A stretch of 41,882 nt of DNA from Candidatus Acetothermia bacterium (lineage in GTDB: Bacteria; Bipolaricaulota; Bipolaricaulia; Bipolaricaulales; Bipolaricaulaceae). Of the stretch, positions 1 through 41,882 are shown piece by piece. The stretch is from contig JANLFW010000012.1 in the NCBI GenBank assembly GCA_024653305.1, forward strand, positions 1-41,882. The letters run 5' to 3'. Position 1 is the stretch's first letter. Every line of letters starts with the position of its first letter. The translations under genes were made by a program, and so were the position numbers. The notes below the pieces were generated by a model. It saw only the letters and a program-made list of their open reading frames with translations, did not search any database and was not told the origin of the DNA.

Positions 1-168
1 CGTACCCTACAACCATTCGCTCTCTCAGGCTAACAAGGGTTTGCGCAACAGGCTCTGTACCTCAGGCACAAATCCGAGGGTGGACCCCCAAGACCACCGG
101 AGAATGGTCTGGACACCTCTCAGCCCTTCTCGCCTGGAGCAGAGAAGGGCACCCGGCCCGCCCTGTGG

Positions 169-552
169 CTACGGTCCCTCTGCGCTGTCGATCGGCAGCG
201 GGCGAATCCGAATTCGAGCCTCTTCCAACACGATCACGCTGCCCCGCTCCAGGGCCTCCTCCACCTGGGAGAGGTTTTTCAACAAGAGCGCCACTTGGGC
301 GGTCGGATGCCGCCCAGCGACCCGGCGAAACAAAATGACCGAGGGTTTCCGCTGCTTCCGCAGGGCCAGCAGAGTGCCGAAGTCGGTATCGGCGGAGACC
401 AGCACGCGATCCTCCCGCGCGGCCCGCTCGAAGACGACCTCGTCCTCCGCGTTCTGGAGCCCGTAGTCCCGCACGTGGACTGCCTCGTGCCCGGCCTGGC
501 GTAACCCCTCGCCCACCTGCGGGGAAAGGGCGTTGTCGATGAGAAACCTCAT
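169..552 (-). CDS. DUF5615 PIN-like toxin candidate
   Basis: A 127-residue protein resembling the DUF5615 (Mut7-C/PIN-like) family, whose members are predicted ribonuclease toxins paired with DUF433 antitoxins. The sequence shows the N-terminal FLIDNALSP motif (Asp6) and the [13 protein letters not shown] motif (Asp55, Asp57), which supply the expected acidic active-site residues. The C-terminal half has the usual amphipathic helices. Its ATG overlaps the stop of the upstream DUF433 gene by 4 bases (549-552), so the two are translationally coupled. The family assignment is fairly secure; toxicity and target are inferred from family context only. Confidence 0.85.
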
Positions 553-779
553 CCCACGGGAACCAGCGGCAATGCCCGCTCGCGAACGGCTTCCGCGGCG
601 TAGCGGAGCGCCTCGCGGATGTCTTCGAGCTCCAAATCCGGATAGGCGGCTAGGATCTCCGCTTCAGTCATCCCATCGGCGACCATGGCCACCACCGTGG
701 CCACGGGAATGCGCAGCCCACGGATGCAAGGCACGCCCCCCATCCGGCGCGGATCGACGGTGATTCGTTGGAATTCCAT
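549..779 (-). CDS. DUF433 antitoxin-like protein
   Basis: A 76-residue DUF433 family protein. It has the family pattern [20 protein letters not shown] followed by a helical segment ending in LRYAAEAV. Such proteins carry a helix-turn-helix-like fold and usually act as antitoxin and autorepressor for a neighbouring DUF5615 or PIN protein. A GAGGTG ribosome binding site lies just before the ATG at 779, and the gene overlaps the downstream DUF5615 gene by ATGA. The complete length is normal for the family. Confidence 0.85.
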
Positions 780-798
780 GCTTTCACCTCATTAGGTC

Positions 799-827
799 AG
801 TCTACCTACCGGTATCCCCCAGCACAA
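799..827 (-). promoter_or_regulatory. possible promoter of the DUF433/DUF5615 pair
   Basis: Read on the minus strand: TTGTGC (827-822), 17 bases, then TAGACT (804-799), about 20 bases upstream of the DUF433 ATG. Both boxes are imperfect, so this is a suggestion from spacing and position only. Confidence 0.3.
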
Positions 828-1092
828 CTTAAGCTTGGGCGACGCTCAGCCGTGCGCGGGCTCTACAACGGCTCGCCGGAGCAGAAGTCTACCCGGGTCA
901 ACGTTCATTCGTCAGATGCCCCGGTCAAACCCCCTGGGAAGGCTGGAACCGCTCGCCGCTCTGGTAGATGGCATGGACGATCAGAAGATTGGCGCCCGGA
1001 TACTCGACTGTTGGCCGGGCGCGAGCTGATCTTCACGCCCGGGCCGACCCCGTTGGGATCGCGGCGCAAGATCCAGGGGGGCGATGGGCTTG

Positions 1093-1129
1093 GTTGCACC
1101 CGCCCTCCGGGGCGGGTGAGGATTGAAAC
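1093..1129 (+). CRISPR. solitary CRISPR-type repeat (no array)
   Basis: A 37-base unit starting GTTGCACC and ending GAGGATTGAAAC, the hallmark 3' end of many type I CRISPR repeats. Its centre forms a perfect 9-bp hairpin, CACCCGCCC (1097-1105) with GGGCGGGTG (1110-1118) around the loop TCCG. I find no second copy at spacer distance and no other GATTGAAAC in the window, and there are no cas genes nearby. It is therefore an orphan repeat, either the last trace of a lost array or a unit left by repeat spread. Confidence 0.6.
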
Positions 1130-1224
1130 GGCCAGATTCTGTCCCCCCCAGGGAGGAACCTCGGTTGTGCGAAAATCGGCCATCTCCTCAGCCTCCGGGT
1201 ATCATCGAGCGGCAAGGAGGGACG

Positions 1225-2175
1225 ATGGATCAGCGGAAGGTAGCCGAGCTCATGGAGCGGCACGGGGTCCCCGGGCGGGATGCGTACGATCTTCCCACGA
1301 GCCCACTGCGGTTCTCGGACGGGGCCCAGTACCGCATGGAGATCTCCGGGGTGGAGCGGCCGGAGGTGCTCGAGGCCATCGTGGACGAGGCCCAAAAACG
1401 CAAGGTCCCGGTGCACCGCATGATCTCCACGGTGATGGGCGCAACCCTCCTCACCCGGGAAGAACTCACGGACTTCGCCCAGATCGCCTCCGAGGCCAGG
1501 GTGGAGGTCATCCTCACCCCCGGGCCCCGCTCGGCGTGGGACACCGGGCGCCAGCTCGTCACCCCGGAAGGGGGGCTTTCGGGCCTGCGGTTCCGGGGGG
1601 CGGACCAACTTCGGTACGTGATCGCCGACATCCTGCGCGCGGTGGAGCTTGGATTCCGCGGGTTCCTCGTCCTCGACGAGGGCCTCCTGTGGCTCCTCTC
1701 CCGGATGCGGGATGCGGGCGACCTCCCCAAGGACGTGGTGTTTAAGGTCTCCATCTTCGCCGGACATGGCAACCCGGCCGGGGCGAAGGTGCTCGAGGCC
1801 CTCGGGGCGAACACGTTCAACCCCCTGGCTGACCTGGACCTGCCCGAGCTCGCCGCGATCCGCAAGACGGTGCGGATGCCCCTCGACCTCCACATCTACC
1901 TCACCGACTCGTTCGGGGGGTTCAACCGGTTCTACGAGGCCCCGGAGATGGTACGGGTCTGTTCCCCTTGTTACTTTAAGCTCGAGCCGGGGCCGGCGTG
2001 CGTGGCCGGACCCGGGGCCTTGTACAAGCCATGGGTGGCGGGCAAGACCCTCGCCGATTGGGGCCGGGAGAAGGTGAAGCACGCCGGGATCCTGCACGAG
2101 CTCGTCCAGGAGTCCCTGCCCGGGGCGGTGCTCTCCGGCTGGGGACCGGCCGACCTCGCCGTCCCCAAGCCGTGA
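1225..2175 (+). CDS. U32-peptidase-like (TIM-barrel) protein
   Basis: A 316-residue soluble protein without signal peptide or membrane segments. Alternating beta/alpha pattern and segments such as the VEVILTPGPRSAW and VFKVSIFAGHGNPAG regions suggest a TIM barrel, and the overall look is that of proteins annotated as U32 family peptidases; I do not see a diagnostic catalytic motif, so the enzymatic role is open. A CSPCYF motif sits near residue 250. The start was set at the ATG preceded by AAGGAGG at 1214-1220; the frame is open further upstream but without a site. It is the first gene of an operon with a glutamine synthetase family ligase (17-base gap) and a P1 peptidase, which suggests a shared role with amide or peptide substrates. 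Confidence 0.6.
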   Translation: MDQRKVAELMERHGVPGRDAYDLPTSPLRFSDGAQYRMEISGVERPEVLEAIVDEAQKRKVPVHRMISTVMGATLLTREELTDFAQIASEARVEVILTPGPRSAWDTGRQLVTPEGGLSGLRFRGADQLRYVIADILRAVELGFRGFLVLDEGLLWLLSRMRDAGDLPKDVVFKVSIFAGHGNPAGAKVLEALGANTFNPLADLDLPELAAIRKTVRMPLDLHIYLTDSFGGFNRFYEAPEMVRVCSPCYFKLEPGPACVAGPGALYKPWVAGKTLADWGREKVKHAGILHELVQESLPGAVLSGWGPADLAVPKP

Positions 2176-2192
2176 CCCTTGAGGGAGGTTTC

Positions 2193-3575
2193 ATGACGTT
2201 CGAAGAGCTCCTGGCCATCATCCAGGCGGAGGACATCCGGTGGGTGGACCTGCGGGCGGTGGACCTCGCCGGCCGGCTGCGGTGCCTGTCCCTGCCGGCG
2301 GGGGAGCTTTCTCCTGCCGTGTTCCAGCGCGGGATCGGGGTGGATGCCTCCAACTATGGCCTCGCCGGCGTGGAGGAGAGCGACATGGTCCTCCTCCCGG
2401 ATCCCGCCACGGCCCGCATCGATCCGACCCGCGATCCCCCGGCGCTCGTGATCCTGTGCGATCTCGCCCGGCCCGGGGAGGGCCCATTCCCTGCCGCCCC
2501 GCGCAGCGTGGCCCGGGCCGCGGAAGGATTCCTCCAGAGCTCCGGGATCGCCGACCACGCCCTGTTCGGAGTGGAGCTGGAGTTCTACCTGTTTGATTCC
2601 GTGCAGGTGGACGACCTCCTGCTCTCCCAGGGGGTGGAGATCGTCCCCCTCGAGGGCCAGTCTTCGCTGTCCCTCGAGGCCTTGCCCAGCCCCCGCTCCG
2701 CCTACCACGCGGGCGGGCCGGAGGACCGCGGCCGCGCCCTGCGGGAGCGGGCGGTGGAGGTGCTCACCCGGTGGGGGATTCCCGTGCGCTACCACCACCA
2801 CGAGGGGGGCTCCTTGGGCCAGATGGAGATCGAGCTTGGGTTTGGAAAGCTCCTCGAGGCCGCGGACTGGACAGCCCTGGCGCAGGACCTCATCGCCCGG
2901 CTCGCCGCGGACGAGGGCCTGGTGGCCTGCTTTTTGCCGAAGCCGATCCATGATCAGGCCGGAAGCGGCCTGCACTTCCACCAGTACCTGGCGGGACAGG
3001 GCCGGAGCCTGTTCGCGGGGGAGGACGGCCTCTCCGAGCTCGCCCTGCACTACGTGGGCGGGCTCCTCGTCCACGGCCGGGCGTTGAGCGCCCTCGTCTC
3101 CCCGTCCACCAACTCGTATCGCCGTCTGCGCCCGGGGTTTGAGGCCCCGGTGCACCTCGCGTTCGGCCACGCCAACCGCACCGCGGCGGTGCGCATCCCC
3201 GGGTACATCGATCCCGCCTCGGCCCGGATCGAGTACCGCCCGCCCGACCCGAGCTGCAATCCCTACCTCGCCCTCTCCGCGTGCCTGATGGCCGGGGTGG
3301 ACGGGATCCGCCAGGCCATCGATCCGGTGGCCAAGGGGTGGGGGCCGCACGAGGGGAGCCTGTACGAGCGCGGGCGGCGCGGACGCCGGGTGTCCGTGCT
3401 TCCCCGCAACCTCGAGGAGGCCCTGGACGCCCTCCGCGCCGACCACGGCTTCCTTACCCTGGGCGGGGTGTTCCCCGAGGAGCTGATCGAGCTGTGGTTG
3501 GCCGCGAAGGGGGCGGAGGCGGCCCAGGTGGCGGCCCGGCCACATCCGTACGAGTTCCGGCTGTACGGGCCTTAG
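2193..3575 (+). CDS. glutamine synthetase family ligase
   Basis: A 460-residue glutamine synthetase-fold ATP-dependent ligase. Visible family motifs in order: FGVELEFYLFD (metal ligands Glu128 and Glu130), HHHEGGSLGQMEIE (about 201-214), GSGLHFHQYL (about 257-266), NSYRRLRPGFEAP (307-319), NRTAAVRIP (328-336), ARIEYRPPDPSCNPYL (344-359). Length fits the class I enzymes. The start ATG follows GAGGGAGG. Because it lies between a U32-like protein and a P1 aminopeptidase, it may be a gamma-glutamyl-amide or related ligase and not the housekeeping GlnA; typical GlnA neighbours (glnB, nitrogen regulators) are not seen. Fold is certain, substrate is inferred. Confidence 0.88.
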   Translation: MTFEELLAIIQAEDIRWVDLRAVDLAGRLRCLSLPAGELSPAVFQRGIGVDASNYGLAGVEESDMVLLPDPATARIDPTRDPPALVILCDLARPGEGPFPAAPRSVARAAEGFLQSSGIADHALFGVELEFYLFDSVQVDDLLLSQGVEIVPLEGQSSLSLEALPSPRSAYHAGGPEDRGRALRERAVEVLTRWGIPVRYHHHEGGSLGQMEIELGFGKLLEAADWTALAQDLIARLAADEGLVACFLPKPIHDQAGSGLHFHQYLAGQGRSLFAGEDGLSELALHYVGGLLVHGRALSALVSPSTNSYRRLRPGFEAPVHLAFGHANRTAAVRIPGYIDPASARIEYRPPDPSCNPYLALSACLMAGVDGIRQAIDPVAKGWGPHEGSLYERGRRGRRVSVLPRNLEEALDALRADHGFLTLGGVFPEELIELWLAAKGAEAAQVAARPHPYEFRLYGP

Positions 3576-3576
3576 G

Positions 3577-4623
3577 GTGAACGCGTTCCGCAGGGCCGGT
3601 TTTGCGCTTGGGCGGTTCCCGCCTGGCCCCACCTGTTCCATCGCCGACGTCCCCGGGGTGGGGGTGGGCCACCGCACCCTCGTGCGGGGCGAAGGGGCGG
3701 AGGCGGTGCGGACCGGGGTCACCGCCATCCTCCCTCCCGGGGACCCGTACGCTGACCCCCTCCCGGCCGGGGCGTTCGTGCTCCACGGCCACGGGAAGGC
3801 CGTGGGCCTCGCGCAGGTCCGGGACCTCGGGGAGCTGGAGACCCCGGTGCTCCTCACCAACACCCTGGCCGTCTTCCGGTGCGCCGATGCCCTCGTCACC
3901 TGGACCCTCGCGCGACACCCTGAGGCGCGGTCGGTGAACCCCGTCGTCCTTGAGTGTAACGACGGCTACCTTTCGGCGATCGAGGCGCGGTCGGTGACCG
4001 AAGGTGATGCCCTGGCCGCGCTCGCGGCGGCCGGGGACGAAGTAGCGGAGGGATGCGTGGGAGCGGGTACGGGAATGGTGGCGTTTGGGTTCAAGTCCGG
4101 GGTCGGCACTGCCTCCCGCCAGGTTGGGCCGTTTGCGGTGGGGGCCCTCGCCCTCCCCAACATGGGCCGGCGCGAGGATGTTCGGTTCTTGAGGCGTCCC
4201 CCTCACCCTGGCCCTCTCCCACGAAGGGAGGAGGGCAAGGAAACTCCCTCCCCCTCGACGGGGGAGCGCGGGGGAGAGGGTGACGGAGGTTCCCTGATCG
4301 TAGTCGTGGCCACCGACGCCCCGCTTCTCCCCGGGCAGCTCTCGCGCCTCGCCCGCCGGGCGGCCCTCGGGGCGGCCCGCACCGGGGCCCCCGCGGATAC
4401 GGGGAGCGGCGACTTCTTCCTCGCCTTCTCCACCGGGTGGCGGATCCCCCGGGGGGTGGAGTCGGTGCGGGTGGAGTTCGTCCCCGACCGGTCCAAGCTC
4501 ATGGGGGACCTCTACCGGGCCACGGCCGAGGCCGCGGAGGAGGCGGTGCTCTCGGCCCTCTTCGCGGCGACGCCGATTGTCGGCCGCGACGGCCAGGTTG
4601 TCCCCACCTTGGTTCGTTCCTGA
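3577..4623 (+). CDS. P1/DmpA family aminopeptidase, with in-frame repeat insertion
   Basis: A 348-residue N-terminal-nucleophile hydrolase of the P1 (DmpA, L-aminopeptidase/D-esterase) family. These enzymes self-cleave before a Ser/Thr that becomes the catalytic nucleophile. Seen: TCSIADVPGVGVGH near residues 19-32, VGAGTGMVAFGFKSG at 161-175, LALPNMGRRE at 191-200, and GGSLIVVVATDAPL at 237-250 with Ser239 as predicted nucleophile; the C-terminal SGDFFLAFSTG is also typical. Start is the GTG one base after the ligase stop. Residues about 208-237, immediately before the predicted cleavage site, are encoded by a palindromic repeat found elsewhere between genes, read through in frame. The enzyme is likely still functional because this linker is variable in the family. 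Confidence 0.88.
   Translation: MNAFRRAGFALGRFPPGPTCSIADVPGVGVGHRTLVRGEGAEAVRTGVTAILPPGDPYADPLPAGAFVLHGHGKAVGLAQVRDLGELETPVLLTNTLAVFRCADALVTWTLARHPEARSVNPVVLECNDGYLSAIEARSVTEGDALAALAAAGDEVAEGCVGAGTGMVAFGFKSGVGTASRQVGPFAVGALALPNMGRREDVRFLRRPPHPGPLPRREEGKETPSPSTGERGGEGDGGSLIVVVATDAPLLPGQLSRLARRAALGAARTGAPADTGSGDFFLAFSTGWRIPRGVESVRVEFVPDRSKLMGDLYRATAEAAEEAVLSALFAATPIVGRDGQVVPTLVRS
4198..4292 (+). repeat. type-3 palindromic repeat inside the P1 peptidase gene
   Basis: The segment begins CCCCCTCACCCTGGCCCTCT and ends GGGGGAGAGGGTGACGG, matching the type-3 repeat blocks at about 28013, 33793 and 29040. It stays open in the reading frame of the peptidase and encodes a Pro/Gly/Arg/Glu-rich linker. 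Confidence 0.75.
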
Positions 4624-4729
4624 ACGTCAAAGCCCACGCTCGGCCGGCGCCCCACAGACCTCACCATCTAGAAACCTCCTCATCGATCTTGCTATCTGGC
4701 CGCGCCTATCATTGGGCCGGGTGATCGCG

Positions 4730-4960
4730 ATGAGGAAGAAGGTGGGGACGGTCATCGACGAGGAGCTTCTCCGCCAGGCCAAGCTCGTTGCCGCTCGCGA
4801 CAACCTGCGCTTGTCCCAGCTGATCGAGGACGCCCTCCGCCAGTACCTGCAGCGCAAGGGCCCAGCTGCGCAGGTCGACCGTTCTCGAGGAGCCCTGCGG
4901 GCCCCGCCGGAGTTGGTCCGCACGGTCATGGAGGAGGAAGAGGGGTTCCTTGACGCGTAG
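4730..4960 (+). CDS. VapB-like ribbon-helix-helix antitoxin
   Basis: A 76-residue protein starting MRKKVGTVIDEELLRQAKLV, the pattern of a ribbon-helix-helix DNA-binding antitoxin, followed by an acidic tail (MEEEEGFLDA) of the sort that blocks a toxin partner. The next gene, a PIN-domain protein, starts 11 bases before this stop. The ATG at 4730 was chosen because the RHH motif begins there; an in-frame GTG at 4721 is possible. Autoregulation is usual for the family but I could not assign an operator. Confidence 0.75.
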   Translation: MRKKVGTVIDEELLRQAKLVAARDNLRLSQLIEDALRQYLQRKGPAAQVDRSRGALRAPPELVRTVMEEEEGFLDA

Positions 4961-5477
4961 ACTCAGCGATGTCCCCGACGGGGCTCTGGTTTTCGTTGAC
5001 GCGAACATCTTCGTGTACCACTTCACCGGCGTTTCTGCGGAGTGCTCGCGGTTTCTGGCGAGATGCGAACAGGGGAACATCACGGGGCTTACCGGAGTCC
5101 ACGTCCTCCTTGAGGTGCTCCATCGGTTGAAGATGGTGGAGGCCGTGACCAGGGGTTTGGTGTCGCCCGGCAACGTGGCCCGGAAGCTGCGCGAACACCC
5201 CGAAGTCGTGAAGGAACTGTCCCAATCCGAGGAGCAGGCAGAGGTTGTCCTGAGGATGGGGGTGGGAGTCATGCCTGTTGACGACAGCATCCTTGTCGCG
5301 AGTCGGCAGTACCGCAGCACCTACGGGCTGATGGTCAACGGCTCCGTGACCGCGGCGATGGCCCGCCAGGCGGGGGTCGAGGCGATCGCCAGCTCGGACA
5401 AGGACTTCCTGCGGATCCCTGGATTCCGCGTGTACAGCCCGGGAGACCTACGTCCCAGACGGGAGAAGAAAGGCTGA
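4950..5477 (+). CDS. PIN-domain (VapC-like) protein with altered acidic residue
   Basis: A 175-residue PIN-domain protein; the family are Mg-dependent RNases and VapC toxins. Asp17 in VFVDANIFVY and Glu55 in VLLEVLHR match the first two conserved acidic residues, and SSDKDF (149-153) supplies the last. At the third position, usually Asp in a ...ND-A/S... motif, this protein reads LMVNGSVTAA with Gly131. That loss could weaken or abolish nuclease activity. The start is a TTG overlapping the antitoxin gene, preceded by GAGGAGGAAGAGG. Convergent with the decayed transporter at 5520. Confidence 0.78.
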   Translation: MTRRLSDVPDGALVFVDANIFVYHFTGVSAECSRFLARCEQGNITGLTGVHVLLEVLHRLKMVEAVTRGLVSPGNVARKLREHPEVVKELSQSEEQAEVVLRMGVGVMPVDDSILVASRQYRSTYGLMVNGSVTAAMARQAGVEAIASSDKDFLRIPGFRVYSPGDLRPRREKKG

Positions 5478-5519
5478 GCGACCTGTGAGGCGTTCGCCCG
5501 CCCGTCCGAGCGTCGGCCA

Positions 5520-6067
5520 TCAGGCTGACGGGCGAGGCGCTGTGCGTCGCCGGGCGTTGGCGAGGGCGACGCCGCCGAGGAGAGAGAGCCAGCTCGGGAT
5601 CTCCCCAAGCCAAACCCAGGCGATCCCCCCGGAAACACGCCCAGGTAGACCACGGCCAGGATCGCCGACCACGGTGCGCCAGAGAGTGTAGAAAGGAGTC
5701 CGGGGAGGAAGACGAGCATCGGGATCGTCCCTGCCCAGAAGACATAGGTCGTGAACGCAAGCGGAGGATAGCGAGCAACGAACTTCTTCTGGAGCACGCT
5801 GTAGCCACTGGCGGAGATGGCGGCGAGAAGGACGACGAGGGCCCCAGGCTCGAGGCGCAACGCCTCCCCCTCCCCGAGGGTGATCAAGGTTACGCCCGCA
5901 AAGCCGATCGCGATCCCCAACCAGCCCCAGCGGCCCAGCTCTTCCTGGAGGAACAGCCGGGCGAGGAGGGCGGTGAACATCGGCGCGGAGGCGATGAGGA
6001 GGCTCGCTGCGCCAGCCGTGACCGCAACGGCCAGGGCGAGGGGGGCATCCAGGTGTGGCTTGTTCAT
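5520..6067 (-). pseudogene. EamA/DMT transporter remnant
   Basis: The minus strand encodes the middle of an EamA (drug/metabolite transporter) protein: a segment with LIASAPMFTALLARL, LGIAIGFAGVTLITLGEG, ISASGYSVLQKKFV and IPMLVFLPGL. The first several helices are missing; the open frame enters abruptly near 6067. After VVYLGVFPG the frame is lost, and a different frame continues with IAWVWLGEIPSWLSLLGGVA and a stop at 5520-5522, with at least two helices deleted between the two parts. N-terminal truncation plus internal deletion and frameshift make this a pseudogene. Confidence 0.8.
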
Positions 6068-6149
6068 CGGCGCAGTCGTCTGCCTCCGAGCACGGACCAA
6101 GGGCCGGCGTCGCGCTGTGGCCCCCGCCCTATTCCCCTTGTCCACGCAG

Positions 6150-6398
6150 CTACTCGATGCTGCGCACCCCGCGGAAGAGGCGCTCCAGTTCAGCGATCCG
6201 GCTTTCGACCAAGCCCTGCTCTTCCTTCGCCGCGTGGTATTCGGAGTTCTCCCCCAGGTCCCCCAGCTCCCGCGCCGCCCGCAGCCGCTCGATCACCTGG
6301 GGCCGCCGCACGCGCACGAGCTCGTCGAACTCCTTCTTGAACCGCTCGTAGCCCTCGCGGGTGAGAACGTTCCCTTCGTACTTGGGGGGTAGCTTCAT
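6150..6398 (-). CDS. greA: stand-alone GreA N-terminal coiled-coil domain
   Basis: An 82-residue protein that equals only the N-terminal half of transcript cleavage factor GreA (usual length about 158). The helical hairpin and its acidic tip are intact: ELGDLGENSEYHAAKEE, with Asp47 and Glu50 matching the catalytic pair that enters the RNA polymerase secondary channel. The stop comes after LERLFRGVRSIE, the normal junction to the FKBP-like C-terminal domain that docks on RNA polymerase. No frame downstream encodes that domain; a transporter remnant follows instead. A strong GGAGGGGAGG site precedes the ATG, 27 bases after the transaldolase stop. It is either a decayed greA or a minimal secondary-channel factor. 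Confidence 0.82.
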   Translation of the reverse strand: MKLPPKYEGNVLTREGYERFKKEFDELVRVRRPQVIERLRAARELGDLGENSEYHAAKEEQGLVESRIAELERLFRGVRSIE

Positions 6399-6425
6399 CC
6401 TCCCCTCCTTGGGATGGGTCTTGGT

Positions 6426-7067
6426 CTAGCTCTTGGGAACCTGCTGCCAATCCTTGAGGAACCGGGCGATCCCGGCGTCGGTGAGCGGGTGCGCGAACAG
6501 TTTCTTCAACACCTCGTAGGGCACCGTGGCGATCGGCGCCCCGAGCGTGGCCGCGCTCAGGACGTGCCCGGGGTGGCGGATGCTCGCTACGATCACCTCG
6601 GTCGGGAGCCCATAGTTCCGGAAGATCGTGAGGATCTCGGCCACTACGCTCATCCCATCTCCGCCGGCGTCGTCGATCCGGCCCACGAACGGGGACACGA
6701 AGTCCGCCCCACACTTGGCGGCGAGCAGGGCCTGGTTCGCCGAGAACACCAGGGTCACGTTGGTCCGGATCCCCTCCTTGGAAAGCACCTGCACCGCCCG
6801 GAGCCCCTCCGCGGTGATCGGGATCTTGACCACCACGTTCTCCGCCACCCTGGCGAGCTCCCGCGCTTCCCGAACCATGCCCTCGGCATCGAGGGCGGTG
6901 ACCTCGGCCGAGACCGGGCCAGGGACGATCCCGCAGATCTCCCGCAGCACCAGGGCTGCCGGCCGCTTCTCCCGGCTCAGCAGGGTCGGGTTGGTGGTGA
7001 CCCCGTCGATCAGCCATGCCATCTCGCGGATCTCGCTCACGTTGGCCGTGTCCAGATAGAGCTTCAT
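6426..7067 (-). CDS. small transaldolase / fructose-6-phosphate aldolase
   Basis: A 213-residue protein of the compact transaldolase subfamily (MipB/TalC/FSA type), an (alpha/beta)8 class I aldolase in the non-oxidative pentose phosphate pathway or fructose 6-phosphate cleavage. Motifs: [22 protein letters not shown] (22-33), NVVVKIPIT with Schiff-base Lys81, [30 protein letters not shown]. Length is typical. GGAGGGCAGG precedes the ATG. Sequence alone does not separate transaldolase from aldolase activity. It is first in a minus-strand unit with the GreA fragment. Confidence 0.92.
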
Positions 7068-7130
7068 CCTGCCCTCCTCGGGTTTTGGAATCGACCATGC
7101 GCCAGTTTAGCGAGGTTGGGCGCAAACGGC

Positions 7131-7163
7131 CACGCCCGCTCGCTTCCTCACGCCCGTTCGCTT
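7131..7163 (+). repeat. two 15-base direct repeats at the lemA promoter
   Basis: CACGCCCGCTCGCTT (7131-7145) and CACGCCCGTTCGCTT (7149-7163) differ at one base and have an 18-base period. The second copy runs into TAGAAT (7163-7168), a good -10 box for lemA; no good -35 is seen at 17 bases. The arrangement suits an activator or repressor site but may be chance. Confidence 0.45.
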
Positions 7164-7189
7164 AGAATGGCGGTCGAGAAGGAGGTGCG

Positions 7190-7747
7190 ATGACCGGCTG
7201 GATCATCCTGGGGCTTTTCGTGCTCCTGTTCTTCTGGATCGCGCTCGTCTACAACCGGCTCGTGCGCCTGCAGGTGCGGGCCGAGGAGGCATGGCGCGGG
7301 ATCGACACCTTGCTCCGAAAGCGGGCCGACCTCATCCCGAACCTGGTGGAGACGGTCAAGGGCTACGCCGGCCACGAGCGGGAGGTGTTCGAAAAGGTCA
7401 CCGAGGCCCGGTCCGCCTCCCTGCGGGCCAAAACGCCGAGGGAACAGGGCGAAGCCGACGACTTTCTCTCCAGCACATTGAAGACCCTGTTCGCGGTGGT
7501 GGAGAACTACCCGGAGCTCAAGGCCAACGAGAACTTCATGTCCCTGCAGAAGTCCCTGGAGGGGCTGGAGGAGGAGATCGCCCGCTCCCGCCGCTACTAC
7601 AACGCGGTGGTGCGCGACCTGAACATGGCGATCAAGGTGTTCCCGCAGAACCTGATCGCCGGCCTCTTCCGGATCGAGGAGCGGGAGTTCTACACCCTGC
7701 CCTCGGAGGAGATGCGGGAGCCGCCCAAGGTGAGCTTCGCCCGATGA
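7190..7747 (+). CDS. lemA: LemA family protein
   Basis: A 185-residue LemA family protein: one N-terminal membrane anchor (IILGLFVLLFFWIALVYNRL), then a long helical domain with family signatures AEEAWRGIDTLLRKRADLIPN-like text around residues 31-50, a VETVKGYAGHE region and a C-terminal YNAVVRDLNMAIKVFPQNLI with FRIEEREFY. The biochemical role of LemA proteins is unknown; they commonly travel with DUF2207 or TPM-domain membrane proteins, as here. GGAGGTG lies before the ATG, and the stop overlaps the next start by 4 bases. Confidence 0.93.
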   Translation: MTGWIILGLFVLLFFWIALVYNRLVRLQVRAEEAWRGIDTLLRKRADLIPNLVETVKGYAGHEREVFEKVTEARSASLRAKTPREQGEADDFLSSTLKTLFAVVENYPELKANENFMSLQKSLEGLEEEIARSRRYYNAVVRDLNMAIKVFPQNLIAGLFRIEEREFYTLPSEEMREPPKVSFAR

Positions 7748-9411
7748 AGCGCGTCCTCGTCCTGGCCCTCCTCTGCACCTCCCTCCTCGCCCTCGGGGAG
7801 GAGATCCAGAGCTTCCTCGTCCAGGTGGAGATCGGGGCGGATGGCCTCGTCCGGGTGACCGAGGACATCCTCGTGTACTTCGACGTCGCCCGTCACGGGA
7901 TCGTCCGGGAGATCCCGGTTTCGTACACGCTCCCCACCGGGGAGCGGTACACCCTACGGATGGAGGTAGGCGAGGTGCTCGTCGGCGGGGCCCCGGTCCC
8001 GTTCAGCCGCTCAAGCGAGAAGGGGAACGTGGTCCTCAAGATCGGCGACCCGGACCGGCTGGTGCACGGCGAGGTGGGGTACACCGTCCGCTACCGCCTC
8101 CTCAGGGCCCTCCGTCGCTACGACGGGAAGGTGGAGCTGTACTGGAACGCGATCGGAACGGAGTGGGAGATGCCCATCGCCCGGGCCCGGGTCGAGGTGG
8201 TCCCCCCGGCGTCGGTGGCCGAACCCGACGTGCAGGCCGTGGGGTACCGGGGGTACTACGGTTCCGAGGGCCTGTTCCGCCTCGTGTGGACGGACGGGCG
8301 CCTGGTGGGGGAGACGGAACGCCTCCGGCCCGGGGAGGGGATCACGGTGGCGGTGCGGGTCCCGGAAGGGGCGGTGCGCCTCCCCGGGGCCTGGCAGGGG
8401 TTCCTGTGGTTCCTCCAGGACAACCTCTACGCCGGGATCCCGATCCTGGTGCTCCTGGGGATGTTCGTGCTGTGGTATCGACGGGGACGCGATCCCAAAC
8501 TGGGCACGGTGGCCCCGGAGTTCAAGCCCCCGGAGGGCATCGGCCCGGCCGAGGCCGGGGTCTTCCTCGACGACCGGGTGGACGGGCGGGACTTCGCGGC
8601 CGGGATCCTGTCCCTGGCCACGAAGGGGTGGCTCAGGATCCGCGAGGTGTGGGAAGGCGAGGCCCGGGAGCCGCAGGACTTCGAGCTCGTGGCCACCGCA
8701 GGGAGAGAACCCCTCACGCCGTACGAGGAGGCATTGCGCTCCGCCCTCCTCGGGGGAGCGGAGAAACGCGAGCTCTCCGACCTCAAGTACAACCTCTATG
8801 CGAAGATGGCGGGCCTGTCCGCGCGCCTGTACATGGACCTCACCGAGGCCGGGTACTACATGGGCAACCCGGACCGCGTGCGCAGCCTCTACTACGGGCT
8901 CGGTGTGGGGACGATTGCCCTCGGGGCGGCCCTTGGGTTCTTCGCCGGTTCCCTGTACCTCGGCCTTGCGGTCGGCGTCTCGGGCCTGGTCGTGCTCGCG
9001 TTCGCCCCGGTCATGCCCAGGAAGACGGGCAAGGGCATCGCGGCCCTGCGCCAGGTGCTGGGGCTCCTCGAGTACATCCGCCGGGCAGAGGTGGACCGCA
9101 TCGAGTTCGCCGCCAGGGAGCGTCACTTCGACCAGCTCCTCCCCTATGCGATGGCGTTCGGGCTCACCGAGGTGTGGGCGAAGAAGTTCGAGGGGCTCCT
9201 CACGAGGTCCCCGGAATGGTACGAGGGCCGGTTCCCCACGTTTGCCCCGTACTGGTTCGGCATGCGCCTCATGGCCCTCCAGCACGCCGCGGCCGCGGCG
9301 GCCACCGCCGCCCCGCGGGGGGCCTCCGGGCACGGCTGGAGCGGCGGGTCCGGGTTCGGCCGCGGGTTTTCCGGCGGGGGGATGGGCGGGGGCGGTGGAC
9401 GGAGCTGGTGA
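7744..9411 (+). CDS. DUF2207 family membrane protein
   Basis: A 555-residue protein with an N-terminal signal peptide (MKRVLVLALLCTSLLALG), a large extracytoplasmic beta-rich domain, a membrane helix near residue 230 (IPILVLLGMFVLWY), the DUF2207 motif RGRDPKLG at about 247 followed by FKPPEGIGPAEAGVF, two or three further membrane helices around residues 385-420, and a glycine-rich tail (GGGMGGGGGRSW). Function is unknown in the family. The ATG overlaps the lemA stop, so the two are coupled. Flanked on both sides by LemA-type genes, it probably forms a membrane complex with them. Confidence 0.88.
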   Translation: MKRVLVLALLCTSLLALGEEIQSFLVQVEIGADGLVRVTEDILVYFDVARHGIVREIPVSYTLPTGERYTLRMEVGEVLVGGAPVPFSRSSEKGNVVLKIGDPDRLVHGEVGYTVRYRLLRALRRYDGKVELYWNAIGTEWEMPIARARVEVVPPASVAEPDVQAVGYRGYYGSEGLFRLVWTDGRLVGETERLRPGEGITVAVRVPEGAVRLPGAWQGFLWFLQDNLYAGIPILVLLGMFVLWYRRGRDPKLGTVAPEFKPPEGIGPAEAGVFLDDRVDGRDFAAGILSLATKGWLRIREVWEGEAREPQDFELVATAGREPLTPYEEALRSALLGGAEKRELSDLKYNLYAKMAGLSARLYMDLTEAGYYMGNPDRVRSLYYGLGVGTIALGAALGFFAGSLYLGLAVGVSGLVVLAFAPVMPRKTGKGIAALRQVLGLLEYIRRAEVDRIEFAARERHFDQLLPYAMAFGLTEVWAKKFEGLLTRSPEWYEGRFPTFAPYWFGMRLMALQHAAAAAATAAPRGASGHGWSGGSGFGRGFSGGGMGGGGGRSW

Positions 9412-9415
9412 CGCC

Positions 9416-9964
9416 ATGGGTGCCATCGTCGTCATCGCCGGGGTCCTCCTCGTGGCGTTCTTCTGGTGGCGGTGGAACCTGCGCCTCAGTCGAACCCGAG
9501 GGCGGGTGGAGGAGGCATGGCAGGAGCTCGCCGAGGCCCTTGCCGCCCGGATCCGGGCGCTGGAGACGCTGCTTGAGGCCCTGCGCGCGGCCGGGTATGT
9601 CCCCGAGGGCCAGGCCCGGCTGCGGGAAGCGCTCGACGCGTTCCGCCGCGCCCAAGGAGAGGGTCCCCGCGTCCAGGCCGAGGCCGACGACCGTGTGCAG
9701 ACCGTGCTGCGCCAGATCTACCGGGCCCTGCCCCGCGAGCGGACCGCGGAGGTCCGCGCCGCCCAGAACGGCCTCGCCGAGGCCGACGAGGAGCTGGACA
9801 TCGCCCGCAACCGCTACAACGACCTGGCCCTGGGGTGGTTCGACCTCACCCGCGGCTTCCCGTACCGGTGGATCGTGCGCCTGAAGAAGCTCCCCTCGCC
9901 CGAGCTGTTCCTCCTCCGCTCTCAAGAAGAGGAGTTCGGCCGGCGCCACATGCCCATGCCCTGA
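9416..9964 (+). CDS. second, divergent LemA-like protein
   Basis: A 182-residue protein with an N-terminal membrane helix (AIVVIAGVLLVAFFWWRW) followed by helices rich in Ala, Arg and Glu. The region NRYNDLALGWFDLTRGFPY and the closing LRSQEEEFGRR echo the LemA C-terminal pattern (YN...FP... and F...EEREF), so I read it as a diverged LemA paralogue. It starts 4 bases after the DUF2207 stop and ends just before the ABC importer promoter. Without the neighbours the assignment would be weak. Confidence 0.7.
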   Translation: MGAIVVIAGVLLVAFFWWRWNLRLSRTRGRVEEAWQELAEALAARIRALETLLEALRAAGYVPEGQARLREALDAFRRAQGEGPRVQAEADDRVQTVLRQIYRALPRERTAEVRAAQNGLAEADEELDIARNRYNDLALGWFDLTRGFPYRWIVRLKKLPSPELFLLRSQEEEFGRRHMPMP

Positions 9965-9979
9965 CGATCCGGGTTCCGG

Positions 9980-10009
9980 TTGACGGGGTACCCCCGGGTT
10001 CGCTATAGT
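9980..10009 (+). promoter_or_regulatory. promoter of the amino-acid ABC importer
   Basis: TTGACG at 9980-9985, 18 bases, TATAGT at 10004-10009, placing the start of transcription near 10016 and a short leader before the GGAGGTGG site at 10031. Confidence 0.7.
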
Positions 10010-10043
10010 AGTGCGGATTTTCCATCGCCAGGAGGTGGTCGGG

Positions 10044-10898
10044 GTGAGGAAGAGAGCATGGTTGTGGGCCCTGGTGGGGATCGTGCTCGTCGGTGGGGTT
10101 GCCCTCGGCGCGGAGAAGTTCGTGGTGGGCTGCGACATCGCATGGGCGCCGTTCGAGTGGGTGTCGCCCAAGGGGGCGTACCTCGGGTTCGACCTCGACG
10201 TGATGCGGGCGATCGCCATCCTCGAGGGCTACGAGATCGAGATCCGGGACACCGCGTTCGACTCCATCATCCCCGCGGTGGTCGCGGGCAAGGTGGACAT
10301 CGGGGCCTCGGGGTTCACCATCACCGCCGAGCGGGCCGAGGTCGTGGACTTCTCTCAGGCCTACTGGGCCTCGGACCAGGCGGTGGTGGTGCGCGAGGGG
10401 TCCGGGCTGAACATCGTCACCGCCCTGTCCGGCGGGGCCAAGGTGGGGGCGCAGCGGGGCACCACCGGCGCGGGCTGGGTGGAGGACAACCTGGTGGGCA
10501 AGGGCGTGAACGTGACCCTCGTCCTCTACGAGACCTACCCCGAGGCGGTGCTGGACCTCCTCGCCGGGCGGCTGGACGCGGTGGTCCAGGACGAAGCCCC
10601 ATCCCAGCAGGCCGTCAAGGAGTATGCAGGCCAGCTCGTGATCGCCGGGGTCATCAAGACCTACGAGGAGTTCGGGTTCCTGGTGGCCAAGGGGGATCCG
10701 AAGGGGATCCTGCCGCGGATCAACGAGGGGATGGCCAAGCTCAAGGCGTCCGGGGCGTGGGACAACCTGGTGGCCGCCTACTTCGGCCCGTCGTTGGACA
10801 AGATCGAGGCGGCATGGGAAGCGTGCATCTCGATCCTTGTTGAGGAGCGGGATGTGGTCCGCTACGCCCAGTGCCTCGCCGACCGGGCCACGAAGTGA
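10044..10898 (+). CDS. polar amino-acid ABC transporter, substrate-binding protein
   Basis: A 284-residue family 3 solute-binding protein for polar amino acids. It has a signal peptide ending near VALGA with no lipobox Cys, implying a free periplasmic protein. Characteristic parts: APFEW...YLGFDLDVMRAIA near residues 35-60, DSIIPAVVAGKVDIGASGFTIT, the RGTTGAGWVE segment of lobe 2 and YPEAVLDLLAGRLDAVVQD. The C-terminus carries two Cys about 25 residues apart (AWEACISIL and YAQCLADR), not usual for the family and possibly a disulfide. GTG start follows GGAGGTGG. First gene of the importer operon; ligand cannot be read from sequence. Confidence 0.92.
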   Translation: MRKRAWLWALVGIVLVGGVALGAEKFVVGCDIAWAPFEWVSPKGAYLGFDLDVMRAIAILEGYEIEIRDTAFDSIIPAVVAGKVDIGASGFTITAERAEVVDFSQAYWASDQAVVVREGSGLNIVTALSGGAKVGAQRGTTGAGWVEDNLVGKGVNVTLVLYETYPEAVLDLLAGRLDAVVQDEAPSQQAVKEYAGQLVIAGVIKTYEEFGFLVAKGDPKGILPRINEGMAKLKASGAWDNLVAAYFGPSLDKIEAAWEACISILVEERDVVRYAQCLADRATK

Positions 10899-10978
10899 TC
10901 CCAGTGGGGGGGAGGCCGACAAGGCCGGAAGGCACGCTAGCGGCTGCAGCGGTTCGAGACGCCGCGTTGCTCAACGGG

Positions 10979-11006
10979 TTGGACGGCCCCTCCCCCTTTC
11001 TACCCT
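10979..11006 (+). promoter_or_regulatory. possible internal promoter before permease 1
   Basis: TTGGAC (10979-10984), 16 bases, TACCCT (11001-11006). A start of transcription about 7 bases downstream would fall on the TTG initiation codon at 11013, where no ribosome binding site is visible. Weak boxes. Confidence 0.3.
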
Positions 11007-11012
11007 GATCGG

Positions 11013-11690
11013 TTGACGGTCGAGAGCTGGATCCAAGTCGGGTACGCGCTCCCCGTGCTTCTGCGGGGACTCCTCGTGAACCTCGAGCTCCTCCTTGGTC
11101 TCCTCGCCATCGGCCTGGTGGTGGGGATGGCCGTGGCGTTGGTGGAAGTGTATGCCCCACGGCCGGTGGCGGCGGTGGCTGTGGCCTACGAGTGGTTCTT
11201 CCGCGGGGTTCCGGAGCTGGTCCTCCTCTTTCTGTTCTACTTTGGTCCGGATCAGTTCGGGGTGCAGATCTCCGCGTTCACGGCGGCGGTGCTGGCCCTG
11301 GGATTCCGGTCCTCGGCATATCAGTCCCAGATCTTTCGCGGGGCGATCCAGGCCATCCCCGCGGGGCAGATGCTCGCCGCGCGGTCGCTGGGGATGGGGC
11401 GCCTGAGGGCGATTTGGCACGTCGTCCTGCCCCAGGCGTTGCGGTTGTCCCTCGCCGGGTGGTCGAACGAGTTTTCCTCGGTGCTGAAGGACACAACGCT
11501 CGCTTACGGGATCGGCGTGGTGGAGGTGATGCGCCAAGCCCGCTACCTCACAGCCCGCAATTTCCGCCTGGCCCTACCGGCGTTCATCGCCGTGGCGCTC
11601 TTGTTCCTGATCCTCACCTACGTTGGCAACTGGACCATCGGGCTCATGGAGCGACGGCTGCGGATCCCTGGGCTCGAGGCGAGGAGGTAG
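11013..11690 (+). CDS. polar amino-acid ABC transporter permease (first)
   Basis: A 225-residue HisM/GlnP-type permease with about five membrane helices. The cytoplasmic coupling (EAA) loop is seen as ARSLGMGRLRAIWHVVLPQA near residues 125-145, and the periplasmic-side motif FFRGVPELVLLFLFYFG is typical of the family. The TTG at 11013 is the start that keeps the first helix; there is no Shine-Dalgarno sequence, and a weak promoter lies directly upstream. It works with the second permease at 12445 as a heterodimer. The stop is followed within 3 bases by the ATPase start. Confidence 0.92.
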   Translation: MTVESWIQVGYALPVLLRGLLVNLELLLGLLAIGLVVGMAVALVEVYAPRPVAAVAVAYEWFFRGVPELVLLFLFYFGPDQFGVQISAFTAAVLALGFRSSAYQSQIFRGAIQAIPAGQMLAARSLGMGRLRAIWHVVLPQALRLSLAGWSNEFSSVLKDTTLAYGIGVVEVMRQARYLTARNFRLALPAFIAVALLFLILTYVGNWTIGLMERRLRIPGLEARR

Positions 11691-11692
11691 GG

Positions 11693-12445
11693 GTGGGGCA
11701 GCTCCTCGTGGTGGAGGGCATTTGCAAGCGCTACGGGGCGGAAGAGGTCCTGTGCGGCGTCTCCTTTTCCCTGGAGAAGGGGGAGACCAAGGTCATCATC
11801 GGGCCGTCCGGGACCGGGAAATCCACGCTGCTGCGGTGCATCAACCGGCTCACCGAGCCCGACCGGGGGCGGGTATGGCTGGAGGGGGTAGAGGTGACCT
11901 CGCCCCACGCGAACATCAACGAGATCCGGTCTCAGATCGGGTTCGTGTTTCAGGACTTCAACCTGTTCACCCACCTCACCGCGCTCGACAACGTGCGCCT
12001 GGGCCTCCTCAAGGTCAAGAAGATGGGGAGGAAGGAGGCCACCGAGCGGGCTCAGGCGGAACTGGCGCGGGTTGGGCTCGCCGGCAAGGCGGACGCCTAC
12101 CCGGCCCAGCTCTCCGGCGGGCAGCAGCAGCGGGTGTCGATCGCCCGGGCCCTGGCCATGGACCCCAAGCTGATCCTGTTCGACGAGCCCACGAGCGCCC
12201 TCGACCCGGAGCTGATCGGCGAGGTGCTCGGGGTGATGGTCAAGCTCGCCCATGAGGGGATGACGATGCTCGTGGTCACCCATGAGATGGGGTTTGCGAG
12301 GAGCGTGGCCGACGAGATCGTGTTCATGGAGCGGGGGGTGATCGTGGAGCAGGGGCCGCCGGAGAAGCTGTTCCGCGCCCCCGAGCATCCGCGGACCGCG
12401 GAGTTCCTGCGCAAGATCAGCGAGCTCTATGGGGAGGCAGCGTGA
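11693..12445 (+). CDS. polar amino-acid ABC transporter ATPase
   Basis: A 250-residue ABC ATPase of the GlnQ/HisP type that powers the importer. Walker A is GPSGTGKST (about 38-46), Q-loop in [14 protein letters not shown], signature [15 protein letters not shown], Walker [15 protein letters not shown] and switch His in VVTHEMGF. Start is a GTG after GAGGAGG. It lies between the two permease genes and its TGA overlaps the GTG/ATG of the next. Confidence 0.96.
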
Positions 12446-13122
12446 TGGGCCTCGATTGGGCGTGGCTGCCGCAGCTTGCCCACGGGCTTAAGATCACGGT
12501 GGAGCTCACCGCGGCGTGCATGGCGATGGGGGCAGTGTTGGGGATTGTGCTCGCCCTGCTGCGGGTGTACGCGCGGGGGCCCTTCCTGCCCCTGTTCTGG
12601 TTGGCGAGCGCCTACGTCCAGTTCTTCCGGGGCACGCCGCTTCTCGTCCAGCTGATGCTCATCCATTTTGGCCTTCCCAGCGTGGGCATCCGTTTCACCC
12701 CTTTTCTGTCCGGACTCATCGCCATGGGGCTCAACACCGCCGCCTACCAAGCCGAGTACTTCCGCGGGGCGATCCAAGCGGTGAAGGCCGGGCAGATGCT
12801 CGCTGCCCGGTCGCTCGGGATGACCCGTCTGCAAGCCATCCGCGGCGTGATCCTGCCCCAGGCCCTGCGGTTGGCGCTTCCGCCGTGGTCCAACGAGCTC
12901 ATCTACATGCTCAAGTACTCGACCATCGTGTACATGATCGGGGTGATGGACCTGATGGGGGTGGCGCGCACCATCGCCGCCCGCAACTTCCGGTTCCTCG
13001 AGTTGTTCTCGCTCGCTGCGGTGATCTACCTCGGGAGCGTGCTCCTCCTTACGTGCGCCCTGCGCTGGGTGGAGCGGCGGATCAGGGTGCCCGGGCTGGG
13101 CAGCCCTGGCCCCAGGATCTAG
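12445..13122 (+). CDS. polar amino-acid ABC transporter permease (second)
   Basis: A 225-residue permease paralogous to the one at 11013, with the EAA loop ARSLGMTRLQAIRGVILPQA and the FFRGTPLLVQLMLIHFG motif, and about five membrane helices. Start: ATG at 12445, 7 bases after GGGGAGG; a GTG at 12442 in the same frame would add one residue. Its TAG (13120-13122) overlaps, tail to tail, the stop of the M1-type peptidase on the other strand, leaving no room for a separate terminator. Confidence 0.93.
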   Translation: MGLDWAWLPQLAHGLKITVELTAACMAMGAVLGIVLALLRVYARGPFLPLFWLASAYVQFFRGTPLLVQLMLIHFGLPSVGIRFTPFLSGLIAMGLNTAAYQAEYFRGAIQAVKAGQMLAARSLGMTRLQAIRGVILPQALRLALPPWSNELIYMLKYSTIVYMIGVMDLMGVARTIAARNFRFLELFSLAAVIYLGSVLLLTCALRWVERRIRVPGLGSPGPRI

Positions 13123-14453
13123 GGCCGGCCGAGCCAGCGCTGGACCAGATCGTCGAGCGGCTGAGGGCTTCCCTCCCGGAGGATCCGCAGGAGATCGTCG
13201 CCGCCGGCGATGTCCCAGCGGAACTCGTCCCGGTACCGGCGGAGGGCCTGGAAGAACGCGCTGTCCCCCATCCGGGTCCGCACCTCGTGGAGGAACAGGG
13301 CCCCGCCGGAGTACACGATCCCCCCATACCCTTCCCCGCCCGGGAAGGCCGAAAGGGGGCTGGCCACCGTGGCCTCCCGATTCCTGCCCCGGGCTCGCCT
13401 GTAGGCATCCTGCCAGTAGCACAGGATCTCTTGGAACCGGCCTTGGGCCGCGAAGTACAAGCCGGAGGTGTAGGTGGCGAGGGCCTCGTCCACCCACGGC
13501 TCGGCCACCTGGTTGCTCCCCACTTCCGCGTACCACCATTGGTGGGCGGCCTCGTGGGCGAAGATCATCGGGAACACGAGCCGCTCGTACGAATAGCGCT
13601 CGTAGTACGAGGTACCGGCCAGGATCAGCCCGGGGTACTCCACCCCCGCCGCCCCGAGGAGGGGGACCTCCACCAGGTCGAGCTCGGGGAACGGGCACGG
13701 CCCAAGGAGCTCCTGGTAAACCTGGAGGGCATCGTAGGCCACGGCGAGCGCCGCCGCTCCGGCGGTGCGGTGTCCGGGCATGGCCAAGCTGCGCAGCCGC
13801 ACCCCAGCCAGGGACGCCGTCTGCGCCTCGTACCCCGAGAGGAGCACGATCATCATCTCCCGTAGGTTGTCCCCTTGTGCTTCGTACAGGCCTTGGCCAA
13901 CCTCCACCTCCCTGCCGCTCGTGACCACCGTCCATCCTTCCGGGACCTCGACGAGCACGTGGTAGTCGGCCACCGCGGCCACCACCGCGTCCCCCCACGG
14001 AAAGGCCGGCTCCACCTGCCACTCCCCCTTCCACGGGGCGAGCACGGGGTAGGCCTGGGCCAAGGTCATGCTGTGGGCCGTCCGGGCGAAGATCCCGTAC
14101 CCGCCAGCATCTTCCAGTTCGGGGACGCGTCCGCGGAAGGCGAGGGTCAGGGAAAACGTCTGGCCGGCGCGGGCGGACAACGGGACGACGGCCACCGTGG
14201 GCTCCACCGTCTCCCAAGGGCGCATTTCCCCGTCCACGGAGGCCGCCCGCAGGGCCAGCCGGTCGGCTCCCGTGGCCGCCGGGTACAGGCGGAACACGGC
14301 CTCCGTCCAATCCCCCGGGGCGATGCCGGTGACCGTGGCCTCCCCGGTGAGGGCTCCATCGGCGGCCACGGACAGGATGAGGTCGTACCGCAGATCGGCG
14401 GCGCATGCGGTGAGGGCGAGGAGGAGGAGGGAGAGCCCGATCAGCCGCCGCAA
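13119..14453 (-). CDS. M1-type (gluzincin) lipoprotein metallopeptidase
   Basis: A 444-residue predicted lipoprotein. The N-terminus MRRLIGLSLLLLALTAC ends in a lipobox with Cys17. An M1-aminopeptidase-like catalytic domain follows: GVEYPGLIL resembles the GAMEN substrate loop, FAHEAAHQWW near residue 300 is the HExxH zinc site, and WVDEALATY near 320 supplies the third ligand at the right distance; the Tyr-containing YSGGALFLHEVRTRMG segment follows. Shorter than full M1 enzymes. The TTG start at 14453 sits inside the last 13 bases of the upstream PKD gene; longer open sequence upstream has no start consistent with the signal peptide. Confidence 0.85.
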   Translation of the reverse strand: MRRLIGLSLLLLALTACAADLRYDLILSVAADGALTGEATVTGIAPGDWTEAVFRLYPAATGADRLALRAASVDGEMRPWETVEPTVAVVPLSARAGQTFSLTLAFRGRVPELEDAGGYGIFARTAHSMTLAQAYPVLAPWKGEWQVEPAFPWGDAVVAAVADYHVLVEVPEGWTVVTSGREVEVGQGLYEAQGDNLREMMIVLLSGYEAQTASLAGVRLRSLAMPGHRTAGAAALAVAYDALQVYQELLGPCPFPELDLVEVPLLGAAGVEYPGLILAGTSYYERYSYERLVFPMIFAHEAAHQWWYAEVGSNQVAEPWVDEALATYTSGLYFAAQGRFQEILCYWQDAYRRARGRNREATVASPLSAFPGGEGYGGIVYSGGALFLHEVRTRMGDSAFFQALRRYRDEFRWDIAGGDDLLRILREGSPQPLDDLVQRWLGRP

Positions 14454-15202
14454 CCGCAGCCCCCGTTGGCCCTGGACGGCGTCTTCACCTCGATCATCAT
14501 CGACGCGGTTCCCACACCGCCCCGGTCGTCCACCACGGTCAGGGTCACCGTGTACGTGCCGGCTCGGGTGTAGACGTGGTCCGGGCTTGCCGTGGTGGAG
14601 GTCGCCCCATCTCCGAACTCCCAGCGGTGGAGGACGATCCCCCCGTCCGGGTCCGTGGACAGGTCGATGAACCACACCGCTTCCCCGGGCCGGGGATCGA
14701 AGGGGTGGGCGCGGAACGCCGCCCGCGGTGGGATGTTCTCCGGAAGGGGCAGGATTTCCTCTGGGGCGAGGTACTTCGGGTCAAACCGGCCCGTCGCCGC
14801 CCACGGGATGCGGCCGAGGTACACCCCGCGGCACCCCTGTTTCCCCAGCGGGCCGACCCCGGGCAGCACCGGCACCGCGAGCTCCGCTCCCCCGGCCTGG
14901 ATCTGCACGAGCACCCACCACTCCGTCCCCGCCCGGGCCAGCGTGGACGGGAACCCAAGGCCGGTGAGGCGGCCGGCCGTGAACTCGGCCATCTTCCGGT
15001 CGTCCCAGCGCAACCGCTCGGCGCAGCCGTCGCAGGCCAGGGTCCAGTCTGCCAGCACCTTCTCCAGTTCCTGGACCTTGGCCATGAGCAGGGGCAGGGT
15101 CCCCCCGGGGAAGTTCTCCGGCACCGGCTGCGGCAGGATCTGGCCCAGGCCGGCGATCCAGGTCAGAGGCAACACCACGGTCAGGATCGTGAAGATGCGC
15201 AT
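14441..15202 (-). CDS. secreted PKD-domain protein with Gly/Cys tail
   Basis: A 253-residue secreted protein. Signal peptide MRIFTILTVVLPLTWIAGLG; a unique middle region with a CDGCAERLRW pair of cysteines; then a PKD domain at about residues 165-245 with DPDGGIVLHRWEFGDG and TYTVTLTVVDDRG. It ends in the unusual GGCGCGG. ATG at 15202 chosen for its AAGGAG site; a GTG 15 bases upstream is in frame. PKD domains generally mediate extracellular protein or glycan contacts. It lies between ftsZ and the M1 peptidase, overlapping the latter. Role unknown. Confidence 0.82.
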   Translation of the reverse strand: MRIFTILTVVLPLTWIAGLGQILPQPVPENFPGGTLPLLMAKVQELEKVLADWTLACDGCAERLRWDDRKMAEFTAGRLTGLGFPSTLARAGTEWWVLVQIQAGGAELAVPVLPGVGPLGKQGCRGVYLGRIPWAATGRFDPKYLAPEEILPLPENIPPRAAFRAHPFDPRPGEAVWFIDLSTDPDGGIVLHRWEFGDGATSTTASPDHVYTRAGTYTVTLTVVDDRGGVGTASMMIEVKTPSRANGGCGCGG

Positions 15203-15219
15203 GGGTCTCCTTTCCACGC

Positions 15220-16545
15220 TTATTCCTCTTCCCGCCGGCGCAAAAACGCCGGGACGTCCACGTCCTCGTTGGGGTTTCGCCGGGGGATGGACGGCCGGGG
15301 CGGCCGTTCCGGTTCCTCCTCTTCCACGGCGGCACCGTGGAAGTCGGCGGCGATCACGGTCACGTGGACGCGGCCGCTGTACTCCCCGCGGACCACCGCG
15401 CCGAAGGTGAGGTCTGCCTCGGCCCCCACCGCCTTGCGGAGCGTCTCCGCGACCTGGGTGACCTCGGTCAGGGTGAGGTCCGCGCCGCCGGTGATGTTGA
15501 GCAGGATTCGCCTTGCCCCCTTGATCGTCCCCCCCTCGAGGAGCGGGTTCGCGGCGGCGGCCTTGGCCGCGCGCACCGCGCGGGCCTCCCCGTGGGCCTC
15601 GCCGGTGCCCATCATCGCCGTGCCCGCCCCGCGGAGGACGGAGGCCACGTCGGCGAAATCCAGGTTCACGATCCCGGGCACGGTGATGAGATCGCTGATG
15701 CCCCGTACCCCCCGCACCAGGACCTCATCGGCGAGCTCGAACGCCTTGGGAAGGGACACGGTGGGCACCATCTCCAGAAGGCGATCGTTGCGGATGACGA
15801 TGAGCACGTCCACCTTCTCCTGGAGGCGCTCCAGCCCCTGCCGGGCCCGCTGGGTGCGGACGATGCCCTCGAACGTGAACGGCAGCGTCACCACCCCCAC
15901 CGTGAGCGCCCCCCGCCCCCGGGCGTGGTGGGCGATCACCGGGGCCGCTCCGGTGCCGGTGCCGCCGCCGAGGCCACAGGTGAGGAACACGAGGTGGGCG
16001 TCCCCGATGAGCTGTTCGATCTCCCAGCTCGCCTCCTCCGCGGCGAGCTTCCCCTTCTCCGGGTTTCCCCCGGTGCTGCGGCCGTGGGTCACCCGCTGTC
16101 CCAGGAGGAGCGTTTGGTCGACGTGGGTCGTGGACAGGACCTGGCTGTCGGTGTCCACCGCCGCCAGCCGCACCCCGGGGATCTGCACCTGGCGCATGCG
16201 CTCCAGGGCGTTGATCCCGCCGTCCCCGACCCCGATCACCAGGATCCGGGCCGGGGCCCGCGTCGGCTCCTTCCGCCGCTCCATCTCCTCGATGAGCGGC
16301 AGCTCGGTGATCCGTACCTCGACCTCGCCGAACAGGGGACGGGCGGCCTCGGCGAGCTTGGCCACCTTTCGCTGGGCGTAGTTCTTCTTGAAGGACGAGT
16401 CCACCTCGATCAGGAGGACATCCTTGTCGAGGTGGACCTTGTCCGGGGACATGGGAAGGCAGGCCCTCAGCATCCGGTCCTGCACGCCGGAAATAAGCTG
16501 GCGCCACTTCTGGCTAAGCTCCTCCTTCCCCCTGTCCCGATCCAT
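15220..16545 (-). CDS. ftsZ: FtsZ with extra N-terminal domain
   Basis: A 441-residue FtsZ, the tubulin-like GTPase that forms the division ring. Core motifs are complete: ILVIGVGDGGINAL (101-114), the GTP-binding GGGTGTG (193-199), NDRLLEMVP (253-261), the T7 synergy loop NLDFAD with Asn294, Asp296 and Asp299, and the C-terminal partner-binding peptide DVDVPAFLRRR (428-438). The core is preceded by about 98 residues instead of the usual 10-30. Residues 11-82 (EELSQKWRQLISGVQDRML onward, with VLLIEVDSSFKKNY and FGEVEVRITEL) form a compact alpha/beta unit that resembles the C-terminal domain of the DnaX tau subunit or DnaA domain I. The ATG at 16545 has no strong site. No ftsA/mur genes adjoin; it shares an operon with a HAD phosphatase and secreted proteins. 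Confidence 0.93.
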   Translation of the reverse strand: MDRDRGKEELSQKWRQLISGVQDRMLRACLPMSPDKVHLDKDVLLIEVDSSFKKNYAQRKVAKLAEAARPLFGEVEVRITELPLIEEMERRKEPTRAPARILVIGVGDGGINALERMRQVQIPGVRLAAVDTDSQVLSTTHVDQTLLLGQRVTHGRSTGGNPEKGKLAAEEASWEIEQLIGDAHLVFLTCGLGGGTGTGAAPVIAHHARGRGALTVGVVTLPFTFEGIVRTQRARQGLERLQEKVDVLIVIRNDRLLEMVPTVSLPKAFELADEVLVRGVRGISDLITVPGIVNLDFADVASVLRGAGTAMMGTGEAHGEARAVRAAKAAAANPLLEGGTIKGARRILLNITGGADLTLTEVTQVAETLRKAVGAEADLTFGAVVRGEYSGRVHVTVIAADFHGAAVEEEEPERPPRPSIPRRNPNEDVDVPAFLRRREEE

Positions 16546-16582
16546 GGATCCGTGAGCATTGTGGCCCTCGCCATGGGGCCCG

Positions 16583-17236
16583 TCAACTCCGTGTGGCCCG
16601 GTGCAGGAGGGCCGGGATGGTCCGGAAGTCATGGGCCACGAACCGGGCCGCGGCGGCGACCTCGGGCGCTTTCGGGGCATAGGCGATGCCGCATCCCACC
16701 GCCGCGAGGACCGGGATGTCGTTCAGATGGTCCCCGACGAACGCAACCTCGGCGAGGGGGCAACCGAGCCGCCGGGCCTGGGCCTCGACCACGGACAGCT
16801 TATCGTCGAGGCCCACCCGCACCACCGCCGTGCCGGTGAACCGGCCGTCCTCGATCAGAAGCTCGTTGGCCACCGCGAAGTCGAGCCCGAGCTCCTCCCG
16901 CACCCGCTCCGCCACCAGGGACACCCCGGAGGACACGATGCCCAGGATGTACCCGTCATCCCGCAGCCGGGCCACGGTTTCCCGTACCCCAGGGGCATAG
17001 GGCGGGGGGAAGATCGCATCCGCGACCCGGGCCACCGGGACGTCGCGGAGGAGGGCCGCGTTCTCCCGGACCCAGTCCGGGTAGCGATCCGGTTGCCCCC
17101 GGTACCGGACGAGGAGGGCGTCCCACTCCCGGCCCACCCCGGCGGCGATCCCGATCGCCCCCCAGCTCGACTCGAACGCCACCCCCTGGTAGCGGACCAG
17201 GGTCCCGTCGAGGTCGAACAGAACCGCCCGGATCAC
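16583..17236 (-). CDS. HAD-family phosphatase (phosphoserine phosphatase-like)
   Basis: A 217-residue haloacid dehalogenase superfamily hydrolase. Motif I DLDGT (Asp8 nucleophile, Asp10 acid/base), motif II VSSG (101-104), motif III Lys146, motif IV GDHLND (168-173). The helical cap between motif I and II and the SSG motif fit the SerB/phosphoserine phosphatase-like branch, but substrate is not determinable. GTG start overlaps the stop of the upstream NosD-DUF192 gene (GTGA), and ftsZ follows after 37 bases. Confidence 0.88.
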   Translation of the reverse strand: MIRAVLFDLDGTLVRYQGVAFESSWGAIGIAAGVGREWDALLVRYRGQPDRYPDWVRENAALLRDVPVARVADAIFPPPYAPGVRETVARLRDDGYILGIVSSGVSLVAERVREELGLDFAVANELLIEDGRFTGTAVVRVGLDDKLSVVEAQARRLGCPLAEVAFVGDHLNDIPVLAAVGCGIAYAPKAPEVAAAARFVAHDFRTIPALLHRATRS

Positions 17237-19098
17237 GGGCTCGTGACAAGTTGGAGCTCCCCCGTGCCGAGGCCGGCCGCGGCGATCCGCCCGGCAGGGA
17301 GCTCGAGGGCCATGAGGAACGGGCTGGTTGTCCCATAGCGGTCCTTGGAGTCAGGCTCCATCGTGTTCCGGCCCAGGTACTCCCCGTCTGGCCCCCAGAA
17401 CACGATGTCCAAGGGCAGGAACACGTTGCTCATGTGGAACTGGCTTGGGACCGGTTTGGCGAACGTGAACAGGATCCCCACGTCCTGGGCCAGTTCGGGC
17501 GGCAGACCCTGGAACCCGATGAACCGCTCGTGGGCCTCGTCGGCGACACGCACGGTGACGTCAAGCCGGCGTCCGGCAGCATCGGCGACGGCGATGATCT
17601 TCTCGGCCATCGTGCCCACCACCCCGGGGAGGCCCGTGAAGAACCCGCGGTCCATGAGCGGTGCCGGGTCCTGCCCGCCCCCGCCGAAGTTGACCGGCGT
17701 GTCCCCGATCCCGTCCCCGTCCGCGTCTTGGCCAGTGTAATCCGAGTACCAGTTGCCCCGCCCGGCGGGGGCCCACTCGTTCGCCCCGAGGTCCCGGGCG
17801 GCGCGGTCGCAGCGCCAGATCAGGTTCTCGTAGATCCGGTTCCCCGAGGTCTCCCGCCCCAGGTACAGCCCGTCGCGGGACCGCCAGATCAGGTTCCGGC
17901 GCACGATGTTCCCGGTGGGGAACGCCGTCTGGTAGGTCTCCTCGAAGATGATGCCGATGTTGGCCCGCGTGATCAGGTTCCCCTCGAACGTGCCATGGGA
18001 GGCGAGGATGGAGAGGCCGTAGCCCACGCTGACCATGGACGAGTGGGTCACCCGGGGGTACACGGTGTGGCCACCTGCGTACACGGCGATGTCGGAGTCG
18101 GTGATCGCGCAGGCATCCACCACCGGGCCCACCGCCGCATCCAGTTCGATCCCATGGCGGTTCTGGTAGAAGAGGGAGCTCCGGATCTCCGTCTCCCGGG
18201 CGCCCCCGTCCACGAGCACCCCGATCGCGTTCCCGGCATAGGCATTGTTCAGGGCGAGCACGGAGTCGGAGGCGTTCACCATGAGGCCCACCTGGTTCGC
18301 ATAAAGCCCGCAGTTCTCCACGCGGACCCGGTCCGACATCCACACCGCGATGCCGGCCTGGGCGCTGTTGGCGATCCGTTCGCAACCCGTCACCACCGTG
18401 CCCGGGGAGGCGAGGATGAAGATCCCATGAGCCCGGTTGCGGGAAAGGTCCGCCCCCTCGATGCGCACGCCCTCGGAGAAGGCGACGGTGATCCCGTCCC
18501 CTTGATCGACCTTGGCCCCGCGCACGGTCACGTCCCGCGAGGCGGCGAGGGTGATGTGCCCGGCCTCGATCCCGTCCAGAACCTTTCCGGAGAGCCCGTA
18601 GTAGTAGTAGATCGGGTTCCCGTTCACGGTGTTCGTGATCTCGATGGCGTGACGGAACTGGTCGGGCGAGGTGCCCAACACCTGCAGGCCCACCCCGCCT
18701 GCAGCGAGGAAGTTGTCGCGGACGGCCACGTCTTGCGAGGACTGGATGACGATCCCGTTCAGGCTATCGCGGACGACGCAGTCCTCCACCGTGCCCCCCT
18801 GGACCTCGGAGAGGAGGATGGCCGCCCCGCGGGGGTCCATGGCCCCGCTCACCGTGCACCCGCGGACGACGAACGGGCGGGTCGTCCCCTCGATGCGGAT
18901 CCCGTACCGCTGCCCTTGGGGCACGCGGATCTGCCAGCCGGCGAGGATGTACGGGTCGCCCGGGGCCCCACTTCCGGCGATGACCCCGTTCTCCGCGGTG
19001 AAATCCGTATCCGACAGGATGGCGATCGGACCCCGCTCGGCGGCCATCCCGAGCACGGCCAAGGCCGTCGCCAACCAAAGGATTCCGATTGTTCTCAT
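17233..19098 (-). CDS. secreted NosD-like beta-helix protein fused to DUF192
   Basis: A 621-residue exported protein. Signal peptide MRTIGILWLATALAVLGMAA; residues about 50-440 are a right-handed parallel beta-helix of the NosD/CASH type with many short turns such as NLITRANIGIIF and ENLIWRCDRAARDLG; then a calcium-type loop DADGDGIGDTPV; residues about 513-608 are a DUF192 domain with ERFIGFQGLP, GILFTFAKP and FHMSNVFLPLDIVFW. NosD-like helices bind carbohydrate or metal sites; DUF192 function is unknown. First gene of the operon with its own promoter and AAAGGAGG site. The joining of these two domains is uncommon. Confidence 0.87.
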   Translation of the reverse strand: MRTIGILWLATALAVLGMAAERGPIAILSDTDFTAENGVIAGSGAPGDPYILAGWQIRVPQGQRYGIRIEGTTRPFVVRGCTVSGAMDPRGAAILLSEVQGGTVEDCVVRDSLNGIVIQSSQDVAVRDNFLAAGGVGLQVLGTSPDQFRHAIEITNTVNGNPIYYYYGLSGKVLDGIEAGHITLAASRDVTVRGAKVDQGDGITVAFSEGVRIEGADLSRNRAHGIFILASPGTVVTGCERIANSAQAGIAVWMSDRVRVENCGLYANQVGLMVNASDSVLALNNAYAGNAIGVLVDGGARETEIRSSLFYQNRHGIELDAAVGPVVDACAITDSDIAVYAGGHTVYPRVTHSSMVSVGYGLSILASHGTFEGNLITRANIGIIFEETYQTAFPTGNIVRRNLIWRSRDGLYLGRETSGNRIYENLIWRCDRAARDLGANEWAPAGRGNWYSDYTGQDADGDGIGDTPVNFGGGGQDPAPLMDRGFFTGLPGVVGTMAEKIIAVADAAGRRLDVTVRVADEAHERFIGFQGLPPELAQDVGILFTFAKPVPSQFHMSNVFLPLDIVFWGPDGEYLGRNTMEPDSKDRYGTTSPFLMALELPAGRIAAAGLGTGELQLVTSP

Positions 19099-19128
19099 GC
19101 GCGTCCTCCTTTAAGCTCGATTGATCAG

Positions 19129-19157
19129 AGGATAGCCCTCGCGGTAAGGTTGGACAA
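19129..19157 (-). promoter_or_regulatory. promoter of the NosD-HAD-ftsZ-PKD-M1 operon
   Basis: Minus-strand TTGTCC (19157-19152), 17 bases, TATCCT (19134-19129), about 30 bases before the ATG at 19098. It is the only good promoter I see for this unit, so ftsZ is probably expressed from here, with an internal promoter not excluded. Confidence 0.55.
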
Positions 19158-19184
19158 GCGCTGTGGATATTTGAAGGAGGGTCC

Positions 19185-19943
19185 ATGGACCTATCCCGGA
19201 TCGGTTGGGTCGAGGCGAAGGAGCGGCTTCTCCGGGCGGGGGTGGCCCTGCTTCCGGTGGGGTCGACGGAGCAACACGGGCCGCATTTGCCGCTTGGGAC
19301 GGACTGGATGACGGCGGAGGCGATCGCGCGGCGGGCGAGCGAGCGGGGTGGGTGGGTGGTGTTGCCCACGGTGCCGGTGGGGGCCTCCGAGCACCACCGG
19401 CAGTTCTGGGGGACGCTGTGGGTTCCGCCGGATGTGCTCCGGGACTACGTGATCGGGATCGCCCGGGCCCTTGCGAGCCATGGCCTTTCGCGCGTGGTGT
19501 TCGTGAACGGACATGGCGGGAACACGGGGGCGCTCGACGCGGCGGCCCGGGTCCTGCGCTGGGACGGGATCTTCGCCTACGTGTACGTGTGGTGGCGGGC
19601 GATCCCCGAGGTGATCGCCGAGGTGGTGGAGGGAGGCGGCCACGCCGGGGAGATGGAGACGTCGGTGGTGCTGGCGATCGCCCCCGAGCTGGTGCGGCGG
19701 GAGCGGTATGGGGAGGCGGCGGCCGGGGCGGCCCAGGAGTGGGGGAAGCGGGTGCACGGGGTGGAGGTCGGCTACGACACCCGCGACTTCTCCGCAAGCG
19801 GGGCGGTGGGGGATCCCGCGCCGGCGACGGCGGCGAAGGGGGAGCGGCTCCTGGCCGCGGCGGCGGAGGAGCTCGATGCGTTCTGCCGGTGGCTTTGCGC
19901 GCAGCCGGAGGACGCCCTCCGTCCGCCGCCCCATCTCCCGTAG
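19185..19943 (+). CDS. creatininase family amidohydrolase
   Basis: A 252-residue member of the creatininase superfamily (creatinine amidohydrolase / MftE / FAPy deformylase-type metal amidases). The metal site is intact: GSTEQHGPHLPLGTD (26-40; Glu29, His31, Asp40), FVNGHGGN (about 107-114) and GHAGEMETS near 148. Start ATG after AAGGAGGG. It is divergent from the NosD operon. Substrate unknown; many bacterial members are not true creatininases. Confidence 0.92.
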   Translation: MDLSRIGWVEAKERLLRAGVALLPVGSTEQHGPHLPLGTDWMTAEAIARRASERGGWVVLPTVPVGASEHHRQFWGTLWVPPDVLRDYVIGIARALASHGLSRVVFVNGHGGNTGALDAAARVLRWDGIFAYVYVWWRAIPEVIAEVVEGGGHAGEMETSVVLAIAPELVRRERYGEAAAGAAQEWGKRVHGVEVGYDTRDFSASGAVGDPAPATAAKGERLLAAAAEELDAFCRWLCAQPEDALRPPPHLP

Positions 19944-20015
19944 CGCCCGGCGAAACCGCAGCGCCTCCGGGGGTGTATATTGGAGCGGCAACTCCCAGAC
20001 AAAGGGGGCGATGCG

Positions 20016-20750
20016 ATGCGGGCGATGGCGTTCCTAGCCGTGGCGGTGACGTTGGGGGCCGGGATTGGGGTCGGGGAGACCCCCCACTACCTGTGGGGGG
20101 AGATCCGGGTCCCGGAAGGGGCCGTGCAGACGCTGTCGGTCCGGGCGGGAGCGCTCGGGATCCCGACCGCGGTGTGGACGGAGGCCGGCCTCACGGTCGC
20201 TGGGGCGGCCGATGAGGCGGCGATGCTCGCGGAGGGGGCGTACCTCTATGTGGACGGGCCGTGCTTTCTCCTGGCGGTGGACTCCACCGGGGAGCGGGCG
20301 GTGCTGCGGGGGACCGCTGCCCAGGCGGAGCTGATCGTCGGCGGGACGGGCGACGTCCTCTATTCCCCGCCCAGTGCGTTCCTCGCGCTGGCCGGGGAGC
20401 TGGGGCTGCTTCCCACGTGCAGCGTGGAGCTCCAGGTCAAGGAGGTGCCCTTGAAGCTCCCCCGTCCGCCGGAGGGGATGAAGCTGGATCCGGTGCTGTG
20501 GGCGCTCGTGGGGCACCCGGACTGGCTTGGGTTCGCCCGGGACTATGCTCTCGACCGGGTGGGGATCCGGGTGCGGGTCGTGGCGCAGGTAGCGGGGGCG
20601 CTCGCGGCCGAGTTTGAACCGTACATCCAAAGCTCGTCCGGGGCGCTGGTGGAGCTCCTGATCCCGATCCCGCTCCTCCCCGACCTCGGCCGGGATCCGG
20701 CGGTCGAGATCGTGCGCCCGCCGTACGTGCCCCATCCTGCCGGAGGCTGA
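20016..20750 (+). CDS. secreted protein of unknown function
   Basis: A 244-residue protein with a signal peptide (MRAMAFLAVAVTLGAGIGVG). I do not recognise a family. The body is beta-rich at first (LWGEIRVPEGAVQTLSVRAG, YLYVDGPCFLLAVDSTG) and then holds CSVELQVKEVPLKLPRPPEG and a C-terminal Pro-rich LIPIPLLPDLG. ATG preceded by AAAGGGGG; TATATT at 19976-19981 may be a -10 box but has no good -35. It precedes the subtilase with a repeat cluster between them, and may be co-expressed with it. Confidence 0.7.
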   Translation: MRAMAFLAVAVTLGAGIGVGETPHYLWGEIRVPEGAVQTLSVRAGALGIPTAVWTEAGLTVAGAADEAAMLAEGAYLYVDGPCFLLAVDSTGERAVLRGTAAQAELIVGGTGDVLYSPPSAFLALAGELGLLPTCSVELQVKEVPLKLPRPPEGMKLDPVLWALVGHPDWLGFARDYALDRVGIRVRVVAQVAGALAAEFEPYIQSSSGALVELLIPIPLLPDLGRDPAVEIVRPPYVPHPAGG

Positions 20751-20805
20751 TGACGATGACCATGAGGTTCGGGCGATCCGTGTTCCTCGGGCGAGGGCGA
20801 ACGGC

Positions 20806-20868
20806 GTCGGGGACAGGCCCCGATCGGCGTCGGGGACAACGGCCGTCGGGCATGAAGCCCGACGCTAC
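20806..20868. repeat. type-1 palindromic repeats before the subtilase
   Basis: Contains GTCGGGGACAGGCCCCGAT (20806-20824) and GTCGGGCATGAAGCCCGAC (20845-20863) followed by GCTAC, with a partial unit between. The second differs from the common type by matched changes on both arms, preserving the hairpin. It ends 7 bases before the subtilase ATG. Confidence 0.8.
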
Positions 20869-20875
20869 GGAACCA

Positions 20876-23800
20876 ATGCGACGGTGGGCGCTTCTTTCGT
20901 TGGTCGTCGCCGTGCTCAGCGCTCCCGTGCTGGCCCAGGTCGGGGTCGGAGCGCTCGATGCCGACCTCGCCCGGTGGCAGGAGGCGGCGGCCGTGGCCAG
21001 GGAGGCCGGCCTTTCCATCACCGTGACAGGCTACAGCGAATCCGCCCTGTACCAGCAGGTGTACACCCTGTCCGTATTCGGCCTCGCCAAGTTCGACGTG
21101 GCCCAGGTGCTCACGACCTGGCTCCCGGCGGTGCTGGGGCGGCTGGCCGACCTCGGCCCCTACGCGGAGGAGCTCCGCGGCGCCGGGGCCGAGCTCGTCT
21201 CCTACGGGGGGCGGGTGATCGGGGTCAAGCTCCCCTGGCGCGACGACGCGTTCGCCGGGGTGCTCGCCCGTTCGTCCCGCATCCGGGAGGCGGTGCGGTT
21301 CCTCCCGTTCTTGAGCGGGGGCAGGGCCCCCACCCCCGCGATCGCCCCGCTTCCCCTGTCCATTGGGCCGATCACCCTGGGCAAGACCGAGCGGGGAAAC
21401 CCGTTCGTGGACGGGGCCATTGAGCTGCTCCTCTCCGCGGTCCGCCAGGCCGTCCCGTCTGGGGCGGTGGCGCCCCTTGGCTACCTCCCGGCGGCGGCCC
21501 AGGAGGCGATCGCCCGGGTGGCCAAGATGGTCGGGGTGTCGCTGTCGACCGAGCGCAGCGAGGTGGTGGTGGTCCTGGAGCCGCGGGGGGCGGTGTCCCC
21601 GCTCGCCGCCGGGGCCCGGGAGGCGGTGTCCTCCCCAAGCGGGCTCACCAAGGTTGTGGTCCCCCTCGGGCAACTGGAGTCGTTCCTCGCCCAGGTTGCG
21701 CAAGCGGCCTACGTGCGCCTTCCCTACGAGCCGGTGCCCCTGGCGACAAGCGAGGGCGCGGCCCTGGCCGGGGCGGCGGCGTTCCACGCCGGAGGGATCC
21801 GGGGGGCCGGGGTCAAGGTGGCGGTGATCGACCTCGGGTTCAAGGGCCTCGCCGCGTCCCAGGCCCGCGGGGATCTCCCGTACTCCGTGATCACCCGCGA
21901 CTTCACCGGGACCGGGATCGAGGCCGGGATCTCCCACGGGACCGCGGTGGCCGAGATCGTGTACGACATCGCCCCGGATGCAGAGCTTGTTCTCGTGAAG
22001 ATCGGGAACGAGGTCGATCTTGATAACGCCGTCTCCTACTGCATCTCCGAGGGCGTGCACATCGTCAACCACTCCCTGGGTTGGTACAACACGAACTTCT
22101 ACGACGGGACCGGGGTGATCGCGGACATCGCCCGCCGGGCGACCGCGGCCGGGATCCTGTGGGTCCAGGCCGCGGGGAACGACGCCCTGCGCCACTACGG
22201 GGCCACGTTCACCGACGCCAACAGCGACGGCTGGCATGACACGGACATCACGTTCACCGCCCAGGCCGGGCAGCCGATCACCCTGTACCTGACGTGGGAT
22301 GCCTGGCCGCGGACCGCGGACGACTACGACCTCTACCTCTTCGGCCCCGGGGGGACGCTTCTCGCCTCGTCCACCAAGACCCAAGGGGGCACCGAGGAGC
22401 CCACGGAGCGGGTGTCCACCACCGCCCCTCAAACTGGGACGTACCGGGTGCGGATCCAGCGGGCGGGAGGGGCGGCGCGGCGCCTCGCGCTCTTCTCCAT
22501 CTACCAGGACGTTTCCCCGTGGGCCTCGCCGTCGTCGATCCCCGCCCCGGGGAACGCCGCCGAGGCCCTGACCGTGGCCGCGATCGACTGGGGGAACTAC
22601 ACGACCGGGCCCGCCGAGGCCTACTCCTCCCGCGGCCCGACGGCCGACGGCCGGCAAAAGCCCGACCTTGCCGCCCCGGACAACGTGACCACCGGGGTCA
22701 CCCCGTACTACAGCCCGTTCCCAGGGACGTCGGCCGCGGCGCCCCACGTGGCCGGGATCGCTGCCCTGATCAAGGCCGAGACGCCCGGCCTCACCTTGGC
22801 CCAGCTCCGCAGCCGGATCCTCTCGTTCTGTGTCGCCATGGGCGACCCGTACACGTACGGCGCCGGGCGCCTCGAGGCCCGGCCCCAAGCCGTGGCCCGA
22901 GCTGATCTGGTGGTGGATGCGATCACGTTCTCCCCGGCCTCGCCCGCGGTGGGGAGCACGGTCACGTTCCAGGTCACGGTGCGGAACCAGGGCACCGCCG
23001 GGGCGGGGAGCTTCGTGGTCCGGCTTTCGGGCGCGGGCCCGTCGCAGGACCAGAGCGTGGCCTCGCTTGGCGCGGGCGCCACGGCCACGCGCACGTTTAG
23101 CCTTCCGCTCTCCACCTCGCCCGAGACGTTCACCGCCACCGCCGACGTCTACAACCAGGTGGCCGAGTCGAACGAGGGGAACAACACCCGCCAGGTCACG
23201 GTGAGCGGGGTGACACCCCTCCCGGACCTCGTGATCCAGGACGTCCAGTACGCGCCGGCGAGCCCCACCATCGGGACGACGATTACGTTCCAGATCACGG
23301 TGCGCAACCAAGGCGGGTCCCCGGCCGGGGCGTTCTACGTGCGCCTCACCGGCGCCTCGGGGTACCGCAACGCCTCCATCTCCGGCCTCGGGGCGGGGAT
23401 GAGCCATACCGTGGCTCTCGCTCTCCCCCTCTCCACGAGCCCGGAGACGTTCACCGCCACCGCCGACGTCCTCGGGCAGGTGGCGGAGAGCGACGAGACG
23501 AACAACACCCGCCAGGTCACGGTCACCGCCGCCGCCCCGCCCCTGGCGTTCACCGTGGCTATGGACAAGTCCGTCTACACCGTGGGCGAGGCGGTGCGGG
23601 TCACGGTCCAGCTCTCCCGGGCAAGCTACGTGTACCTGGTGGAGCTCGACGCGGCGGGCCGGGCGGTCCTCATCTTCCCGAACTACTGGGAACAGAACCC
23701 GCAGCTACCTGCGGGGACGACCCAGCTTCCGCGGGGGGCGTACACGATCACCGCCACCGAGCCGGCCGGGGCCGAGCGGCTGGTTGGCTTTGCCGCCGAC

Positions 23801-25045
23801 CGGGCGATCCCCTACTTCCCGACATCCTTCGGGACCGGGTTCCCCGTGCTCTCCACGAACGGGGCGAACTTCCTAGCCCAGGTGCGGAACTGGCTGGCCT
23901 CGAACGTCCCCACCGGTTCGTGGGCCGAGGCGAGCGCCGCGTATACCGTGCAGCCTCAGGCGAACATCCCGCCCCAGGCGAGCTTCACGTTCTCGCCCGC
24001 AAGTCCGCTCGTGAACCAGTGGATCACGTTCGACGGCCGGGGCTCGACCGACCCCGACGGGACCATCGTCGGCTACAGTTGGAACTTCGGCGACGGGGCC
24101 ACGGCCACAGGCGCGCAGGTCCAGAAGCGCTACAGCTCGGCGGGCACGTACACGGTGGCCCTCACCGTGACCGACAACCGGGGCGCGACGGACACCACCA
24201 CGCGCACGGTGACCGTGACCGCCCCGAACCAGCCGCCCCAGGCGAGCTTCACGTTCTCCCCGACCAACCCCGACCCCGGGGTGAGCGTCTCGTTCGACGG
24301 GACGGGCTCCTCCGACCCGGATGGGAGCATCGTCTCCTACGCCTGGAACTTCGGGGATGGCGGCACGGCGAGCGGGGCCACGGTGAGCCATGCCTACGGG
24401 GCGGCCGGGACGTACACGGTGACCCTGACCGTGACCGACAACCTCGGGGCGACGGGGACGACGACGCGGACGATCACCGTGGGGACGCCGCCCGCGACGC
24501 TCCCCGGGATGCCGGTGATCGACAAGCCCGGGATCTACGTGTGGGGCACGGACAAGTGGCACGTCACCGTGGCCGGCGACCCAAGCTGGCCCTCCCCGCG
24601 CAAGTTCTACGTGCTCCTGGAGACGCCGGGCGCGTTCCAGAACCGCGTGGTGACCGGCGCTGCGCCGGCGCCCACGATCACCACCGGCGGCGGGCTTACC
24701 CGGCTCACGTGGGAGGGCACGGTGAGGGCGGGCTGGGTGGACCTCGCGTTCGACCTCACCGGCGCCACCTATGAGCAGCTTAACATGCAACTTACCCTAT
24801 ACCTCGATACGGACGGAGATGGGGTAGCCAAGCCTTCCCGCGACGCGAGGAAGATCGTGTTCCTGCGGGCGTGCCGGATAAACCCGCCGCAGAACCCGTT
24901 TGCGATAGGGGCTCCATGGGGGGAGACGAAGCTCCTGCCGGGCATGAACTTCCTGATCGGGGCCTGCCGCGATGGCACGTACCCAAACTGCCGCATCTCC
25001 TGGAACGGCATCGGATTCTGGGAGCGAGAGGCCGGCTGCCGGTAG
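20876..25045 (+). CDS. large secreted subtilisin-family protease with CARDB, DUF4384 and PKD domains
   Basis: A 1389-residue exported S8 serine protease. Signal peptide (MRRWALLSLVVAVLSAPVLA); N-terminal domain to about 290; catalytic Asp319 (VAVIDLGF), His354 (SHGTAVAEIV), oxyanion Asn in VQAAGND and Ser619 (GTSAAAPHVAG). A roughly 100-residue PPC-like beta domain (DITFTAQAGQPITLYLTWDA to GTYRVRIQRAG) is inserted between Asn and Ser. Then two CARDB repeats (about 680-880, each ending GNNTRQVTV or TNNTRQVTV), a DUF4384 domain (TVGEAVRVTVQLSRASYVYL), two PKD domains (about 1030-1205) and a unique C-terminal region with three or four Cys. The frame is open 126 bases further upstream, but that part is palindromic repeat; the signal peptide sets the start at 20876. 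Confidence 0.9.
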   Translation: MRRWALLSLVVAVLSAPVLAQVGVGALDADLARWQEAAAVAREAGLSITVTGYSESALYQQVYTLSVFGLAKFDVAQVLTTWLPAVLGRLADLGPYAEELRGAGAELVSYGGRVIGVKLPWRDDAFAGVLARSSRIREAVRFLPFLSGGRAPTPAIAPLPLSIGPITLGKTERGNPFVDGAIELLLSAVRQAVPSGAVAPLGYLPAAAQEAIARVAKMVGVSLSTERSEVVVVLEPRGAVSPLAAGAREAVSSPSGLTKVVVPLGQLESFLAQVAQAAYVRLPYEPVPLATSEGAALAGAAAFHAGGIRGAGVKVAVIDLGFKGLAASQARGDLPYSVITRDFTGTGIEAGISHGTAVAEIVYDIAPDAELVLVKIGNEVDLDNAVSYCISEGVHIVNHSLGWYNTNFYDGTGVIADIARRATAAGILWVQAAGNDALRHYGATFTDANSDGWHDTDITFTAQAGQPITLYLTWDAWPRTADDYDLYLFGPGGTLLASSTKTQGGTEEPTERVSTTAPQTGTYRVRIQRAGGAARRLALFSIYQDVSPWASPSSIPAPGNAAEALTVAAIDWGNYTTGPAEAYSSRGPTADGRQKPDLAAPDNVTTGVTPYYSPFPGTSAAAPHVAGIAALIKAETPGLTLAQLRSRILSFCVAMGDPYTYGAGRLEARPQAVARADLVVDAITFSPASPAVGSTVTFQVTVRNQGTAGAGSFVVRLSGAGPSQDQSVASLGAGATATRTFSLPLSTSPETFTATADVYNQVAESNEGNNTRQVTVSGVTPLPDLVIQDVQYAPASPTIGTTITFQITVRNQGGSPAGAFYVRLTGASGYRNASISGLGAGMSHTVALALPLSTSPETFTATADVLGQVAESDETNNTRQVTVTAAAPPLAFTVAMDKSVYTVGEAVRVTVQLSRASYVYLVELDAAGRAVLIFPNYWEQNPQLPAGTTQLPRGAYTITATEPAGAERLVGFAADRAIPYFPTSFGTGFPVLSTNGANFLAQVRNWLASNVPTGSWAEASAAYTVQPQANIPPQASFTFSPASPLVNQWITFDGRGSTDPDGTIVGYSWNFGDGATATGAQVQKRYSSAGTYTVALTVTDNRGATDTTTRTVTVTAPNQPPQASFTFSPTNPDPGVSVSFDGTGSSDPDGSIVSYAWNFGDGGTASGATVSHAYGAAGTYTVTLTVTDNLGATGTTTRTITVGTPPATLPGMPVIDKPGIYVWGTDKWHVTVAGDPSWPSPRKFYVLLETPGAFQNRVVTGAAPAPTITTGGGLTRLTWEGTVRAGWVDLAFDLTGATYEQLNMQLTLYLDTDGDGVAKPSRDARKIVFLRACRINPPQNPFAIGAPWGETKLLPGMNFLIGACRDGTYPNCRISWNGIGFWEREAGCR

Positions 25046-25077
25046 GCGCGGGGTTGCAGGAGGAGGAAAGGGCTGAG

Positions 25078-25106
25078 GGTGGCGCTCGAGGAGCGCCACC
25101 GTTTTC
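25078..25106 (+). terminator. intrinsic terminator after the subtilase
   Basis: Perfect 10-bp stem GGTGGCGCTC (25078-25087) / GAGCGCCACC (25091-25100) with a 3-base loop, followed by GTTTTC. It lies 33 bases after the subtilase stop. Confidence 0.85.
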
Positions 25107-25128
25107 GCTTCCTACGGGCCTGGGCTGT

Positions 25129-25177
25129 AGCGTCGGCCTTTATGGCCGACGTTGTTGTCGCCCTTCATGGACGACGT
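25129..25177. repeat. type-2 palindromic repeats, tandem pair
   Basis: AGCGTCGGCCTTTATGGCCGA (first hairpin, arms GTCGGCC/GGCCGAC) followed 10 bases later by a degenerate second copy, GTCGCCCTTCATGGACGAC. The pair fills the space between the terminator and the stop of the convergent gene at 25185. Confidence 0.75.
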
Positions 25178-25184
25178 TGCGTGG

Positions 25185-26387
25185 TCAGAACGAGAACGTC
25201 CAGCCCACGCCGAGCTCGGGAGCCCCGATAGCCGGGAGTTTGAGCGTGCTGTGGAAGCTCAGATTGCTGAGAAGCGGGATGCTCATGGTGGCCAGGGCCC
25301 GGGAAATCCCGAACAGGGTTCCACCGTCCTGGAAGTACACGGACACGTCGACGGAGTAGTTGCCGCCGCAGCACCCTGGTCCACAGAATCGGAACCTGAG
25401 GTACTCGTATTCGTCGCCTTCGAAGATATCGCCCAGGATGTCTTCCACTGCCGTGACGTCCAGTGCGGTCATGAACTCGATCGAATTGCACTGGCCCACT
25501 TCGCACCGGAGCTTATACCCGTAGATGGCCAAACTCCAGCTGGCATCTTCGGGGTCGTAGAGGACGTCCCCATACACTTGGACACAGAGCTGCCCAAATC
25601 CCGTGAACTTCGGGGTCAAGCTGACCTCTTTCGTTGTGGTGGTGAACTTCACGGAGGCATCGAATACGATTCCGCAACAAATCGGGGCGATGTCCTTTAC
25701 CGTGAACAGCAGGTACTCGAACCCAAGCTTGGAGAAGTAGAGCTTCATGCTGAACGTCACGCCGCAACAGAGAGGCGCGTCGGTGAACCCGAAGGAGAGG
25801 TCCTTGAACGTGATTCCGGTGCAGCAATCCTCAAACCGGGTCGTGATGTAGAACGGGCCACCGGTGAAGCCGAGGTTGTACCGCATGTAGGCGGCATCGA
25901 GCGGCGTCGTGGGTTCACAGCAGGGCCATGCGTAGTCCGGGTAGTACGGGTAAGCCCAGTGTTCAACCTTCGCGGTGAACTCTAGTCCGATCAGGCTGGC
26001 GGAAATCTCGATCCATCCCCACTTGTATTCCGGCGGAGAGAGGGTGTAGGACGTGTAGGACGTGGACTGGGGATCACAGTTAGGAGGGAACGTTACGGTC
26101 ACAGGGCCGGTGGCCAATGGGTTGAACGCAAGGCCTCCGGCGATGCCGATGGGCCCCAGGTACCCGGTGAGCCCAAACTCCTGAGCAGAAAATCCGGCTG
26201 CGGTTGAGGTCGATTTGCTGATCAGGGACCACCCAGCGATGGTGATGACAAGGGTGAGCGTGGTCTCGTCGAGTGCCGGGGTTGGGAGGAGGTCAAGATG
26301 AATCTCCCACCTTCCACTGGTCTGGATCTGTGCAAGCGATGTCAGACCTAAGGCGCACAGGGCAAGGGACAACACCGCTCGTTTCAT
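25185..26387 (-). CDS. secreted Cys-Cys-pair protein 1
   Basis: A 400-residue exported protein of no family I recognise, paralogous to the one at 26742. Signal peptide MKRAVLSLALCALGLTSLAQ. The body is made of beta-strand-like segments and carries five vicinal cysteine pairs: 156-157, 188-189 (RFEDCCTGITFKDL), 207-208 (APLCCGVTF), 237-238 (APICCGIVFD) and 339-340 (CGPGCCGG). The protein ends GVGWTFSF, an aromatic terminus like outer-membrane beta-barrels. ATG at 26387 follows AAGGAGG; the upstream open frame is noncoding. A transmembrane barrel or a disulfide- or metal-stabilised surface protein are both possible. Confidence 0.8.
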   Translation of the reverse strand: MKRAVLSLALCALGLTSLAQIQTSGRWEIHLDLLPTPALDETTLTLVITIAGWSLISKSTSTAAGFSAQEFGLTGYLGPIGIAGGLAFNPLATGPVTVTFPPNCDPQSTSYTSYTLSPPEYKWGWIEISASLIGLEFTAKVEHWAYPYYPDYAWPCCEPTTPLDAAYMRYNLGFTGGPFYITTRFEDCCTGITFKDLSFGFTDAPLCCGVTFSMKLYFSKLGFEYLLFTVKDIAPICCGIVFDASVKFTTTTKEVSLTPKFTGFGQLCVQVYGDVLYDPEDASWSLAIYGYKLRCEVGQCNSIEFMTALDVTAVEDILGDIFEGDEYEYLRFRFCGPGCCGGNYSVDVSVYFQDGGTLFGISRALATMSIPLLSNLSFHSTLKLPAIGAPELGVGWTFSF

Positions 26388-26503
26388 GGGCGAACCTCCT
26401 TCATGGGCTCTCGCGCGGTCTCTTGTACGCCGCAGCGGGGGCAGGGCCCAGGGTAGGGGTTCCCCGGCGATGGGAACATGGTCCGTAACGTGGATTACAC
26501 GAA

Positions 26504-26612
26504 GCGTCGGGGATAAACCCCGACGCTCGTTTCCCCTCCCCCTTGAAGGGAGAGGGTGATCGAGGCACGAGGACGACCCCCCACCCTCTCCCACAAAGGG
26601 GAGAATGGGCGG
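26504..26612. repeat. mosaic of type-1 and type-3 repeats
   Basis: Type 1 hairpin GCGTCGGGGATAAACCCCGA (26504 onward) joined to a type-3 block (CCCTCCCCCTTGAAGGGAGA, then GGTGATCGAGGCACGAGGAC and CCACCCTCTCCCACAAAGGG). It occupies most of the 354-base gap 26388-26741 together with the units at 26644 and 26706. Confidence 0.8.
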
Positions 26613-26643
26613 CGTTTCGTTTTATGGGCCACGGTCCTTCGAC

Positions 26644-26732
26644 GGGGCGGGGACAAGCCCCGGCGCTACGAAAAAAAGAGCCCCGGGAAATCCCCGGGGC
26701 CCTTGGTCGTCGGGGACAAGCCCCGACGCTAC
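26644..26732. repeat. two type-1 repeats flanking a terminator
   Basis: CGGGGCGGGGACAAGCCCCG (from 26644) and GTCGTCGGGGACAAGCCCCG (from 26706), each continuing to GCTAC. The minus-strand terminator at 26671-26700 lies between them. Confidence 0.78.
26671..26700 (-). terminator. intrinsic terminator of Cys-Cys protein 2
   Basis: On the minus strand GCCCCGGG (26700-26693), a 5-base loop and CCCGGGGC (26687-26680), then TCTTTTTTT (through 26671). Strong stem and seven consecutive Ts, 41 bases after the stop of the gene at 26742. Confidence 0.88.
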
Positions 26733-26741
26733 AAAGCTGAA

Positions 26742-27830
26742 CTAGAACGTGAACGTCCAGCCCAGGGTCAGCGTGTCGGGGGTGGCAAAGCCGACCTTGA
26801 CCGTGAAGTTGGCCATGACCGGGATGGACATGTTCGCGCCGAGCCGGGAGATCCCGAACAGGCCGCCCGCGTTGTCGAAGTAGACGGCGATGTCCACGCT
26901 GTAGGTGCCGCCGCAGCAGCCCGGACCGCAGAAGCCGAGCTTGATGTACTCGAACTCACCCGGCTTGAACGGGACGGGGTCGAAGTACAACCCAGCGTTC
27001 TCCGGGCTGAGGAAGGTCACGAACTCGACGTAGTTGCAGTCGGCAAGCGTGCACTTGATCTTCCACCCGTCAATCCGGATGGCGTTGAGGTACAGGTCCT
27101 CGCCCACGCCGCCCTCCGTCGCGATGTCGGCGTAGAGCTCGAAGCACGCCTCACCGAACCCGGCGAACTTCGGGGTCAGGGTGACCGTCTTTGCGTCGGT
27201 CTCGAACTTCACGCCGGCGTCAAAGGAGATCCCGCAGCAGATGGGGAAGATGTCCTTGGCCGTGAGCTCGAAGTACCCGAACCCGGCCTTGGTGAAGTAG
27301 AACGTGACGTCATAGGTGACGCCGCAGCACAGGCCAAGGCCCGTCAGGGTGAGCGTGAGGTCCTTGAACGCGATCCCGGTGCAGCAGTCGTTGAAGTTAA
27401 CGGTCAGCGTGACCGGGGCGGCCTTGGCGTAAACGGTGTACAGCATCGACGGCCCGGTCTGACAGCCGTAGTCCCCTGCGGCCTTGTGCTTCACTTGGAG
27501 GTAACCGTCGATCCCGGCGAACGACAGGGCGGCCTTGATGTCCGCCGACACGTACGCCGGGGTCCCGTCGAACGCCATGTTCCCGGTCACCGTGAGGGGA
27601 CCAAGCGCCCCGGAGGCCCCGAACGTGAGGGTGGCAGACCCAGCACCCGTGAACTTGGCGGTGCTCGTCACTGTCCACCCAGCCACCGTGTACTTGAGGG
27701 CGAGCGTGGTGTTCACCAATCCCACGGCGGGAAGGATGTTAAGGTTTGCAGACCAAGAGCCCGTGAGCTGGGCGAACCCAGCAAAGCCGAACATACACAG
27801 AATCAAACCAATCGCGAGAGCCCGCTTCAT
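26742..27830 (-). CDS. secreted Cys-Cys-pair protein 2
   Basis: A 362-residue exported protein, paralogue of the 25185 gene. Signal peptide MKRALAIGLILCMFGFAGFA, then beta-rich sequence with four vicinal cysteine pairs: 149-150 (NFNDCCTGIAFKDL), 168-169 (GLCCGVTYD), 198-199 (FPICCGISFD) and 305-306 (FCGPGCCGGTYSVD), and single Cys at 123, 229, 260, 265 and 301. Spacing between the first three pairs (19 and 30 residues) is identical in the paralogue. C-terminus LGWTFTF is barrel-like. It has a near-consensus promoter, a long leader, an AAAGGAGG site and its own strong terminator, so it is a monocistronic and probably abundant product. Function unknown. Confidence 0.82.
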   Translation of the reverse strand: MKRALAIGLILCMFGFAGFAQLTGSWSANLNILPAVGLVNTTLALKYTVAGWTVTSTAKFTGAGSATLTFGASGALGPLTVTGNMAFDGTPAYVSADIKAALSFAGIDGYLQVKHKAAGDYGCQTGPSMLYTVYAKAAPVTLTVNFNDCCTGIAFKDLTLTLTGLGLCCGVTYDVTFYFTKAGFGYFELTAKDIFPICCGISFDAGVKFETDAKTVTLTPKFAGFGEACFELYADIATEGGVGEDLYLNAIRIDGWKIKCTLADCNYVEFVTFLSPENAGLYFDPVPFKPGEFEYIKLGFCGPGCCGGTYSVDIAVYFDNAGGLFGISRLGANMSIPVMANFTVKVGFATPDTLTLGWTFTF

Positions 27831-27953
27831 GAACCTACCTCCTTTCGAATCTCAAACCAACCCACACCTTCCTTCCGGGATCCCGAACGTCCCGTGCACA
27901 ACACACGCCTCTTTCGCCGTTATCACCTCCCTCTGGGTAGCAGTACGTAGGCC

Positions 27954-27982
27954 ATTCTAGCGATCCTGCCCCCCCCTGTCAA
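27954..27982 (-). promoter_or_regulatory. strong promoter of Cys-Cys protein 2
   Basis: TTGACA (27982-27977), 17 bases, TAGAAT (27959-27954): consensus -35, near-consensus -10. Transcription would start near 27947, giving a leader of about 117 bases before the ATG at 27830. Confidence 0.85.
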
Positions 27983-28012
27983 GACCTGGCTCCCCCGGCC
28001 GGCTAGGGCCGC

Positions 28013-28186
28013 GCCCCTCACCCCGGCCCTCTCCCACGGTGGGGAGAGGGTGATCGCGGCACGAGGACGACCCCAACTTCCTCCCCCAAACGGGAAAGGA
28101 AACCGGTGGCGTCGGCCTTCATGGCCGACGTCGCGGGGGCCCGGCGTCGGGGACAAGGCCCGTTGACGTCGGGCATAAAGCCCGAC
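28013..28186. repeat. mosaic of type-3, type-2 and type-1 repeats
   Basis: A type-3 block (CCCTCACCCCGGCCCTCTCC at 28015, GGGGAGAGGGTGATCGCGGC), a type-2 hairpin GCGTCGGCCTTCATGGCCGA (from 28109) and two type-1 hairpins including GTCGGGCATAAAGCCCGAC (28168-28186). It fills most of the 404-base gap 27831-28234, the rest being the promoter and leader of the gene at 27830. Confidence 0.8.
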
Positions 28187-28234
28187 CTGAACTACGGACT
28201 ACGAACTCTGGACTACGGACCAGGTGGCCGTGCC

Positions 28235-28756
28235 TCACCAGAACAGGGCGATCGCCACCGCGGCCAGGCTCAGCACCACCCCGGTCACCCCGAGCACGAA
28301 CCCGAGCTGGGCCTGACGGGCGACCTCCCCCCCGGCTTGGCTCTGCACGCTCTGGAGCCCCTGGCGGACGCTCGCCACCTCGGTCCGCAGCCCCTGCACG
28401 TCCGTCCCCTGCCGGGCCACGTCCGCGGACACCGTCTTGAGACGGGCGTCGAGGGCGCTGATCTGCGCCGCGAGGTCCGCGGTGGGCCGCGTCCCCTCCA
28501 CGTTCTTCACCGCCCGGTACAGCCACTGGGCCGCGTCGTACCGGAGGAGCGGCTGGTTCCCCTGGAACTCGCCCCCGGCCCCGATCACGATGATCCCCCG
28601 CTGCACCAGGTCCCGGATCGCCGTGTACGCCGGATGGGAGGTGGGCACGTCCACGAACACCCCACCCCCACCGCCGTCGGCCAACCCCGGGGTGAGCCCC
28701 CACACCGAGAGCACCCCGAGCCCCAACACCACGAACACGATCCGCCTCATCGCCAT
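28235..28756 (-). CDS. SLH-domain envelope protein with coiled coil
   Basis: A 173-residue exported protein: signal peptide (MRRIVFVVLGLGVLSVWGLTP region), a glycine run, then one S-layer homology domain (VFVDVPTSHPAYTAIRDLVQRG to RYDAAQWLYRAVKN), a coiled-coil stretch (about 90-145, heptad-like ARLKTVSADVARQG...) and a C-terminal membrane helix (FVLGVTGVVLSLAAVAIALF). SLH domains bind secondary cell-wall polymers or peptidoglycan, so with its C-terminal anchor it could tie membrane to wall. AAGGAGGG precedes the ATG at 28756; an ATG 6 bases later is equally possible. Confidence 0.85.
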   Translation of the reverse strand: MAMRRIVFVVLGLGVLSVWGLTPGLADGGGGGVFVDVPTSHPAYTAIRDLVQRGIIVIGAGGEFQGNQPLLRYDAAQWLYRAVKNVEGTRPTADLAAQISALDARLKTVSADVARQGTDVQGLRTEVASVRQGLQSVQSQAGGEVARQAQLGFVLGVTGVVLSLAAVAIALFW

Positions 28757-28890
28757 CGTCCCTCCTTGGCAACCTTCGTTCAGCGTGATCCAAGCTACGG
28801 ACCCCATGCTCGCCCCTCAAGGAAACGCGTTCCCTGCGGAAAGGACAGTCGACGGGTTCCGGGGTTCGCCGTCGGGGAGAGGGGGCAAGC

Positions 28891-29095
28891 GTAGCGTCGG
28901 CCTTCATGGGCGACGTTCCGGGGCGACGGGCGTACGGCGCGGTAGAATGGCGTCGGTCGGTTCCCGGCCGTTTGGGGCGACGTCGGGGATGAACCCCGCG
29001 AGCGTCGGGCACAAGGCCCGACGCTACGGTCCGTTTCCCCTCCCCCTTGATGGGGGAGGGTCAGGGAGAGGGTGATCGCGGCACGAGGACGACCA
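28891..29095. repeat. mosaic repeat cluster before the isomerase
   Basis: Type 2 (AGCGTCGGCCTTCATGGGCG, from 28893), type 1 pair (GTCGGGGATGAACCCCGCG at 28982 and GTCGGGCACAAGGCCCGAC at 29004), then a type-3 block (CCCCTCCCCCTTGATGGGGG ... GATCGCGGCACGAGGACGAC). The cluster fills most of the 353-base gap 28757-29109. Confidence 0.8.
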
Positions 29096-29109
29096 AAGGT
29101 GGGGAGACG

Positions 29110-30309
29110 ATGGCACGGGAGAGAAGCGAAGGAATGTCGTGGCCGGAGCTGTACGCCCTCGACCGGGCGGGGATGCTCGCCGCGCTCGCCCGGTTTCCCG
29201 ACCAGTGCCGGGAGGGATTTGCCCTCGGGGAACGGGTCCCGGTCGATTCCCTGGCCGGGTTCTCCCGCGTGGTGGCCCTGGGCATGGGCGGCTCCGGGAT
29301 CGCCGGGGACCTCCTCGCCCACCTGCTTTCGGTGGAGGTGATCCCGGTGCGCACGTACACCCTGCCCCGCTGGGTGGGGGAGGAGAGCCTTCTCCTTGCC
29401 CTCTCCTACTCCGGTGACACCGAGGAGACCTTGTCCGCGTTCGCGGACGGGCTCGGCCGCACCCGGCGGGCCCTCGCCGTCACCTCGGGCGGGGCGCTGG
29501 GGCGGCTCTGCACCGAGAAGGGGATCCCGTGGGTCCGGATCCCGGGCGGCCACCAGCCCCGGGCCGCGCTGGGGTACCTCCTGTTCCCCCTCCTCGCCGT
29601 GTTCCGCGGCCTCGGGACGTTCCGGGAGGACCTCGCCGAAACCTTGAGCATCCTGGACGAACAAGCCCGGGCGCTCGGGCCGGCCTCCCCGGGGAACCCG
29701 GCCCAGGAGCTGGCGCTCCTCCTCCACGGCCGGGTCCCCCTCGTCTGCGGGGCCGGTCCGGCCGCGGTCCGCTGGAAGACCCAGGTCAACGAAAACGCCA
29801 AGCAACCTGCATTTTGGGCCGAGCTTCCCGAGCTCTGCCACAACGAGATCGTGGGCTGGGAGCTCGCGGGGAAGGTCTTCCCGAACGGGGTGGTGGTGTT
29901 CCTGCGCTCGCGCCACGACCACCCGCGGGTTCAGGCCCGGATCGAGATCCTCAAGGAGGTCCTGGACCGCCGGGGCCTCCCCTACCTCGAGGTCCAGGGG
30001 CAAGGCGAAGGCGCCCTCGCCCAGACGTTCTCCCTCCTCTACCTCGGGGACTGGGCCAGCGTCTACCTCGCCCTCCTCAACGGGGCCGACCCGACCCCGG
30101 TCCGCCCGATCCTGGAGCTCAAGGAGAGACTGGCGGGATGGGAACCTGGACGGGCGTCGGGCACAGGGCCCGACCTCAACGTCGGGGATGAACCCCGACG
30201 CTACGGTCCGTTGCCCCCCTTGATGGGGGAGGGGCAGGGAGAGGGAGAATGGGCACGCGTAGCGACGGCCCTTCATGGGCGACGTCGGAGGGGTGAAGAG
30301 GAGGTCTAG
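29110..30309 (+). CDS. bifunctional phosphoglucose/phosphomannose isomerase-type SIS protein, repeat-derived tail
   Basis: A 399-residue SIS-fold sugar-phosphate isomerase of the bifunctional PGI/PMI type, interconverting glucose 6-P, mannose 6-P and fructose 6-P. Motifs: VALGMGGSGIAGDLLAHLL (about 55-75), LSYSGDTEETLSA, VTSGGALGRLC, and the C-terminal active-site segment NENAKQPAFWAELPELCHNE. The core ends near residue 348 (LKERLAGWEPG). The last 51 residues are translated palindromic repeats and look nothing like the family. ATG follows GGTGGGGAG. Likely supplies sugar phosphates for glycolysis or the polysaccharide genes downstream. Confidence 0.87.
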   Translation: MARERSEGMSWPELYALDRAGMLAALARFPDQCREGFALGERVPVDSLAGFSRVVALGMGGSGIAGDLLAHLLSVEVIPVRTYTLPRWVGEESLLLALSYSGDTEETLSAFADGLGRTRRALAVTSGGALGRLCTEKGIPWVRIPGGHQPRAALGYLLFPLLAVFRGLGTFREDLAETLSILDEQARALGPASPGNPAQELALLLHGRVPLVCGAGPAAVRWKTQVNENAKQPAFWAELPELCHNEIVGWELAGKVFPNGVVVFLRSRHDHPRVQARIEILKEVLDRRGLPYLEVQGQGEGALAQTFSLLYLGDWASVYLALLNGADPTPVRPILELKERLAGWEPGRASGTGPDLNVGDEPRRYGPLPPLMGEGQGEGEWARVATALHGRRRRGEEEV

Positions 30310-30332
30310 GTCGGGGACAAGCCCCGACGCTC
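30154..30332. repeat. mosaic repeats overlapping the 3' end of the isomerase gene
   Basis: Type 1 GTCGGGCACAGGGCCCGAC (30157) and GTCGGGGATGAACCCCGAC (30181), type-3 block (CCCCCCTTGATGGGGGAGGG), type 2 (GCGACGGCCCTTCATGGGCG) and after the stop another type 1 (GTCGGGGACAAGCCCCGAC, 30311). The first 156 bases are read as isomerase codons. Confidence 0.82.
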
Positions 30333-30343
30333 CAGGATCACCG

Positions 30344-31513
30344 ATGGAACGGTACGACGTACTCGTGGTCGGGGGAGGGCCGGCCGGGGCGATCGCCGCC
30401 CGGGCCGCCGCCCGGGCCGGGGCCCGCGTCCTCCTCCTTGAGCGGTCCCCCCACCGCCCCGCCCGCTGCACCGGCCTTGTCAGCCCGGCCACGGCCGACG
30501 CCCTGGGGATCCCCGGCCACCTCGTGCTGCGGGCGATCCGCGGCGTGCGCGTCCACGCCCCGGGCGGAGGCGCCCTGGAGCTCGTCTCCCCTGCGGTCAA
30601 GGGCCTCGTCCTCGATCGGGCTGGCCTCGACCGGTGGCTCCTCGCCCGCGCCGCCGACGCCGGTGCCGCGGTGCGGCCGGGGGTGGCCGCACTCGGGCTC
30701 GCCGATCGCGTCCTCCGCACCACCGCCGGTCCGGTGGCGTTCGAGGTCCTGGTCGGCGCGGATGGGGCGCGGAGCGCCGTCGCCCGGTGGCTGGCGCTCC
30801 CGCCGCCGGCGGAGCTCCTGGTCGGGGTCCAGGCGGTGGTGCGGGCGGAGCTCGCCGGGGATCACGTGGAGGTGCAGCCGGGGAGCGGGGCCCCGGGCCT
30901 GTTCGCGTGGGCCGTGCCCGCCGAAGACGGCCTGGTCCGGGTCGGCCTGGCCACGACCGACGGCCGCGCCGCCCCCGCCCTCCTCGCCCGGTTCCTCGCC
31001 GCCCGGTTCCCGGGGGCGGAGGTGGTGGCCCACGCGAGCGGCCTCATCCCCATCGGCCCCCCGCCGCGTACGGCCATAAACCGGGCCTTCCTCGTCGGCG
31101 ACGCCGCCGGCCAGGTGAAGCCCTTGTCGGGAGGTGGGCTCGCGTTCATCGCCCGCTGCGCCCCCCTCGCCGGCGAGGCCGCGGCCCAGGGGCCCGCTGC
31201 CCTCCCCGGCTACGACGCCCGCTGGCGGGCCGCCCTCGGGGAGGAGATCGCGTTCGGCCTCCGCGCCCGGCGGGTCCTCCTCCGCCTTTCGGATCGTGAC
31301 CTGGACCGGCTGATCCCCGCCCTCGACCGGCCGGAGCTGCGGCGGGTCGTGGCCGAGGCCGGGGACATCGACCGCCCATCCCGCCTCCTGCGGGCGGTCC
31401 TCGCCCGGCCTGCCCTGTGGGGGTCGCTCCTCCCGGCGGTCGATGCCCTCGGGGGCTGGGCCCGGGTGCGGGGCCTTCTCGCCGATTTGCCCCCCGCTCC
31501 CTCCCACCGCTAG
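30344..31513 (+). CDS. geranylgeranyl-reductase-like FAD oxidoreductase
   Basis: A 389-residue FAD-dependent oxidoreductase of the geranylgeranyl reductase / digeranylgeranyl-glycerophospholipid reductase-like group. N-terminal dinucleotide fold VLVVGGGPAGAIAARAAA (residues 6-23) with the LLLER acidic end; PARCTGLVS with the conserved Cys; the second FAD motif FLVGDAAGQVKPLSGGGLAF (about 245-265). Such enzymes saturate isoprenoid chains of lipids, quinones or carriers. The ATG has only a weak AGGA site and follows a palindromic repeat directly. Exact substrate unknown. Confidence 0.85.
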   Translation: MERYDVLVVGGGPAGAIAARAAARAGARVLLLERSPHRPARCTGLVSPATADALGIPGHLVLRAIRGVRVHAPGGGALELVSPAVKGLVLDRAGLDRWLLARAADAGAAVRPGVAALGLADRVLRTTAGPVAFEVLVGADGARSAVARWLALPPPAELLVGVQAVVRAELAGDHVEVQPGSGAPGLFAWAVPAEDGLVRVGLATTDGRAAPALLARFLAARFPGAEVVAHASGLIPIGPPPRTAINRAFLVGDAAGQVKPLSGGGLAFIARCAPLAGEAAAQGPAALPGYDARWRAALGEEIAFGLRARRVLLRLSDRDLDRLIPALDRPELRRVVAEAGDIDRPSRLLRAVLARPALWGSLLPAVDALGGWARVRGLLADLPPAPSHR

Positions 31514-31521
31514 ACTCCCGC

Positions 31522-33705
31522 GTGCCCAAACGGAAGGCTCAATCGACCAGAAAAGGGTTCCCAGACCGCCTGTCTCGGGTTCGGTTCTGCGCGCTCCTGT
31601 TCTTCCTGTTCTCGATGCCCATCTTCTTCTCCCCGTGGAACACGGAATACGGGTACACGAAGTCCATCTACACCCTCGTGTTCGTGTCCCTGCTCCTCGT
31701 CCTGTGGGGGATCGAGGCCCTCCTCCGGCGAAAGGTCGAGGTCGAGCTGTCCTGGCTCTTCCCCATCCTCCCGGCGCTCCTCCTTGCCTCCCTCCTCTCC
31801 CTGACCGGGGGGATGCCGGCGTGCGTGATCCTCCAGTCGGCGACGCTCATCCTCTACTTCGGCGTTGTGTTCTTCCTTGTGGCCAACGCTGGCACAAAAG
31901 ATCGGGAACTGATACTCATTTTGGGGGCCTTGCTCTTCTCCGCTTTCCTGAACGCCCTGTTCGGCCTCCTCCAGTACGCGGGGGCGGTGGGGGGCGGGCC
32001 GGGTCGGGGCCTGGAGGCGATGATCGCCACGATGGGCAACCGCCAGTTCCTGGCCGGGTTCCTGTCCTACCTGGTGCTGCCGGCGGGGATCCTCCTCCTC
32101 CGGCTCCGCCGACCATGGGCCTGGATTCCCGCGCTCCTCGGGGCCGGGTTCGTCCTCGCCGTGGCCCTCCTCACCCGGCAGGTCGGGGTCCGGCTGGGCC
32201 TGGCGGGGGGGCTTGGGTTCGTCGCGCTGGGGTTGGGCCTGTGGCCGGCCCGGGCCGGAGGGTGGCCGCGCTGGGCGGCCGCGGCCGGGGTGGCTCTCGC
32301 CGCGCTGGGCGGGACGATGGGGGTGCTCGGGGTCCTCGCCTTCGTGGCGGCTGCGGCCGGGGCAGCGGCCCTGTGGGCGCTGGGCCGGGCGTTGCGCCGG
32401 TTTCGTTGGGCGTGGATCCCCACCGCGGCCGGGCTCCTCGCCGCCGTGTTCCTCCTCATCCCCGTGACCACCCCGATCCCGGCGGTGGTCAAGCTCTGGC
32501 AGCGGCAGTCCGGTGCGGTGCGGGCGTGGGACTGGTGGGTTGGGTACGAGATGTGGCGGGATAAGCCCGTGTTCGGGGTCGGCCTTGGGGCATACAAGAT
32601 CCTGTTCGTCCCGTACAAGCCAGCGTTCCTCGCCACCCCCCGCGGGGCCGGCTACGCGTTCCCCTTCCCCCGCGCCGATCAGGCCCACAACGAGTACGTC
32701 CAGGTCGCCTCCGAGCTGGGCACGGTCGGGTTCCTCGTCCTCCTCGCCGGCCTCGGCCTCCTCGCCTACTTCGGCCTGCGCCGCGTCGCCACCCAGACGG
32801 ATCCGGCCAAGCGGGTGGAGCTCCTCCTCTTGGGCGGCGGCCTCGTGGCGTTCCTCGCCCACGCCGTGCCCACCTTCCCCTGGCATCTGCCGGCGTCCGC
32901 TCTGGCGTTCGTGGCCATCCTCGGGCTCGCCTTCTCCCCCCGCTACGGCCCGGCGGGGGCCCTCTCCGTGCGCTTGCGCGGCCGGCCCCTGCGCGGCCTC
33001 GTTGGGGGGCTCTCCCTCCTCGCCCTCGTCGTGACCGTGTTCGCGGTGCGGGACATCACCGCCGACGCCTACCTCCTCGCCGGGCAGGCCTCCCTCAGCT
33101 TGGGAAACGTCCCCCTGGCCCGGCAGCAGCTCTCCCGGGCGGTGGAGCTCGACTTCTGCCCCCGGGTGAGCCTGTACTGGCTGGGGATGGCCCACGCCCA
33201 CGCCGGCGACCTTCCCGCCGCCCAGGCCGCGCTCCGGAAGTGCCTCTCCCGCTACCGGCCGGAGATCCTCTACCTCAATTTGGCCTCGGTGGACCTCGAG
33301 CTCGGCGAGGTCGCCGAGGCCAGGGCGCTCCTTGAGGAACTCCTCGCCACCCATCCCCTGCGGGACCAGGAGCTCGAGGCCCACTACCTCCTGGCCGTGG
33401 CCGACCTCAAGGAGGGGGAATACCTTGAGGCCAAGCGCCGGTTGGAAGAGCTGGTCCAGCTCGACCCCCGGTTCGAACGGGCGTGGATGCTCCTCGGGGA
33501 GATCGCGCGCGCCCGGCTCTTCTACGCCGAGGCGCGGGCCCATTTCCAGCGGGCCCTTGAGGTGATCGTCGAGAAGGAAAGGGCGGTCCAAGCCTCGCTC
33601 CGGGCCGAGCTCACCCTCGCCCAGTTCGGGGAGCTCCAGGCCAAGCTCAGGCGGCTTCGCCAAGAGCGCGAGGCGGTGGAGCGGGCCCTCTCGCAACTCC
33701 CGTGA
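31522..33705 (+). CDS. O-antigen ligase-like membrane protein with TPR domain
   Basis: A 727-residue membrane protein. About eleven to thirteen membrane helices span residues 15-510; the Wzy_C (O-antigen ligase/polymerase) signature is seen as RAWDWWVGYEMWRDKPVFG followed by VGLGAYKILF and the conserved periplasmic DQAHNEYVQVASELGTVGFL. The C-terminal 190 residues are TPR-like repeats (YLLAGQASLSLGNVPLARQQ, YWLGMAHAHAGDLPAAQAAL, HYLLAVADLKEGEYLEAKRR). GTG start 8 bases after the FAD gene stop, no strong site. Ligase versus polymerase and glycan or protein acceptor cannot be told; no glycosyltransferases are near. Confidence 0.86.
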   Translation: MPKRKAQSTRKGFPDRLSRVRFCALLFFLFSMPIFFSPWNTEYGYTKSIYTLVFVSLLLVLWGIEALLRRKVEVELSWLFPILPALLLASLLSLTGGMPACVILQSATLILYFGVVFFLVANAGTKDRELILILGALLFSAFLNALFGLLQYAGAVGGGPGRGLEAMIATMGNRQFLAGFLSYLVLPAGILLLRLRRPWAWIPALLGAGFVLAVALLTRQVGVRLGLAGGLGFVALGLGLWPARAGGWPRWAAAAGVALAALGGTMGVLGVLAFVAAAAGAAALWALGRALRRFRWAWIPTAAGLLAAVFLLIPVTTPIPAVVKLWQRQSGAVRAWDWWVGYEMWRDKPVFGVGLGAYKILFVPYKPAFLATPRGAGYAFPFPRADQAHNEYVQVASELGTVGFLVLLAGLGLLAYFGLRRVATQTDPAKRVELLLLGGGLVAFLAHAVPTFPWHLPASALAFVAILGLAFSPRYGPAGALSVRLRGRPLRGLVGGLSLLALVVTVFAVRDITADAYLLAGQASLSLGNVPLARQQLSRAVELDFCPRVSLYWLGMAHAHAGDLPAAQAALRKCLSRYRPEILYLNLASVDLELGEVAEARALLEELLATHPLRDQELEAHYLLAVADLKEGEYLEAKRRLEELVQLDPRFERAWMLLGEIARARLFYAEARAHFQRALEVIVEKERAVQASLRAELTLAQFGELQAKLRRLRQEREAVERALSQLP

Positions 33706-33715
33706 CCGGGACCTG

Positions 33716-33862
33716 AACGTCGGGGATCAACCCCGACGCTACGGTCCGTTTCCCCTCCCCCTTGATGGGGGAGGGTCAGGGAGAGGGTGATCCCCTCACC
33801 CCAGCCCTCTCCCACAACGGGGAGAGGGGGCAAGCGCAGCGTCGGCCTTCATGGCCGACGTT
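33716..33862. repeat. mosaic repeats upstream of secA
   Basis: Type 1 (GTCGGGGATCAACCCCGAC, 33719), two type-3 blocks (CCCTTGATGGGGGAGGGTCA; CCCTCACCCCAGCCCTCTCC) and type 2 (GTCGGCCTTCATGGCCGAC, 33841). The last unit ends only 3 bases before the secA -35 box. Confidence 0.82.
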
Positions 33863-33864
33863 GG

Positions 33865-33893
33865 TTGCGGCCCGGTTGGGACGGGCGTATAGT
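33865..33893 (+). promoter_or_regulatory. secA promoter, apparently leaderless
   Basis: TTGCGG (33865-33870), 17 bases, TATAGT (33888-33893). Transcription would begin near 33900, within about 3 bases of the secA ATG at 33903, where no ribosome binding site exists. Confidence 0.65.
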
Positions 33894-33902
33894 GTTTTCG
33901 GT

Positions 33903-36668
33903 ATGCTGTCCTTCCGCCAGGCCCTCGACGTCCTGTTCGGCCAGACCAACGACCAGAAGCTGCGCCGCCTCTTGCCCATGGTCGAGCAGGTGGGCGCGTG
34001 GGCCGATCGGGCCCGGGCCCTGTCCGACGGGGAGCTCCGCGCCAAGACCGACGAGTTCCGGGAGCGCCTCGCTTCCGGGGAAACGGCCGACGACCTCCTC
34101 CCCGAGGCGTTCGCCGTGGTGCGGGAGGCGGCCCAGCGGACGATCGGCCTTCGCCCCTACGACGTCCAGGTGCTGGGGGGGATCGTCCTCCACCAGCGGC
34201 GGATCGCGGAGATGAAGACGGGCGAAGGGAAGACCCTCGTCGCCACGATGCCCGCCTACCTCAACGCCCTCGTCGGCAAGGTCCACATCGTCACCGTGAA
34301 CGACTACTTGGCCAAGCGCGACCGCTACTGGATGGGCCCGGTCTACGAGTCCCTTGGCCTTTCCGTGGGGCTCCTCCAGGAGGACATGGGCCCGGAGGAG
34401 CGCAGGGCCGCCTACGCCTGCGACATCACCTACGGCACCAACGCCCAGTTCGGGTTCGACTACCTGCGCGACCACATGGTCCTGTCCCGCAGCCAGAAGG
34501 TGCAGGGCCCCCTCGACTACGCGATCGTGGACGAGATCGACTACATCTTGATCGACGAGGCGAGGACCCCGCTCATCATCTCCGGCCCCACCGCGGAGAC
34601 GGCCCGCTTCTACCGGGAGTTCGCCCGCATCGCCAAGCTCTTCCGCCCCGGGGAGGACTTCGAGGTGGACGAGGAACGGAAGCGCCTGTCCCTCACCGAC
34701 CAAGGGTGGCAGAAGGCCGAGAAGATCCTCAAGTTCGACAACATCGCCGACCCCCGCGCCACCACCGCCCGCTACTACCTGGAGACGGCCCTCCGGGCGC
34801 GCACGTTCTTCCATCGCGACCGGGACTACATCGTCAAGGACGGCCGGGTGATCATCGTCGACGAGTTCACCGGCCGCCTCATGCCCGACCGCCGCTACTC
34901 GGGCGGCCTCCACCAGGCGATCGAGGCCAAGGAGAACCTCCCCATCCAGCGGGAGAGCCAGACCTTGGCCCAGATCACGCTCCAACACTACTTTCGCCTC
35001 TACCGGGGCCTGGCGGGGATGACCGGCACCGCCAAGACGGAAGAACAGGAGTTCAAGGAGATCTACGGCCTCGATGTGGTCCAGATCCCCACCAACCGCC
35101 CCCTCATCCGGGAGCAGCTCCCGGACGTGATCTACCGGACGCGCGAGGGCAAGTTCCGCGCGGTGGCGGACGCGGTGGAGAGGCTGTACAAGGAGGGCCG
35201 CCCGGTGTTGATCGGCACCACCTCGATCGAGGACTCCGAGTACCTCTCGCTGATCCTCAAGCGGCGGAACCTCCCCCACCAGGTCCTGAACGCCAAGCAC
35301 CACGAGCGGGAGGCCCAGATCGTGGCCCAGGCCGGGCGCCTGGGGGCGATCACCATCGCCACCAACATGGCCGGCCGCGGCACGGACATCCTCCTCGGTG
35401 GGAACCCGGAGTACCGGGCCCGCGGGGAGTGCGACCCGGCGGAGGAGCCGGAGCGGTACCGGGAGCTCCTGGCGCGGTACCGGGCCGAGGCCGAGGAAGA
35501 GCGACGGAAGATCGTGACCCCGGTCGAGCCCGATTCTTCTGCCGGGAAGCGGGCCCTCGACCTCATCCGCCAGTGGTGCCGGGAGACGGGCCGGCCGTTC
35601 CGGCCCGAGGGGTGGCGGGGGGAGCTCTACCAGGGGGGGCTGATGGTCCTCGGCTGCCAACGCCACGAGGCGCGGCGGATCGACGACCAGCTCGCCGGGC
35701 GTGCCGGCCGCCAGGGCGATCCCGGCTCGTCCCAGTTCTTCCTGTCCCTGGAGGACGACCTCCTTAGGATCTTCGGCGGGGAGCGCCTGGGGGCGTTGAT
35801 GGACCGCCTGGGGATCAAAGAAGGGGAGGCGATCACCCACGACCTCCTCACCCGCGCCATCCGCCGGGCCCAAAAACGGGTCGAGGAGCGGAACTTCGAG
35901 ATCAGAAAAAGGCTCCTCGAGTACGACGAGATCATGGCCCGCCAGCGGGAGGCGATCTACGCCCTGCGGGAGCGGTTCCTCATCCCCGAGGACGGGGAGG
36001 CGCGGAACGACGAGGACCTGCGGACCTACCTCACGGAGATGCTCGGCGAGTACGCCGAGGTGCTCGCCGACCGGTACCTGCGCCCGCCCCAGTCCCCGGA
36101 CGAGTGGGACCGGGAGGGGCTCCTCCGCGAGCTCGGCCAGATCTGCGCGCCGCCCCCGGCAGCCGCTGACCTCGACGGGCGCAAGCCCGAGGACGTGGCC
36201 GCCCGGGTGGAGGAACTGCTCCTTGCCCAGCTCGACCGCCAGTGGAGGCGCCTCTCCCCCCATTTCCCCCTTGTGGTGCGGATGGTCCTCCTGCGCACGG
36301 TGGACGAGAACTGGCGCCAGCACCTCCTCGAGCTCGATGACCTGCGGGAGGGGATCGGCCTTCGCGCCTATGGGGGCACCGACCCCCTGGTGGAGTTCAA
36401 GCGGGAGGCCCACCGCCTGTTCCAGGAGATGCTCCTCCGCAGCGAGGAGGAAGCCCTGCGGTTCCTGCTCTCGCCGCGGCTGGCGATCCGTGAGCCGGCC
36501 GGCGCCCCGCGGGCGGCCACGGCCTCCGCCCCTACGGCGGCCGACCGGGCGGCGCGCACGAGCACCACCGCCCCTCGCCCCACCGCCGCGGGCAAGGTCG
36601 GCCGCAACGACCCCTGCCCGTGCGGCTCGGGGAAGAAGTACAAGCACTGCTGCGGCCGCAAGGGTTGA
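33903..36668 (+). CDS. secA: SecA preprotein translocase ATPase
   Basis: A 921-residue SecA, the motor that drives proteins through SecYEG. Walker A MKTGEGKT (104-111), DEAD-type IVDEIDYILIDEARTP (about 207-221), VDEFTGRLMPDRRYSGGLHQ, GMTGTAKTEEQEF, AGRGTDILLGGNPEY (about 490), the QLAGRAGRQGDPGSSQFFLS arginine-finger region, helical scaffold VDENWRQHLLELD, and the C-terminal zinc module CPCGSGKKYKHCCG that binds SecB/ribosome/phospholipid. The Ala/Thr-rich linker before it is normal. The start was placed at MLSFRQALDVLFG; longer open frame upstream is repeat DNA. Confidence 0.98.
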   Translation: MLSFRQALDVLFGQTNDQKLRRLLPMVEQVGAWADRARALSDGELRAKTDEFRERLASGETADDLLPEAFAVVREAAQRTIGLRPYDVQVLGGIVLHQRRIAEMKTGEGKTLVATMPAYLNALVGKVHIVTVNDYLAKRDRYWMGPVYESLGLSVGLLQEDMGPEERRAAYACDITYGTNAQFGFDYLRDHMVLSRSQKVQGPLDYAIVDEIDYILIDEARTPLIISGPTAETARFYREFARIAKLFRPGEDFEVDEERKRLSLTDQGWQKAEKILKFDNIADPRATTARYYLETALRARTFFHRDRDYIVKDGRVIIVDEFTGRLMPDRRYSGGLHQAIEAKENLPIQRESQTLAQITLQHYFRLYRGLAGMTGTAKTEEQEFKEIYGLDVVQIPTNRPLIREQLPDVIYRTREGKFRAVADAVERLYKEGRPVLIGTTSIEDSEYLSLILKRRNLPHQVLNAKHHEREAQIVAQAGRLGAITIATNMAGRGTDILLGGNPEYRARGECDPAEEPERYRELLARYRAEAEEERRKIVTPVEPDSSAGKRALDLIRQWCRETGRPFRPEGWRGELYQGGLMVLGCQRHEARRIDDQLAGRAGRQGDPGSSQFFLSLEDDLLRIFGGERLGALMDRLGIKEGEAITHDLLTRAIRRAQKRVEERNFEIRKRLLEYDEIMARQREAIYALRERFLIPEDGEARNDEDLRTYLTEMLGEYAEVLADRYLRPPQSPDEWDREGLLRELGQICAPPPAAADLDGRKPEDVAARVEELLLAQLDRQWRRLSPHFPLVVRMVLLRTVDENWRQHLLELDDLREGIGLRAYGGTDPLVEFKREAHRLFQEMLLRSEEEALRFLLSPRLAIREPAGAPRAATASAPTAADRAARTSTTAPRPTAAGKVGRNDPCPCGSGKKYKHCCGRKG

Positions 36669-36683
36669 CCGGAGCTCGTTCCC

Positions 36684-36711
36684 TTGACTCCACCGCCCTT
36701 TGGTCTATCAT
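36684..36711 (+). promoter_or_regulatory. promoter of the hrcA-grpE-dnaK-dnaJ operon
   Basis: TTGACT (36684-36689), 16 bases, TATCAT (36706-36711). The transcript would start near 36718, just ahead of the CIRCE operator. Confidence 0.75.
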
Positions 36712-36724
36712 TCGTGGTCGGTGA

Positions 36725-36751
36725 TTAGCAATCGAAGGAGGTGAGTGCTAA
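36725..36751 (+). promoter_or_regulatory. CIRCE operator overlapping the hrcA ribosome binding site
   Basis: TTAGCAATC (36725-36733), 9 bases, GAGTGCTAA (36743-36751): the HrcA-binding inverted repeat with one mismatch from the consensus left arm. The spacer contains GGAGG, the hrcA ribosome binding site, and the right arm abuts the ATG at 36752. HrcA would therefore repress its own operon, and the mRNA hairpin could also mask translation initiation. Confidence 0.93.
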
Positions 36752-37789
36752 ATGCGTGGGCGGAGGGCACTCTTGCTCATCGAGGTGGTGGACCGGTACA
36801 TCCGGACCCGCCACCCCGTGTCCTCCCAGGAGCTGGTTCGGGAATACCGGCATCGGTTCAGTTCGGCCACCGTCCGCAACGAGCTCCTCGCCTTGGAGCG
36901 CGAACGGTACCTGTACAAGCCCCACCCCTCCTCCGGCCGCATCCCCACCCGTTCTGGGCTCCGGTTCTTCGCCGAGTGGCTCCTCGCCCTCGCCGACCTC
37001 GGGGAGCGCCCGACCCGCCTCCCCGCCGAGCCCCAGGAGCCGGCTTCCCCGCAGCTCCCAGTGCTCCTCCGCCGCACCGCCCTTCTCCTCGCGGCGATGA
37101 CCGGCCAGCTCGGGTTCGCGTTGGCCCCGCCCCGCGAGCGGCTGCGCCTTCTGGACTTCGCCATGCGCCGGGTGGGTCCGAGCACGGTGCTGACCGTCAC
37201 CCTGTCCGAGCTCGGGATGGTGGAGTCCCGCGTGCTGTTGCTCGACGTCGACCTGGGGCCGGAGGAGCTGGCGGAGGCGGAAGCGCTCCTCCTGGAGCAG
37301 TTGAAGGGCCGTGCCCTGGCCGACCTTGCCGGCCAGGACCGGCCGGCGGAGGGATGGCACAGCCGGGCCCGCCTGTGCGCCCTCGGCATCCTCCGCCAGT
37401 TGGCGGAGCAGGAGCCGGAACGATCCCTGTACGTGGAGGGTTGGCCCCAGTTCCTGGCCGAGCTCTCCGTGGGCTCGTCGGATTGGGCGCTCGGGCAGGT
37501 GCGGGCCCTCCTGCGCTTCCTCGACGACGAGCGCGCGTTCGCCGCCGCGCTCTCTGAACTGCGGCGGGGCCAGGAAGGGTTGACCGTCCACGTGGGCGAC
37601 GCCTCGATCCCGGAGCTTTCCGAGTTCAGCGTGGTCTCCGCCCCCTACCTCGCCGGTGGGGGGGTGCTTGGGGTGATCGGCCCCCTGTGGATGGACTACG
37701 CCCGCGCCTTTTCCGCGACCCGTTATGTGGCCGGTCGGCTGGGCGGGCTGCTCGCCCGAGAACGCCCGGAGACAGGGGTGAAGGCATGA
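36752..37789 (+). CDS. hrcA: heat-inducible transcription repressor HrcA
   Basis: A 345-residue HrcA, repressor of class I heat-shock genes through CIRCE. N-terminal winged helix: LLIEVVDRYIRTRHPVSSQE, then SSATVRNELLALERERYLYK and PHPSSGRIPTRSGLRFF (about 50-75). The central GAF-like domain and the C-terminal segment SEFSVVSAPYLAGGGVLGVIGP with MDYARAFSATRYVAGRL are typical. The ATG follows the CIRCE directly. Its stop overlaps the grpE start (ATGA). In most bacteria HrcA folding depends on GroE, giving feedback; groEL is not in this window. Confidence 0.97.
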   Translation: MRGRRALLLIEVVDRYIRTRHPVSSQELVREYRHRFSSATVRNELLALERERYLYKPHPSSGRIPTRSGLRFFAEWLLALADLGERPTRLPAEPQEPASPQLPVLLRRTALLLAAMTGQLGFALAPPRERLRLLDFAMRRVGPSTVLTVTLSELGMVESRVLLLDVDLGPEELAEAEALLLEQLKGRALADLAGQDRPAEGWHSRARLCALGILRQLAEQEPERSLYVEGWPQFLAELSVGSSDWALGQVRALLRFLDDERAFAAALSELRRGQEGLTVHVGDASIPELSEFSVVSAPYLAGGGVLGVIGPLWMDYARAFSATRYVAGRLGGLLARERPETGVKA

Positions 37790-38310
37790 CCGGCGATCCA
37801 AACGAGCGGCAGCTGAGCGGCGAGCTCCCCGTCCGCGACGAAGCTTCCCGGCTGCGGGCGGACCTCCTGCGCCTTGCCGCCGACTTCGACAACTACCGGA
37901 AAGAGGTGGCCCGCGAGCGGGAGGCGCTTGCTTCCCGGGCCGTGGACGAGGCGCTCCTCGCGTTCCTCCCGGTCTGCGACGCCCTGGAGCGGGCCCTGGC
38001 CGCGTTCCGTCAGGATGGGGACGCTCAGGCGCTCGGGGAGGGGCTCGGGCGGGTGTCCGCCCTGGCCGAGGAGGTGCTCCGCCGCCTGGGATGTGAGCCC
38101 ATCCCCTCGGTGGGCCGAAAGTTCGACCCGGCCTACCACGAGGTGCTCTCGGCCCAAGTATCCGATGAGGAGCGGTACGTGATCCTGGAAGAGTTCGAGC
38201 GAGGCTTCGTCAGGAACGGCCGGGTGTTGCGCCCGGCCAAGGTGAAGGTCAGCTTGGGCAGGGAAGGGGGTGATGGAGATGGAGACGAAGGAAAAGGTGA
38301 TCGGCATTGA
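37786..38310 (+). CDS. grpE: GrpE nucleotide exchange factor
   Basis: A 174-residue GrpE that releases ADP from DnaK. Long N-terminal helix with [20 protein letters not shown] (about 30-50), then [12 protein letters not shown], and the C-terminal beta domain with [16 protein letters not shown] and [12 protein letters not shown]. Short N-terminus. The start overlaps hrcA and the last 38 bases overlap the dnaK start region, so the acidic [10 protein letters not shown] tail is encoded by the dnaK leader. Confidence 0.95.
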
Positions 38311-40102
38311 CCTCGGCACCACCAACTCTTGTGCGGCTCTCGTGCGGGGAGGGCGGCCCGAAGTCCTTCTCAACGCGGAAGGAGAACGGATAACCCCCTC
38401 CGCCGTGGCGTTTACCGACACGGGCGAGGTCCTGGTGGGGCAACTGGCCAAACGGCAGGCGATCCTGAACCCGACCCGTACCGTGCTCTCCATCAAGCGC
38501 AAGATGGGCACGGACCATCGGGTCCGGATCACGGTGGACCGGGAGACCCGGGAGTACACCCCGGAGCAGATCTCCGCGTTCATCCTGCAGAAGATCGAGC
38601 GGGATGCGGAGGAGCTCCTGGGCACGAAGATCGAGAGGGCGGTGATCACCGTCCCCGCCTACTTCAACAACCTCCAGCGCCAGGCCACGAAAGACGCGGG
38701 CAAGATCGCGGGGCTGGAGGTGCTCCGGATCATCAACGAGCCCACCGCCGCCGCCTTGGCTTACGGCCTGGACAAGCAAGGGGAGCAGAAGATCCTGGTC
38801 TATGACCTCGGGGGCGGGACGTTCGACGTGTCCATCCTCGACATCGGGGAGGGGGTGTTCGAGGTGGTGGCCACCGACGGGGACACCCAGCTCGGCGGCG
38901 ACGACTTCGACCGCCGCATCATGGACTGGCTGGTCGACGAGTTCAGACAGGAGACGGGGATCGACCTGCGCGGGGACCCTTCGGCGATGCAACGGCTGCG
39001 GGATGCGGCCGAGCAGGCGAAGAAGGAGCTCTCCGGCCGCATGGAGGCCAGGATTTCGCTCCCGTACATCGCCGCCGACGCGCGCGGCCCCAAGCACCTC
39101 GAGCGGACCCTGACCCGCTCCAAGCTCGAGGCGATGATCGAGGACCTGCTCCTCAGGACGATGAAGATCGTGGACGCCGCATTGGCCGCGGCCAAGCTCA
39201 CCCCGAAGGACATCGATCAGGTGGTGCTGGTGGGCGGGTCCACCCGCATCCCCAAGGTCCAGGAACTGGTGGCGGACAAGTTCACCCGGGGCAAGATCAA
39301 CAAGGACATCAACCCCGACGAGGTGGTGGCGTTGGGCGCGGCGATCCAGGCCGCGGTCCTCTGTGGGGAGATGCAGTCCCTCGTGCTCCTGGACGTGACC
39401 CCGCTGACCCTATCCATCGAGACCCTGGGCGGGGTGGCGACCCCGATCATCGAGCGGAACACGACCATCCCCGTGGAGCGCACCCGCACGTTCACCACCG
39501 CCGAGGACTTCCAGACCCAGGTGGAGATCCACGTCGTCCAGGGGGAGCGGAAGATGGCCGCGGACAACAAGTCCCTGGGCCGGTTCCAGCTCACCGGCCT
39601 CCCTCCCGCCCCGCGGGGGGTACCCCAGATCGACGTCACGTTCGCCATCGACGCCGACGGCATCCTCAACGTGACGGCCAAGGACAAGGCCACCGGGAAG
39701 TCGGCATCGATCGTGATCAAGGAGACGTCGCGGCTCTCGGAGGCGGAGATCGAGCGGATGCGGAAAGAAGCGGAGGAGCACGCGGAAGAAGACCGGAAGC
39801 GCCTCGAGGAGGTGGAGGCCCGCAACCAGGCCGACGCCCTGATCTATTCGGTGGAGAAGGCCCTCTCGGAGCTCGGGGACAAGGTCCCTCAGGCCAAGCG
39901 GGCCGAGGTGGAGGCGGCGATCCGCGGGCTCAGGGAAAAGCTGGATGGCCGCGGCGATGCGGCGGCGATCCGGGTGGCGATGGAGGACCTGAAGAAGGCC
40001 GCCGGCGAGGTGGCCGCCGAGGCGTACCGCCAGGCGGCCAGCCCCGGCGGCGGGGGGCAAGAGCCGGGGAAGGGCGAGTACATCCGCTACGATAAGGAGT
40101 AG
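38273..40102 (+). CDS. dnaK: DnaK (Hsp70) chaperone
   Basis: A 609-residue Hsp70. Phosphate-1 motif [16 protein letters not shown] near residue 10, [49 protein letters not shown], then the linker [17 protein letters not shown] and the substrate-binding beta domain. The tail ends EYIRYDKE. Candidate starts are ATG 38273, ATG 38279 and GTG 38270; the AAGGGGG site does not settle it. Overlaps grpE; dnaJ follows after 2 bases. Confidence 0.98.
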
Positions 40103-40104
40103 CG

Positions 40105-41211
40105 TTGCCCGAGGACTACTACGAGATCCTCGGGGTCGGGCGCGACGCCTCCCCGGACGCCATCAAACGGGCATTCCGCCGCCTGGCCAAGCGGTACCAC
40201 CCCGATGCCTACCAGGGGGACAAGAAGGAGGCGGAACGGCGGTTCCGCAAGATCGCCGAGGCGTACGAGGTCCTGTCCGACCCGGAGAAGCGCGCTCAGT
40301 ACGACCGGTTCGGCCACGCTGGCCCGGAGCAGGGGTTCGACTTCGGTCCCGGCGACTTCCGGCGGGCCCGGCAAGCGTTCGAGGAGTTCTTCGGGCCCTC
40401 GGCGTTCGAGGACATCTTCAACCTGTTCTTCGGGGAGGGGCGGGCCGCCCGGGCCCGGACCTCCCGGGCCCAGCGGGGGGAGGACCTCGACTACCGGGTG
40501 CGCCTGACCCTGGAGGACACGGCGTTCGGGGCAAAACTCCGGGCCACCGTGCCCCGCTACGTGCGGTGCAGCCGGTGCGCGGGCACCGGCCTTGCCCCGG
40601 GCACGTCCCTCCACGCCTGCCCCACGTGCCAGGGCCGGGGACGCATCGAGTACCGGCAGGTCACGATGTTCGGGGCGTTCGTCAACGTGCGGGCGTGCCC
40701 GGAATGCGGGGGGATCGGGGAGCTTCCGGAGTCGCCGTGCGCCGCGTGCCGCGGCACCGGGCGGGTGAGGGAGCGCTCGGAGATCACGATCGAGGTCCCG
40801 CCGGGGGTGGAGGATGGGGCGAGGCTCCGCCTCCCCGCTCAAGGGAACGCCGGGATCGCCGGTGGCCCGGCTGGGGATCTGTACGTGACCGTGGAGATCC
40901 AGCCCCATCCCGTGTTCCGTCGCCAGGGGCAGGACCTGGTGGTCGAGGTCCCGGTCCATTACGGGCAGCTCGTGTTGGGGGGGAAGGTGAAGGTGCCCAC
41001 CCTGGAGGGGGAGGAGGAGCTGGCGATCCCGGCGGGAACTGCGCCGGACGCGGTCCTCACCGTGTCCGGCCGGGGGCTCCCCCACGGCCGCCGTCGGGGG
41101 GACCTCCTCGTGCACCTCAAGGTGGTGATCCCGAAAGGCCTTTCGGCGAGGCAACGTAAACTCCTGCGGGAATTCACCGAGGGACTTCCCCCTCCGAAAA
41201 AGCTTGGCTAG
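40105..41211 (+). CDS. dnaJ: DnaJ (Hsp40) co-chaperone
   Basis: A 368-residue type I DnaJ. J domain (1-70) with [12 protein letters not shown], the HPD triad in [10 protein letters not shown] and YDRFGHAG; a G/F region; four zinc motifs [24 protein letters not shown] and CAACRGTG (about 153-215); C-terminal substrate domains with [17 protein letters not shown] and GDLYVTVEI. The TTG start follows an AAGGAG that overlaps the dnaK stop. Last gene of the heat-shock operon; no clear terminator hairpin is seen after it. Confidence 0.97.
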
Positions 41212-41296
41212 GAGCGAAAAAACTCTTCTGCCTCTGCTGGTGTCAGGCCAGCACCCTAGGCCCAAGCGAACCCGTGACGGGTACCCTGCCCTCGGG

Positions 41297-41325
41297 TTGA
41301 CACCTATCCTCAGCTTTGCTATGCT
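41297..41325 (+). promoter_or_regulatory. strong promoter of the winged-helix regulator
   Basis: TTGACA (41297-41302), 17 bases, TATGCT (41320-41325); consensus -35, good -10. Start of transcription near 41332, inside the operator. Confidence 0.85.
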
Positions 41326-41327
41326 AT

Positions 41328-41349
41328 CACGTAACAACGTAGTTACGTG
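41328..41349 (+). promoter_or_regulatory. inverted-repeat operator at the transcription start
   Basis: CACGTAAC (41328-41335) and GTTACGTG (41342-41349) are perfect 8-base arms around a 6-base centre (AACGTA). The site begins 2 bases after the -10 box and ends just before the regulator ATG, a position expected for autorepression by the encoded winged-helix protein. Confidence 0.78.
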
Positions 41350-41352
41350 GAA

Positions 41353-41882
41353 ATGGGAGCGATGGAGGAGCTTGCCGAACTGGAGCTGGCCCTGCGGGAG
41401 GTTGCCGATCGTCTGGCCCGCCTCAGGACAAAGGGGGAAAGCCCCATGCCCCTCCTTTCCGTCACCGCCGCCGCGGGCGTTGAGCCCCTCCTTTTCCAAA
41501 TCCTCCAGGCCTTGGCCGGGGAGCTCAAGGAAGAAGGGGCGCGGGTCCTTGTCACCGGGGTCCACCGTGCTCCCCGAGGCCGGGTGAGCACTTGGTACGA
41601 GCTCTTCTCCAAGGAGGATGCCGAAAAGGTCCTTACGCCCGAACTCGTCCGTGCCTTGGAGGCGCTGGCGAGCCTGGAGCGCCTGCGGTTGATGCTCGCC
41701 TTGGTCTCGGGCCCTGCGGGATCGGCCGAGGTCATGGCCCAGTCCGGGCTCACCCAAGGCCAGTTCTACCATCACCTCCGCATCTTGGAGGGGAGCGGCA
41801 TGGTCCGAAGGAAAACGCGCGATGGATATGAGGCCACGCTCCATGGGGCATCCTCCCTGTTCACCCTCCTTGCCGCCGCGAG
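41353..41882 (+). CDS. ArsR-like winged-helix transcription regulator (3' end beyond window)
   Basis: An open frame from ATG 41353 (or 41362 in the same frame) runs off the window edge, giving at least 176 residues. The first 30 residues form an amphipathic helix; residues about 35-95 form an alpha/beta segment (MPLLSVTAAAGVEPLLFQIL, GARVLVTGVHRAPRG); a winged helix follows with LERLRLMLALVSGPAGSAEV, SGLTQGQFYHHLRILEGSGM and VRRKTRDGYEATLHG, typical of ArsR/HTH_20 repressors. It is directly preceded by a strong promoter with a palindromic operator, so autoregulation is likely. Ligand unknown. Confidence 0.8.
   Translation, partial: MGAMEELAELELALREVADRLARLRTKGESPMPLLSVTAAAGVEPLLFQILQALAGELKEEGARVLVTGVHRAPRGRVSTWYELFSKEDAEKVLTPELVRALEALASLERLRLMLALVSGPAGSAEVMAQSGLTQGQFYHHLRILEGSGMVRRKTRDGYEATLHGASSLFTLLAAA

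Follow-up and report, generated by a model that had tools for sequence, protein, structure and literature searches.

A second GreA paralogue consisting of the antiparallel coiled coil alone is kept beside full-length GreA in six genera of a Candidatus Bipolaricaulota family

Gre factors are usually described as two-part proteins, with a coiled coil for the chemistry and a globular domain for docking. The stretch of DNA analysed here (the window; 41,882 nt, contig C12 of a Candidatus Acetothermia genome, G000, of 1.59 Mb in 73 contigs, 95% complete) contains a gene that encodes the coiled coil and then stops. A sequence-only reading of the window had offered two explanations, a decaying gene or a minimal factor that modulates RNA polymerase. 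The question raised by this locus is whether such a short gene is a remnant of greA or a protein in its own right, for which we coined the name GreN.

The coordinates of the gene and of its neighbours are given in Table 1; the plus-strand reading of 6150-6398 was unrelated. The sole Pfam match of the 82-aa protein was GreA_GreB_N (PF03449; E=2.7e-27, residues 11-75), and the C-terminal docking domain PF01272 was absent from the protein, as judged by Pfam, and from the rest of contig C12 in any frame. The protein also missed the curated greA cut-offs of NCBIfam (TIGR01462, 80.8 bits vs 139; NF001263, 85.9 vs 145), as is expected because it ends after the coiled coil. When the profile of the short forms was compared with E. 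coli GreA (1grj), residues 6-76 were aligned and the profile then ended. In E. coli GreA, the coiled coil is formed by residues 5-76 and the globular domain by residues 91-158 (excerpt of PMC7527559), and the earlier claim that the protein ends at the boundary between the two was thus borne out. The tip residues Asp47 and Glu50, which had been noted as retained, aligned with D41 and E44 of the E. coli protein. An AlphaFold2 model with a mean pLDDT of 83 consisted of two helices and agreed with GreA 1grj to 1.0 Å at 46% identity over 70 columns. The strong ribosome binding site was likewise found as described, and GGAG or GAGG was present within 20 nt upstream in all 18 copies of the short gene that have a start codon.

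Table 1 Features of the short gene and its neighbours in the window.
Feature	Position	Strand	Description
Stand-alone GreA N-terminal coiled-coil protein (GreN)	6150..6398	-	82 aa, ATG start, TAG stop
Shine-Dalgarno AAGGAGG	6404..6410	-	Ends 5 nt before the ATG of the short gene
Helix 1 of the hairpin, residues 14-43	6270..6359	-	Predicted by AlphaFold2; ten-residue block mean pLDDT 83-97 over residues 11-50
Tip loop D47-L-G-E50	6249..6260	-	D47 and E50 invariant in 19/19 short forms; position 49 is G here, R or S in the other 18
Helix 2 of the hairpin, residues 52-76	6171..6245	-	Predicted by AlphaFold2
C-terminal end RGxR..D/E	6153..6173	-	R76, G77 and R79 invariant in 19/19 short forms; end of the protein coincides with E. 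coli GreA residue 76
fsa, fructose-6-phosphate aldolase/transaldolase-like	6426..7067	-	Next upstream of the short gene, same strand, 27 nt away
EamA transporter remnant	5520..6070 (approximate bounds)	-	About 231 nt missing, with a further gap and a weak match toward the 3' end, compared with G026

When genome G000 was searched throughout in all six frames, two GreA N-terminal domains and one GreA C-terminal domain were detected, the latter in a full-length GreA on contig C15. A full-length greA is accordingly present elsewhere in the genome, and no C-terminal domain lies downstream of the short gene in any frame. A hidden C-terminal domain reached by frameshift or readthrough was ruled out by the same search, since six frames gave no second one. 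An assembly error behind the truncation was also ruled out, because the stop position recurs in 19 genomes.

To map the distribution of the short form, 100 genomes from the phylum Candidatus Bipolaricaulota were examined, 40 of which belong to the window's family (f1) and 60 to others. A GreA N-terminal domain was present in 92 of the 100 genomes. The short form occurred in 19, including that of the window; all 19 belong to family f1, none to the 60 others, and they represent six genera (g1, g4, g5, g6, g7, and g13). It was not found in 21 of the 40 family genomes, some of which are incomplete. Every other N-terminal-domain match in the 100 genomes lay in an open frame of at least 157 aa; in the other families, the second GreA, where present, was full length. 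A full-length version of the short gene was seen in none of the 40 family genomes. The short form is thus not absent or broken throughout the close relatives, and no intact two-domain counterpart of it was seen in them, which supports a conserved minimal protein. All 19 genomes with the short form have a full-length GreA beside it, and a C-terminal-domain search found exactly one such domain per genome, that of the full-length GreA; therefore, no partner half was found. The stop codon, TAG or TGA, fell within one codon of the common position in all 19, following an RG[AV]R..[DE] end and at most one further residue. These results show that the second GreA paralogue of this family exists only as an antiparallel coiled coil, kept in six genera beside full-length GreA.

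Two features of the other GreA proteins in the phylum were recorded separately. The tip loop of the full-length GreA is lengthened, being HGGGD or HSGGD in g1, g4, g5, and g7 and HGGD in g2, g6, g9, g12, and g13 (RGGD in the single g12 sequence), compared with HGD in E. coli, and the tip Asp is replaced by Glu in 3 of 31 sequences (G046, G049, and G061). In family f4, open frames of 116-143 aa contain a GreA C-terminal domain at places where no N-terminal domain was detected (G052:C20:8861-9085, G053:C25:652-873, and G047:C24:19914-20126).

A tree was constructed from 89 N-terminal domains over only 77 columns. In addition to the short forms and the main GreAs, it included 13 second full-length paralogues and 26 of the 77 non-short loci from the wider genome scan described below; three of 34 full-length GreA regions, those of G047, G041, and G057, gave no sequence by motif and were omitted. 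The short form of G016 (61 aa, cut by the contig end) was retained in the tree but left out when the short forms were aligned, their ribosome-binding sites counted, and their mean charges calculated. The short forms made up one clade with a support of 85/91, and 89% of 200 bootstrap trees had them as a single group. A separate group (100/99) was formed by the 31 full-length main GreAs, among them the main GreA of every one of the 19 genomes. That the short gene recently broke off from the greA of the same genome was therefore rejected.

In the 18 aligned short forms, A42, R43, E44, G46, D47, E50, N51, and E53 were invariant. Another set of residues, V11, R19, R29, R40, V64, R73, G77, and R79, was near-invariant in the short forms and rare in the 26 GreAs from outside the phylum. 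Among the 31 full-length GreAs of the phylum, R79 was also found in 28, R19 in 17, and R29 in 14, so that not all of the base arginines are peculiar to the short form; R40, R73, and G77 are not common in that set. The hairpin base (the first 25 and the last 18 of 72 residues) had a mean net charge of +2.2 in the 18 short forms, compared with -0.2 in the 31 full-length GreAs, +1.1 in the 13 second paralogues, and -1.1 in the 26 from outside the phylum. The end, the canonical acidic tip, and the base of the short form are all conserved. The positive base is compatible with a new contact surface, but could also reflect common descent.

Selection on the short gene was estimated as dN/dS over its last 72 codons. 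The values were 0.026-0.156 in g4 and 0-0.038 in g7 (21 pairs in each genus; dS 0.42-2.08), indicating strong purifying selection on the short form in these two genera. A different result was obtained for the window's own genus, g1, in which two genomes from different species, G000 and G026, were compared. Their short genes differ by 7 nonsynonymous changes and 1 synonymous change (dN/dS about 2.4), as against 1/7 in the full-length greA, 18.8/27.2 in fsa, and 8/11 in lemA (Fisher p of 0.010, 0.022, and 0.043, respectively, with counts rounded). The probability of at least 7 nonsynonymous changes among 8 is 2e-4 at a dN/dS of 0.1 and 0.36 at neutrality. Judged against five g4 copies, L24F, R49G, L75F, and I80S were assigned to the window's lineage, all at sites otherwise conserved, and I36R to that of G026. 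The open reading frame in the window is intact. Constraint on the short form may thus be relaxed in g1, although this rests on eight changes between two fragmented assemblies and may be due to chance or sequence error.

These data bear directly on the reading that the gene is a decaying or dead greA duplicate, which lost its C-terminal half by mutation and whose remainder is drifting. The excess of nonsynonymous changes in g1, the substitutions at conserved sites in the window's lineage, and the broken EamA gene next to it speak for such decay. Against this, the same short form with its stop within one codon recurs in 19 genomes of six genera, dN/dS does not exceed 0.16 in g4 or 0.04 in g7, and the ribosome-binding site is kept; among the genera in which selection was measured (g1, g4, and g7), decay is limited at most to g1. 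We therefore regard decay as an unlikely explanation of the short form as such, which 19 of 40 family genomes have in common; the part of the earlier suggestion that may stand is that the short gene is starting to decay in g1. From these sequence comparisons, the short form is apparently an old, functional Gre paralogue without a docking domain, not a decaying greA. A truncated-looking gene can thus be a conserved form common to many relatives.

The neighbourhood of the gene gave further information on its history. The transporter remnant that had been noticed after the gene was confirmed as a broken EamA gene, which in the sister genome G026 is a whole ORF of 297 aa. The fsa gene is next upstream of the short gene also in G026 and in the seven g4 genomes with the short gene; the two lie within about 30 nt of each other in the window, G013, G014, and G015 and about 290-510 nt apart in G026, G005, G006, G010, and G011. 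No fsa was present in the stretches examined in g7, g6, and g13. With this variable spacing and with fsa not seen near the gene in those three genera, an operon with fsa was discarded as a candidate and no functional connection is proposed. Where the stretch examined is long enough, G026 and the g4 genomes with the gene have DUF2207, lemA (divergent), fsa, the short gene, EamA, and a convergent S58 peptidase gene in this order; G014 had no S58 gene within the stretch examined. In the window, G026, and G006, EamA and S58 are separated by a PIN-type gene pair. In the window, positions 4725-5477 of the plus strand hold this ORF pair, a putative ribbon-helix-helix antitoxin and a putative PIN-domain toxin. 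The start of the translation of 3577-4623 resembles, as judged by eye, that of a g7 homologue with the Pfam name Peptidase_S58.

In g7, the short gene abuts the convergent S58 peptidase gene in all seven genomes that have it, with fsa not nearby; part of the locus is thus common to g1, g4, and g7, though gene neighbourhoods of the short form differ between genera. Four g4 genomes examined lack the gene at the conserved locus: fsa and S58 are adjacent in G004 and G012, without the short gene and EamA, and EamA is kept with the short gene gone in G008 and G009. This clean absence indicates that the gene can be lost cleanly and is dispensable.

For other phyla, a wider scan of genome contigs was evaluated at its best 80 loci. 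At 73 of these, the frame stayed open for at least 60 residues past the match, as it did at three more in the correct frame; these 76 were judged by the open frame and not by a C-terminal-domain profile. One locus ended at a contig edge, and the remaining three were short, apparently those of the family f1 genomes G023, G024, and G016. Viral contigs gave 124 pattern matches, none of which was confirmed as a relative. Carriage on plasmids or phages was not supported: the 60 plasmid records and the 19 phage-collection records that matched were all less than 60% identical, and annotation as greA was found for 5 of the ten plasmid matches listed, while 12 of the 15 phage matches listed had no annotation. 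Among the results listed by term searches of an open-access library, there was no natural N-terminal-only Gre factor.

How such a protein might act can be approached from the known division of labour in Gre factors. Cleavage and antipause activity have been assigned to the N-terminal domain and binding to RNA polymerase to the C-terminal domain (excerpts of PMC7104715, PMC7527559, and PMC3132773). Together with the near-identity of the short form to a laboratory N-terminal-domain construct, this division suggests a weakly binding secondary-channel factor. We consider it rather probable, from the conserved residues and the structural model, that the short protein is a natural single-domain Gre factor of low affinity that offers RNA polymerase a canonical acidic tip. 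The 82-aa hairpin would enter the secondary channel, where the D47/E50 pair would stabilise the second Mg2+ and water, and it would stimulate the cleavage of backtracked RNA or relieve arrest. Because it has no docking domain, the hairpin would bind weakly and briefly, and its action would accordingly be transient or confined to conditions in which the protein is abundant. Some of the contacts lost with that domain may be made instead by the arginine-rich base (R19, R29, R40, R73, R76, G77, and R79). Of the minimal RNA polymerase factor proposed by the sequence-only reading, the conserved minimal protein is supported by its presence in 19 of 40 family genomes, and its action on RNA polymerase would follow from the above model. 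Two published observations weigh on the other side. Specific binding to RNA polymerase and full activity are described as requiring both Gre domains (excerpts of PMC7527559 and PMC7104715), so that a lone hairpin could be nearly inactive; furthermore, Gfh1 and Rv3788 keep the acidic residues and yet show no cleavage according to the parts of PMC4598747 and PMC3132773 cited here, which counts against activity of the short form. Among the present results, the clean absence of the gene from some relatives, the nonsynonymous excess in g1, the occurrence of several base arginines in full-length GreAs, and the small number of columns in the tree also count against the model.

A variant of this model is possible but doubtful: the docking-free factor might make an RNA polymerase contact of its own through the arginine-rich base (R19, R29, R40, R73, and RGxR at 76-79), or it might work jointly with the tip-lengthened full-length GreA, the two dividing cleavage and another function between them. 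By analogy with Gfh1 and Rv3788, which inhibit, the hairpin might instead fill the secondary channel without productive docking and temper full-length GreA or RNA polymerase. Gfh1, Rv3788, and Rnk are reported to displace Gre factors, with Gfh1 and Rv3788 inhibiting catalysis (excerpt of PMC4598747), and a full-length GreA to compete with is present in all 19 genomes; however, a protein without the docking domain would be expected to bind more weakly than full-length GreA, the reverse of Gfh1 and Rnk, and its tip is that of a canonical GreA, which makes such a role improbable. That the hairpin no longer acts on RNA polymerase and is a scaffold for another partner would agree with the loss of the docking domain, with invariant base residues seldom found in GreAs from outside the phylum, and with neighbourhoods that vary between genera, but is very unlikely given that few parts of the 18 aligned sequences are as conserved as the acidic tip, on which active-site chemistry depends. 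The single-domain Gre factor is the reading that we prefer. A coiled-coil-only protein under natural selection makes the purpose of docking directly testable, and, with its 82 residues, it offers a minimal means to probe or modulate the active site of RNA polymerase.

Among known secondary-channel proteins, the short form resembles the N-terminal domain of E. coli GreA (1grj) in its fold, its acidic D/E tip, and the alignment over residues 6-76; unlike GreA, all 19 short forms are without the linker and the C-terminal docking domain, and the base is arginine-rich. The anti-Gre factors Gfh1 and Rv3788 also have a Gre-family coiled coil that enters the secondary channel (excerpt of PMC4598747), but both keep the C-terminal domain that is absent here, and Gfh1 matched the short form more weakly in sequence than GreA did. 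The two-domain layout of the Gfh1 type, in which the C-terminal domain switches orientation, has no equivalent in a protein that has no second domain. Rnk and TraR/DksA are likewise small secondary-channel factors; Rnk, however, consists of a short coiled coil and a C-terminal domain (both from the excerpt of PMC4598747). DksA and TraR have PF01258, which had no match in the short protein or in genome G000 and was found in 6 of the 40 family genomes. The closest counterpart is a laboratory GreA-NTD construct with a stop after codon 75, almost the same truncation point as in the short form, and overexpression of this construct was reported not to be lethal, unlike that of full-length GreA (both from the excerpt of PMC7527559). 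That construct is artificial, whereas the short form is natural, common to six genera, and under selection in at least two of them.

Follow-up and report, generated by a model that had tools for sequence, protein, structure and literature searches.

Predicted cysteine-rimmed outer-membrane barrels, the likely porins of the phylum Bipolaricaulota, encoded beside a putative tether

Deep-branching diderm bacteria combine outer-membrane pores with tethers in more than one arrangement. In OmpM/SlpA of Veillonella and Deinococcus, an SLH domain, a coiled coil and a barrel act as tether and pore within one polypeptide (PMC10628300, PMC9388160). In Thermotoga maritima, the porin gene ompB adjoins ompA1 and is transcribed in the same direction; this OmpA1/OmpB system (Omp-alpha/Omp-beta; TM0477/TM0476) consists of a tether gene, for a protein with an SLH domain, a coiled coil and a membrane anchor, followed on the same strand by a signal-peptide-bearing barrel of roughly 400 amino acids with an aromatic C terminus (PMC3387000). 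A further point of reference is the cysteine-rich major outer-membrane porin of chlamydiae, MOMP, which is disulfide-linked (PMC549562). Here, we describe two adjacent cysteine-rich paralogues, proteins A and B, encoded in a 41,882-nt stretch of DNA (the window) from a Candidatus Acetothermia bacterium (GCA_024653305.1, contig JANLFW010000012.1). We are highly confident that they are members of a large, previously undescribed family that extends across the phylum Bipolaricaulota and has the fold of an outer-membrane β-barrel. Comparisons of the gene pair, its relatives and its neighbourhood suggest how pore, tether and a conserved set of cysteines may be combined in this candidate phylum.

Gene pair and family

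Protein B is encoded by an open reading frame on the minus strand (26742..27830) and comprises 362 amino acids, with 13 cysteines in the mature chain and the C terminus LTLGWTFTF. Its paralogue, protein A (25185..26387, minus strand), has 400 amino acids and 15 mature cysteines. The open frame of A reaches upstream to position 26594; we set its start at 26387 because the signal peptide begins at the MKRAV methionine. The hydrophobic signal helix covers residues 2–19 in B and 2–18 in A, and both end in AQ. The two proteins align end to end with 39% identity (E 1e-72), and this identity, together with cysteines that are invariant in 55 sequences, rules out a chance similarity. An initial annotation of this DNA, made from the letters alone, had described adjacent paralogues sharing four pairs of vicinal cysteines, with signal peptides and barrel-like aromatic C termini (GWTFSF and GWTFTF); each of these features was recovered in A and B. 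A lipoprotein assignment was rejected: Cys12 lies outside any lipobox, and many members have other residues at that position.

Upstream of B, between it and the neighbouring tether gene, lies a σ70-like promoter (TTGACA-17-TAGAAT, 27954..27982, minus strand), a consensus match at 11 of 12 positions. After B, between B and A, is a strong intrinsic-terminator-like hairpin of 13 bp followed by a T-run (26676..26704, minus strand), likewise assigned by consensus. Given these promoter-like and terminator-like signals, transcription of B may be independent of that of A. An Rfam search added nothing at the A/B locus.

The annotation had placed the pair in no known family, and searches agree: neither B, A nor any of 25 aligned relatives has a significant sequence match in Pfam, NCBIfam or the PDB. 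A VATC match in A (E 0.039) fell short of the cut-off and spans just 20 residues of the CGPGCC motif. The source genome (1.59 Mb in 73 contigs) holds several further copies. Across 100 genomes of the phylum, a single-protein search found relatives in 63, and a profile built from 55 sequences found them in 89, which represent 32 of 39 genera; a single genome can hold as many as 14 matches. A broader scan of genome contigs gave no match with the single protein and 53 loci with the alignment pattern. Tandem arrangement is common, with at least two copies in 12 of 28 long loci.

The named records carrying family loci are, a few labels excepted, Bipolaricaulota or Acetothermia assemblies; one (L063) is labelled as an uncultured bacterium. 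Two records labelled Thermotoga (L053 and L081) come from an assembly that coincides, down to identical matches, with one belonging to the family of the window's organism, and were discounted. A record labelled as an archaeon (L051) is probably contaminated because it has one copy, on a 3.9-kb contig, and no BamA match. Searches of plasmids and phages returned no relatives, and a mobile or phage origin was rejected. The family was thus found here only in Bipolaricaulota, where ‘only’ refers, outside the phylum, to an exact-pattern scan beyond which distant relatives are possible.

Predicted fold and membrane placement

We predicted the structures of both proteins with AlphaFold, using 55 natural sequences as input for B and 44 for A. 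The B model (mean pLDDT 88.4, pTM 0.73) consists of the signal helix followed by 22 antiparallel, up-and-down β strands. The A model (mean pLDDT 87.1, pTM 0.75) has the same 22-strand topology with a small extra hairpin in the loop between strands 5 and 6 (s5–s6). In a Foldseek search of the PDB, every top match is an outer-membrane barrel (BtuB, OmpF/OmpC, LptD, usher and VDAC), the best being the 22-stranded BtuB. The TM-scores are modest (0.39–0.56), and therefore the fold class is firm whereas the exact shape, size and closure of the barrel are less certain; closure is suggested by the 22 strands together with the Foldseek matches. Hydrophobic and polar residues alternate along the strands (z 6.7 over shuffles), and the C-terminal strand is aromatic-alternating and ends in phenylalanine, F362 being invariant or nearly so. 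There is no plug domain: none is matched in Pfam, and in B the strands begin directly after the signal peptide.

The connections differ between the two sides of the model, with short turns on one (mean 3.1 residues) and longer loops on the other (6.5). Strand counting suggests that the short-turn side is periplasmic and the long-loop side extracellular, and we use both terms below in this predicted sense. In some long paralogues, CBM48/AMPK-type starch-binding modules are inserted between strands 7 and 8, on the long-loop side, which fits a surface-facing position and agrees with this orientation.

Tether and envelope context

Upstream of B, on the same strand, is a gene for a 173-amino-acid protein (28235..28756, minus strand) with an SLH domain (PF00395, E 4e-5). 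It has the plan of an Omp-alpha-like tether: a signal peptide, the SLH domain, a coiled coil and a C-terminal hydrophobic helix. The initial annotation had overlooked both this neighbour and the phylum-wide barrel family. The tether occurs in 65 of the 100 phylum genomes, as a single copy in each. Ten genomes, from nine genera and two families, have it immediately upstream of a barrel gene and co-oriented with it (the source genome G000 and G003, G016, G017, G028, G038, G067, G085, G093 and G095), and in five others (G005, G009, G011, G014 and G015) the two genes are divergent within 3 kb. Of 31 family genomes, 29 encode Omp85/BamA (PF01103), the source genome among them.

This context bears on whether the proteins are membrane barrels at all. 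They could instead be secreted, soluble β-rich or cell-wall proteins for which the barrel model is an artefact, a reading that gains something from Hao et al. (2018), who left the monoderm or diderm status of the phylum undecided (PMC6092417). It is nevertheless very improbable, given the two models, the presence of BamA, the amphipathic strands and the aromatic motif at the C terminus; a 2023 paper, moreover, ascribes to the phylum an outer membrane that is detached at the poles (PMC10665443). The barrel fold, signal peptide, aromatic end strand, amphipathic strands, BamA and tether neighbour, taken together, therefore point to these proteins as most likely the porins of the phylum. Here we infer both the porin function and the membrane orientation.

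Alternatively, the family might serve as a poreless outer-membrane anchor that displays surface modules, or might form an adhesive surface layer. The CBM48-type inserts of some paralogues would suit such a role, as would the N-terminal extensions with InlB-type, DUF11 or CARDB repeats that precede the barrel in others, in frames of up to 3283 amino acids. A and B, however, carry none of these modules and consist, when mature, of the barrel alone (roughly 340–380 amino acids); B is moreover flanked by promoter-like and terminator-like signals of its own and sits next to the tether gene, features that a major porin would be expected to show. We regard a display function as distinctly unlikely and retain the porin reading.

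Cysteine placement

Residue numbers refer to protein B unless stated otherwise, and all codons lie on the minus strand. The four vicinal pairs of B and their equivalents in A are Cys149-Cys150 (27381..27386; A Cys188-Cys189, 25821..25826), Cys168-Cys169 (27324..27329; A Cys207-Cys208, 25764..25769), Cys198-Cys199 (27234..27239; A Cys237-Cys238, 25674..25679) and Cys305-Cys306 (26913..26918; A Cys339-Cys340, 25368..25373). Composition alone predicts about 0.5 such dipeptides (n(n-1)/L). The identical spacing of the first three (19 and 30 residues) and the sequence contexts reported for the pairs in the annotation are correct. A has a fifth pair, Cys156-Cys157 (25917..25922), in the extracellular-side loop s7–s8. 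Four single cysteines, absent from the annotation, are also conserved and belong to the same pattern as the pairs: Cys229 (27144..27146) at the start of s15, Cys260 (27051..27053) at the end of s16, Cys265 (27036..27038) at the start of s17 and Cys301 (26928..26930) at the end of s18. In the 55-sequence alignment C168, C229, C260, C305 and C306 are invariant, and C169, C198, C199 and C301 are at least 90% conserved.

The cysteines of both models are all found at the rims of the barrel and never in the middle of a strand, and the shared pairs occupy structurally equivalent positions rather than being scattered. Ten of the 13 mature cysteines of B fall within three residues of the periplasmic turns, which make up 27% of the chain (p 2e-4). 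All ten belong to a run of five successive turns, the first after strand 10 and the last before strand 19: 168/169 in turn s10–s11, 198/199 in turn s12–s13, 305/306 with the CGPGCCGG motif in turn s18–s19, and the four single residues. The remaining three (123, 149 and 150, the pair being in loop s9–s10), like the extra pair of A, are on the opposite, extracellular side.

Cysteine co-loss and pairing

Candidate partners were sought in the pattern of cysteine loss among 111 non-redundant relatives (<80% identity), a set in which common descent makes the counts non-independent and errors of the HMM alignment can occur close to gaps. Losses are modular, with φ values of 0.83 for 168–260, 0.84 for 198–199, 0.79 for 265–301 and 0.75 for 123–149; the pair 149/150 is mostly lost together with C123. 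Loss events were also counted on a tree computed with the cysteine columns removed. C198 and C199 share eight loss branches (p 1.7e-9). C168 and C260, 92 residues apart, share five branches out of seven and six events (p 3e-8), whereas the neighbours C168 and C169 share just two out of seven and eight (p 0.02), an argument that being adjacent is not in itself enough for two cysteines to be lost together. The coupling of C265 with C301, on the neighbouring strand, is weaker once phylogeny is counted (two shared branches, p 0.009), and that of C305 with C306 is moderate, resting on three shared events.

Because C168 is lost with C260 and is weakly coupled to C169, most of the vicinal pairs look like staples between turns. 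The annotation had raised the possibility of strained vicinal disulfides; this survives for 198/199, the only pair that acts as a self-contained vicinal unit, and not for the pairs as such. Counts of mature cysteines fit this picture. Of 31 members without the extracellular set, 24 have an even number, in many cases exactly 10, 8 or 6. Of 22 members that carry the set, 18 have an odd number, and therefore at least one of their thiols is unpaired. The simplest reading is a network of inter-turn disulfides with one vicinal disulfide (198–199) and one unpaired extracellular thiol, and we lean modestly towards such a network. It has a geometric cost: the turns that hold C168 and C260 are six strands apart, and a 168–260 bond would therefore need turns that fold inwards.

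The vicinal pairs could alternatively act as a switch, as true vicinal disulfides or redox-active dithiols through which the state of the pore would follow the redox potential of the environment. The joint loss of 198/199 and the tight CCG turns in which the pairs sit in both models are compatible with such a switch, and so is a gene of the source genome that joins a DsbD/CcdA-type membrane domain to a secreted, thioredoxin-like CPHC segment and adjoins the gene of a CPDC protein. The preference of C168 for C260, the moderate coupling of 305/306 and the want of any co-located redox partner weigh against it, and we consider it decidedly improbable.

The same membrane domain, of DsbD/CcdA type, is present in 20 of 21 family genomes. 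The oxidizing enzymes are sparser. DsbB was found in 0 of 21 family genomes and VKOR in 0 of 31, with matches in control genomes for both; DsbA-like proteins occur in 3–4 of 21, and DsbA was not found in the source genome. Apart from those few DsbA-like matches, then, no canonical disulfide pathway was detected in the family, an observation that counts against the disulfide network and would suit a metal ion bound at the periplasmic mouth. In this alternative, C169, C229, C305 and C306, helped by 168/260, would form the site, the porin would handle metal or be gated by it, and the remaining pairs would be accessory disulfides. A few relatives are indeed reduced to exactly this four-cysteine core; where C169 is lost, a cysteine can appear at 171 instead, producing a CxxC motif, and one relative (L088) has histidine in place of C229. 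Yet losses are pairwise and do not take all four ligands at once, neither fold nor sequence matches a metal-binding family, and the even cysteine counts fit disulfides too. We judge the metal site unlikely.

A related and equally doubtful idea is that the cysteines gate the periplasmic rim, either as a four-cysteine metal site or as a disulfide knot plugging the mouth, and are assembled by a thiol system other than Dsb, such as the CPHC-thioredoxin/CcdA fusion.

Discussion

Family membership, fold class, rim placement, pairwise co-loss and gene neighbourhood are computed directly, and on them we base a model that, taken whole, we hold to be reasonably probable: a porin family with a 22-stranded, plug-less barrel, a separate tether and a cysteine-stapled periplasmic rim. 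A and B would be exported by their signal peptides and folded by BamA, while the single-copy SLH, coiled-coil and anchor protein encoded beside B would keep the barrel near the wall. Cysteine cross-links would staple five neighbouring periplasmic turns. The bonds we infer are 168–260, 265–301 and two among 169, 229, 305 and 306, with 198–199 as the sole likely vicinal disulfide; a small, separate cysteine set would sit at the extracellular rim. The benefit would be a stiffer inner rim for an unusually wide pore.

The model supplies likely major porins and an outer-membrane tether for a candidate phylum, and it bears on whether Bipolaricaulota are true diderms, a question left open by the first prosthecate genome paper. 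Paired cysteines on one rim, in genomes where neither DsbB nor VKOR, and DsbA in only a few cases, was found, would also provide a test case for the oxidation or metallation of outer-membrane proteins.

Among described barrels, BtuB, a TonB-dependent transporter, is the closest match in fold and likewise has 22 strands, but A and B lack its plug domain, their strands and loops are much shorter, and identity is 9–13%. LptD, also an outer-membrane barrel, depends on disulfides. It is, however, larger than A and B, has a periplasmic domain and gives no sequence match. Chlamydial MOMP is similarly rich in cysteine, whereas here 22 strands are predicted and the cysteines are confined to the rims and conserved as pairs; the Pfam profile of the MOMP family matches none of 27 members.

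The tether and barrel recall OmpM/SlpA in their parts, an SLH domain, a coiled coil and a barrel, but are divided between separate genes, the barrel having no SLH domain. In this they resemble Thermotoga Omp-alpha/Omp-beta, a likeness of gene arrangement and protein plan rather than of compared barrel sequences. The Bipolaricaulota barrels differ from OmpB in being multi-copy and cysteine-rich, cysteines receiving no mention in the Thermotoga account (PMC3387000). The split between tether and barrel, common to Thermotoga and Bipolaricaulota, is relevant to the evolutionary origin of outer-membrane attachment among deep-branching bacteria.

Among the barrel paralogues found across Bipolaricaulota genomes, those at loci L068, L083 and L037 carry starch-binding modules of the CBM48/AMPK type, at most three each, and in some cases these are inserted between strands 7 and 8 of the barrel. 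Three further loci (L100, at G005:C1:1624000-1637000; L065; and L112) encode giant open frames of 1283 to 3283 amino acids that end in this same barrel domain, preceded in L065 by DUF11/CARDB and InlB-type repeats. These frames may represent autotransporter-like or surface-display proteins. A Bipolaricaulota-type barrel also occurs on a 3.9 kb contig labelled as archaeal (L051, JAPDJZ010000103.1), in whose genome BamA had no match, and probably reflects contamination of the metagenome-assembled genome.

In the window, a secreted 1431-amino-acid subtilase with CARDB, PKD and DUF4384 domains (20750-25045, +) is convergent with barrel gene A, and a NosD/beta-helix protein (17233-19098, -) has a C-terminal DUF192 domain. 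A CRISPR-DR9 direct-repeat match (Rfam; 1093-1129, +) lies close to the contig start. The GC-rich palindrome TCGGGGCTTGTCCCCG is a short interspersed repeat of this genome, with 10 near-matches in the window against 2.4 expected, mostly intergenic (for example, 26711-26726, 30312-30327 and 26648-26663).

Elsewhere in the same genome, a DsbD/CcdA-type membrane domain is fused to a secreted thioredoxin-like segment with a CPHC motif (L154:1628-3148, -) and adjoins a CPDC thioredoxin-like protein (L154:3356-3832, -); the pair possibly constitutes an unusual envelope thiol system. The likely outer-membrane tether of the phylum is the SLH/coiled-coil/C-terminal-helix protein at window 28235-28756 (-), which is single-copy, conserved phylum-wide and shares its plan with Thermotoga Omp-alpha.
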